NCBI GenBank assembly: GCA_016938235.1
Contig: JAFGVA010000225.1
Location: forward strand, 1-43,912
DNA: 43,912 nt
Direction of reading: 5' to 3'
DNA from: Bacteroidales bacterium
GTDB lineage: Bacteria > Bacteroidota > Bacteroidia > Bacteroidales > UBA10428
Part shown: piece after piece, positions 1 through 43,912 of the stretch
How the letters are laid out: every line of letters begins with the position of its first letter
Position numbering within the stretch: position 1 is the first letter of the stretch
Made by a program: the position numbers and the translations under genes
The notes under the pieces: model-generated
Told to the model about the DNA's origin: nothing
What the model saw: only the letters and a program-made list of their open reading frames with translations
Database searches by the model: none

Positions 1-665
1 AACAGATGAGTAAGGAAAACCAGGCTATATTAACTGAACAACAAAAACAAGCCGAGCAGCAGCAGGAACTTGCTGAAAAACAAAGCAGTGAGATAAATAA
101 AGCCAACGAAGCAGTCTTGAAGGAACAGCAAGCCAGGGCAGAAGCCATGGCAAGCGGACAGGATAAAGCCAGCCAGGAACTTGCCAAAGAAAACGATAAA
201 ATTCTTGAGCAACAGCAAGCTGATATAGAGACTGCTTTGCGTGAAATGGAAAAAATCAGGGAAAATTTAGAAAAGGAAAACCGAAAAACACTCACTGAGC
301 AGGAAAAGGCAGCTGTTAAGCAATATATGCAAACCGATATTGAAAGTATGAAAACTTTCAATCAGAACTGGAAAGTTGTTCGCAAGCAACAAAAGGAAGC
401 TTTAAAAAAGTCTGAAGAAAACAGTAAACTTTCAAATGAGTTATCCAAGATTAACCAGGATATACTTGATGCACAGGAGTCTGAAAAATTAAAGAGACAG
501 GTAGAAAACATTAAGTACAGTGAAGAAGTAGCCAAAGAAAATGATAAATATTTCAGAGATCAACAAAAAAAGTTTAAAAAGCTAACAAAACAGCAGGAAA
601 AGGCTCAGCTTAAACTTCAAAAGCTTAATGAAAAGATTTTGCTTGAACAAATAAGAGATAAGTAG
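1..665 (+). CDS. Coiled-coil repeat protein, 3' part (5' end outside window)
   Basis: Lys/Glu/Gln-rich, entirely helical sequence with no signal peptide or membrane segment. It is built of 29-residue repeats with no insertions. Numbering from the ATG at 6, Asn occurs at 5, 34, 63, 92, 121, 150, 179 and 208, and Gln at 12, 41, 70, 99, 128, 157, 186 and 215. A Lys two residues before the Asn and a hydrophobic residue four after it are nearly constant. The first visible Met sits at a repeat position that is otherwise Ile/Leu/Val, and the codon before it also fits the pattern, so this Met is probably internal and the gene starts upstream of the window. A period of 29 equals two hendecads plus a heptad, which suits a long coiled coil. 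The function is unknown; a structural or scaffolding role is inference only. The gene is convergent with the kinase gene that ends 5 bp away. Confidence 0.75.
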   Translation, partial: QMSKENQAILTEQQKQAEQQQELAEKQSSEINKANEAVLKEQQARAEAMASGQDKASQELAKENDKILEQQQADIETALREMEKIRENLEKENRKTLTEQEKAAVKQYMQTDIESMKTFNQNWKVVRKQQKEALKKSEENSKLSNELSKINQDILDAQESEKLKRQVENIKYSEEVAKENDKYFRDQQKKFKKLTKQQEKAQLKLQKLNEKILLEQIRDK

Positions 666-670
666 ACATG

Positions 671-2581
671 TTAAAAAAATCTGCTACTTCTCAGGCTTTT
701 CAAATAGATAATAAACTCAGAACCGGCTCCGGGATCGCTGACAACTTCAATTCTGCCATCAAGCATATGCAGCAGATCCAATACTATTGCAAGGCCTAAA
801 CCTGAAGAATGTTCGTTTGCTGTTGGTCTGGCTTTTAACCTGGCAAATTTCTGGAAAAGTTTTTGCTTGTCGTCGGCATCAATTCCGGGACCTTCGTCTT
901 TACAACTAAAAATATATTCATGTTCAGATTTAGTTAAAGAAATCCACACATTCTTTCCTGATGGCGAAAATTTAATAGCGTTGGAAATAATATTATTAAT
1001 TATACGGGTAATTAAACGTTCATCGCTAACTATAGAATAGTTTAATTCTTCAAAAGGAATATAATGTACCTTAATATCTTTTTTTGAAGCGGTTTTATCA
1101 AAATTTGACTTTGCCTCCTGTACTAACTGATTTAAATTCAGTTCACTAATTTTGGTTTTAATGCCTCCTTGTTCAATGTTCTTAAGGTAAACAAGGTCTT
1201 CAATAAGCTGTTCAGCATTAAGGGTAGCACTATTGAGTAAACCAAACAGTTCATTTTGTTCATCGTTGTATGTGCCTGAAGTGCTTAACAATTCAACAAT
1301 GCTTTTAATGTTTGAAATAGGCGTTTTTAAATCATGAACCAGAAATCCTACCAACGAAGAATTACTTTTCATTAACTCGTTAAGTTTAATGTTCTGGTTA
1401 TGTATTTTTGTTTGTTGTTCGCGAAGCAAATTGTTGTCTTTAACCTTTAGCCGATAGTTTATAAAGAAAGTAAAAACAAATATTGTAGTTAAAGCAAGGA
1501 AAAACAGCAGGTAAATTTTAGTTAAGTCATCCTTTCTTTGTTGCTTCTTAACTTCAAACTCTCTTTCTTCCTGTTCCTTTTCATACTGAAGTCTTAATTT
1601 CTCACGCGAGATTAGCGATGTAAACTCCTGCTGAAATAAAGTATCGTGAAATTCCTTATACTCAAGAAGATAATTATATGCCTTTTCAAAATCCTTTTTC
1701 ATACTGTATACTTTGCTCAGACCTTCAACAGCGTATTCAATTTCCTGAAGAATATTGGATTGTCTGGCATATTTTTCACTCTTTTTCCAGTATTGCAATG
1801 ATTTGTCATAATCTCCTATCTTGTAATAATATTCAGCATAAGAACTATAAATAGTGGATAAATCAACAAGGTTTCCTTCATTTTCTTTTTGCAATAAACT
1901 CTGGTTTAAATAGTACAAAGCCGAATCGTACATGCCCTTCTTAAGGTATATATTGCCCATATTGTTTAGTGCATACGAATCGTCTCCATAATTCACACTG
2001 TGCAAAACAGCTTTCTTGTAATATACCAGTGCAGAATCATATTTTCCCAGATTCCAGAATGCTACACCCAGGTTGTTGAATACTTTTGAGAACCCGCTGG
2101 AATCATTTACTTTGGAATAGTATTTATACGATTCGTTATAAAGTTTTATGGCTTCTTCAGTAAGAAAATAGTCCGACATAATAACTCCTTCGAGTAATTT
2201 GGCATATCCCATTTCCTGAAAATCGCTGACTTGTTTTGCACAATCAAAAGATTGCCATACCTCCTCAAGAGCCTTAAAAGGTTCTGCCTTATAAAAGCTT
2301 ATAATACTTTTAACATGCAGTGCCTTAGCTTTAATTGTAAGGCAGTTAATTTTATCGCATTGTTCGATACATAAATCAGAATAGTAGCTCGATTTTACAA
2401 GATCATCAGTAACATAAGCTTTAGCCAGCTCAAAATATAAACCTGCTTTTAAACTATCGTTTTGTTCTTTCTCCGAAAGTACCAACAGAGAGTCAATAAA
2501 AGTGCTTTTTTGTGAATTACCAGTCTGACAAAGAATTATAAAAAGAAGAAAAAAAGTGAAATGTGAAGTTACTTTTATCAT
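671..2581 (-). CDS. TPR-repeat sensor histidine kinase
   Basis: Membrane-bound sensor kinase of 636 residues. It has a signal peptide (1-24), a periplasmic TPR solenoid (about 40-330, with repeats such as YDSALVYYKKAV and YDSALYYLNQSL), a charged coiled coil (320-352) and one membrane helix (356-378). The HisKA domain carries the H-box FLVHDLKTP with phospho-acceptor His416. The ATPase domain has N-box Asn529/530, G1 DEGPGID (562-568) and G2 GLGLAIV (594-600). There is no HAMP, PAS or receiver domain, so a separate response regulator is expected, and none lies nearby. The TPR region probably binds a periplasmic protein or peptide; the ligand cannot be read from sequence. The family is common in Bacteroidota. 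Confidence 0.93.
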   Translation of the reverse strand: MIKVTSHFTFFLLFIILCQTGNSQKSTFIDSLLVLSEKEQNDSLKAGLYFELAKAYVTDDLVKSSYYSDLCIEQCDKINCLTIKAKALHVKSIISFYKAEPFKALEEVWQSFDCAKQVSDFQEMGYAKLLEGVIMSDYFLTEEAIKLYNESYKYYSKVNDSSGFSKVFNNLGVAFWNLGKYDSALVYYKKAVLHSVNYGDDSYALNNMGNIYLKKGMYDSALYYLNQSLLQKENEGNLVDLSTIYSSYAEYYYKIGDYDKSLQYWKKSEKYARQSNILQEIEYAVEGLSKVYSMKKDFEKAYNYLLEYKEFHDTLFQQEFTSLISREKLRLQYEKEQEEREFEVKKQQRKDDLTKIYLLFFLALTTIFVFTFFINYRLKVKDNNLLREQQTKIHNQNIKLNELMKSNSSLVGFLVHDLKTPISNIKSIVELLSTSGTYNDEQNELFGLLNSATLNAEQLIEDLVYLKNIEQGGIKTKISELNLNQLVQEAKSNFDKTASKKDIKVHYIPFEELNYSIVSDERLITRIINNIISNAIKFSPSGKNVWISLTKSEHEYIFSCKDEGPGIDADDKQKLFQKFARLKARPTANEHSSGLGLAIVLDLLHMLDGRIEVVSDPGAGSEFIIYLKSLRSSRFF

Positions 2582-2684
2582 TGTCCGACTATATTGCAGC
2601 TATCAATAAGCTTATCTTTTCATTTATTAATTTGAAAATACGGAATCTTCCAGTCTTTTAAAATTTAGTTATTCACAGTCAATT

Positions 2685-3806
2685 TTATTTTAACCCGTTT
2701 CTTAATAGGTAAATTGTTTCGCCTTTCCAGGGTTTGCCAACTATGTCAATATCTCCATCGCCATCAATATCGCCGGCCATAGCATCAACGCATTCCTTTT
2801 TAAACAGCACTTCATGTTTTTCCCATTTTACACCCTGTCCATCGGCATTCTCCCAGATAAAACATCGATCATAAAGATCGGCTCCCATCGGACCACCACC
2901 TGAAAAGATGTCTAAATCACCATCGTTATCAAAATCAGCTACAACCAGCGAGTGTAAATCCTGTTCTGTTTCTGTTCCAACCGGATGTAAATACCAGTTT
3001 ATACCTCTGCCATCTTTGTTTTCGTGCCAGGCAACACTCGCGTTTTCATTATTCGCTTCGCTCTGAATTATATCAATATCACCGTCTGAGTCCATATCAA
3101 CCGCAAATACACGCGAAGAATAGGCAAATTTTCCCTGCGAATGAATAAATCTCAATGTTTTATGTTCTAGCCATTTGGTTGCTGAGCCGTCAACATTCTC
3201 ATACCATACATTTGAACGAATGATATCTAAATCTCCGTCGCCCTCGATATCAGCAATTCCATTAGGTGCAATTCCGCCCGGAACACCTTCACCGATTTTT
3301 ATGCTTTTCCATTTTTTATCTGGTTTATCACCCGGAAAGTAAATGTAAGTTCCGTCTAGTTCGCTTGTGGCGATAATATCAACTTTACCATTGCCATCCA
3401 CATCTGCCGCCTGCATATCGTATGAAATAATGGCCTTATTTTCGAACCTTGTCCATACCTCGGTATTTCCCGGATTCTTATACCAGGTACTTCCTGAAAC
3501 CTGGTCAATCAGCCCATCCCCATCAACATCGGTTGCTATGCCGCCTTTATTTGTTAGGGCATTCTCACCCAACAGATGTTTCTTAAACTCTTTTCCGTTA
3601 ATATTTTCAAACCACCAGATTGTGCCGGCATTTGAACCTACAATAACATCAAGATCTTTATCATTATCAACGTCAACCAGCGATTCCTGGCACAACATAT
3701 TTTCATCAGTTTCACCTATTTCTTCGTAGGTAAACTCAGGAAACTGGGCATTTAAGAAAGCCGAAAACAGAAAAGCAGTACTAAACAGCAATAATGTTGA
3801 TTTCAT
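2685..3806 (-). CDS. Secreted FG-GAP/VCBS beta-propeller protein
   Basis: A 373-residue exported protein with a signal peptide (1-20, ending FLNAQ). Seven acidic calcium-loop motifs of the DxDxDGDxD type are visible (DVDNDKDLD, DVDGDGLID, DVDGNGKVD, DIEGDGDLD, DMDSDGDID, DFDNDGDLD, DIDGDGDID). This is the number expected for one seven-bladed integrin-like propeller, and WYEN/WWFEN strands alternate with the loops. No catalytic domain and no type IX secretion C-terminal domain is seen, since the chain ends just after the last blade. Such stand-alone propellers are usually extracellular binding or adhesion proteins; the ligand is unknown. It is transcribed away from the aldolase gene across a 155-bp gap. 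Confidence 0.88.
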   Translation of the reverse strand: MKSTLLLFSTAFLFSAFLNAQFPEFTYEEIGETDENMLCQESLVDVDNDKDLDVIVGSNAGTIWWFENINGKEFKKHLLGENALTNKGGIATDVDGDGLIDQVSGSTWYKNPGNTEVWTRFENKAIISYDMQAADVDGNGKVDIIATSELDGTYIYFPGDKPDKKWKSIKIGEGVPGGIAPNGIADIEGDGDLDIIRSNVWYENVDGSATKWLEHKTLRFIHSQGKFAYSSRVFAVDMDSDGDIDIIQSEANNENASVAWHENKDGRGINWYLHPVGTETEQDLHSLVVADFDNDGDLDIFSGGGPMGADLYDRCFIWENADGQGVKWEKHEVLFKKECVDAMAGDIDGDGDIDIVGKPWKGETIYLLRNGLK

Positions 3807-3961
3807 ATTTATTAGTTTTAATTATTTACACTGTACTTAATGGAAATATTCGAACCCTAAGGTTTAAATTACATCATACGGTTGAATTTTCACAGAGTTT
3901 CTCAAGAAATCTAAGTTTTTTTTACATATTTAAAAATTCTTTATCTAATCTTTAATCGAAA

Positions 3962-4570
3962 ATGTTATCGACTCCAATTCTTGCAATTTTCAGAGGTATC
4001 GGCATAGAACATGTGCAATCCCTGGTTAAAAGCTGCATAGATGCCGGCCTGGATAGTATTGAAGTGACCATGAATACCGAAAACGCAAGTTCAATAATCG
4101 AAGAGTTTAAACAAATTTCAGGAAACAGGCTTCAAGTTGGAGCCGGGACAGTATTATCAGAATCGGATTTGGCAAATGCTCTTTCTGCCGGCGCGGAATT
4201 CATTGTTACACCGGTAGTCAATAAAAATGTGATTGTAACATGCAGGGATAAGAATATTCCTGTTTTCCCCGGTGCTTTAACCCCCACCGAAATTTGGGAA
4301 GCATGGCAATACGGAGCCGAAATGGTTAAGGTATTTCCTGCCGGTGTTTTTGGTCCGAAATACCTCAAAGATTTGCATGGACCTTTAAATGAAGTAAAAC
4401 TGATGGCTGTTGGTGGGGTTAATAGCGAAACCATTGTTGATTATTTTAAGGCAGGGGCTTCTGCTGTGGCTATCGGTGGAAGTATTTTCAGTAAAGAGCG
4501 TCTTGAAAAGAAACAATTTAACCTGATTACCGAAGATTTGAAAAATCTTGTCGCAAAAATCTCATACTAA
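3962..4570 (+). CDS. eda: KDPG / 4-hydroxy-2-oxoglutarate aldolase
   Basis: Class I aldolase of 202 residues, the normal length for Eda. It cleaves 2-keto-3-deoxy-6-phosphogluconate to pyruvate and glyceraldehyde-3-phosphate. Expected motifs are present: FRGI near the N-terminus, IEVT with Glu34, GAGTVL (60-65), FPGALTPTE (102-110), the Schiff-base lysine Lys123 in MVKVFPAG, and the phosphate-binding AVGGVN (149-154) and AIGGS. No 6-phosphogluconate dehydratase (edd), kdgK or uronate gene is nearby, so it may serve sugar-acid catabolism with partners encoded elsewhere. The stop codon overlaps the start of the next gene (TAATG), which predicts translational coupling. The exact substrate (KDPG, KDPGal or KHG) cannot be told from sequence. 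Confidence 0.93.
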   Translation: MLSTPILAIFRGIGIEHVQSLVKSCIDAGLDSIEVTMNTENASSIIEEFKQISGNRLQVGAGTVLSESDLANALSAGAEFIVTPVVNKNVIVTCRDKNIPVFPGALTPTEIWEAWQYGAEMVKVFPAGVFGPKYLKDLHGPLNEVKLMAVGGVNSETIVDYFKAGASAVAIGGSIFSKERLEKKQFNLITEDLKNLVAKISY

Positions 4571-4980
4571 TGGATAAAGCTTACGAAATCAAGAAAACCT
4601 ACCTTGCCATGTTAATTCTGATTGAAAATGCTGATGGGAAAATCGATGAGTGGGAAGAACGATATATTGATACTATCGCTGATAAATTAGAAATCAATTG
4701 CACCGATAAATTCGAAATAAAAAAGAACCCTGTGGCCAGTGTTACCCAATTGCCCGATACTTATGAGCAAAGAATAGAGTTTTTTTACAACCTGTTATTT
4801 ATGATGGGCATCGACAACGATATTACCGAAGAAGAAAAGGAACTATGCAGAAAGGTCGGATTTAAATTATGTTTTAACCCAATGCTGATGGAAGACTTGA
4901 TTACAATTATGTCGGAGAGTTTAGGTAAAAAAGTTCCGGCTGACCAGGTTATCAATGCAGTTATAAAATACCAGAATTAG
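4570..4980 (+). CDS. TerB-like helical acidic protein
   Basis: A 136-residue cytoplasmic, all-helical protein. Two acidic motifs, NADGKIDEWEE (about 20-30) and NDITEEEKEL, are arranged as in the TerB/DjlA-N-like fold, where they often bind divalent metal. It has no signal or membrane segment. Its ATG shares a base with the stop codon of the aldolase gene, so the two are almost certainly cotranscribed and coupled, although no functional link between TerB-like proteins and KDPG aldolase is known to me. The family assignment rests on motif pattern alone. Confidence 0.7.
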   Translation: MDKAYEIKKTYLAMLILIENADGKIDEWEERYIDTIADKLEINCTDKFEIKKNPVASVTQLPDTYEQRIEFFYNLLFMMGIDNDITEEEKELCRKVGFKLCFNPMLMEDLITIMSESLGKKVPADQVINAVIKYQN

Positions 4981-5051
4981 ATAATATTGCAGGGTTTTGC
5001 GTTTCTCAGCAATTTCTTTCTGACTGTTTTAACAGATATTCATGCCAATAA

Positions 5052-5084
5052 TTTGGCCACTTGTCAAAAAATAGCCTATATTTA
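5052..5084 (+). promoter_or_regulatory. Candidate Bacteroidota-type promoter
   Basis: TTTG (5052-5055) and TATATTTA (5077-5084) are 21 bp apart, close to the TTTG-N19-21-TAnnTTTG consensus of the Bacteroidota primary sigma factor. The last base of the -7 box deviates. It would drive the secreted protein gene that starts at 5159. Confidence 0.4.
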
Positions 5085-5158
5085 GCCTTAACTAACTCTA
5101 TTTTAGCAACCTACAATATGGTTAGACGTAATAGTTATAGGTCTGTCACGAAATTGTT

Positions 5159-6388
5159 TTGAGAATATTAGCTACTATATCCTTACTGTTTGTTTTTCAC
5201 TGTATATATTCGCAGGACAAATATTTCGATCCCGGTACCAGGCTTATTCTTGATAGTCTTGACAATCGAATTCAATACCTGGAGCAAAAAATCCCACGTA
5301 TATCGGGCGACAGGAATGCAAATTTCTTTGCCACAAAGCGAGAACTGGATATGACTATTTTTCTGCGCAATTTCGAAGAACTTATTTATGATGAAAACCT
5401 TGAAGCGGCCGACAGACTGGTCGATTCGAGGATAAGTGCATCAGAAAAACGAGCCGATACCTATGCTGTCGACTTTTATAAATCTTACCGTACAAAACTC
5501 ACGAAAATACGAGGTGCCAAGAGAACTTATTACAGTACCTTGTTTGAGAAAGAGAAGAATTTCAAAAAAGAGTTTGAAAAATACCTTGAAACAATAAATG
5601 CCTATTCTTTGATACGCGCTCAACGCATGATGGAGTTGACAATGAAATATGCTTCGGAACAAAATCTGGAATACACACTCGAATTTCTCCATAAATACAA
5701 CAACTTGCTTGATGCCTATACATTAGATTATTATAGCAGCTATGAACTGGATAAACTCACTAAGAAAACATCAGCCTTTCATAAAGCTTTTGACCCGCTT
5801 GTTGAATGCGATACCCTTGAGACTATTACAGAGGCAGGTAAGCTTGTTGATTTATGCCTGAAATATTCAAAATTGACCAAAAGCAAAGTAAAGCCCGAAT
5901 ATTTTGAGCAACAGGACAATGCAGTAGTAAATGCAATTGCTGACTGGAACGACAGACAAGATATCAGAACAGAGCTTTCTTCGCTTACAGATCAATCGGT
6001 AATTGCTCGTCTCGATACAGTGAACCGGGAAGGCATTTACCAATGGAAAGATATGATTGTTGTTATTAGTTCATTACAGTTTTCCTCAAAATCGGAATTA
6101 GTGCGGAGAGGAGAAGCAATTTTGCATGCCGACCAAATTTTGATAAATTATATTCGCATACAAAAGAAAATTCGGTTAAGAGGTAAAACGGTTAAGAAAG
6201 GCAAAACCTTCATGCTTTCTTTTAAAGATTATGATGAGAACAATTATTTTAAGTTTAATCCGGCTAACAGTCGCTGGCAATATATGATATGCTATACCAG
6301 TATAATAAATAATAAGGTTACCGGAGAAATGACCAAGTTTTTACCCCCTTTACAGTTTCAGGAAGAACTATCACAAGCTGAAAACTAA
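5159..6388 (+). CDS. Secreted hypothetical protein, TTG start
   Basis: A 409-residue exported protein that I do not recognise. The TTG start is chosen because it places a textbook signal peptide (hydrophobic LATISLLFVFHCIY followed by SQ at 18-19) at the N-terminus; the only nearby ATG (5118) is out of frame. The mature part is charged and mainly helical, with a long helical stretch at about 25-230 rich in Lys/Glu/Tyr and a more mixed C-terminus ending in a beta-like segment (about 340-400). There is no obvious catalytic motif, repeat or C-terminal sorting domain. It follows a candidate promoter and a 178-bp gap, and seems to be a single-gene transcript. Confidence 0.75.
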   Translation: MRILATISLLFVFHCIYSQDKYFDPGTRLILDSLDNRIQYLEQKIPRISGDRNANFFATKRELDMTIFLRNFEELIYDENLEAADRLVDSRISASEKRADTYAVDFYKSYRTKLTKIRGAKRTYYSTLFEKEKNFKKEFEKYLETINAYSLIRAQRMMELTMKYASEQNLEYTLEFLHKYNNLLDAYTLDYYSSYELDKLTKKTSAFHKAFDPLVECDTLETITEAGKLVDLCLKYSKLTKSKVKPEYFEQQDNAVVNAIADWNDRQDIRTELSSLTDQSVIARLDTVNREGIYQWKDMIVVISSLQFSSKSELVRRGEAILHADQILINYIRIQKKIRLRGKTVKKGKTFMLSFKDYDENNYFKFNPANSRWQYMICYTSIINNKVTGEMTKFLPPLQFQEELSQAEN

Positions 6389-6423
6389 ATGCATGGAGCA
6401 TTTAGTGAAACAATAAGGTTTAA

Positions 6424-6546
6424 CGTGTTTGGTATGAAGTGCCGGAAACCAGATTTTCCGAAAAAGAAATAAAATTGCTTTCTAATACAGTGATTGGAAG
6501 TATAGAAAACGCTAACTTATATTTTAAACGATTAATTGATTTTTAA
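6424..6546 (+). other. Possible gene remnant: open frame without a good start
   Basis: Within the 232-bp gap a frame stays open for 40 codons between two stops (TAA 6421 and TAA 6544). It reads like real protein (the stretch ETRFSEKEIKLLSNTVIG continues to FKRLIDF) but has no ATG; GTG at 6439 would give 35 residues. It may be a fragment of a lost gene, a very small gene, or chance. Confidence 0.2.
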
Positions 6547-6620
6547 GTTAATTACACAAATTGATACAGACTGCTTTCATATCGATAATATGATATACCA
6601 ACAGGTGCTTTCTGGTAGAT

Positions 6621-6971
6621 TCATTCAACTAAATTCACCGAAGCCTTAAACTTAAAATTAAGCAGGGCATACCCGGTTGTTTTGCTAAAATAGGTTTCTC
6701 TGAATGTTTTTAGTGAACGGGCACTGAAACAGTCTTCTTCAACTTTTGTTACTATACATTTAGTATTGTTTACAAAGACCGTACAACCAACTTTAACATC
6801 TTTTAAACTACCGGGCTTATACTTAAAAACTTTTAAATACCTTGCGTATTCATAATTAATAAGCTTCATTATCTCGGTATTTCCGCCCTTATCTGGATGA
6901 TGTTTTTTAACCAGTTTACGGTATGTGCTTTTTAATTCTTCCTCGCATAAAACCCCTTTAAAATACTTCAT
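6621..6971 (-). CDS. Small J-domain (DnaJ-like) protein
   Basis: A 116-residue protein whose N-terminal half is a compact J-domain: helix II STYRKLVKKHHPDKGGN contains the HPD motif (25-27) needed to stimulate the DnaK ATPase, followed by helix III (MKLINYEYARYLKV). The usual helix I is very short, since the protein starts with KYFKGVLCEEEL. The C-terminal half (about 55-116) is a small beta-rich unit with no Gly/Phe linker or zinc-finger domain, so it is a type III-like J-protein of unknown client. It is a single gene, divergent from the following gene. Confidence 0.8.
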   Translation of the reverse strand: MKYFKGVLCEEELKSTYRKLVKKHHPDKGGNTEIMKLINYEYARYLKVFKYKPGSLKDVKVGCTVFVNNTKCIVTKVEEDCFSARSLKTFRETYFSKTTGYALLNFKFKASVNLVE

Positions 6972-7063
6972 AATCTTGCTTTTTTGAAGAATTTATATAT
7001 ATTTAACAAGCGATTATTAATTAATTTAAGTTAAATAAATATTTTCGATAAAATTACAAAATA

Positions 7064-7462
7064 ATGAGCAAAGTATTGTACGAAACTGACTATGCGTTAT
7101 TAACTTATACCCAAGAAAATTTCATACTTGAGCTTACATGGAAAAAAAATTGTACCGAAGATATTTATCAGGAAACATTTAATGAAGCGAAGGAACTGGC
7201 AAGAAATTATACCATTAAGTCTTTTATCTCCGATATGAGAAATGAGGGCGTAGTTCCCATCGGTAGTCTCAGGTGGCTTAAGAATACCATTATTCCGGTT
7301 GCTATTGAACTCGGAATTGTAAAAATTGCAATGATCATTAATGATGAACTATTTGCTAATATTTATGCCGACCTGATAAAAAAATCTGTTTCAGAAAATA
7401 AAATGGCAGTCCGCCTTTTCAAAAACAACGGTGAGGCTATGGCCTGGGTTACCAGCAGCTAA
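7064..7462 (+). CDS. Hypothetical protein, SpoIIAA/STAS-like
   Basis: A 132-residue soluble protein with alternating beta/alpha pattern: YALLTYTQENFILELTW (beta strands), the helix TEDIYQETFNEAKELA, FISDMRNEG, SLRWLKNTIIPVAIELG, KIAMIINDE, and a final strand and helix with RLFKNNGEAMAWV. This resembles the SpoIIAA-like single-domain fold found in many Bacteroidota proteins of about 130 residues. The biochemical role is unknown. It has no obvious operon partner; the M16 peptidase gene begins 85 bp downstream. Confidence 0.6.
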   Translation: MSKVLYETDYALLTYTQENFILELTWKKNCTEDIYQETFNEAKELARNYTIKSFISDMRNEGVVPIGSLRWLKNTIIPVAIELGIVKIAMIINDELFANIYADLIKKSVSENKMAVRLFKNNGEAMAWVTSS

Positions 7463-7547
7463 TCTTTACTGTTCTGTTCCTTATATACTTTTTTTAAGCT
7501 GTTATTTTAGTAGAGATATTCTTTATTTGTTTTAAAATGAAATTATT

Positions 7548-10373
7548 ATGTTAAGAAATCTGTTTTTACTGCTTACATTTCTTTTAAGCGCTCTTGTTAA
7601 CCAGGCACAATCGGTCGATTTATACAGTAAAATACCGGTTGACAGCAATATCATAATCGGAAAACTTGAAAATGGATTCACCTATTATATCCGTCATAAC
7701 GAAAAACCGGAAAACAGGTTTGAAATCAGACTTGCAGTGAATGCTGGTTCTGTATTAGAAGATGATGATCAACAGGGATTAGCCCACTTTGTTGAGCATA
7801 TGTGTTTTAATGGCACCAAGCATTTTGAGAAAAACGAACTGGTTAAGTACCTGGAATCTATGGGTATTCAATTCGGTCCTGAAATTAATGCCTATACCTC
7901 TTTTGATGAGACAGTTTATATGCTCTCGGTACCATCAGATTCAGCAGTTTTAGTTGATAAGGCGTTCCTGATTATGGAAGATTGGGCGCATAATGTGAGT
8001 TTCGACAGCCTTGAAATTGAAAAGGAGAGGGGCGTTATACTTGAAGAATGGAGACGCGGTCAGGGTCCTAATCAACGCATACGTGATAAATACTTCCCGA
8101 TTTTATTCAATGGCTCAAAATATGCCGGGCGATTGCCAATTGGTAAAAAAGAAATTATTGAAAACTGTAAGCATGAATCTATTACCCGTTTTTATAAAGA
8201 CTGGTACAGACCTGACTTAATGGCTTTAGTTATTGTTGGCGATATCGATCCTGAAGTTGCTGAAAAAAAGATAAAAGAGCATTTTTCTTCGTTAACAGAA
8301 CCTGCAGATCCCAGGCAAAGAAATAACTACTCTGTACCGGATCATGAAGGAACTGTGGTTGCTGTTGCTACTGACAAGGAAGCTCCTTATACTGTTTTAA
8401 GACTGCTTTACAAAAATGATACATTGCCCGCGCAAACCGGCGCTGATTACCTGAATTCTTTGAATTATTCATTTTTAACCGGCATTCTTAACAGAAGAAT
8501 AGCGGAGCTGGCAGAACAACCTGATCCTCCATTTGTGGGTGCGGGGTATTATTACGGAAGTTTGGGCTCGAGAGACAAAGATGCTTTGTATAGCTATGCA
8601 ATAGTTGGCGAAAGTGGCATACAACGAGGCATTTCGGTTTTGGTTGAAGAGAGTAAAAGAGTTTTGGAATATGGTATTACAGCGGGTGAATTTGAGAGGT
8701 ACAAATTAGACATTTTGAAGCGTTATGAACAACTATTTCAGGAAAGGGATAAATTGGAATCTGCCAATTTAGCTGATGAATATGTTAGAAACTATCTAAC
8801 AGGTGAACCTATACCGGGAATTGCATTTGAATACAGGCTGGTAAAAGAGAATATTGATAATTTTAATCTGGAAGATATTAATAAACTTGCCAGGAAAACC
8901 TTTAAAAATACGAATAATGTAGTTGTTATCACGGGACCTGAAAACGAAAGGATTATTTATCCTGATGAAAATGAAGTTCTGAGTATCATTTCAAATACTT
9001 TAGATAAAGAAATAAATCCTTATTCCGATGATATTTCAGATAAACAACTGATTACCAACATGCCTGTTGCTGGTAAAATACTAACGCAGGAAAAGATTGA
9101 TGACATTGATGCTTATAAATTTTCATTATCGAATGGTGCAACAGTTTTTGTAAAACCAACCAATTTTAAAAACGATGAAATACTGTTTTCTGCTTTCGCC
9201 TGGGGTGGAACATCAGTTTATCCCGATTCTGATTACTATTCAGCATTGCACGCCGACGGAATGATAGAAGAATGCGGATTAGCTGATTTTTCGGGCTCGG
9301 AACTTACAAAACTGTTAGCAGGGAAAACGGCATATATTGCTGCTCGTATTAGCACAGAAACACAGGAAATGTCTGGAAATTGCAGGGCAGAAGACCTGGA
9401 AACGATGCTTCAGCTTGCCTACTTAAGATTTACCAGTCCCCGAATCGATACCAACTCATTTAATTCTTATATAAATAAAAGCAAAAGTTTATATAAAAAC
9501 ATGAGCGGGGAACCTATGAATTATTTCTACGATAAATACAATCGTATCAAAGCTAATAACCATCCACGGGGAAACTACCTCCCCTTAGAAGAAGATTGGA
9601 ATAAGATTGATTTTCAAAGAGTAGAAGATATTTATAAGGACAGATTTTCAAATGCTTCGGAATTTACCTTTGTATTTGTGGGAAGCATTCAGCCTGATAG
9701 CCTGAAGCCTTTGCTTGAAAAATATATTGCAGCACTTCCATTTAATGAAAACAAAATAGGTTACACCGACCTCGGAATAAGGCCTCCGTCTGATAAAACT
9801 ATAGCTAAGGTATATAAGGGTTCAGACCCCAAATCGCAGGTAATGCTGAATTTTCATAAGGAAGCTGAATACAACTTGAAAGATGACTTTTTATTAAAGG
9901 AATTTGGTGAAATTCTGAACCGTAAATATTACGAGATTTTGCGTGAGGAGATGAGTGGTGTCTATACAGTAGGCTCGTCGGCCGGTATGCAAAGAATACC
10001 TTACGAAAAAGCTACAATGAGTATTATGATTCCATGTTCGCCAGAAAATGTTGACAGTCTTGTTGCTGTAGCTTTCAGGGAAATAATAAAAATACGCAAC
10101 AATGGCGTTTCTGATGATGAGATAAATAAATCGAAAGAAATATATAAAAGAGAAAAGGAAAAGAACCTGGAAAAAAATGCCTATTGGCTGGCTGCTATTA
10201 AGAATGCAGCAAGATTTGATATGGATTTTTCGAGAATTGCGTCTTTTGAATTTATGAATTTAATCAAGAGTGAAGAAATACAAAGGGTGGCAAATGAATA
10301 CATCGATTTAGACAATTATATCCAGGTAGTCCTTTATCCTGAATTTTTGGAAGAAGTTTCAACAAAAGAATAA
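7548..10373 (+). CDS. M16 family zinc metallopeptidase (PqqL-like)
   Basis: Exported 941-residue insulinase-type peptidase. It has a signal peptide (1-21, ending NQAQS). The N-terminal M16 domain carries the inverted zinc motif HFVEH (His80, Glu83, His84), with the third ligand Glu160 exactly 76 residues later as in pitrilysins. Three further M16-like domains follow without a second HxxEH, which is the usual two-active/two-inactive clamshell layout on one chain. It probably degrades peptides in the periplasm. msrA begins 16 bp after the stop, so the two may be cotranscribed, pairing envelope proteolysis with methionine repair. Length and motif are complete and no lesion is seen. Confidence 0.93.
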   Translation: MLRNLFLLLTFLLSALVNQAQSVDLYSKIPVDSNIIIGKLENGFTYYIRHNEKPENRFEIRLAVNAGSVLEDDDQQGLAHFVEHMCFNGTKHFEKNELVKYLESMGIQFGPEINAYTSFDETVYMLSVPSDSAVLVDKAFLIMEDWAHNVSFDSLEIEKERGVILEEWRRGQGPNQRIRDKYFPILFNGSKYAGRLPIGKKEIIENCKHESITRFYKDWYRPDLMALVIVGDIDPEVAEKKIKEHFSSLTEPADPRQRNNYSVPDHEGTVVAVATDKEAPYTVLRLLYKNDTLPAQTGADYLNSLNYSFLTGILNRRIAELAEQPDPPFVGAGYYYGSLGSRDKDALYSYAIVGESGIQRGISVLVEESKRVLEYGITAGEFERYKLDILKRYEQLFQERDKLESANLADEYVRNYLTGEPIPGIAFEYRLVKENIDNFNLEDINKLARKTFKNTNNVVVITGPENERIIYPDENEVLSIISNTLDKEINPYSDDISDKQLITNMPVAGKILTQEKIDDIDAYKFSLSNGATVFVKPTNFKNDEILFSAFAWGGTSVYPDSDYYSALHADGMIEECGLADFSGSELTKLLAGKTAYIAARISTETQEMSGNCRAEDLETMLQLAYLRFTSPRIDTNSFNSYINKSKSLYKNMSGEPMNYFYDKYNRIKANNHPRGNYLPLEEDWNKIDFQRVEDIYKDRFSNASEFTFVFVGSIQPDSLKPLLEKYIAALPFNENKIGYTDLGIRPPSDKTIAKVYKGSDPKSQVMLNFHKEAEYNLKDDFLLKEFGEILNRKYYEILREEMSGVYTVGSSAGMQRIPYEKATMSIMIPCSPENVDSLVAVAFREIIKIRNNGVSDDEINKSKEIYKREKEKNLEKNAYWLAAIKNAARFDMDFSRIASFEFMNLIKSEEIQRVANEYIDLDNYIQVVLYPEFLEEVSTKE

Positions 10374-10389
10374 TAACAAGCTAAACAAC

Positions 10390-10932
10390 ATGGAAACAAT
10401 AACCCTGGGTGCCGGCTGTTTTTGGTGTGTCGAAGCGATTTTTAAGTCCCTAAAAGGAATTGTATCTGTAAAACCGGGTTATTGTGGCGGAACAATTGAA
10501 AAACCAACTTATGAACAGGTTTATACCGGAACAACAGGCCATGCCGAGGTCTGTCAGGTGGTATATGACGAGAATATTATCAGCTTTGAGGAAATTCTGG
10601 AAGTTTATTTCAAGACTCACGATCCTACATCTTTAAACCAGCAGGGGGACGAAGATATTGGGACACAGTATCGTTCAGTAATTTTTTATCATTCAGAGAA
10701 ACAAAGAAGTACAGCTGTTTCCATCATTAAAATGTTAAATAACGAAGAGGTATATACAAATCCTGTTGTTACAGAAATTACTCCAATTGAAAACTTTTAC
10801 GAAGCAGAAGCATACCACCACAATTATTTAGAATTAAATCCCGAAAATCAATACTGTCAGAGAGTGGTTATTCCAAAAATTGAAAAGTTCAAAGCTGTTT
10901 TCAGAAATAAACTTAAAGGAGTTTCAGAATAA
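10390..10932 (+). CDS. msrA: Peptide methionine-(S)-sulfoxide reductase
   Basis: A 180-residue MsrA that reduces the S-epimer of methionine sulfoxide in proteins and free methionine using thioredoxin. The catalytic motif GCFWCVE is at 9-15 (Cys10). GTQYRSV (91-97), YHHNYLELNP (142-151) and a C-terminal Cys156 in NQYCQ give the usual active-site and recycling residues. It has no signal peptide and no fused MsrB domain. It lies 16 bp downstream of the peptidase gene on the same strand and converges with the hybrid kinase gene. Confidence 0.95.
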   Translation: METITLGAGCFWCVEAIFKSLKGIVSVKPGYCGGTIEKPTYEQVYTGTTGHAEVCQVVYDENIISFEEILEVYFKTHDPTSLNQQGDEDIGTQYRSVIFYHSEKQRSTAVSIIKMLNNEEVYTNPVVTEITPIENFYEAEAYHHNYLELNPENQYCQRVVIPKIEKFKAVFRNKLKGVSE

Positions 10933-11010
10933 ATATGAGTTAATCCAGGTGTGAAAGAAGTATGATTTGCTTTCAAAAAATAAAGTAAACTTTTCAGAAA
11001 AAATAGTTAC

Positions 11011-13407
11011 TTATTTTATCAGCTTATTTATCAGAAGAATAAGGTCGTTTTTCTTGATGGGTTTAGCAATATATTCGTCAAAACCGGCATTTATGGCTTT
11101 TTGTTTATCAGAGATAAAAGCATATGCGGTTTGAGCAATAACAGGTAATTCGGGATGTTTGCTTTTAATGATTTCTAATGCCTCGTAACCAGTCATTACC
11201 GGCATTTTTATGTCCATTAATACAATGTCAATATCATCTTTATCCACCAGGTCAACAGCTTCCTTTCCATTCTTAGCATGCAAAACTTTGGCATTTAGGT
11301 CTGATAAGATTTCTTCTATTAGCAAAAAATTAATTTCTTCATCTTCAGCTACCAGAATGGTAAGTTTTATATCATTTTCAGGCTCATTATCTATACTTAA
11401 AGATTCAACAACAACTTTTTCAGCAGTTTCAACCGGGGTATATCCTATATAAAAAAAGAAGGTTGATCCTTTTTCATAGGAGGATTCCACCCATATGTTT
11501 CCTCCTAAAAGTTCGGCATTTGCTTTAGCTATTGTTAAACCTAAACCGGTTCCGCCATAAGTCCGGGTCATTTCTAAGTCGATTTGCCTGAATCGTTCAA
11601 ATATTTTTTGGTGATATGCCCTGTCAATTCCAATTCCCTGGTCTTTAACCCAAAATTTAATTTTATTGTATTCCTGAACAAAACCTGTTTCAATATCTCC
11701 TTTCATTGAGAATTTAATGGCATTATTAATCAGGTTATTAAGTATTTGCCAAAGTTTCCCCTGGTCTGTTACACACAAAAACTTAGGTGTGTGCATGTTG
11801 TTTTTATATACCAGCGAGAGGTTTTTTTCCTTTGCTTTAGGTGTATAATACACAATTAGTTCCTTAATAAGTTCTTCAGGATCAACAATATCTTTCATTA
11901 TTTCCGACTGACCTGTTTCAAGCTTTGAGATATTGATAATATCGTCAACTATATTCATTAACTGCTCAGAGCTGTCGTTAATAATCCTGGAATAATAAGC
12001 TTGCTGTTCGGGCGAACATTTAGGATCTGTTAAAAGTGAGGTAAAACCAAGAATACCATTTAGGGGGGTTCTTATTTCGTGAGACATGTTTTGCAAAAAG
12101 GCCGTTTTCAGCACTTCGCTTTCCTGGGCTTTAAGTCTGGCCGTCTGCAATGCTTCGTTTGTTGCTTTCAGTTCTTCATAACTTTGTAATAGTTGTTCGT
12201 TCAGAGCAATATGCTCGCTATTTGCCTGGCGCAAAACTACCTCACTTTGTATTTGTTCTTCCTGAAAATTTTTAATTTGTGATATATTTCTTATAAAATA
12301 TTGTAATGCCGGCTTACTGTTATAGCTTATTTTGGAAATCATTGTGCTATACCACAGTATATTTGAGTTCTCGTCGTGACACTTAGTTATAATTGGTTTT
12401 GAAGTCATTTCATCGCCTGCAAGGAACATATTGAAAGTTTCCAATAAATCATTGGACTGGGTAATTTGAGCAGAGCATTTATTAAACAGGTTTTTATGCA
12501 GGTTAAGAAAACTTGCCTTTGCTATTCCTTCCAAATTTTTATTTGAAAACAAGATATTATCATCATAGTCAGTTACTACAATAAGATCGGGCAAAGCTTC
12601 AATCAGGGTTTGGTACTTTTTTTCGGATTCTGATAAGTCCTGTGGTGCTTTTTTTCGCGAGGAAATATTTGTTAAAGTTCCAAACAGTGATATGATAGTT
12701 CCGTTCTCGTCCCTCTCAAATACCTTTTCCTGCCCAAAGAAATAGTGAAATTCTCCATTACTGTGTTTTAACCGGCACTCAAAATCTTTAAGATAAGATT
12801 TGTTCCACTCATTAATATCTTTATAAATAGTTTTAAATTGGGCTTTATCTTCAGGGTGCAATAAGTAATAAAACTGATCTGTATTTTTTTCAGGAAGTGT
12901 TCCGGTTTCATTTCCAAGATATTCACCTATACCTTTGTTTAAATAGGTAAAACTCTTTTTACTTAAATCAAAAATATAAATAATGTTTGGCGATAGTTCA
13001 TTTATCTTTGTTAATAAATTGTATTCGCCATTTAGTTCATGGTTAACAGCAATGTATTCTGTTATATCATTGAAAATAGTCAGTATATTATTATCGTCAA
13101 TAGTAAACGATACTTCTATTTTTTTTATGGTGGAGTCTTTACAACTTATATTATAAATCCGAGGACTGACTTTTTCTCCGTTTTGATACCTGATAATGTC
13201 ATTATGCCAATGTTCAAACATCCGCAATCTGTATTTTTCATCAGGGTAAGCATAGGCCGACCATTTCTCAAGAGTAGAGATTTCATCTAACACATAACCA
13301 AAAACTTCTGTAAAGGCTGAGTTGATATAAGAGATTTTGCCTTCAATATTTGAAATACCTATGGCTAAGGGAATTTGATTTAGGTTACAATAATTCACGA
13401 TATCCAA
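11011..13407 (-). CDS. PAS-domain hybrid histidine kinase
   Basis: Soluble 798-residue hybrid kinase. Three PAS-type sensor units (about 10-118, 130-250 and 258-380; the second ends in a PAC-like GTLTNIS segment) lead into a coiled coil (382-432). The HisKA domain has His443 in MSHEIRTPLN. The ATPase domain has N-box ILNNLINNAIKF, G1 DQGIGID (589-595) and G2 GGTGLGLTIAK. The C-terminal receiver (about 683-797) has acidic AEDE, phospho-acceptor Asp732 in LMDIKMPV, switch Thr760 and Lys782. There are no membrane segments, so it probably senses a cytoplasmic signal (redox, ligand or light). It has no output domain; a separate Hpt protein or regulator is expected. Confidence 0.93.
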   Translation of the reverse strand: MDIVNYCNLNQIPLAIGISNIEGKISYINSAFTEVFGYVLDEISTLEKWSAYAYPDEKYRLRMFEHWHNDIIRYQNGEKVSPRIYNISCKDSTIKKIEVSFTIDDNNILTIFNDITEYIAVNHELNGEYNLLTKINELSPNIIYIFDLSKKSFTYLNKGIGEYLGNETGTLPEKNTDQFYYLLHPEDKAQFKTIYKDINEWNKSYLKDFECRLKHSNGEFHYFFGQEKVFERDENGTIISLFGTLTNISSRKKAPQDLSESEKKYQTLIEALPDLIVVTDYDDNILFSNKNLEGIAKASFLNLHKNLFNKCSAQITQSNDLLETFNMFLAGDEMTSKPIITKCHDENSNILWYSTMISKISYNSKPALQYFIRNISQIKNFQEEQIQSEVVLRQANSEHIALNEQLLQSYEELKATNEALQTARLKAQESEVLKTAFLQNMSHEIRTPLNGILGFTSLLTDPKCSPEQQAYYSRIINDSSEQLMNIVDDIINISKLETGQSEIMKDIVDPEELIKELIVYYTPKAKEKNLSLVYKNNMHTPKFLCVTDQGKLWQILNNLINNAIKFSMKGDIETGFVQEYNKIKFWVKDQGIGIDRAYHQKIFERFRQIDLEMTRTYGGTGLGLTIAKANAELLGGNIWVESSYEKGSTFFFYIGYTPVETAEKVVVESLSIDNEPENDIKLTILVAEDEEINFLLIEEILSDLNAKVLHAKNGKEAVDLVDKDDIDIVLMDIKMPVMTGYEALEIIKSKHPELPVIAQTAYAFISDKQKAINAGFDEYIAKPIKKNDLILLINKLIK

Positions 13408-13523
13408 ATTGAATAATCTTTACCTTAAATTAATCAATTAAGTTATTACATGCAACAAAACCAGCCTGCTTATGCTATATAAGTTTAAGAAAATTGGTTT
13501 TTAGGAACAAAAGTCCAAATCAG

Positions 13524-13550
13524 AAAAAAAATATAACTCCTTGGAAGGAG
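13524..13550 (-). terminator. Intrinsic terminator of purL
   Basis: On the minus strand, CTCCTTCCAAGGAG (stem CTCCT/AGGAG, 13537-13550) is followed by an AT stretch and a run of eight T (13524-13531). It sits 23 bp after the purL stop. Confidence 0.65.
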
Positions 13551-13573
13551 CAATACTAACAATGGTAAATCAT

Positions 13574-16500
13574 TTAGCTGTTTTGTTCAATCCATTTCTT
13601 TGCATTAACAAAAGCCTCAACCCATGGCGATATAATATCATTTTTCCTTTCTTCGGGATAATAAGCCCAATTCCAGGGGAAAATTGCTCTTTCTAAATGA
13701 GGCATCATTACAAGGTGACGTCCGTCAGCTGAACATAATCCGGCGGCATTATAAACAGAACCATTGGGATTGCCAGGATAGTTTGAATGACTGTATTTCA
13801 TGGTAATATTATACTGATTTTCGGGCAGTTCAAGATTAAATTTTCCTTCACCATGTGCAACCCAAATTCCCAGGCGTGAGCCGGCCAGAGTCTTAAGCAT
13901 AACCGAATTGTTTTCCTGAATATCAACCGATAAGAATGCAGATTCAAATTTGTGTGATTCATTATGCAACATAGTTGGTTTTACCTTTAATTCAGGCTTA
14001 ACAAGGTTTAATTCCATCATTAACTGACAACCATTGCAAACTCCAAGACTTAAGGTGTCTTTTCTGGCATAAAATTTATCCAGAGCATTTTTAGCTTTTT
14101 CGTTGTAAAGAAATGCCCCTGCCCAACCTTTAGCACTGCCTAATACGTCGGAATTAGAAAAGCCACCTACAAAAACTATCATGTTCACATCTTCAAGCGT
14201 TTCACGACCGCTTATTAAATCAGTCATGTGAACATCTTTAACATCCATTCCGGCCAGGTACATCATGAAAGCCATTTCACGATCTCCATTTACACCTTTC
14301 TCGCGGATAATAGCCGCTTTTACCCCCGTTTTCTTTCTTCTTTTGATATCTATATCAAGTGATGCCGGATTTCCGTCGAAATGAGTCGGGAAATTGAAAT
14401 TCAGCTCTTGTTTTGCATAATTATCGAACCTGGAGTCGGCATTTGCTGTTGCACTTTGTTTTCTGTCTAATAACCAGGATGTTTTAAACCATGTATTCCG
14501 CAACTTGTCAATGTTTAAATCGATAAGTTCGTTTTCTTTTGAAATACTAAGTTTACGTACTCCGGTTACACTACCCAGTTTATATGCATTTATACCCTTT
14601 GACTTAAGGAATTCCAATATGGAGGATTCATATTTAACCTGAATAATTAGTCCCGGATTTTCACTAAACAGAATTCTGCTTAGATCTCCACTTAATTCAG
14701 CAGGGACATTAATTTTTAGGCCTGTATCGTTTCTTCCAAAAAGCATTTCCAATATACTGGTTATCATTCCTCCGGAGGAAATATCATGGCCAGCCAGTAT
14801 TTTATCTTCCATGATTAATTGCTGAACTGCAGCAAAAACGGCTTTAAGATAATTAGCATCAGAAACCCTGGGAGCTTTTAATCCGAGCTGATTTCTGACC
14901 TGAGCAAAACTGCTGCCCCCTAATTCAAAATCGCCATCGGTAAGTTTAATATATAAAAGACTGCTGTTTTCTAAAGGTTTAAGCACCGGTTCAAGGGTTT
15001 TGCGAAAATCGCTAACTTCTGCAGCTGCTGATATTATTACAGTTCCGGGAGCAAGAACAACATTTCCGTCGGGGTATTTCTGGGTCATCGAAAGAGAATC
15101 TTTTCCCGTAGGAATATTAATACCCAAATCAATAGCAAACTGGCTTGCAGCTTCTACTGCCTCGTACAATCTGGCATCTTCACCAGGATTTTTACAAGGC
15201 CACATCCAGTTGGCACTCAAAGAAACAGAACTTAATCCATCAGCTATCGGAGCCCAGATAATATTAGTAATTGCTTCGGTGATTGCGAGTATTGAACCAG
15301 CTTTGGAATCAACAAGGGCTGCTGTAGGCGCATGTCCGATGGAGGTTGCAATTCCCTTGTAACCAGTATAATCCAATGCTGAAACGGCAACATTATTAAG
15401 TGGCAACTGTACTTTCCCGGCAGTTTGTTGTTTTGCAACACGTCCGGTTACAGAACGGTCAACTTTATTGGTGAGCCAATCTTTACAACCTACTGCTTCA
15501 AGTTGTAAAAGTTGCTCAAGGTATTTTTCAAAGTCTAAAGGATTATAATCTACAGCTTTAAATTTTTCCACCTGTTTTTCATCCTTCATTATGGTTTTTG
15601 GTGGATTACCAAACATGTCAGCCAGTTGAAGGTCAATCGGCTTATTACCATCTTTATCGACAAAACTGAACTGATGATCGCCTGTTGATTCTCCTATTAC
15701 GTAAATAGGAGCACGCTCACGTTCAGCTATTCTTTTAAACTCTTCAATATTTTCTTTTTTCATCACAAGTCCCATGCGTTCCTGTGACTCGTTACCAACA
15801 ATTTCTTTAGAAGACAGGGTAGGGTCGCCAACAGGCAGTTTGCTCATTTCGATTATACCGCCGGTTTCTTCTACCAATTCAGAAAGGCAGTTTAAATGCC
15901 CCCCGGCACCATGATCATGTATTGATACAATGGTGTTGTTATCTGACTCGGCCATAGCCCTTATAGCGTTGGTAACCCTTTTCTGCATTTCGGGATTAGA
16001 GCGTTGTACAGCATTTAATTCGATGGCATTGTCGAATTCGCCTGTTGCAACAGAAGAAACTGCGCCTCCGCCCATTCCAATGCGATAATTGTCACCTCCC
16101 AGCAATACAATTTTATCACCTTTTTCTGGTGTGCCTTTCTCTACATCTTCTTTTTTACCATAACCAATACCACCGGCAAGCATTATCACTTTATCAAAGC
16201 CAAAGTTTTTATTGTTTTCTGAATGTTCAAATGTTAGTACACTTCCGCATATGAGTGGCTGACCAAACTTGTTACCAAAATCGCTGGCACCGTTTGAAGC
16301 TTTGATAAGTATTTGAGCAGGCGATTGATATAACCATTTTCTTTCGGGCATATCGTTTTCCCATTCACGGTTTTCTTCGAGACGTGAATATGCTGTCATA
16401 TACACTGCGGTTCCTGCCAATGGAATAGCTGCCTTCCCACCGGCAACCCTGTCGCGGATTTCCCCGCCGGTACCTGTTGCAGCTCCGTTAAAAGGTTCAA

Positions 16501-17263
16501 CAGTGGTTGGAAAATTATGAGTTTCGGCTTTTAATGAAATTACCGAATCAATATCTTTTACAACGAAAAAATCGGGTTTATCCTGAGTCAGGGGAGCAAA
16601 TTGCTGAATTTTCGGTCCGGAAAGAAACGCGCAGTTGTCTTTATAGGCCGAAACAACCTTATTTAAATTAGTACTGGTGGTTAATTTTATTAATTTAAAC
16701 AGTGAACTTTGTTTTTCTTCACCGTCGATAATAAAAGTGCCGTTAAATATTTTATGACGGCAATGCTCCGAATTTACCTGGGAAAATCCAAATATTTCAC
16801 TGTCTGTAAGTTTCCTGTTGAGCTTAACACTTAGTTCATCAAGGTATTTGACTTCATCAGCATTTAAAGCAAGTCCTTCTTTTTGGTTATATTCGGCAAT
16901 GTTATCGATGTACTTAATGGGTTCAGGTTCAAGCCTTATAGTAAAAATCTCTTGTGTAAGATTAGTATAAACCCGTTGAAGCATCGGATCAAAATCAGGA
17001 GAATCGGAGTTTGATTCAAAAAATTCTTCTATTCTTTTAATCCCCGAGATACCCATATTTTGAGTGATTTCTACCGCATTTGTACTCCAGGGAGTAATCA
17101 TTTCTTTCCGGGGACCAACAAAGGTTCCGGAAATTTCTGCTTCGCCTAAGGGAGTAGCTTCTGAGAATAGCCAGGCTAGTTTTGTAAGAGTTTCTTTATC
17201 AGAACCTTGAATTCCATTTACAGCAATTATATTGCCTTGTTTGCCTCTAAAGAAAATAACCAT
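13574..17263 (-). CDS. purL: Phosphoribosylformylglycinamidine synthase (large, one-chain form)
   Basis: ATP-dependent conversion of FGAR and glutamine to FGAM, step four of purine synthesis. The 1229-residue chain carries the N-terminal PurS-like region, the linker (FGFSQVNSEHCRHKIFNG), two AIRS-type ATP-binding halves (ETHNFPTTVEPFNGAATGTGG in the first) and a C-terminal glutamine amidotransferase. The triad is Cys1076 in LGVCNGCQ, with His1189 and Glu1191 in MPHLERAIF. This is the long form of proteobacteria and Bacteroidota rather than the split PurS/PurL/PurQ. It stands alone, with its own promoter box upstream and terminator downstream. Confidence 0.97.
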   Translation of the reverse strand: MVIFFRGKQGNIIAVNGIQGSDKETLTKLAWLFSEATPLGEAEISGTFVGPRKEMITPWSTNAVEITQNMGISGIKRIEEFFESNSDSPDFDPMLQRVYTNLTQEIFTIRLEPEPIKYIDNIAEYNQKEGLALNADEVKYLDELSVKLNRKLTDSEIFGFSQVNSEHCRHKIFNGTFIIDGEEKQSSLFKLIKLTTSTNLNKVVSAYKDNCAFLSGPKIQQFAPLTQDKPDFFVVKDIDSVISLKAETHNFPTTVEPFNGAATGTGGEIRDRVAGGKAAIPLAGTAVYMTAYSRLEENREWENDMPERKWLYQSPAQILIKASNGASDFGNKFGQPLICGSVLTFEHSENNKNFGFDKVIMLAGGIGYGKKEDVEKGTPEKGDKIVLLGGDNYRIGMGGGAVSSVATGEFDNAIELNAVQRSNPEMQKRVTNAIRAMAESDNNTIVSIHDHGAGGHLNCLSELVEETGGIIEMSKLPVGDPTLSSKEIVGNESQERMGLVMKKENIEEFKRIAERERAPIYVIGESTGDHQFSFVDKDGNKPIDLQLADMFGNPPKTIMKDEKQVEKFKAVDYNPLDFEKYLEQLLQLEAVGCKDWLTNKVDRSVTGRVAKQQTAGKVQLPLNNVAVSALDYTGYKGIATSIGHAPTAALVDSKAGSILAITEAITNIIWAPIADGLSSVSLSANWMWPCKNPGEDARLYEAVEAASQFAIDLGINIPTGKDSLSMTQKYPDGNVVLAPGTVIISAAAEVSDFRKTLEPVLKPLENSSLLYIKLTDGDFELGGSSFAQVRNQLGLKAPRVSDANYLKAVFAAVQQLIMEDKILAGHDISSGGMITSILEMLFGRNDTGLKINVPAELSGDLSRILFSENPGLIIQVKYESSILEFLKSKGINAYKLGSVTGVRKLSISKENELIDLNIDKLRNTWFKTSWLLDRKQSATANADSRFDNYAKQELNFNFPTHFDGNPASLDIDIKRRKKTGVKAAIIREKGVNGDREMAFMMYLAGMDVKDVHMTDLISGRETLEDVNMIVFVGGFSNSDVLGSAKGWAGAFLYNEKAKNALDKFYARKDTLSLGVCNGCQLMMELNLVKPELKVKPTMLHNESHKFESAFLSVDIQENNSVMLKTLAGSRLGIWVAHGEGKFNLELPENQYNITMKYSHSNYPGNPNGSVYNAAGLCSADGRHLVMMPHLERAIFPWNWAYYPEERKNDIISPWVEAFVNAKKWIEQNS

Positions 17264-17301
17264 ATTTATATACTTAAAAAGGAAGGTTTATAACTTTGCT
17301 G

Positions 17302-17309
17302 CAAAAGTA
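17302..17309 (-). promoter_or_regulatory. -7 box of the purL promoter
   Basis: Minus-strand TACTTTTG matches the Bacteroidota TAnnTTTG -7 consensus exactly and lies about 40 bp upstream of the purL start. The -33 element is weak (a T-rich stretch). Confidence 0.55.
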
Positions 17310-17386
17310 GTATATCAAGCTTTAAAAACTATATTGAATTATAAAAATTATAAACGAAAAAATGTGAATAAACTATGCAGCTGGTA

Positions 17387-18760
17387 TCAGAGCTTTATAA
17401 TGTCTATTGGATTAGAAGTTTTCAGGTAATTCCGGATTATTTGTTGAATATCCCTGTCGTCATTTTCTTTTTTTATGCAATCGAATAAAACTTCGATATT
17501 CCCATTCCCATTTACCAATTGTTTTTCAATAAAGCCATACCCTCTGTATTTACCATTATCTACAGACACAACAGATAGCTCATCCGGATTCCTGCCGTAA
17601 TCAATAATAAAGAAACTCTGGTGATTATATTTGTGCGACTCAATAACAAGTTCCGCTCTTTTATTATAATCTTCAGGCAATTCTTTACCAATGCATGCGC
17701 CTTTGCATTCCATTATTTCGTATTGAAAACAAGAACCTGTGCTGGTATATAATCCACACAAACGCTGACACAAAGTATATTTATCCACCAGTCTTTGCAT
17801 ATAGCTTTTTCCGCTTTTCGCACCAGAGAAACTACACAAAGGAATTGCATTTTGCTTTGTGTTTTTAGCTATTTCAAATCTGATATATCCTTTCGAATCA
17901 GAATAGTGATACAAGCCGTAATGAGAAACGGCCCTTCTCTGTGCTCTGTTATAAACAGGCTTATTCTGTTTAATTTCGGCAGATTCTTTCAACTGGGCAA
18001 TCAAATCATTACCTGTTAATTCATAATCCAAATCAGCTATTGCATTGCGCATTTCAATAGCTTTCTTCGATTTGGTATTTCTGAAATGGCTCAAAACCCT
18101 GGTATGCAGATTTTTACTTTTCCCGATATAAATTAAATCATGCTTGTCGTTATAAAAATAGTAAACCCCTGCTTCATCAGGTATACTTCTGATTTTTTTG
18201 GGTTCAAGGTTCGGGTTCAGGTCTTTTTGAGATAGTCCCGACAAAAGCTGAGATTCAATACTATCTTTGTTGTGATTGAGTATAATTTCAAAAAGTTTAA
18301 CTGTGGCAAATGCATCACCGGCAGCACGGTGTCGGCCTTCAATAACAATTCCTAATTCTCCGCATATTTTTCCAAGGCTGTATGATTTATAACCAGGAAG
18401 GTACTTTCTGCTAAGGTTTACAGTACATAGTTTTTCACGGTGAAAATTGTATCCAAGATTTTTGAACTCGTTTTTGATAAAACTATAATCGAAGCTGGCA
18501 TTATGGGCTACAAATATTTTTCCCTCGGTCATTTCAACTATTTGTTTAGCAATTTCATAGAATTTTGGAGCATCAGCTACCATTGAATTTGAGATGCCTG
18601 TAAGCTGGGTAATATAATAAGGTATTTGTCTTTCGGGATTAATCAGGCTTACAAATTGATCGACAATATTCTTGCCATCGAAAACAAAAACAGCGATCTC
18701 TGTAATTCGTTCCGATACAGGGCTGCCGCCAGTGGTTTCTATGTCAATTATGGTATACAT
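17387..18760 (-). CDS. DEDD exonuclease fused to GIY-YIG nuclease domain
   Basis: A 457-residue protein joining two nucleases. Residues 1-165 are a DnaQ/Pol III epsilon-type 3'-5' exonuclease: Asp6 and Glu8 in IDIETTGG, Asp91 in HNASFDYSF, and His144 and Asp149 in HRAAGDA. Residues about 195-275 are a UvrC/Cho-type GIY-YIG domain: GVYYFY, LIYIGKSKNL, Arg221 and Asn271. The C-terminal region has a Cys-rich patch (CQRLCGLYTSTGSCF and ECKGACIG), like other members of this fusion family. By analogy with UvrC/Cho it may incise damaged DNA and trim it, but the substrate is not established. All catalytic residues are present. Confidence 0.9.
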   Translation of the reverse strand: MYTIIDIETTGGSPVSERITEIAVFVFDGKNIVDQFVSLINPERQIPYYITQLTGISNSMVADAPKFYEIAKQIVEMTEGKIFVAHNASFDYSFIKNEFKNLGYNFHREKLCTVNLSRKYLPGYKSYSLGKICGELGIVIEGRHRAAGDAFATVKLFEIILNHNKDSIESQLLSGLSQKDLNPNLEPKKIRSIPDEAGVYYFYNDKHDLIYIGKSKNLHTRVLSHFRNTKSKKAIEMRNAIADLDYELTGNDLIAQLKESAEIKQNKPVYNRAQRRAVSHYGLYHYSDSKGYIRFEIAKNTKQNAIPLCSFSGAKSGKSYMQRLVDKYTLCQRLCGLYTSTGSCFQYEIMECKGACIGKELPEDYNKRAELVIESHKYNHQSFFIIDYGRNPDELSVVSVDNGKYRGYGFIEKQLVNGNGNIEVLFDCIKKENDDRDIQQIIRNYLKTSNPIDIIKL

Positions 18761-18790
18761 CAGTTTTTAAAGTTAATGCAATTGAAAAAC

Positions 18791-18818
18791 AAAACCCGGA
18801 GATTAAATTCCGGGTTTT
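18791..18818 (-). terminator. Strong intrinsic terminator after the sugar transferase gene
   Basis: A perfect 10-bp stem (AAAACCCGGA / TCCGGGTTTT) with an 8-nt loop, followed by T-rich sequence on the minus strand. It lies between the stop of the transferase gene (18872) and the exonuclease gene start (18760), separating the two transcripts. Confidence 0.85.
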
Positions 18819-18871
18819 TAACACAAACTAAAATTGCTGTAAATCAATAAAAAAGTATATTTTTCCCAGGA

Positions 18872-20278
18872 TTACCTGGTGAAGAAAACAGATTTAAAAG
18901 TTCTGAAAAACAGCTCAATGTCAGATTTTAATGACCAGTTTTCGATGTATTGAATATCTTTTTTAATAGTATTTTCAGGACTATTACTCATTTCCAGATT
19001 TTGCTTTTCAATTATTGAATTAATGAGCCCGGGTTTAACTGATAGTTTTTTCATTTGCCACTCGGAGTATTTATCAACCTCGGAAGGTATTGTGGGCCTT
19101 GGACCGATAAAAGACATCTCCCCTTTAATTATATTGAACAATTGAGGGAAATTATCAATATTAGTTTTTCGAAGCAGCTTACCAAAGGATGAAATATGAG
19201 GAGGGCCGCTAATGGTAAAAACGGGTCCGTTTTCCTTATTAACCATTATTTGTCCAACGCCAGCAATTTCAGAACTTATGGTTCTGAATTTATAGATATA
19301 AAATTTCCTGCCATGTAGTCCAACTCTTTGTTGTTTGAAAATTACAGGGCCGCGGGAGTCAATGCCGACCATGAGAGCAATTATTGAAATTACTGGTGAT
19401 AGTACCAGTAAAAAAATTGATGCAAGAGACACCTCATATATAGTTTTAAGTACATGAGTATACCTGTTATTCGGATTATTTTCGATAGTGTAAAAAGGAA
19501 GTTTATCTAAAAACCGAACATGGGAACGATAGGGGCCAACAACTTTTTTATCATTACTAATTCTAATTGTAACTCCAATTTCGTTACAAAAATCAACCAG
19601 ACTATAAAACCGGGCATCTGGTAGCTCGCAGTCACAACAAATTAGTTCATCAATGATATCAAATCTCACTAAGCTCTTAATATTTACACTTTTAGGGTGA
19701 ATTTTAACAAAGTTTCTATATTTTTCCCTTAACAACTTTGAATCGGTTATTAAATGCAGAATTTTATATCCCCATTCTTTATGAAAAAGTATTTTTTCGA
19801 TTAAAAAATCGGTTTTTTCATTAGCAATAACAATCAGGTTTCTTGTATTGTAACCATTTGCCCTGAACTTTTTAAAGAATTTGAAAGTTATTAGCCGAAA
19901 AATAAACAGAGAAACAAAATTGAGTATTACAAAAACTATTAAAGCAATGGAGGGGAAGCTATCAATTGTTATAATCCAGTCCAGCAATAGAATTATAAAA
20001 CCACCAATAACTGAAAGCTTAATAAAATCGGCTAAAATAACTGGTATTCCACTTGTTCTGGGAATTTTGGATAAATGTGTTGCTTTTAGAAGAATAAACC
20101 ATGTAATAGTAACAAAGCTGATTATTAAAGCAAATTCGCTATCGTAAACAACTTCATCTAATTGAAAATAATTAGTTAGTACCGATGCCAGCATTAAGGT
20201 GATTATAGTAATCACAATATCAAGCGAATTAAAAATACTTTTCAGTAAGGCTTGTTGTTCTTTTGAAGATTTTGGCAT
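18872..20278 (-). CDS. Polyprenyl glycosylphosphotransferase (exopolysaccharide initiation)
   Basis: A 468-residue inner-membrane enzyme that transfers a sugar-1-phosphate to undecaprenyl phosphate, the first step of polysaccharide repeat-unit synthesis. The N-terminal half has four membrane helices (about 15-140) and a nucleotide-binding-like domain. A further hydrophobic helix (about 278-305) precedes the catalytic PF02397-type domain, with VIFKQQRVGLHGRKF, YKFRT, RKTNIDNFPQLFNI and the signature GEMSFIGPRP. The usual DELPQ-like motif reads DNFPQ. No glycosyltransferase, wzx or wzy gene is nearby, so it is a solitary priming enzyme. It has its own -7 box and terminator. Confidence 0.9.
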   Translation of the reverse strand: MPKSSKEQQALLKSIFNSLDIVITIITLMLASVLTNYFQLDEVVYDSEFALIISFVTITWFILLKATHLSKIPRTSGIPVILADFIKLSVIGGFIILLLDWIITIDSFPSIALIVFVILNFVSLFIFRLITFKFFKKFRANGYNTRNLIVIANEKTDFLIEKILFHKEWGYKILHLITDSKLLREKYRNFVKIHPKSVNIKSLVRFDIIDELICCDCELPDARFYSLVDFCNEIGVTIRISNDKKVVGPYRSHVRFLDKLPFYTIENNPNNRYTHVLKTIYEVSLASIFLLVLSPVISIIALMVGIDSRGPVIFKQQRVGLHGRKFYIYKFRTISSEIAGVGQIMVNKENGPVFTISGPPHISSFGKLLRKTNIDNFPQLFNIIKGEMSFIGPRPTIPSEVDKYSEWQMKKLSVKPGLINSIIEKQNLEMSNSPENTIKKDIQYIENWSLKSDIELFFRTFKSVFFTR

Positions 20279-20316
20279 ACTAATATAAACTACAATTATA
20301 TGTGAAAATACGAATA

Positions 20317-20324
20317 CAAAGATA
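20317..20324 (-). promoter_or_regulatory. -7 box of the sugar transferase gene
   Basis: Minus-strand TATCTTTG, an exact TAnnTTTG match, lies about 39 bp upstream of the transferase start and downstream of the small-RNA terminator, so the gene has its own promoter. No good -33 element was found at 19-21 bp. Confidence 0.55.
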
Positions 20325-20416
20325 GATTTAAAATTTAATTTCAGTCAGATATCAAATACCTTTGACAAACGTAACAATTTCTGGTATGAGCGAAAAAAAC
20401 CGGGTATTGTTGAATA

Positions 20417-20482
20417 AAAAAAAGCTCTGCAATTATTGCAGAGCCAGAGACCGTTAGCGCGTGTGACTGATATATGGTAGGT
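20417..20482 (-). ncRNA. Candidate small RNA, about 65 nt, ending at an intrinsic terminator
   Basis: Reading the minus strand, a promoter-like pair at 20487-20517 is followed by about 65 nt ending in a strong hairpin, GCTCTGCAA-TAA-TTGCAGAGC (20424-20444), and a run of seven T (20417-20423). Near the 5' end AGACC can pair with GGTCT just before the terminator, enclosing about 27 nt. No protein frame fits and the flanking transferase gene has its own -7 box, so this looks like an independent small RNA rather than a leader. I could not assign it to a known family; a leader/attenuator of the transferase gene is the main alternative. Confidence 0.55.
20424..20444 (-). terminator. Intrinsic terminator of the candidate small RNA
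   Basis: Perfect 9-bp stem GCTCTGCAA/TTGCAGAGC with a 3-nt loop, followed on the minus strand by seven T. No minus-strand coding gene ends nearby. Confidence 0.8.
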
Positions 20483-20486
20483 CTTG

Positions 20487-20517
20487 TAAAAGTAAACATT
20501 AATTTAACATTAACAAA
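20487..20517 (-). promoter_or_regulatory. Promoter of the candidate small RNA
   Basis: On the minus strand, TTTG (20514-20517) and TACTTTTA (20487-20494) are exactly 19 bp apart, matching the Bacteroidota TTTG-N19-TAnnTTTG pattern except for the last base. Confidence 0.5.
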
Positions 20518-20606
20518 TTTTTTGATAATTTTTCCTCTTAATTTTTTATTCTGGTGTTAAAATTCTCTTAAAAAAATTTTTAGTTATCTTAATAATCCAA
20601 TATTCT

Positions 20607-20614
20607 TATCTTTG
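20607..20614 (+). promoter_or_regulatory. -7 box for the 20655 gene
   Basis: TATCTTTG is an exact TAnnTTTG match about 40 bp upstream of the ATG at 20655. No convincing -33 element was seen. The rest of the 376-bp gap is taken by the candidate small RNA and the divergent transferase promoter. Confidence 0.55.
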
Positions 20615-20654
20615 TGTCAGACACTAATCAAAAAAGGCTCGTAAGAACTTTGTT

Positions 20655-21131
20655 ATGAGAAAGAATGAATCATTAGAAGAAATGGTTACCAGGCGGAATA
20701 AAAGACTGAAAAGTTTATTTTTACGTAATGGAATTAACGTCAGATTGGTTGGCGATGATCAAAAGCCGGCTGTTATTATGGATGAGTCTGTCGTTCTTTC
20801 ATGTTATGTAAAAAACTTTGATCTTCATTTCACAAAAGAACCCTTCAGCGATGACATTGTTAAAACTGTAAAACTGAAACACGATCCTGAAATAACCCGA
20901 TTCGAGTTACAGGAAGTTGTTGAATCTTGCAAACACAGACCAGTCTATAGAATTTTACTAAAGGATACCGATTTATACCTTGTTGGATATAATTATTTGA
21001 ATTCTGAAGATTCTGTTGGAAGGTATCCGGTATTTGCCAAGTTTAAGCCAAAGGTATATTTCGATAGAATATATGCCGAAAAGGTTGCTGAAAGCCTCAC
21101 AGAGGAAGGCTATGTGATTGAAATAATCTGA
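20655..21131 (+). CDS. Hypothetical protein
   Basis: A 158-residue soluble protein that I do not recognise. The N-terminus is a basic helix (ESLEEMVTRRNKRLKSLF). The rest alternates strands and helices (GINVRLVGDD, VVLSCYVKNFDLHF, RPVYRILLKDTDLYLVGYNYLNSE, KVYFDRIYAEKVAESLTEEG). There is no signal, membrane segment or catalytic motif. It has its own -7 box and converges with the DUF4268 gene. Confidence 0.7.
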   Translation: MRKNESLEEMVTRRNKRLKSLFLRNGINVRLVGDDQKPAVIMDESVVLSCYVKNFDLHFTKEPFSDDIVKTVKLKHDPEITRFELQEVVESCKHRPVYRILLKDTDLYLVGYNYLNSEDSVGRYPVFAKFKPKVYFDRIYAEKVAESLTEEGYVIEII

Positions 21132-21140
21132 GAGAATTTT

Positions 21141-21164
21141 ATTCTTTTATTCTTTTATTCTTTT
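21141..21164. repeat. Three 8-bp tandem repeats ATTCTTTT
   Basis: Three perfect copies of ATTCTTTT in tandem lie in the short gap between two convergent genes, touching the stop codon of the 21163-21621 gene. A preceding AGAAT allows small hairpins. It could be a slippage-prone tract. Confidence 0.85.
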
Positions 21165-21621
21165 AAGAATACTTAAGAAAATCTTTGTATTCCAAAAAGA
21201 TATCTTCGGTGGGGAGCATTGTTTCGTATAAAAAACTGAATACTTCTGGCCAGCATTCCCTGTTATAGACTGATACATTATGCATGACAGATATTACCCG
21301 TGAAACTGTTTTTGTCTCAGCTACAGGTTCTTCAAGTATCCATTTAACTTCAAATGGAAAGCTTTTTTCAATAACAGATTTAAGTTTCTCAAGCTTGTCA
21401 AAAAGTTCAATTCTTTTGTCGATGTTTCGTGTTTCAATCTCAAATCCGGCAAATGCTTTTTCAGTATCAAAATGAAATTTCAGTTTCAACTGCCTGATGC
21501 CGGTATCGTTCATAATCCATTTTCCCGGCTTGTTGATTTTAAGCTTCTTACGATTTGAATAGGTTTTAAACTTATTCCAGAATTCTTCTCTTATTGCCTT
21601 CTTTTCTTCTTTTGTAAACAT
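21163..21621 (-). CDS. DUF4268-like protein
   Basis: A 152-residue protein with a helical start (FTKEEKKAIREEFWNKFKTY), the KPGKWIMNDTGI segment, then KLKFHFDTEKAFAGFEIETRN and a C-terminal WPEVFSFLYETMLPTEDIFLEYKDFLK. This matches my recollection of the Bacteroidota DUF4268 family (about 150 residues, role unknown). It starts with MFTKEE, has no membrane segment, and is not in an obvious operon. Confidence 0.75.
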   Translation of the reverse strand: MFTKEEKKAIREEFWNKFKTYSNRKKLKINKPGKWIMNDTGIRQLKLKFHFDTEKAFAGFEIETRNIDKRIELFDKLEKLKSVIEKSFPFEVKWILEEPVAETKTVSRVISVMHNVSVYNRECWPEVFSFLYETMLPTEDIFLEYKDFLKYS

Positions 21622-21702
21622 AATGATTAAACAAAAATATTCATAGCATTTAATAATGAACCATCTGATATAAGATTTGTGTTTATTTAATAAAAACGAT
21701 AA

Positions 21703-21930
21703 TCACTTATTTTTCAATGGATTTAATAAATATTCCAGTCCGTTTGTTTTTATCTCGAAAATAGTTTCCAGTAAAATTCCAAGCCTGCCCTTTGGGAAAC
21801 CATTTTGGCGCTTGAACCATTCGAGGTAATATACCGGAATGTCGCAAAATTTGTAATCCTTATACTTACCATAGGGCATTTTTTTTGTTACTAAATCAAT
21901 CAATATTGTATTATCAAATAAATCATTCAT
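21703..21930 (-). CDS. DUF3820 family protein
   Basis: A small protein of 75 residues with the DUF3820 signature: KKMPYGKYKDYKFCDIPVYYLEWFKRQ, then GFPKGRLGILLETIFEIKTNGLEYLLNPL. The frame is open back to 22095, but that would overlap arfB by over 160 bp. The ATG at 21930, one base after the arfB stop, gives the normal family length; ATG 21942 is also possible. The two genes are cotranscribed. The function is unknown; the family is DNA-related in some annotations but this is not established. Confidence 0.8.
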   Translation of the reverse strand: MNDLFDNTILIDLVTKKMPYGKYKDYKFCDIPVYYLEWFKRQNGFPKGRLGILLETIFEIKTNGLEYLLNPLKNK

Positions 21931-21931
21931 A

Positions 21932-22354
21932 CTATTGAGCATAGTTTTTTCCGGAACGAAGTTTTTTAATATCAGATCTTTGCTTTTTCTTCTCAAGTCT
22001 TCGTTGTACAGAACCCTTAGTGGGGTTGGTGTTGATTCGCTTCTTGCGCAGAAACAAGTTGTTCTGAAGTAATTGTATAAGCTTTTGAACTGCAATTTCC
22101 CGGTTTTTTACCTGGGATCTTTCTTCCTGGCACGAAACAAGTATTTCTCCCTTATTGGAAAGTTTATTTTGAAGTCTTTCTTTTAAAATCCTCTTTTGGG
22201 TTTGGTTTAAAACAGCTGAATTTAATATATTAAATCTGATTGTAACACGTGTGTTTAGCTTGTTAACATTTTGACCACCAGGTCCTGAGCTTCTACTGGT
22301 TATAAATTCAAATTCAGAAGTAATTAATTCTAATTGTTCGGGTACTAATTGCAC
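21932..22354 (-). CDS. arfB: Alternative ribosome-rescue factor (peptidyl-tRNA hydrolase)
   Basis: A 140-residue ArfB/YaeJ-type protein that frees peptides from ribosomes stalled on non-stop mRNA. The catalytic GGQ is at 26-28 in SSGPGGQNVNK. The C-terminal tail (about 105-140) is strongly basic (KKRINTNPTKGSVQRRLEKK), the part that enters the empty mRNA channel. No stop-codon-recognition domain is present, so it is not a true release factor. It lies one base upstream of the DUF3820 gene. Confidence 0.93.
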   Translation of the reverse strand: MQLVPEQLELITSEFEFITSRSSGPGGQNVNKLNTRVTIRFNILNSAVLNQTQKRILKERLQNKLSNKGEILVSCQEERSQVKNREIAVQKLIQLLQNNLFLRKKRINTNPTKGSVQRRLEKKKQRSDIKKLRSGKNYAQ

Positions 22355-22453
22355 TTTTTGCTGTAAATATATCTATATTCTTCCGAAAAAAACAGGCACT
22401 AAAATTTCCTTAGCCTGAATATAATAATTAACAGCAAAGTTGACTTGTATTTG

Positions 22454-25400
22454 CTAAAACTTAAAATTCATTATTTTTTCTATGGTATTAATTATCTGGG
22501 ATGGTTTTAAAGGCTTTGATATATAATCGTTGAAGTCATTTTTAAGTATTTCAAGTTTTTCGGATTCATAAGCATATGCAGTAACGGCTACAATAGGAAT
22601 ATTGCCATTCATACTCCTGATGATTTTAAAGGCTTCAACTCCGCTTAAAACCGGCATTTTAATATCCATGAGTATTATCAGGTTTTCCTGATTGTGATTC
22701 TGAACATGATCGACTGCCTCCTGGCCATTCTTTGCCCATATTACATTTACATTATCTTTAGTAAGAATTTTCTTCAACAGGTAGAAATTTGCAGGTTCGT
22801 CTTCTGCAATGAGAACATTGAGTATATAGTTATCTTTGTGTTCTGTAGTTTCTTTTCGTTCGGTACTGGTATTTCTGGGTCTGTTTATTATCTCAACCGG
22901 AATTGTAAAGAAGAAAGTGCTTCCCTTATTTACTTCTGAATCAAAATTTATTTGACCACCCATAAGAAAAGCAATTTTTTTACATATTGCCAGGCCTAAT
23001 CCGGCGCCACCGATAAATTCATCCTCATTATGTTCAATCTTGCTAAACGGAAGAAAAACTTTGTGGTAATCTTTTGGATTAATTCCAAATCCACTGTCTT
23101 TTACAGCTATCGTTATTTCGTCTTTTGTTTTTGCTTTTGATACAGATAAAATAATCTTACCTGACAGCGTGAATTTTAATGCGTTATCCATCAGATTCTG
23201 AACAACCTGTCTGATTCTTACTTCATCGGTATTTATAACCAGCGAATTGTAATTGCCCGGATTTTCGAAGTACATTTCAAGCTGCTGTTTGGTATTCTTT
23301 AACTGGTAATAGCTGTATATTTCTTTCAGGGTGGGTATTAAATCGAATTGACGATTTACAAGGCTAATCTGGTTTGATTCTATTTTCGATATATCAAGAA
23401 TATCGTTAATTATTACCAATAGAGAATCGCAGTTTTTTTGAATAATATCGATATATTCATTTCTTTCTGTTTCGTTGAAATCTTCGTCCCTAAGCAGGTG
23501 AGAAAAACCAACAATGGCATTCATAGGGGTTCTGATTTCGTGCGACATATTAGCCAGAAAGGCAGATTTTAACTTGTCGGATTCTTCTGCTTTTTTTAAG
23601 GCATGCTCTAAGTCAGAAGTTCTTTCATCGACCAAGCGCTCGAGTTTATGCCTGTGAAAACTCAATTCTTCGTTCTGGAGGCTGATTTCTTCCTGTCGCT
23701 CTTCAAGCACAGTGTTTAGTTCAATCAAATCATTTGTTCTCTCGAATACTTTTTCTTCTAGCAATTTTTTCTGGCTTTGCAATTGGCTAAAACGAAAATA
23801 ATAAACAGAGAAAATAATAGAGCCTATTGCCAATACCATAACTATTCTGAACCATATTGTCTTCCACCAGGGTGGTAGTATTTCAATATCGATTGATGAT
23901 TCCTTATTATTCCAGCTACCATCGGAGTTTGATACCCGTACACGAAAGGTATATTTTCCGGGGTTCAAATTTGTATAAGTTATTTTTCGTTCGTTGCTTG
24001 ACGTCTCAATCCATTTGTCGTTAAAACCCTCAAGCATATATTGGTAGATGCTGCGCTCGGGATGGTAATAGTTCAAATTTGAAAACTCAATTGTAAAAAC
24101 ATTTTCTTTGTACTTTAAGCTTATATTATCGCTGTAACTGATGGATTTATCCAATAGATACCGTCCGTTTAGCTTGTCTTTGTTTGAATAGCTTTTGTTG
24201 AATATCTGAATGTCAGTAAAGACAATGTTTGCATCTGTATTTCTGGAGGAGATTTGACCCGGTTTAAACAAATTATAGCCGTTTCCGCCACCAAAAATTA
24301 ACTCTCCTTTCGATGTTTTAAAGGATGCCTTTTCATTAAATTCCTTTCCCTGCAAGCCGTCTATTTCGTCATAGTTAAGAATTCGAAATGAATAGGTTCC
24401 TTGCTTCACAGAATAATCTACAATAATATTAGAAAGCCCGTTGGTAGTACTCACCCATAATGTGTTGTTGTTATCCTCTTCCATCGTGAGGATACGGTTA
24501 TCGGCTAATCCGTCTTTGTCTCGCAGTATGGTGAAATTACCGGTGGGTTCATCCAACAGGTTTAATCCATTAGCGGTACCCGCCCAGATGAGTCCTCTTG
24601 AATCTTCGAAAACAAAAAAAGTATGGTTATTACTCAGGCTTTGTGGATTACCCGGTTCATTTTCATAATAAGTAAATTGCTTAGTTTCTTTATTGTATAA
24701 CCTGATTCCGTCAACGGTTGAAAACCACATTCTTTCTTTGCGATCCTCAATAATACTGAACACAACATTTGATCGGATAGTATTTTCATTAAGCCACCGG
24801 AATATCTCTGTGACCTTTCCTGTTTCAGGATTGAATACATTAACTCCTCCCAGCAGAGTTGCAATCCATAGCATGCCGTCGGAATCTTCACAAACATCCC
24901 AGATTCTGTCATCTGTAATGGCTTCGGGATTTGTTGTGTCACTCTTGTAGTGAGTAAATTTTTGTCCGTCAAACTTGTTTAATCCTCCAAAATAAGTGCC
25001 GGCCCATAAGTTACCTTTACTATCAAAACTCAGTCCGATAATAATATTTGAACTTATGCTGTTGCGATTGTCAGGATCATGGCGGTAAAGCTTATATGTT
25101 TGATTTTGTCTGTTATAATAGATTAATCCCGCACCATTTGTTCCAATCCAGAGATTACCGTCTTTATCTTCGGCAAAATTATCGATATCATTTAATCCGG
25201 TTATTTGTTCATCGGAATTAAGGTTTATCTTATAATGATTAAACTGAAAAAGATCTTTATGGTAGTAACTTAAACCTTTTTTAAAAGTACCTACCCATAA
25301 AAAACCTTCATAATCTTTATATATTGTTTCTACCGCATCTTCAGCCAGACTTCGGGTGTGAAGAGAATTATTATACAAATGTTGAATTTCTCTACTCTTT

Positions 25401-26326
25401 TTGTCTAAAATATTGATTCCGCCATGGTCGGTTCCAATCCATATTTTACCTTCATCATCCTGAATTACACTAGAAATAATATCTGAACTAAGACTAATAT
25501 CGGAATCCTTATGGCGTAAATTAGTAATCTCGCCTGTTTTGCAATTCAAATAGATCAGACCGGTAATATTTTGATTCTGGTCAAAACACCATATATCATA
25601 ATCTTTATCTACAAATATTTTATAGAAATTATCGTAGGTGTTGCCTATATTGAAAGAATCAATAATTCGAGTGGTTTTCCCGCTTATTTTAAATATTTCT
25701 CCCTTATTAGTAATTGAATAGATATTTCCGTCATTATCTTCCGAAATTCCGGTAATCCGGTACGACTGGTTAATCAGGGGACTCTCATGCGCTTCCAATA
25801 TTTGAACTAACGAGTCTTCTGCAACAAAATACCTGTAAAGTCCCTGGGATGAACTTGAATACCAGTAATGACCAAACCGATCTTTATATAATTTCCACTT
25901 TGTTTCGTATTCAAATTTTAATTTACCATTAAAAATGGTGGTGGCATGCTTAATCGTTCCTGTTTCCGGATTATAGATTTCAAGATAATTATCGGCTCCG
26001 ATCCATATATTCCCTTCATAGTCTTCATACAGAAATTCAACATTATTTCCCCTGATTGTAGTTGAATCTTCCGGGTCATATTTGAAGTGTTTAAAAGCAT
26101 ACCCGTCAAACCTGTTTAGCCCGTCAGCAGTTCCGATCCAGATAAAGCCCTTGCTATCTCTTAAAAACGAAATAACACTATTGTTTGACAGACCATTTGG
26201 TTTTGAAATGGTTTTAAACATGTATTGTTTTTGCTGAGCAAAGGAAAAATTCACAAACAAAAGGCAAACTAAAACAAAGATGCCTTTTTTGTTTACTTGT
26301 ATTGAATTGTTTAATTCAACTTTCAT
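22454..26326 (-). CDS. Hybrid two-component sensor with Reg_prop propellers, no HTH output
   Basis: A 1290-residue membrane sensor. It has a signal peptide or anchor (about 15-31) and a large periplasmic region of Reg_prop repeats (about 40-690; motifs such as GFIWIGTADGLNRFDG, GNLWIGTNGAGL and GLIWAGTANGLNLLD) forming two seven-bladed propellers. A Y_Y_Y domain follows (about 735-815; YMLEGFNDKW, YTNLNPGKYTFRVRVSN), then a membrane helix (about 824-844) and a coiled coil. The HisKA domain has His929, followed by the ATPase (VVQNLMDNALKF, GGAGLGLAICKK). The receiver (1169-1288) has Asp1221 in LMDIKMPVLSG. Classical Bacteroides hybrid regulators end in an AraC HTH; here the chain stops after the receiver. 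No SusC/D or glycanase genes adjoin, so the ligand is unknown. Confidence 0.93.
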   Translation of the reverse strand: MKVELNNSIQVNKKGIFVLVCLLFVNFSFAQQKQYMFKTISKPNGLSNNSVISFLRDSKGFIWIGTADGLNRFDGYAFKHFKYDPEDSTTIRGNNVEFLYEDYEGNIWIGADNYLEIYNPETGTIKHATTIFNGKLKFEYETKWKLYKDRFGHYWYSSSSQGLYRYFVAEDSLVQILEAHESPLINQSYRITGISEDNDGNIYSITNKGEIFKISGKTTRIIDSFNIGNTYDNFYKIFVDKDYDIWCFDQNQNITGLIYLNCKTGEITNLRHKDSDISLSSDIISSVIQDDEGKIWIGTDHGGINILDKKSREIQHLYNNSLHTRSLAEDAVETIYKDYEGFLWVGTFKKGLSYYHKDLFQFNHYKINLNSDEQITGLNDIDNFAEDKDGNLWIGTNGAGLIYYNRQNQTYKLYRHDPDNRNSISSNIIIGLSFDSKGNLWAGTYFGGLNKFDGQKFTHYKSDTTNPEAITDDRIWDVCEDSDGMLWIATLLGGVNVFNPETGKVTEIFRWLNENTIRSNVVFSIIEDRKERMWFSTVDGIRLYNKETKQFTYYENEPGNPQSLSNNHTFFVFEDSRGLIWAGTANGLNLLDEPTGNFTILRDKDGLADNRILTMEEDNNNTLWVSTTNGLSNIIVDYSVKQGTYSFRILNYDEIDGLQGKEFNEKASFKTSKGELIFGGGNGYNLFKPGQISSRNTDANIVFTDIQIFNKSYSNKDKLNGRYLLDKSISYSDNISLKYKENVFTIEFSNLNYYHPERSIYQYMLEGFNDKWIETSSNERKITYTNLNPGKYTFRVRVSNSDGSWNNKESSIDIEILPPWWKTIWFRIVMVLAIGSIIFSVYYFRFSQLQSQKKLLEEKVFERTNDLIELNTVLEERQEEISLQNEELSFHRHKLERLVDERTSDLEHALKKAEESDKLKSAFLANMSHEIRTPMNAIVGFSHLLRDEDFNETERNEYIDIIQKNCDSLLVIINDILDISKIESNQISLVNRQFDLIPTLKEIYSYYQLKNTKQQLEMYFENPGNYNSLVINTDEVRIRQVVQNLMDNALKFTLSGKIILSVSKAKTKDEITIAVKDSGFGINPKDYHKVFLPFSKIEHNEDEFIGGAGLGLAICKKIAFLMGGQINFDSEVNKGSTFFFTIPVEIINRPRNTSTERKETTEHKDNYILNVLIAEDEPANFYLLKKILTKDNVNVIWAKNGQEAVDHVQNHNQENLIILMDIKMPVLSGVEAFKIIRSMNGNIPIVAVTAYAYESEKLEILKNDFNDYISKPLKPSQIINTIEKIMNFKF

Positions 26327-26781
26327 GAAATGTTTTCAATCAATTAACATTAAAACCACACAATTAAATTTAGTAAAAAATGGTGAGTTAACCAACTGTT
26401 TAAATATGCCCAGAATTGGGAGTTTGATCCAAGACTATCCTTACTCAAACATACCTCCGGTACCATCACACGGAATATCATTATCGGGGTATACATTGCA
26501 GAGTAAATGCACCGAGTAGACATCCTCGATGTTTAGTTGTCAAAAAATGACAGAAGATTATTTAAAGGTTTATAAGAAAACTCTTAACTATAATCAAGCT
26601 TTCATTCAATAAATAAAGTTTTGAAGGATAAAAGAGGAGGTATAAAAATAATTAAACTCAATTGTACAATTGAACCAGAAATAATAAAATCACCTTTTGA
26701 CAATATAAATGGTGATTGTACAAAAGATGCTATCCTGATTCAATTGTACACTGAGTTATAATATTGTTTTTCTAAACGAGA
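26327..26781. other. 455-bp intergenic region
   Basis: Holds the upstream region of the hybrid sensor gene (AT-rich, no exact promoter match found) and, toward the cold-shock gene, a nested inverted repeat. No convincing coding frame was seen. Confidence 0.6.
26655..26757. repeat. Nested inverted repeat (MITE-like or 3'-UTR hairpin)
   Basis: Left arm 26655-26674 and right arm 26739-26757 are near-perfect inverted repeats (AACTCA, a 2/3-nt mismatch, then GTACAATTGAA; 17 pairs). The left arm contains a perfect 16-bp palindrome (TCAATTGTACAATTGA, 26658-26673). Inside is a second stem, AATCACC (26688-26694) with GGTGATT (26711-26717). No clear target-site duplication is visible. It lies 25 bp after the cold-shock gene stop and may fold as its 3' end. 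Confidence 0.7.
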
Positions 26782-26973
26782 CTAAATAACTTTTACATTT
26801 ACTGCATTTAGGCCTTTTTTGCCTTCAACCAGCTCAAAACTAACATTGTCATTTTCCTTTATACTATCTTTTAGTCCGGATGAGTGCACGAAATATTCTT
26901 TTGGCGAATCGGCATCTTTAATAAACCCAAACCCTTTGGCGTCGTTGTAAAATTTAACAGTTCCTTTGTTCAT
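26782..26973 (-). CDS. Cold-shock protein, CspA family
   Basis: A 63-residue single cold-shock domain that binds single-stranded RNA/DNA and melts structure in mRNA. RNP1 is KGFGFI (13-18) and RNP2 is YFVHSS (27-32), followed by the usual GKKGLNAVNV C-terminus. An AT-rich leader of about 150 nt with a small hairpin precedes it, as is common for temperature-regulated csp genes. Confidence 0.95.
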   Translation of the reverse strand: MNKGTVKFYNDAKGFGFIKDADSPKEYFVHSSGLKDSIKENDNVSFELVEGKKGLNAVNVKVI

Positions 26974-27140
26974 TTTTAATTAATTTAATATTTCTAATTC
27001 TATGTAACTATAAAGTTCTTTTGCTATTTAATTCAGCTCGTGTCTGGTCTTTGCGGCTTAGTAAGCCATCATCTTCAATAGTAGTATAATTTATTTATTT
27101 TATTTATATTACACGTATCTATTTGCACAATATAAAGATA
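26974..27140 (-). promoter_or_regulatory. Leader and candidate promoter of the cold-shock gene
   Basis: A minus-strand -7-like TATCTTTA (27133-27140) would give a leader of about 150 nt. The leader holds the hairpin GGCTT-ACT-AAGCC (27055-27067). No -33 box at the right spacing was found, so the promoter call is tentative. Confidence 0.35.
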
Positions 27141-27491
27141 TAACTTTCGTAATCAAAAACCATTACAAAACTCTTTTAAGATTTTACATTATTCACACAT
27201 TAACTAAAAAAATTACGGTTGCAGTTGTTTTTAAAATACTACTCGTGATGCTATTGCCATTTTTAACTACCAACTGTGACTTCTTCCATTGCGGCAAAAA
27301 CACTATAATAATATCAATATCTGATAAAGGTAACTGCATAATTTGAATAATAACTTATTTTATGAAATAGTTTTATAACATGCAAAGTAATAAGAGCTAA
27401 AAATTCTTTCTGTAAAATAATTACCTTACTATATCATATTGATAAAATTTTATGTTAACTTAACTAAATTTAAAGTTTATTAAAAAGTTAC

Positions 27492-27513
27492 GGTGAAAAT
27501 CTTCACCTTTTTT
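27492..27513 (+). terminator. Intrinsic terminator-like hairpin with no known upstream gene
   Basis: GGTGAA-AATC-TTCACC followed by six T on the plus strand, with A-rich sequence before it. The preceding region (27141-27491) is AT-rich and shows no coding frame that I can support, so this may end an unrecognised small RNA or insulate the next promoter. Confidence 0.45.
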
Positions 27514-27519
27514 AAGCTT

Positions 27520-27527
27520 TAATTTTG
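27520..27527 (+). promoter_or_regulatory. -7 box for the 56-residue gene
   Basis: TAATTTTG is an exact TAnnTTTG match about 39 bp before the ATG at 27566. No clear -33 box. Confidence 0.45.
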
Positions 27528-27565
27528 GAAGGTTATTTGATATAAGGAGAAGGGAATATAAAATT

Positions 27566-27736
27566 ATGGAATATAAAAATAAAAGTATGATGAATAAAAA
27601 GAGTCCAAATAGTTACCCATCTCCTGATATCGGAAGATTACAGGAAGTTGTGATTGACTTTAGGACTAAAATATATATAGCTCTTGATGCCGATCCTGAT
27701 GAAGCAAAGAAACGCTATTTATTAAAGCATAGCTGA
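27566..27736 (+). CDS. Small conserved-looking protein, 56 residues
   Basis: A short gene with an unusually good ribosome-binding region for this phylum (AAGGAGAAGGG, 27543-27553) and a -7 box upstream. The product starts MEYKNKSMMNKK and then reads like a compact small domain: SYPSPDIGRLQEVVIDFR, then TKIYIALDADPDEAKKRYLL. I recall similar short proteins with a conserved LQEVVIDFRTKIYI core in Bacteroidota accessory DNA, but cannot name the family. The first seven residues may be dispensable; a second ATG lies at codon 8. Confidence 0.6.
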   Translation: MEYKNKSMMNKKSPNSYPSPDIGRLQEVVIDFRTKIYIALDADPDEAKKRYLLKHS

Positions 27737-27833
27737 CAGGCATCGAAATAGAATAGTTATCCGCCTGATAATTTATAATGTTGGCAAGTTTATTTAAAAC
27801 TTGATAAAAAAGTTATGTTTTATCACAAAGGTT

Positions 27834-27926
27834 TTATTTTATCTGAATATCAATCCTTTTGCCTAGTCCTGTTTCAATAATCTTCCTTAATGTTCCTAAT
27901 TCAATATCAGACCTTTCGTTCTCAAT
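27834..27926 (-). pseudogene. Remnant of an XRE-family antitoxin (C-terminal tail only)
   Basis: On the minus strand the frame reads IENERSDIELGTLRKIIETG and continues GKRIDIQIK, then TAA. This is the typical end of a Cro/C1-type HTH antitoxin (recognition-helix end IEN, then SDIxLxTLxKI and the C-terminal strand). A stop lies immediately before it and the first two-thirds of the gene are missing. It directly abuts the 3' end of the broken DUF4160 gene, as if a deletion joined them. Confidence 0.65.
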
Positions 27927-28158
27927 TCAATACCTCATTTAATTCATAAAACAGTTCTAAAACTCATTCGGTATTTCCAGACAGCCAATCCGATACCATC
28001 TTAAACTGTCTTGTTGGTAGATCTCCTGCATAAATTTCACCGGTTTCAATTTCTAAAAGAACTTCAAATTCATTATGTATTGCATGTATATGAGGTGGTC
28101 TATGCTCACCATTATACACATAATTCTTTATTCTATTAAATTCAGCTACTTTAGGCAT
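27922..28158 (-). pseudogene. DUF4160 protein, interrupted by TGA
   Basis: The first 64 codons give a DUF4160 domain (GEHRPPHIHAIHNEF, IETGEIYAGDLP) that stops at TGA (27964-27966) after WLSGNTE. The same frame then continues VLELFYELNEVLN to a second TGA at 27922-27924. The family commonly ends with a Trp followed by such a helix, so TGG to TGA is the likely lesion. DUF4160 proteins are often encoded beside an XRE or DUF2442 partner as toxin-antitoxin-like pairs. A shorter protein could still be made. Confidence 0.6.
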
Positions 28159-28179
28159 TTACTGTTTTTTTAACAATTG

Positions 28180-28193
28180 TACCTAATTAGGTA
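28180..28193. promoter_or_regulatory. Palindromic operator candidate for the decayed TA locus
   Basis: Perfect 14-bp palindrome TACCTAATTAGGTA, 21 bp upstream of the DUF4160 start. It fits an autoregulatory operator for an HTH antitoxin. Confidence 0.45.
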
Positions 28194-28513
28194 ACATAAT
28201 CCAATCAAAAATCATTTTTTTATGCAGATGAGTTCAAGATAATTAGCCCTAATTAAAGCATAATTATAAAACCTTTCTGTTTAAATAATTTTGAAATTAT
28301 TCAGATGGCATTTTATATTTCATGGTATACCTAAAAAACATAATAAAAATATTGCTGGCTCTTTTATTAATCAACTAATTTGTTCTGTTTTTATGAATTA
28401 TTTACTAATTTTAATAATCTCCTGTTTTAAGGACTAAACATTGTTTGTTTATGTTGTTTTTTCAATAAAAGAGATAGGTAAATTCAGCATAACTCTTAAA
28501 TTGAAAATTATGT

Positions 28514-28546
28514 TGTTTTGCAACAAAACAGATCAAATTCTGTTTT
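28514..28546 (+). promoter_or_regulatory. Alternative hairpins upstream of the USP-mrp operon
   Basis: TGTTTTG-CAA-CAAAACA (28514-28530) and AAAACAGA-TCAAAT-TCTGTTTT (28525-28546) are both perfect stems and share six bases, so only one can form. The site is 43 bp upstream of the USP ATG. It may be leader RNA; the A/T content makes chance plausible. Confidence 0.35.
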
Positions 28547-28589
28547 ACCTGATATAAATTTTGGAATGGTGTTTTCGTAAACTTAGTTA

Positions 28590-29510
28590 ATGTGTATGGA
28601 AAAGCAATTAAAAATAATATTAGTTCCCGTTGATTTTAAAGAACCATCTATAAGGGCTTTTAAATATGCTGTTAACCTATCGAAAAAGCTGCACTCAAAA
28701 GTATTGTTGTTACATATTATTCAGACTCCGGGTATTTTAGCCGACTTCTTTAAAGGCAAAGAAGAAATGGTTCAATTAACCAATAGCGCAAAAGACAGAT
28801 TAACCAGATTGCTTGACTTATTAGATGATGAAACATTGAAAAACGATGTTAGTACCCGTGTGGTTTTGGGAAAACCTTACCAAAAGATAATTGAGGTGGC
28901 TAAAGAGGTTCATGCACGTATGGTAATTTTAGGAGAAAACCATCAAAGCAATGATATAAACCAGGAAATTGGTTCAACAGTGTACCATGTTACCCTTAAA
29001 TCGCCTTCTCCGGTATTAACTTTCAAAGGTAATGTGGAAAACATGAACTCTAGTATTGTTGTACCTATCGATTTAACCCGTGAAATGCGCCAACAATTAT
29101 TTAGTGCATTGTCTTACGGATTAAACTATAATTCGAAAATACATTTAGTTTCTTCGTTAATTGGTGGTATAAAAATGAGGGAAAGCCGGATTTATAAAAA
29201 ACTTAAACGGGCTAAACAAACCTTGACGGAGAATGGTGTAGAATGTACATTAAAACTATTCCCGCGTTCTGATGTACCGCCCTTCCGAAAGGTTATTGAA
29301 TACGCTGAAGAGATTAATGCCGGAATGATATTAATAATGACACATGAAGAAGGCTATACGTATGATAATTACATAGGTGCTTTTGCACATCATATTATTA
29401 ATAAATCTTCAATACCGGTATTAAGCCTTACCTCCACAGCAACAAATATCGATTTTGAGGGTGTTTTTAAAGGATTTATCGATCCGGCCGGTATTATGCT
29501 AAAGAAATAA
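28590..29510 (+). CDS. Universal stress protein, two tandem Usp domains
   Basis: A 306-residue cytoplasmic protein with two UspA-type domains (about 1-145 and 150-285). The first starts with the typical IILVPVDFKEPSIRAFKYAV strand-helix and ends VILGENHQSND ... STVYHVTLKSPSPVL, a degenerate ATP-binding loop. The second starts SSIVVPIDLTREM and ends ILIMTHEEG ... HHIINKSSIPVLSL. Two in-frame starts (codons 1 and 3) are equally possible. The mrpA start follows 20 bp after the stop, so the gene heads the antiporter operon, which suggests that it senses or tunes ion stress. That link is inference from gene order. Confidence 0.9.
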   Translation: MCMEKQLKIILVPVDFKEPSIRAFKYAVNLSKKLHSKVLLLHIIQTPGILADFFKGKEEMVQLTNSAKDRLTRLLDLLDDETLKNDVSTRVVLGKPYQKIIEVAKEVHARMVILGENHQSNDINQEIGSTVYHVTLKSPSPVLTFKGNVENMNSSIVVPIDLTREMRQQLFSALSYGLNYNSKIHLVSSLIGGIKMRESRIYKKLKRAKQTLTENGVECTLKLFPRSDVPPFRKVIEYAEEINAGMILIMTHEEGYTYDNYIGAFAHHIINKSSIPVLSLTSTATNIDFEGVFKGFIDPAGIMLKK

Positions 29511-29530
29511 AACCGGATTTTACACTAGCT

Positions 29531-31834
29531 ATGCTTTACATCCTGCTTATATATTTGGGTTTATCGTTTGCAATTTTTCTTATTCCCGAAAAATTTAAAA
29601 AGTACACTGCATTTATTATAGCAATCCTTCAATTAAGCGTATTTGCTTATTTTTTTAGATTTTTTCCAAAAATATCAAATGGAGAAAAAATCTCCCTGGT
29701 TAAAGATTGGATCCCTGATTTAAATTTGAATTTCAGTTTTTTATTAGATGGCCTGAGTTTTCTTTTTGTGTTGTTGGTTACATTTATTGGTTTTTTAGTG
29801 TTTCTATACGCTAAAGCTTATATGAAAGGCTATTCCGGAACTTCACGGTTTTATTTCTATCTGACTTTATTTAGTGGAGCCATGCTCGGACTTGTTCTAT
29901 CTGAAAATATGATTCAATTATTTGTTTTCTGGGAACTTACAAGTGTTTTATCTTTCCTGCTAATTAGTTTCTTCAATGAAAAGATTGCTTCGAGAAAAGC
30001 TGCTTTTCAATCACTTTTTGTAACCGGTTTTGGAGGGTTATCTTTATTAGCCGGCCTTATTTTGCTAGGAAGTATTACTGATAGTTACTCAATTACTGAC
30101 TGGATTCAGAACAGTGCTATTATAAAAACTGATTCTAAGTACTTACCTGCACTTATTCTTATTTTATTAGGTGTTTTTACAAAATCAGCCCAGTTTCCGT
30201 TTCATTTTTGGCTTCCGGGTGCCATGCAAGCACCAACACCAGTTAGCTCGTACCTGCACTCTGCAACCATGGTGAAAGCAGGGATTTTCTTGTTATTTAG
30301 ACTCAACCCGGTGTTAGGAGGAACTACTGAATGGACTTATATAATACCAGTTATTGGTGTTATTACAATGCTAACCGGTTCGTATTTATCTATTACCCAG
30401 AAAGACCTTAAAGCGGTTTTAGCATATACAACAATTAGTGCTTTGGGAGTTTTGGTTTTACTTATTGGAATTGACACAAAAATATCGATTAAAGCCGCTT
30501 TTATCTTTCTTTTTGTACACGCATTTTATAAAGCTGCATTGTTTATGCTAGCTGGCTTTATCGATAAAAAAACAGGAACAAGAGATATTGATTCATTAGG
30601 TGGATTGATTTTTGTTATGCCAATTGGCTTTATTGTTGGTTCGGTTGCCTTGTTTTCTATGGCAGGTATTCCACCAATGCTTGGCTTTATTGGAAAAGAA
30701 CTTATTTATGAAGCTAAAGTTCAATCACCAGGAATGGGTTTTCTCGTTTTAATTCTTGGTGTTGCTTCAAATATTTTTATGGTTATAATCTCATTAGTAT
30801 TAATGTCGAAAGCTTTTTTTGGCCAAACCAAGTCCAACATAAAACAATTGGGGTTAAATGAAGGATTGTTTTTAGTCGGGCCAATAGTTTTAGCAATGCT
30901 CAGTGTTGGATTCGGAGTATTTCCCGATCTACTATCAAACTATATAGAGCCCGCTTTGCAAATAGTAACTGGCGATAGCATGCAAATAAAACTTAAGATA
31001 GGGCATGGTTTTAACGAAGTATTTTTTCTTAGTCTGTTTACTGTTCTGTCTGGCATCATTGTTTTTTACTTACTTAACAAATATCCCAATTTGTTATACA
31101 ATTGGCGCAGTTTTAACAGCAAAGTGTTTTCAATTGACTTTGCCGATTTGTTTAGCTATGGAATTGCCAGTTTTAACAGGTTTTCAGAGAATAATACTAA
31201 ACTAATACAGCATGGATACCACCGCTACTATATACTTACAATAATTTTGTTTACCACGGTCTTACTTTGGTTTCAGGTTTATATAACACGTGGTTGGCAA
31301 AGCGATATGGAATTAACCTTAAGACCACTTTATATAACAGGCTTAATAGCTATTATAATTATCTCGGCTTTATATTGCGCTTTTGCTAAATCGCGTTTAG
31401 CAACAATAATTGCGATGGGCGTAACAGGTTACGGTATCTCATTTATATACTTGTATTATAGTGCCGTCGATTTAGCTATCACCCAAATAATTGTTGAAAC
31501 ACTCACAGTTGTATTGTTTGTATTGGTTCTACAAAAGCTGCCAAAATTTGCAATTCTATCAAGGCTTAGAAGCCGAATGCGTGATGCAGTTATTGCTTTG
31601 GCATTTGGAAGCGTTATGACTATTCTTGCCCTTAAAGCCATTGATTTAGAGTTTAATCGACCTATTTCTGATTACTATATAGAAAACAGTTACCTGAAAG
31701 CTTATGGAAAAAACGTAGTGAATGTCATTTTAGTCGATTTCAGGGCTTTGGATACCTTGGGTGAAGTAACAGTGCTTACCATAGCTTCATTAGGGGTTTT
31801 TGTTTTGCTAAAATCTAAAAAGGAAAAACGATGA
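29531..31834 (+). CDS. mrpA: Mrp/Mnh cation-proton antiporter subunit A
   Basis: Large membrane subunit (767 residues) of the multisubunit Na+(K+)/H+ antiporter, related to NuoL of complex I. The proton-channel half holds the conserved Glu135 in FWELTS, Lys218 in GVFTKSAQFPFHFWLP and Lys249 in SATMVKAG. The C-terminal part carries the MbhD/DUF4040-like segment (AVDLAITQIIVETLTVVLF) and the MbhE-like tail (DFRALDTLGEVTVLTIASLG) usual for group 1 MrpA. The stop overlaps mrpB by four bases (ATGA). Confidence 0.95.
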   Translation: MLYILLIYLGLSFAIFLIPEKFKKYTAFIIAILQLSVFAYFFRFFPKISNGEKISLVKDWIPDLNLNFSFLLDGLSFLFVLLVTFIGFLVFLYAKAYMKGYSGTSRFYFYLTLFSGAMLGLVLSENMIQLFVFWELTSVLSFLLISFFNEKIASRKAAFQSLFVTGFGGLSLLAGLILLGSITDSYSITDWIQNSAIIKTDSKYLPALILILLGVFTKSAQFPFHFWLPGAMQAPTPVSSYLHSATMVKAGIFLLFRLNPVLGGTTEWTYIIPVIGVITMLTGSYLSITQKDLKAVLAYTTISALGVLVLLIGIDTKISIKAAFIFLFVHAFYKAALFMLAGFIDKKTGTRDIDSLGGLIFVMPIGFIVGSVALFSMAGIPPMLGFIGKELIYEAKVQSPGMGFLVLILGVASNIFMVIISLVLMSKAFFGQTKSNIKQLGLNEGLFLVGPIVLAMLSVGFGVFPDLLSNYIEPALQIVTGDSMQIKLKIGHGFNEVFFLSLFTVLSGIIVFYLLNKYPNLLYNWRSFNSKVFSIDFADLFSYGIASFNRFSENNTKLIQHGYHRYYILTIILFTTVLLWFQVYITRGWQSDMELTLRPLYITGLIAIIIISALYCAFAKSRLATIIAMGVTGYGISFIYLYYSAVDLAITQIIVETLTVVLFVLVLQKLPKFAILSRLRSRMRDAVIALAFGSVMTILALKAIDLEFNRPISDYYIENSYLKAYGKNVVNVILVDFRALDTLGEVTVLTIASLGVFVLLKSKKEKR

Positions 31835-32247
31835 ATTCAACTATTCTGCAAATATCATCGAGGTATTTAAATATTATCCTGCTCATAGCATCGGTATTTG
31901 CATTAATAAGGGGGCATAATCAACCTGGAGGTGGCTTTATTGGTGGATTACTTGCATCGTTATCTGTTATATTTAATAGTCTTGCGTATTCGCCTGAAGA
32001 AATTCTGAAGAAACTGCGAATAAAACCCATACAACACATTGCACTTGGTCTAATTTTGGTTTTACTGAGTATCATTCCATCTCTTTTAGCTCATAAACCT
32101 GTTATGCACGGAATCTGGATAAAAGGTAGTAGTGCTTTTTTACAATCGGTAAAAATAGGTACACCTTTGTTGTTTGATATTGGAGTGTTTTTTACAGTTA
32201 TTGGTGTCACTTTATTGTTTTTTTTCAGCCTCTTAATTAAGAAATAA
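31831..32247 (+). CDS. mrpB: Mrp antiporter subunit B
   Basis: A 138-residue membrane protein with four helices and the MnhB signature RGHNQPGGGFIGGL near residues 24-37, plus FDIGVFFTVIGVTLLF at the C-terminus. It is an essential small subunit of the Mrp complex. It overlaps mrpA by four bases and mrpC by one base (TAATG), so translation is coupled through the three genes. Confidence 0.95.
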   Translation: MNSTILQISSRYLNIILLIASVFALIRGHNQPGGGFIGGLLASLSVIFNSLAYSPEEILKKLRIKPIQHIALGLILVLLSIIPSLLAHKPVMHGIWIKGSSAFLQSVKIGTPLLFDIGVFFTVIGVTLLFFFSLLIKK

Positions 32248-32585
32248 TGGAAATACTTTTAGCTATATTAACCGGATTATTATTTGCAGTAGGAGTTTAC
32301 CTGATATTACGACGAAGCATAATAAAATTTATTATAGGTATAATTTTTTTGAGCAATGCTACAAACCTGCTTGTTTTTCTTTCTGCCGGTTTAGTAAGTG
32401 GAAAACCTGTTTTTGTTCCCGGAGGCGAAATAGCCATGCAAGCTGACCCTCTGCCCCAGGCATTAGTATTAACAGCAATTGTTATCGGATTTGGTATTGT
32501 TGTTTTTACTATAGCACTGAAATACAAATTTTTTAAAACTACCGGTACAGATGATCTGGATCAATTGCAACAAACAGATAAATAG
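32247..32585 (+). CDS. mrpC: Mrp antiporter subunit C (NuoK-like)
   Basis: A 112-residue three-helix membrane subunit homologous to NuoK. It contains the GVYLILRRSIIKFIIGI segment, SNATNLLVF, and the conserved ADPLPQALVLTAIVIGFG motif (about 66-83). Its ATG shares a base with the mrpB stop; mrpD starts 8 bp after its stop. Confidence 0.95.
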   Translation: MEILLAILTGLLFAVGVYLILRRSIIKFIIGIIFLSNATNLLVFLSAGLVSGKPVFVPGGEIAMQADPLPQALVLTAIVIGFGIVVFTIALKYKFFKTTGTDDLDQLQQTDK

Positions 32586-32593
32586 AAAATAGA

Positions 32594-34081
32594 ATGAATA
32601 TTATTGCATTCCCCATATTTTTCCCTTTCTTGCTTGTCATTGTCATGATTATGGTGCGATCGGTTAAGCTTGCTAAATGCTTGGCAATAGCTGGTAGTGC
32701 AATTAATATAATTGGCATACTTTTAATCTTTCAGCAGGTTTCTAAAAACGACATTCTGGTTTTAAATATGGGTGGATGGCCAGCTCCATATGCCATTACG
32801 CTGGTTGCTGACTACCTGAGCAGTTTAATGCTCTTGGTAACAGCTATCATTGTATTTTCAATTTCGGTTTATGCCTACAATTTTATTCAGGAAGATGATG
32901 GAAATTCCAAGTTTTATGTTTTTTTCTTCTCTCTGTTAATGGGAGTAAACGGAGCATTTATAACTGGCGATGTTTTCAATCTTTATGTATGGTTCGAAGT
33001 TATGCTATTGTCATCGTTTGTATTAATTACACTGGGAAAACGTAAAGAGCAACTTGAAGGTGGTATTAAATACATGGCTTTAAACCTTATAGCTTCACTT
33101 TTATTCCTGGCAGGGCTGGGTTTACTTTATGGTAAAACAGGAACCCTGAATATGGCTCATCTGGCACAGATTTTAAAAGATGATCAACAAGCCATATTAA
33201 TAAACACCTCTGCTATGTTATTTTTCATTGCCTTTGGCATAAAAGCGGCAGTGTTTCCTGTTTTTTTCTGGTTACCTTCTTCTTATCATACTGCAAACAT
33301 TACAATTACATCATTATTTGCCGGATTATTAACAAAAGTAGGGGTTTATGCCCTCATACGCTTCTTTACCTTGTTTTTTATTCAGGACTCTGATTTTTGG
33401 CACACCTTATTATTAATTATTGCAGGGTTTACAATGATAATCGGTGGTATGGCTGCCTCGGCACATTATGAAACCCGACGCATTCTGTCGTACCACATTA
33501 TAAGCCAGATTGGTTATATGATTATGGGTTTAGGTATTTTCACACCTTTAGCGATAGCAGGGGCAATATATTTTACTGTTCATAACATGATTGCAAAAAC
33601 CAACACTTTTTTGATTGCAGGTGTTATTAATAAAATGAAAGGAACTTATTATCTTAAGAATATTGGAGGTTTATTTAAAGAAAGCCCAATGCTGGCAATT
33701 CTCTTTATTATACCAGCCTTTGCTTTAGCCGGAATCCCACCTTTATCGGGTTTCTTTGCTAAATTTATGCTTATTAAAGCAGGATTTGAAGATGAGCATT
33801 ACTTCGTTACTTCGGTGGCAATATTCACCGGAATTTTAACCCTGTATTCTGTGATTAAAATATGGAATGAGGCTTTTCTGAAAAAACATCCTGATGAAAC
33901 AAAAGTACACGATAAATTTAAACCCGGCTTTATTGATATTCTTCCATCAATTATATTGGGCTTAGGTAGTATTGGTTTAGGAGTGTTTGCAAAATATTTT
34001 TTCGAGATTACCTCGGCTGCGGCAGAGCAATTACTAAATCCTGATTTCTATATCAACAATATTCTAAATACAGTGAAATGA
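32594..34081 (+). CDS. mrpD: Mrp antiporter subunit D (NuoM/N-like)
   Basis: A 495-residue, about 14-helix antiporter subunit. Conserved ion-path residues are Glu135 in YVWFEVM, Lys217 in FGIKAAVFPVFFWLPSSY and Lys248 in LLTKVGVYAL. Full length, no lesion. Its last four bases overlap the mrpE start (ATGA). Confidence 0.95.
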   Translation: MNIIAFPIFFPFLLVIVMIMVRSVKLAKCLAIAGSAINIIGILLIFQQVSKNDILVLNMGGWPAPYAITLVADYLSSLMLLVTAIIVFSISVYAYNFIQEDDGNSKFYVFFFSLLMGVNGAFITGDVFNLYVWFEVMLLSSFVLITLGKRKEQLEGGIKYMALNLIASLLFLAGLGLLYGKTGTLNMAHLAQILKDDQQAILINTSAMLFFIAFGIKAAVFPVFFWLPSSYHTANITITSLFAGLLTKVGVYALIRFFTLFFIQDSDFWHTLLLIIAGFTMIIGGMAASAHYETRRILSYHIISQIGYMIMGLGIFTPLAIAGAIYFTVHNMIAKTNTFLIAGVINKMKGTYYLKNIGGLFKESPMLAILFIIPAFALAGIPPLSGFFAKFMLIKAGFEDEHYFVTSVAIFTGILTLYSVIKIWNEAFLKKHPDETKVHDKFKPGFIDILPSIILGLGSIGLGVFAKYFFEITSAAAEQLLNPDFYINNILNTVK

Positions 34082-34404
34082 AGTATCTGAAAAAACCATA
34101 TTACATTGTATTATTTATGTTCTATTATATTACAAAATTAATACAATCGAATATTGTAATAGCTTTTGATATTCTTACGCCAAAAATGCACATTAAACCA
34201 GGTTTTATCTGGCTTCCTTTAGAAACTAAAAGTAAACTGGGACTGTTACTGCTAAGCAACCTTATTTCTATGACACCAGGCACACTTAGTATTGATTATG
34301 ATGATAACAAAAACAGCCTTCTGGTTCATGTGCTTTATAACCAAGAGAATGTAATTAATGACTTAAGAGCTATTCAAAAAAGAATATTGAAACTTATAGC
34401 CTAG
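34078..34404 (+). CDS. mrpE: Mrp antiporter subunit E, short form
   Basis: A 108-residue subunit. It matches the second part of MnhE: TKLIQSNIVIAFDIL, then the TKSKLGLLLLSNLISMTPGT motif and DDNKNSLLVHVLY. Many MrpE proteins are near 160 residues; the N-terminal pair of helices is absent here. The four-base overlap with mrpD and the lack of upstream coding room in the frame suggest a natural short form rather than a truncation. Confidence 0.92.
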   Translation: MKYLKKPYYIVLFMFYYITKLIQSNIVIAFDILTPKMHIKPGFIWLPLETKSKLGLLLLSNLISMTPGTLSIDYDDNKNSLLVHVLYNQENVINDLRAIQKRILKLIA

Positions 34405-34407
34405 TTT

Positions 34408-34686
34408 ATGGACAATTATTTTGATATACTGGTATATTCAAGCATGATGGTGCTGATTATTTCGCTTATACTTGCTTTTATTCGATTAATTAAAGGCCCT
34501 TCAATAAGCGATAGGGTTGTGAGTCTTGATCTGATTGCTTCGATAATTATGGGTATGATACTGGTTTATACTATTCTAATTAAAGATGCTATTTATGTTG
34601 ATATTGTAATTGTTATTTCGCTTATCTCATTTATCGGAACAGTCGCAATTTCGACTTATTTAAAACAAAAGATGGTTGAAAAATGA
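34408..34686 (+). CDS. mrpF: Mrp antiporter subunit F
   Basis: A 92-residue subunit with three membrane helices and the conserved RLIKGPSISDRVVSLDLIAS motif (about 26-45). It starts three bases after mrpE stops and overlaps mrpG by four bases. Confidence 0.95.
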   Translation: MDNYFDILVYSSMMVLIISLILAFIRLIKGPSISDRVVSLDLIASIIMGMILVYTILIKDAIYVDIVIVISLISFIGTVAISTYLKQKMVEK

Positions 34687-34970
34687 ATGAGATTAGTGTT
34701 GGAATAATATTGTTGTTAGGTGCACTGTTTATTTTAATTGCATCAATTGGTTTGATAAGGTTTAAAGATATTTTAAGCAGGATGCATGCAACAACAAAAG
34801 CTACATCGTTTGGCATTTTGTTATTACTCATTGCTGTGAGTCTGTATTTTGGTACTTATATTGTTACCTTAAAATCGATATTAATTATTATTTTTGTTTA
34901 CCTAACTGCACCTTTGGCAGCTCATTCAGTAGCAAAATCGTTTATAGACAATAATAATAAAACAGACTAA
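34683..34970 (+). CDS. mrpG: Mrp antiporter subunit G
   Basis: A 95-residue subunit with three membrane helices and the MnhG motif IGLIRFKDILSRMHATTKAT (about 23-42), then TAPLAAHSVAKS near the end. It is the last gene of the seven-subunit operon. Its stop overlaps by four bases the stop of the opposing psiE-like gene. Confidence 0.95.
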   Translation: MNEISVGIILLLGALFILIASIGLIRFKDILSRMHATTKATSFGILLLLIAVSLYFGTYIVTLKSILIIIFVYLTAPLAAHSVAKSFIDNNNKTD

Positions 34971-35416
34971 TTATTCCCGGGGTTGTTCTTTTTCCGACTT
35001 TTAAATAGTTTCTTATTAACATCTGATCTTTTAATGAGAAAATAAGTTAACCCTAATGCCAGCACCATAACTGCCAGGCTTATTAATTCTTCGTTACTGT
35101 ATTTTTTAAAATCCCACACTATTACCTTTCTTGATATTGCAATTATAGCAACTAGTATAATAAACTCAACATGCACAATATCATCTTTCAAATAAGCTTT
35201 TAAAGTTTCAAGTAGTTCCAAACCAATAAGCAAAACAAGGAATATACTGAATAAATTCATTAATCCTTCTGCATCAATAATAAATTTGGGATCATGCTCA
35301 ATGTTTTGCTTTATTTCAAAAACAATATCAATAAACGCCAAAATCAGAATAATCGACAAAACAATGAGTATGCCCCAAATCAAGCCTTTTTCGAAATATT
35401 TTATTATTCTAAGCAT
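34967..35416 (-). CDS. PsiE-like membrane protein
   Basis: A 149-residue protein with four membrane helices (about 12-33, 52-70, 82-98, 112-128), including LIGLELLETLKAYLKDDIVHVEFI and ISRKVIVWDF, the core of the PsiE (phosphate-starvation-inducible) family. The biochemical role is unknown. It starts two bases after cutA stops, so the two form an operon running against the mrp operon. Confidence 0.85.
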   Translation of the reverse strand: MLRIIKYFEKGLIWGILIVLSIILILAFIDIVFEIKQNIEHDPKFIIDAEGLMNLFSIFLVLLIGLELLETLKAYLKDDIVHVEFIILVAIIAISRKVIVWDFKKYSNEELISLAVMVLALGLTYFLIKRSDVNKKLFKSRKKNNPGNN

Positions 35417-35418
35417 GA

Positions 35419-35733
35419 TTATATTTTTAAAGTATTCGTTTGGATTTCTTCAAAAAGTCCCTGAGACATTTGAGAAACAGGCATTGAAAAAACAATAGCA
35501 GTACCTGTAGTTTGAATCCTTTTAACTTCTTCCTCTATTTGATTGTAGAGCAAGGCTTTTGTTTTTGCTAATACGATTGTACGATTGATTTTAATAATTT
35601 CATCACCCTTCCATTTCATCGAAGGAACATCGGGAATAATATTAACACTGTAAACAAACTTTTTTTCAAGAAGATCAACAGCTATCTTTTCTGCTTCTTC
35701 TTTGCTATTGGATATAATGTAAGCAAGAATCAT
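35419..35733 (-). CDS. cutA: CutA divalent-cation tolerance protein
   Basis: A 104-residue CutA1-type trimeric protein. It has the ferredoxin-like order strand-helix-strand: AYIISNSKEEAEKIAVDLLEK, VYSVNIIPDVPSMKWKGDEI (the family's conserved W-x-G turn) and IVLAKTKALLYNQIEEEVKRI. The C-terminal strand is divergent from typical CutA (VFSMPVSQMSQGLFEEI rather than IPxxxGxxxYLxW). It has been linked to copper tolerance in E. coli; the exact role is unsettled. It sits two bases upstream of the psiE-like gene. Confidence 0.85.
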   Translation of the reverse strand: MILAYIISNSKEEAEKIAVDLLEKKFVYSVNIIPDVPSMKWKGDEIIKINRTIVLAKTKALLYNQIEEEVKRIQTTGTAIVFSMPVSQMSQGLFEEIQTNTLKI

Positions 35734-35813
35734 AAACTATTTTTTGTGATAAACAAAAGCACATTGTATTTTGTTTAACTATTAATGATTAAAGTTTAAC
35801 ATAAAATTTTGAG

Positions 35814-36735
35814 ATTATAAAATTACTTCAAAATATATTATTAACTACAGATTTGAATGCCTCTTCGAAATACCTTGTTGATAGTTCAATCGTGTTGGCA
35901 AAGAAGTTTTACTCAAAAATCTCATTAATGCATGTTATACCCGAAAATGACCTTTCTGTGGAAGTTGAAAAATTAATACGCAAAAATCAGATTCCACTCT
36001 ATGTCGTAAGTCCGGATCAAACAGATGCTATAAAAAAATTGTTTGTCCGGTAGATTTTTCCTATGCTGCGAAACGAGCTCTTAAAAATGCGATAACCTTA
36101 GCTGAAAGATTTATGGCTGAATTGTATATTCTTAATGTATATTCTCCGGTTGCGAACTTTTCAAAACGATTTGAGATTGATAGCGTAGCATAATACAGTA
36201 AAAAGAAAGCTTCTCAGGAAAAAGAACGCTATGCTTTTCTAAAGGGTGTTAATCTGAAATCAATAAAACATCGTGTTGAGATTCTTAAAGGTGAGCCATA
36301 TCGTGAAATTTTAAGTTTTATAAAATCTAACAAGGTGGATCTTTTATTAATGGGTACAACAGGTAAAACCTTGTTAATCTGACTTTTAATGGGGAGTGTA
36401 ACGGAGAAAGTAAGCCGTGAGATGCGGTGCAGTTTTATTACAACAAAGGCAATAGATATTACTGACAGTTATTTTGAAAGTAACCTGGAATCTGTTGAGT
36501 CTATCTTAAATTCCGACAAGGAATCATTTACGAAAAAAAACTATGAATCAGCCATTGAAAAGTATACTATTGCTTTAAAGCAATATCCCGATAGATTCCG
36601 GTAATCAACGGATTAATCCGAAGCTATAAGGCACTTGGAGACGATAATAAGGTAAATAATTTCAAGGCATATGCCAGGGAGGTTATAGTTCGAATCTGGA
36701 GTGAGGAGTATATCACAAAATTTGATTTTAATTAG
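35814..36735 (+). pseudogene. Broken universal stress protein with TPR tail
   Basis: Joined across frames, this reads as two Usp domains and a C-terminal TPR segment. Domain one starts NILLTTDLNASSKYLVDSSI but has no ATG in frame. A frameshift at a run of seven A (36032-36038) leads to IVCPVDFSYAAKRALKNAI (domain two). TAA at 36191-36193 and TGA at 36380-36382 interrupt it, the latter inside the LLMG(S/T) ATP-loop region. Then comes FTKKNYESAIEKYTIALKQ (TPR) and a second frameshift near 36598, with PVINGLIRSYKALGDDN continuing to TAG at 36735. Four lesions plus a lost start make function very unlikely. It is a paralogue of the intact USP gene at 28590, on the far side of the antiporter operon. 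Confidence 0.85.
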
Positions 36736-36793
36736 CTTATTGAGCAACACTAACTGAGTACTTTTTTACGATTTCCCGGTGAGTTATAGTTCG
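36682..36793. repeat. 11-bp direct repeat around the pseudogene 3' end
   Basis: GTTATAGTTCG occurs at 36682-36692 and 36783-36793, bracketing the last codons of the broken USP gene. It may be a recombination scar or chance. Confidence 0.3.
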
Positions 36794-36847
36794 TATTAAT
36801 ATGTGTTATAATATATTCATAACTATATTTTTTTGGAAGTAATAGTA

Positions 36848-37250
36848 TTAATGTCCATTGCTCCATAAGCTAAACTCACAATCTTCAAGGGCACCCATAA
36901 TAAATTTAATCTAAGGATTAACATTTTCAACGGTTTCAAATTCATTGTGAATTTGAACTAAATAATAGTACAAGTCGCTTACATTTCCAGTCCAAATAAT
37001 AGGATTACAGTTTTCACCTCCTGAAAATATCTTTTTCAAATCGTAGATTGTTGTTTTCTCATCTACCAATGAATTGAGTTTTAGAGAATCTATTAAGTTT
37101 TTTAAAGCAAAAGTGTTGGTAGTTTCTTTTTTAGTATATCACCTAACTTATATTTTATTATTCTAATGTCATCACCAGAGCCAATTTGTTCAATAATTTG
37201 ATTGCAAAATTTGTTAGCCTCATTTGTGATTAATTTTTGGTACCGTGTTT
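36848..37250 (-). pseudogene. Decayed gene of an unnamed Bacteroidota family
   Basis: On the minus strand one frame reads RYQKLITNEANKFCNQIIEQ and on to KLGDILKKK. After a shift the next frame reads ETTNTFALKNLIDSLKLNSL, then TTIYDLKKIFSGGENCNPII and WTGNVSDLYYYLVQIHNEFE, a TAG (36911-36913), then IKFIMGALEDCEFSLWSNGH and TAA. I recall similar mobile-DNA proteins with a PIIWTGNxSxLYYF motif but cannot name the family. One frameshift and one stop are visible, and no start codon remains. Confidence 0.6.
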
Positions 37251-37259
37251 TAGCGGTTT

Positions 37260-37431
37260 ATGGTATGGTGTCGTGCGGGATTACGAAGCGATTTCCTATC
37301 TCCCGATAATTCATGGGGATTACACCAACCTTTTTTACGAGCCACAAACGCTCGCAAACCACTGAACCGACCATAGGGAGCTCACCGAAGGTAAACCCGC
37401 ATGCAATATACCATGTGTTGTGGTGTCGTGC
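37260..37431. repeat. GC-richer structured element, possible cassette recombination site
   Basis: About 170 bp, clearly richer in G+C than its surroundings. The ends carry inverted ATGGTAT (37260-37266) and ATACCAT (37408-37414), and a direct repeat TGGTGTCGTGC (37266-37276 and 37421-37431). Internal short stems occur (for example CGAGC/GCTCG around 37340-37356). I recall similar noncoding units starting ...GTGCGGGATT and ending ...CCCGCA-TGCAATATACC between accessory genes in Bacteroidota, comparable in placement to integron attC sites. The small frames running through it are not credible genes. Confidence 0.5.
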
Positions 37432-37432
37432 A

Positions 37433-37786
37433 TTATTCAAGGTCAAGTACTATTTGAATATTTTCTTTTACCAAATCAATCAGTTCATCAGGTAAAACAC
37501 CAAGTCTTTTTGTCAATCGTTTGTTATCAATAGCACGAATCTGGTCAATCATAATATCACAAGCTTGATGCAAGTTGGCAGTTCCTTTTTTAAGATGTAC
37601 CCTTAATATCTCTGAATTCTTTTTTACGTTTGTTGTAATCGGACAAACAATAGTTGATGGGTGAGGAATCTTGTTGAGCAGATTTGTCTGTATTGCTAAA
37701 ACTGGTCTTGTTTTACCTGGTTCAGTTCCAATCTGCGGATTTAAATCTGCAATCCAGATTTCAAATTGCTTAATCGGCATAATCAA
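37433..37786 (-). CDS. mazF: MazF/PemK-type endoribonuclease toxin
   Basis: A 117-residue toxin of the MazF family, a ribonuclease that cuts single-stranded mRNA. It contains IKQFEIWIADLNPQIGTEPG, the KTRPVLAIQ motif (25-33), STIVCPITTN (44-53) and IMIDQIRAIDNKRL (78-91), matching the conserved catalytic R and S/T positions. The start overlaps the antitoxin gene by 17 bases; Met3 is an alternative start. The stop codon lies right beside the structured element. Confidence 0.92.
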   Translation of the reverse strand: MIMPIKQFEIWIADLNPQIGTEPGKTRPVLAIQTNLLNKIPHPSTIVCPITTNVKKNSEILRVHLKKGTANLHQACDIMIDQIRAIDNKRLTKRLGVLPDELIDLVKENIQIVLDLE

Positions 37787-38000
37787 TCTCCTCGAAGTCT
37801 TTAAGTACAGACATTGAATCCCCTTGTACTATTCCAGATTCCTGTTTAAGTTTTTTCTCCAGAATTTGTTTACGTTGAATTTTATTATAAAACTCAATCG
37901 CTTCGTTTATATATCGATTCCGTGGTTTCTTAATCCGAGCAAGTATTTTTTCAGTCTCGCCGAAAATCGAATCGTCTATTTTTAAGGATACTGTTTTCAT
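37770..38000 (-). CDS. Antitoxin of the MazF toxin (RHH type)
   Basis: A 76-residue protein. Its N-terminus (KTVSLKIDDSIFGETEKILA) and the NRYINEAIEFYNK helix form a ribbon-helix-helix DNA-binding domain, and the acidic C-terminus (SVLKDFEEIDYAD) would wrap the toxin. It precedes and overlaps the toxin gene, as usual for type II pairs, and is expected to repress its own promoter. Confidence 0.85.
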   Translation of the reverse strand: MKTVSLKIDDSIFGETEKILARIKKPRNRYINEAIEFYNKIQRKQILEKKLKQESGIVQGDSMSVLKDFEEIDYAD

Positions 38001-38020
38001 GATATTTAATATTTATATCA

Positions 38021-38051
38021 CAAAGGTATATCTTTATGGTATATTAATCAA
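38021..38051 (-). promoter_or_regulatory. Promoter and operator of the toxin-antitoxin pair
   Basis: On the minus strand TTG (38049-38051) and TACCTTTG (38021-38028, exact -7 consensus) are 20 bp apart. Two direct copies of GGTATAT on the plus strand (38025-38031 and 38038-38044), 13 bp apart, overlap the promoter and are a likely RHH operator. Confidence 0.65.
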
Positions 38052-38401
38052 GTGTATTTATCTATATTTCCTCCAAATATTTTTAACCATAAATGCTCAA
38101 AAAATGCTGTTATCAATAAAAGTGGAGTTAAAATCAACATTGCTCTCATAGCGCCCATACCATTAGCATTTTTGGTATCAACATTATCCGTCAATTCTTT
38201 AAGATGATAATTAAATATCTTCCAGTATTTTATCTTAGTTTTCATGTTTGCAGAATGTTGGTCAGCATGCACCACAACATTAAAATAGCGGTAAAAATCA
38301 ATGGAATATAAAACTTGGAACTCAGGTACCGTTTGTTTAATTGCACCTAAGATTGGGACAAATTTCTCATCGTGTTTATTTGCTTCACGGCTGTAAATCA
38401 C
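38048..38401 (-). CDS. Hypothetical membrane-anchored protein, possibly N-terminally broken
   Basis: The frame gives 117 residues from a GTG start, with a soluble N-terminal part (NKHDEKFVPILGAIKQTVPE, FNVVVHADQHSANMKTKIKYWK) and one membrane helix near the C-terminus (AMLILTPLLLITAFFEHLWL). I do not recognise it. Just upstream another frame starts with ATG and reads MNMQPILFEQILRGDLQP before a stop that overlaps the GTG region. A single frameshift could join the two into a longer protein, so the gene may be damaged. Confidence 0.5.
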   Translation of the reverse strand: MIYSREANKHDEKFVPILGAIKQTVPEFQVLYSIDFYRYFNVVVHADQHSANMKTKIKYWKIFNYHLKELTDNVDTKNANGMGAMRAMLILTPLLLITAFFEHLWLKIFGGNIDKYT

Positions 38402-38905
38402 CTCTTAGAATCTGTTCAAATAGAATGGGTTGCATATTCATAGTTTTACTTTTATTCTGTTGGCTGCTGCCACTTTCTTTTCATCAATAATTTTTGCATT
38501 ATGACTACAGAAACGGGTAACAGGTTTGAGCGGTAAACTCGTTGCCGCAATATTCACAAATACGCTTAATTTAAATTTTAATACTCATGCCTGTTACTGC
38601 CTTTTAATGTCAATTACTGACTTTAGCTGTCATTTACTGCCATCATTTCACCTTAATTGTTGTCGGGCAACAAATATTTAGAAATAATTACCACTAAAAG
38701 CCAGTAAATGAAAGGAAAAGAAAACAAGTGATAAATACTTTACTTTCCGATACAAAAAGTAACTTACATTGAATATCAGTTACTTATAAAAGCAAGGTAC
38801 AAATAAGGTACATTTCAATACCAAAACTAACAAATTAAGACGAAATACAGGGTAATATTTACTTTACTTTCCAGTTTGGAAAATCGGTACTTTCCGTTTA
38901 ACATT
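38402..38905. other. 504-bp noncoding region at the end of the mobile module
   Basis: No coding frame is supported apart from the short upstream frame noted for the 38048 gene. It contains iteron-like repeats, a TTGTTG-TCGGG-CAACAA hairpin (38657-38673), and several copies of TTTACTTTCC-like words (about 38740, 38860). It is a candidate origin or attachment region. Confidence 0.5.
38589..38648. repeat. Three iteron-like repeats with a 20-bp period
   Basis: TTACTGCC (38594-38601), TTACTGAC (38614-38621) and TTACTGCC (38634-38641) start exactly 20 bp apart, with GTCA-like sequence before the second and third. An inverted relative (GCCAGTAAATG) occurs near 38699-38709. The spacing of two helical turns suits a replication initiator or recombination protein bound on one face. 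Confidence 0.6.
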
Positions 38906-39493
38906 TCATTTTATCATTAACCTTTCAATTTCTGAATATGGTATGCTTTCGGCTTGCTGTATCTGTTCCATTATTCGCAAATACTTTTTAGTTGGTTTTC
39001 CGGCATACGATTGTTTGAAATGCTTTTTATAAAGTTGTTCATAAAGTCGGTCGGTTCTGAAATAAGCCCCTAAAGTTTTATCTAAACTTCGGTAATACTT
39101 ACTATGTGTTTGGCTTTCATACATACAACCCTGAAAGGCTTCACGGTGTAAGAAGTAACCGCCAATAGAATACATTTTACGGCAACGCTTGTTTGTTTGA
39201 GGGCAAAGGAAATACCATATTAAGCCCTTACCTAAGTTTGAAGGAACTGAAACCAGTTGTATTTTATAGTTTCGGGGTTCGTCTCTGTATTTGTAATCCA
39301 GTTCAATAAATGGTTGTTCGTTTAATGTATTTACACGTATTGAAATACTGCCTGTTGTGTTCCCGTTTCTGCTCCATGTAATTGTACCGTTTTTTATTTG
39401 TTCAGGGTTGAGGTATTCCCATTCTTTAAGTTTGGTAATACTTATTTTTAAAACCTCATCGTATAAAGTCGGAAATGTATGGGGCTTTGGCAT
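38906..39493 (-). CDS. Hypothetical mobile-element protein with Cys/His motif
   Basis: A 195-residue protein of a type seen in Bacteroidota integrative elements. The middle reads GLIWYFLCPQTNKRCRKMYS, followed by FLHREAFQGCMYESQTHSKY; the cysteines and histidine may bind zinc. The N-terminus has a TITWSRNGNTTGSISIRV strand pair. Function unknown. It is the last gene of the leftward operon, 57 bp after the preceding one. Confidence 0.75.
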   Translation of the reverse strand: MPKPHTFPTLYDEVLKISITKLKEWEYLNPEQIKNGTITWSRNGNTTGSISIRVNTLNEQPFIELDYKYRDEPRNYKIQLVSVPSNLGKGLIWYFLCPQTNKRCRKMYSIGGYFLHREAFQGCMYESQTHSKYYRSLDKTLGAYFRTDRLYEQLYKKHFKQSYAGKPTKKYLRIMEQIQQAESIPYSEIERLMIK

Positions 39494-39550
39494 TTGAATT
39501 TTTTTTTGAAAATGAAACCTAAATAATTAAGGAACTTGCAATAAAACGGC

Positions 39551-40150
39551 TTAATCGTGCCAACGCTTTGTTATAAATTCGTCCGGTTCGCCAAAATTAT
39601 GTTTTACGCTTTCAGTTTTTGGCAATACATACGGCATAAGTTTACAAAGTATGTTCAGCCGTTGCACGGGGTCAAGTTCTTTGAGTGTTTCGGGTAACTG
39701 CTCCAGTTCCTTTTGCATTAAGTCTTTAAGGGTGTCCCGTATGTTCCCGGTCAATGGTTTGTTGTATTCAGGTAGCTTGTTTTTCAACTCATTATTGTAA
39801 ACTGCAATTTGACTTTTCATTAAGCCCTGAATTTCGTTTGAATACCAACCGTCAAACTCTGTACGATCCAAATACTCAAAAACGCCTTCCAGTAAATAAA
39901 CTTTCTGTTCGGTGGTTAATTCGTTTTTGTCGTACTTTGAAATAATCATTTGCAAACCTTCAAAGGGCTTTTCCCTGTGGCTTTCACTTGCAATATTTAT
40001 ACTCAATTCATACAACTGCATAAGTTTATTAAAGTCGCTGAATAGTTGTTTTTCTAATGCTTTACGAATGGTTTTTAAGGCGTAACCGTTCCAATGTTCG
40101 TTTTCTGTTTTAAAGTAGCTTTCAAGGGCTTTTATTTCTTTTGTATTCAT
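39551..40150 (-). CDS. Hypothetical helical protein of the mobile module
   Basis: A 199-residue soluble, mainly helical, charged protein with no motif that I recognise (segments KTIRKALEKQLFSDFNKLMQ, EQKVYLLEGVFEYLDRTEF, NIRDTLKDLMQKELEQLPE). It starts two bases after the primase-like gene stops, so it is cotranscribed with the replication genes. Confidence 0.7.
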   Translation of the reverse strand: MNTKEIKALESYFKTENEHWNGYALKTIRKALEKQLFSDFNKLMQLYELSINIASESHREKPFEGLQMIISKYDKNELTTEQKVYLLEGVFEYLDRTEFDGWYSNEIQGLMKSQIAVYNNELKNKLPEYNKPLTGNIRDTLKDLMQKELEQLPETLKELDPVQRLNILCKLMPYVLPKTESVKHNFGEPDEFITKRWHD

Positions 40151-40151
40151 A

Positions 40152-41621
40152 TCACTTTGAATTTATAGTTAATATTTGCTTTAATTCCTGCAATCGTTTG
40201 AGGTATGGTAAAAAGGTTCTGTTTCCGTTGTTTGCTTTTACGGTTGCAAAATGACTTTCAATAAATAAAGAGGTGTTTAATATCGTGCTGCATTGGTTTA
40301 GTTTTATTGGTTCGGTCGGTAATTGTGTTTTTGTAAAATAGGTTTCCAGTTCTTTTATTTCGCTGTTCCAGTTTTGGGGCTGTTCCTTTTTTATAGTTTC
40401 AAAAACGGGTGTTTCAATGTTAAGTTTTGTTAAGTTCTGATTATTGGAACTATCGGGCTTTAATGTTTCTTTTTGCGAATAAAAACTTTTTTTTAGGGCT
40501 TCACTTTTTTCACTTTTTTCATGGGTTGAGGTTTCAACTGGTATTTGTTCAGGTTGTGTTTTCGTTACTAAGTCTTTATTTATAGACTGTTTCCTGAATT
40601 GCTGCCAATCCTGTTTTATTAGATAGTCGGCAATGTCGTTTCCTTTCTCTTTGTCCTGTTCGGGTGCTAACTTTTCCAGTAAATCGGAAACATGAAACTT
40701 TGTACCCTGTAATTTACCTTCAATCTCTTTAGCTTTGTTGCTCCACAACTCAAAGGCTTTGCCGTCTTTTGATAAGTCAGGAAATAAAAAAACGTCTCTA
40801 CCTCTCAACGCCTGGCACTTGTTGAGGTTTAAGCTGCTTAAATTGTAAACTGCCAACCAAATAAAGTTTTTATTGTGTTCAGGATAACCAAAGTACAACG
40901 AACAATAAACGGCTGTTTTGGGGGCTTCAATTAGTGCAACTGGATTGTATTTGTATCTATTCAAAAGATGTTCACCAAATAAACAACTTACTTTTGTTTC
41001 TTTCTTATTGTATGCCTGTAACCACTCCGGCAAAGGCTTATTATTTCGGGTGCAATGCTTTTCAATAATCGAGTGTAAAAAATCCGTTCCGGTTGTGTGG
41101 TTTGTTTCGTCAAACTGTTTTACCTGAATAGCCCTAACTTTGTTTTGAATATCAATAAAAGGAAATGTAATTGCCCCTTTACGATACCCATTTTTAACCG
41201 TCCCCAAATTATACAATGAAATTACTTTTTCAATGTCCGATACTTCAAAAGGATATTTTACACGGTTCAAAAGGTTTTGTATAAATACATTCTGTTCGTA
41301 GCCTGAAAGTGTTTGTTTGAAAACTTCAACGGGAATAAATGAAGGTTTGGGCTTTGGCTTTATTGGTGGTCTGTATTGCTTCCAGTTGTTCGGTAATTCC
41401 GAACGGTTGCCCTGTTCTTTTTGCAATATCATTTTAGCGTACCCGTCTGTATAAGGATTAAGAAAATAACCGCAATTGCTTTCACGGTCACAACGTCCGT
41501 ACTGTTCGGGTAATAATTGCCCCGTTTCGGTGTCGATATAACGTACAAAACGTTTTTTATCACATTCAGGGCAAAGATGTTTCTTACTACCTTTTTCTAA
41601 TATGTATCGGTGTTCATTCAC
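40152..41621 (-). CDS. Primase-like protein: zinc finger plus Toprim (DUF6371-like)
   Basis: A 489-residue protein. The N-terminal C4 zinc finger (Cys17, Cys20, Cys44, Cys50) resembles the CHC2-type finger of DNA primases. The central part (about 150-320) has Toprim-like motifs: the acidic LIEAPKTAVYCSL and the DxD-like FLFPDLSKDGKAFELW. The C-terminal third is Gln/Glu/Lys-rich and low in complexity. It probably primes or assists replication of the mobile element with the ATPase encoded upstream. The start is GTG, overlapping the TGA of the nuclease gene (GTGA). Toprim activity is inferred from motif order, not proven. Confidence 0.75.
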   Translation of the reverse strand: MNEHRYILEKGSKKHLCPECDKKRFVRYIDTETGQLLPEQYGRCDRESNCGYFLNPYTDGYAKMILQKEQGNRSELPNNWKQYRPPIKPKPKPSFIPVEVFKQTLSGYEQNVFIQNLLNRVKYPFEVSDIEKVISLYNLGTVKNGYRKGAITFPFIDIQNKVRAIQVKQFDETNHTTGTDFLHSIIEKHCTRNNKPLPEWLQAYNKKETKVSCLFGEHLLNRYKYNPVALIEAPKTAVYCSLYFGYPEHNKNFIWLAVYNLSSLNLNKCQALRGRDVFLFPDLSKDGKAFELWSNKAKEIEGKLQGTKFHVSDLLEKLAPEQDKEKGNDIADYLIKQDWQQFRKQSINKDLVTKTQPEQIPVETSTHEKSEKSEALKKSFYSQKETLKPDSSNNQNLTKLNIETPVFETIKKEQPQNWNSEIKELETYFTKTQLPTEPIKLNQCSTILNTSLFIESHFATVKANNGNRTFLPYLKRLQELKQILTINSK

Positions 41622-41961
41622 GTTTTTAAAACCTTAGCATTTATTAGCATTTCAAGTAATTCGTAAAAGTCGGCTTTGCTCAATACTGCAATTTCTTTGC
41701 GTTGCTTTTTTTATGAAATACTACATTGTACTTTTCGCCCTTTGGCATTTCAGAAAGTAGTTTATTATAATTGATACCAATTTCAACGGCTTTACATTGA
41801 ATATTGAAACATCCGGTATTGCATAAGTCCACTTTTTCGGTATCGAGTTTTAAACTCTCAAACCTTGACGTATTGCAATCAGTAAAACCCATTTCAATAA
41901 ATTCACGCCTTATTTTCCGTTCGTAGTTATGTCCTTTATTTCGTGCTGTTTTCCCTGCCAT
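41618..41961 (-). pseudogene. PD-(D/E)XK-type nuclease, frameshifted at a run of A
   Basis: From the ATG at 41961 the product starts MAGKTARNKGHNYERKIRRE and holds the nuclease core (Glu in YERKI, Asp in KVDLCNTG, QCK in FNIQCKAVE). It runs KGEKYNVVFHKKSNAKKLQY and stops at 41680. One base back, after seven A (plus-strand T at 41705-41711), the other frame continues KQRKEIAVLSKADFYELLEM to KVLKT and TGA at 41618, the expected family C-terminus, which then overlaps the next gene. So one base is missing, or ribosomes slip by -1 on the A run. A longer upstream start (42042) would add a repeat-encoded CNTCNTCNTC segment and is unlikely. Confidence 0.75.
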
Positions 41962-41984
41962 TTTCTTAATATTTTTATGCAAAC

Positions 41985-42037
41985 TGTAACAGGTGTAACG
42001 GTTGTAACAGGTGTTACAGGTGTTACAGGTGTTACAC
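41985..42037. repeat. Six 9-bp tandem repeats, two orientations
   Basis: Units: TGTAACAGG, TGTAACGGT, TGTAACAGG, TGTTACAGG, TGTTACAGG, TGTTACAC. TGTAACA is the reverse complement of TGTTACA, so the first three units can pair with the last three in an imperfect hairpin. The array spans the stop codon of the ATPase gene (42032) and the gap before the nuclease ATG (41961). Confidence 0.85.
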
Positions 42038-43120
42038 TTCATTTATTTTATCTAATGTTCTTTTAACTTTCATTTGGTTAGTATTCAGCTGCTTAGCAAT
42101 ATCTCGTAAACTCATTTCAGGGTTTGACTTTTTCAACTCAATGATATTTTGTTCTAATAATTCCTTATCCTGTTCAGAAAGTTGTTTTAAATGGTCGCTT
42201 TCTGTTCCGAAATCTATAAATTCAAATTGAAGGAAATTATCAGGTTTATCCAGTTGACAAATCGCCACGTTTTCAGCATCGTAAATACATTCTGTACTTC
42301 GGTTCTTAATTTGCTTTATGTACCGTGTATTTTTGTCTTTGAAACTTTCACCTATCGCAAAACAACTATCAACAAAGTTTATCAGCATCTTACTGCCTTG
42401 TAAATCGTTTCGAGTAATTGGCTTTGATAAATCCCTTTTCGGGGTGTGTGCAAGTGCCAAAATAGAAAGGTTGTATTTGCTTTTTAATGCCTTTAAATGC
42501 TTCATTAAGGGTAAGGCATCCTTTGCCCTTTCTGTTTCGTTTTTAAGGTATGTAAGATTGTCTATTATGAGAATTTTAGCCCCTGTTTCAATAATACTTT
42601 GTTCTAATGACTGGTTAAGGAAATTTTCAAATGTTCCCTGCTCCGGTACTTCGGCATCTGGGTTTATTTCAATCCTGAAAAAGTTATTATCAAAAGTGTA
42701 ATGATTTTCATAAGTTCGTTGAACTTCGTTTTTTATTGAATATCTGCCTTCAAACTGTTTATCGGTTAACTCAAAATCAAAGTACAATACCTTTTGTTTT
42801 TCGCCTTCAAACTTAAATCCGGGTATGTATTCGCCTTTGCTTATGCTGTTACCAATCTGAACGGCTAAAATTGATTTTCCTAAATTGGTATCGGCAAACA
42901 AAATACATAGTTCATTTTCAAACCATAATTCGCCAAACAACATTTTTGGTATTGGTCGGGTTTTTGCCTGTTCAATCCATTGGTTTGCTGTTCTTACCTT
43001 GAAAAGCCCTTTGTTTTCCCTGTCTTTGGCTGCCTGTTGCTTTAACTTTTCAAATTCAGTATTGTATGTTTCTGCATTTTCAAGGTCAAGGAATACGGGG
43101 TTTAACTCTTTATTGTTCAT
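42032..43120 (-). CDS. RecA/RepA-like AAA ATPase of the mobile module
   Basis: A 362-residue ATPase of the RepA/DnaB-like hexameric helicase superfamily found in plasmids and integrative elements. Walker A reads ADTNLGKS (76-83, Lys82). Walker B is ILIIDNLTYL (about 184-193), followed by LSILALAHTPKRD (sensor-like His) and RNDLQGSKMLINFVDS. The C-terminus holds an HTH-like segment (MSLRDIAKQLNTNQMKVKRT). It probably unwinds or loads at the element's origin. It overlaps the upstream gene by 11 bases. Confidence 0.85.
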   Translation of the reverse strand: MNNKELNPVFLDLENAETYNTEFEKLKQQAAKDRENKGLFKVRTANQWIEQAKTRPIPKMLFGELWFENELCILFADTNLGKSILAVQIGNSISKGEYIPGFKFEGEKQKVLYFDFELTDKQFEGRYSIKNEVQRTYENHYTFDNNFFRIEINPDAEVPEQGTFENFLNQSLEQSIIETGAKILIIDNLTYLKNETERAKDALPLMKHLKALKSKYNLSILALAHTPKRDLSKPITRNDLQGSKMLINFVDSCFAIGESFKDKNTRYIKQIKNRSTECIYDAENVAICQLDKPDNFLQFEFIDFGTESDHLKQLSEQDKELLEQNIIELKKSNPEMSLRDIAKQLNTNQMKVKRTLDKINEV

Positions 43121-43523
43121 TTTTACCCTCCCATAACTTTAATTGCTTAAAGCTTGACTTTTGCAGCCTTTCAAACTCTTTGGGGTTGGTGCTTACAAGG
43201 TGTGCAAGGTCGCCCGTATAAGGGCAACGAAATTCATCTGTTGACGAAACTAATTGCCTCGTTTTCTCTAAACGCCTTTTATACTTCGTTCCGGCTTCAA
43301 CGGGAACATACATTGCCTCACAAACTGCCTTATTTGTCGTGGTTACAAACCATAAAGCTAATTTGTACCGACTTAACTCTGAATACTCTTTTATAAGCTG
43401 TGAAAGTGGTTTACCCGTGCCGTTTTCAACCTGTGTTCTTATGAATTGTAGCGTAAAAGCCCTATCTTTGAACTGTCTTTTATGTAAAGAAATTTCAGGG
43501 CTGTTTGTGGTTTTACTTTCCAT
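43110..43523 (-). CDS. Hypothetical small protein of the mobile module
   Basis: 137 residues from the ATG at 43523 (MESKTTNSPEISLHKRQF); the frame is open 17 codons further upstream, but this start gives the usual short overlap with the preceding gene. It is basic and mainly helical (TLQFIRTQVENGTGKPLSQL, SELSRYKLALWFVTTTNKAV). The segment FRCPYTGDLAHLVSTNPKEF resembles proteins found between the HTH and ATPase genes of Bacteroidota elements. Function unknown. Confidence 0.7.
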   Translation of the reverse strand: MESKTTNSPEISLHKRQFKDRAFTLQFIRTQVENGTGKPLSQLIKEYSELSRYKLALWFVTTTNKAVCEAMYVPVEAGTKYKRRLEKTRQLVSSTDEFRCPYTGDLAHLVSTNPKEFERLQKSSFKQLKLWEGKNEQ

Positions 43524-43872
43524 GATAGCCCTTTCTTTTTGAGTTCGACAAATACGCTTCGGCTTCGGCTTCAATTTCAGTATTTGACTTTTTCGCCCCG
43601 TCTTTTATGTATTCCATTAACTGAATACTTGAAAAGTACAGGCGTTTACTTCGTTTCATTACTGGTAACTCGCCCTTACTTACTTTGCTGTAAATTGTGG
43701 GTACTGTAAGGCTTAAAAATTCGGCTGCTTCCTGAATTGTGAGAAGTTTTTCAGGTTGTTCGGTGGGTGGTTGTTCGTTTCTTACTGCATTTAGAATATT
43801 TGTAGTTACACGCTCCGAAATATCTCTTATGAGTTTTTCGGGGTCAATTGGACTTAATACTAAATTGTGCAT
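43513..43872 (-). CDS. Excisionase-like helix-turn-helix protein
   Basis: A 119-residue protein with a MerR/excisionase-type winged HTH at about 42-92: LLTIQEAAEFLSLTVPTIYS, KVSKGELPVMKRSKRLYF, SSIQLMEYIKDGAKK. Such proteins usually act as excisionase or as regulator of integrative-element genes. It heads the leftward operon, and its start codon lies inside a 9-bp inverted repeat. The gene overlaps the next one by 11 bases. Confidence 0.85.
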   Translation of the reverse strand: MHNLVLSPIDPEKLIRDISERVTTNILNAVRNEQPPTEQPEKLLTIQEAAEFLSLTVPTIYSKVSKGELPVMKRSKRLYFSSIQLMEYIKDGAKKSNTEIEAEAEAYLSNSKRKGYHGK

Positions 43873-43897
43873 AATCTTTTAATTTTAAATTATGCAC
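43867..43897 (-). promoter_or_regulatory. Inverted repeat over the start codon of the HTH gene
   Basis: GTGCATAAT (43867-43875) and ATTATGCAC (43889-43897) are a perfect 9-bp inverted repeat with a 13-nt spacer. The HTH gene's start codon (43870-43872) is inside the first arm. It could be an operator for the HTH protein or an RNA hairpin hiding the start. Confidence 0.6.
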
Positions 43898-43912
43898 CAA
43901 AATTGAAGGGGC

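Follow-up and report, generated by a model that had tools for sequence, protein, structure and literature searches.

A lineage-specific family of 29-residue helical repeat proteins, possibly envelope filaments, in a small group of Bacteroidales

The gene at the left edge of the window, by which we mean the whole 43,912-nucleotide stretch of DNA analyzed here, encodes part of a protein built of 29-residue repeats. As judged from sequence, this protein belongs to a real, strongly patterned and lineage-specific family without a name, found in a small group of Bacteroidales. We give a probability of about one-half to the reading that it is a secreted fibrous protein, specific to this lineage, that works on the far, envelope-facing side of the inner membrane as a stiff filament or spacer with a structural role.

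The window corresponds to the entire contig C113 (1-43912) of genome G000 (5.22 Mb, 239 contigs), and window base 1 is the first base of the contig. The 3′ part of the gene occupies positions 3-665 on the plus strand, as an open frame of 220 codons plus a TAG that runs off the 5′ end, and its 5′ part lies on contig C124 (L004:1-2205, minus strand). Glu, Lys and Gln are the dominant residues of the protein. When cut at the Asn phase, the window part divides on the plus strand into seven units of 29 residues, namely KENQAILTEQQ... (12-98), KANEAVLKEQQ... (99-185), KENDKILEQQQ... (186-272), KENRKTLTEQE... (273-359), NQNWKVVRKQQ... (360-446), KINQDILDAQE... (447-533) and KENDKYFRDQQ... (534-620), followed by a partial eighth unit with the C-terminus, KLNEKILLEQIRDK (621-662). 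A motif N-[EQ]-K-I-L-L near the C-terminus is common to the window part, G008, G010 and G012 (4 of 10 C-termini).

The initial annotation had reported eight repeats with an Asn at exactly 29 residues, and this was upheld: Asn occurs at residues 6, 35, 64, 93, 122, 151, 180 and 209 (8/8), so that 8 of the 14 Asn of this part fall on one 29 phase, which 0 of 20,000 random placements matched. With Asn masked, lag 29 still ranked 4 of 125, after its own multiples 116, 87 and 58, and none of 200 shuffles reached it. These data confirm that the 29-residue pattern in the window is real and far above shuffles. The Gln seven residues after the phased Asn (unit position 10, the Asn being position 3) had also been called invariant. 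This holds for the eight window units (8/8) but not family-wide, where position 10 is Gln in 70 of 177 distinct units.

A nucleotide search of the G000 genome with the window part led to contig C124 (93% over 165 nt). Read in reverse, this contig holds 735 codons (L004:1-2205, minus strand) in a frame ending at the contig end. From codon 13 the frame reads like a signal peptide (MRFTFFFLCFFTLLFSSLNLSAQ), and then come a basic linker, TDYSIDKVNVPLTMRI and some 20 further units; 18 of the 38 Asn beyond residue 60 fall on one 29 phase. More repeats had been expected upstream of the window, and here they are. The Met at window 6-8 is likewise no start, as had been argued from its hydrophobic repeat position: it sits at hydrophobic unit position 28, and the C124 frame crosses the same stretch from upstream. 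Window positions 3-167 (plus strand) match the final 165 nt of the C124 part at 93% (153/165) without being identical, and when the last 55 codons of the C124 part are set against the opening 55 of the window part, 50 of 55 residues are the same; the overlap is inexact. The 93% stretch may represent a further copy in tandem, or else a variant due to strain differences or to assembly. The G000 protein would be about 890 aa long if the two contigs cover a single place twice, and about 945 aa or more if there are two copies. In G008, the two parts of the gene have a common 115-nt stretch at 94%; since a different unit precedes this stretch in each part, the arrangement argues for two copies within the G008 gene itself.

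We then asked how far the family extends. A profile of the N-terminal head matched 11 of the 23 genomes of the window's taxonomic family, comprising 8/9 of g1 (the window's genus), 2/2 of g5, 1/1 of g3, 0/10 of g4 and 0/1 of g2. Because 9 of the 11 profile rows were drawn from g1, g3 or g5 genomes in which the gene was known beforehand, what these matches tell us is only how far the family reaches. The head, YSIDKxxxPL-like, follows a signal-like N-terminus, with YSID in 9 of 11 aligned N-termini (YRID in G007, YSVD in G139) and PL kept in 10 of 11. All 10 N-termini examined carry a hydrophobic segment, and no further hydrophobic segment was found in 18 pieces (highest 19-residue mean, 0.12). 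The order-wide search with the head profile matched 5 of 392 genomes. Two of these, G227 and G349, were dropped, as the match covered the signal peptide and a few residues and the repeat was absent. G139, from another family of the same order, has the head at a contig end (L045:1-241) and an array that mixes 29- and 26-residue units on a second contig (L108:1-1065). Class-wide, 7 of 395 genomes matched, the six besides G000 weakly (E 5e-6 to 8e-4); since G000 was the sole genome matched by the repeat profile in the class sample (395 genomes, E 1e-6), we attribute these six to the signal peptide.

The profile of three repeat units matched 10 of the 23 genomes of the taxonomic family at E 1e-5 and 3 of 392 in the order sample (G000, G007 and G139), and nothing beyond its own genome in the class sample (1/395, E 1e-6) or the phylum sample (1/247). 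The profile rows (A6) came from G000, G001, G005, G006, G008, G012 and G014, where matches are partly by construction; those in G002, G007, G010 and G139 are independent of these rows. That so few genomes were matched indicates that the profile picks up this repeat specifically and does not respond to coiled coils in general. The profile search in Bacteroidota that the initial annotation had proposed thus confined the repeat, in these samples, to part of the taxonomic family and G139.

No named family was recognized at the outset, and none emerged: there was no accepted Pfam match in 6 pieces (the window and C124 parts, E up to 1; four homologues, E up to 0.01) and no accepted NCBIfam match in the 2 pieces scanned. 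Candidate hits on the window part, DUF220 (E 0.022) and DUF2015 (E 0.92) in Pfam and PRK06124.1 (E 0.32) in NCBIfam, lay far below the cut-offs and were rejected. Searching PDB sequences with the window part returned nothing at E 0.01. Our literature search found no paper on the repeat family, although one may still exist.

Across 18 pieces we collected 177 distinct units, with Asn at position 3 in 164, a count biased upward because the units were chosen by Asn. Between chained Asn in these pieces there are 188 spacings, 157 of 29 and 13 of 58, a distribution biased by chaining that favors 29; the others are 26 (6), 25 (5), 23 (2), 22 (2), 28, 42 and 90. Thirteen of the 18 spacings other than multiples of 29 equal 29 minus 3, 4 or 7, and length changes of 3, 4 or 7 residues can be absorbed by a helix. 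Loss of the phase in homologues had been named beforehand as the finding that would speak against the repeat. In part this is what we see: most homologues preserve the phase, but in G010 and G139 spacings of 26 and other lengths occur alongside 29. In 12 of 14 pieces, at most 4 of 5000 shuffles reached the observed Asn phase; in G002_N and G010, where 844 and 1132 did, the Asn phase alone is not significant. G012, G007_C, G139_C and G002_C were added later and entered the lag test only. With Asn masked, lag 29 ranked fifth or better in 15 of 18 pieces and was weak in G005_C (rank 14 of 125, reached by 10 of 200 shuffles), G139_C (rank 9) and G002_C (rank 10).

The units are grouped in blocks of three (87 residues) or four (116 residues). 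Lag 87 was strongest in G000_N, G008_N, G006_N, G001_C, G001_N, G005_N and G005_C, and lag 116 in G000_C, G007_N and G007_C; the strongest lags were 55 in G010 and 194, 84 and 55 in G139_C. Units of one type, [YH]NxxxLxxExGxYAE or a variant of it, stand exactly 87 residues apart, with five occurrences in G000 and G008 and three in G006, and G012 has Gly at 171, 258 and 345, again 87 apart. The Gly unit of this 87-residue type is absent from the window part.

Block duplication is seen directly in G007. At the beginning of its second contig (L107:1-1582), a 348-bp block (116 aa) is repeated 2.7 times with 94% matching, and a different 348-bp block then occurs in 1.9 copies, also at 94%; its first contig ends in the same 348-bp block, with an exact 122-nt overlap between the contigs. 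The G007 protein, 534 plus 1035 codons minus the overlap, is therefore at least ∼1,530 aa long. Complete open copies on single contigs are those of G010 (408 aa) and G012 (479 aa, L050:9983-11419). In 10 of 12 genomes a contig ends inside the repeat gene, compared to 2.3 expected for a 3-kb gene or 3.8 for a 5-kb gene (P ∼3e-7 or 4e-5, with rounded genome sizes and assumed gene lengths); the count includes G003 and G006, which are very fragmented assemblies. The breaks likely result from the collapse of near-identical blocks. G007 is nevertheless the one genome that shows long identical repeats; TRF detected none in the first G007 contig or in either part of the G000 gene (window and C124). 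Because the gene is cut in 10 of 12 assemblies, current genomes do not reveal how long it really is. The in-frame duplication of blocks makes the family a test case for the evolution of filament length.

We further analyzed the geometry of the repeat. Twenty-nine residues over eight turns give 3.625 residues per turn, and the hydrophobic pattern of the 177 units fits 3.63 best. When positions were shuffled 20,000 times, 29 shuffles equalled the hydrophobic moment at 3.625 and 1 equalled the Lys/Arg moment, at -151 degrees. Hydrophobic residues occupy position 28 in 84% of units, position 6 in 63%, position 7 in 60% and position 24 in 49%; the hydrophobic stripe runs through positions 28, 6, 24, 2 and 17, plus 7 past a polar strip. 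The strip (Gln10, Gln/Asn21, Asn3 and Ser25, at about +11 to +61 degrees) is flanked by hydrophobic seams at -64 to 0 and at +73 degrees, and Lys/Arg occupy the opposite side at positions 23, 12, 5, 19 and 1 (54-69%). According to passages in PMC4786415, an ideal straight helix has ∼3.63 residues per turn, as against 3.5 in heptads and 3.67 in hendecads. With a whole number of turns (eight) in each unit, neither the hydrophobic nor the Lys/Arg stripe winds around the predicted helix, and since the best fit is the straight-helix value in that source, the period implies almost no supercoil and a nearly straight bundle. The initial annotation had broken the period down into two hendecads and a heptad and had deduced a defined supercoil from it. 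The sum of 11, 11 and 7 stands, and with eight core layers per unit a register of 4x7+1 would fit as well as 7+11+11, the two having the same total; a marked supercoil does not follow from it. The Asn/Gln layers suggested there to stack between helices are putative but fit the angles of the unit.

Structure prediction agreed with a helical rod. For the window part, AlphaFold, which had been proposed as a check, returned a single helix at 2-219 (mean pLDDT 92.6, pTM 0.34, shallow alignment of 2 rows). The complete 479-aa G012 protein was predicted as helices at 54-169, 182-343 and 347-478 (mean pLDDT 77.1, shallow alignment of 5 rows), opening at 170-181 and 344-346 and with confidence falling to 69 near 258. 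A helix predicted from a single chain carries no information on partner helices. Charged residues account for 39-54% of the 8 pieces counted. In a charge analysis of 8 of the 18 pieces, no stagger was common to the eight; a charge period of 29/5 exceeded the 95% shuffle level in four of them (G000_N, G000_C, G008_N and G001_C).

Taken together, these data suggest the following model for the secreted filament or spacer. A signal peptide, as read from the sequence, would carry the protein over the inner membrane. The short conserved head (YSIDKxxxPL or close) would be followed by a rod of 29-residue alpha-helical units, whose helices may pair or bundle by the hydrophobic stripe, with the Asn layer setting register and orientation. 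Rod length would be set by block duplication, from 408 and 479 aa in the complete copies to ∼1,530 aa or more in G007. At a helix rise of 0.15 nm per residue, a helix of 400-1,500 residues measures 60-220 nm; because this exceeds the width of the periplasm, the rod would presumably lie along the envelope or be exported. A structural role seems most likely, given how large the rod is, that it has just one hydrophobic segment and that no catalytic domain was recognized. No anchor or sorting domain that would place the protein was found (Pfam, 6 pieces; NCBIfam, 2 pieces).

The core-face positions 3, 10, 21 and 14 are mostly polar or charged, and this only partly hydrophobic face is a point against a classical coiled coil. 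It fits a monomeric single alpha-helix, a charged helix stabilized by Glu-Lys pairs and acting as a stiff spacer without a partner, as do the charge content and the dominance of Glu, Lys and Gln; the lone AlphaFold helix fits as well, inevitable as it is for one chain. To our knowledge, however, single alpha-helix domains lack a hydrophobic stripe, and a stripe as strict as this one (84% at position 28 and 60-63% at 6 and 7 in 177 units), together with a fixed Asn, would be needless in such a helix, which leaves this alternative doubtful. An exported, adhesin-like surface rod, whose homogenized repeats evolve fast through exposure on the cell, would account for the near-identical tandem copies, the large differences in length among species and rods longer than the periplasm is wide. 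We consider it unlikely, as the pieces searched in Pfam (6) and NCBIfam (2) have no sorting domain or anchor, the C-terminal tails are short and an adhesive head domain is absent.

The strip of Gln10, Gln/Asn21, Asn3 and Ser25 between two hydrophobic seams would also suit a helical barrel with a lumen lined by Asn, Gln and Ser, a conduit resembling the phiX174 H protein, whose tube, in the passages available from PMC7354561, is built of hendecads and heptads and lined mainly by Asn, Gln and Arg. With position 3 removed, however, the amide moment is weak, being reached by 1243 of 20,000 shuffles, and a barrel is improbable. That the pattern is an artefact of assembly or low complexity, with no real gene behind it, is hardly credible. 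The gene is indeed cut by a contig end, with two parts that overlap inexactly at 93%, but this reading is contradicted by the complete open copies of G010 (408 aa) and G012 (479 aa) on single contigs, by the conserved head and by a conserved genome position in part of the family.

A period of 29 is rare for a coiled coil, though precedent exists. Beta-giardin has a 29-residue motif like that of SF-assemblin, for which Pfam holds a family; no match to that family was obtained with the window and C124 parts (E up to 1) or four homologues (E up to 0.01). SF-assemblin is described, in the parts of the sources available (PMC6070942, PMC8435291), as an alpha-helical filament protein with a non-helical head and a rod of consecutive 29-residue motifs; each motif consists of four heptads and a skip residue, and the protein forms 2-nm protofilaments with 28 nm striations (PMC8435291). 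Consecutive 29-residue helical motifs are found in the repeat family too. SF-assemblin as described there, however, is eukaryotic (striated fibres of protists) with a rod of ∼240 residues, whereas the repeat family is bacterial, has a signal-peptide-like start, is organized in 87- or 116-residue blocks and reaches ∼1,530 aa or more. SF-assemblin is the closest in kind, by likeness and not by membership, because Pfam reveals no sequence relation. We offer only tentatively the idea of a bacterial counterpart to SF-assemblin beyond the inner membrane, in which a straight, non-supercoiled 29-residue filament would act as an envelope skeleton or ruler, with a Gly joint at 87-residue intervals and a length that changes rapidly as blocks of 87 or 116 residues are duplicated. 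If true, nature would have a long helical rod that avoids supercoiling by a period matching the helix (29/8 = 3.625), and such a rod would be useful for coiled-coil theory and design.

Other long helical proteins are less similar. The bacterial intermediate filament-like proteins crescentin, FilP and Scy are also long coiled-coil rods that form filaments, according to the partial accounts compared. They are cytoplasmic and are not known to have a signal peptide, and a 51-residue repeat is attributed to Scy/FilP, although the papers listed in our search did not name it; the repeat family, in contrast, has a hydrophobic N-terminal segment in 10/10 N-termini and no Pfam match. The phiX174 H protein resembles it in its long helices, hendecads and heptads and inward-facing amide residues, as described in part in PMC7354561, but H is a decameric viral tube, whereas the period here is 29. 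The myosin II rod, in passages from PMC2204051, has a 28-residue charge repeat, skip residues and charge-guided packing, whereas here the period is 29 throughout, with no consistent charge stagger (8 pieces) and no Pfam match.

Finally, we compared the surroundings of the gene. It comes after a metallophosphoesterase gene (PF00149 in the one scanned) in 7 of 11 genomes (G000, G001, G002, G003, G005, G006 and G007). This neighbor was not seen in G008, G012 or G014, and in G010 it lies ∼2 kb off on the opposite strand. On the other side, an aldolase-like gene (KDPG aldolase by eye) and a TerB-like gene are common to G000 and G014, and TerB-like and FG-GAP genes to G000 and G008; in the window the TerB-like protein (PF05099) is encoded at 4570-4980 on the plus strand, adjoining the aldolase-like gene. 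No signs of mobile elements were seen among the neighboring genes of these genomes, and the position would fit one old chromosomal locus. Within the window, a TPR histidine kinase gene (671-2581, minus strand) is convergent with the repeat gene. A small ORF with a J-domain-like HPDKGG motif, recognized by eye, lies at 6621-6971 on the minus strand, and an ORF similar to it is found near the G008 locus (L027:15785-16156).
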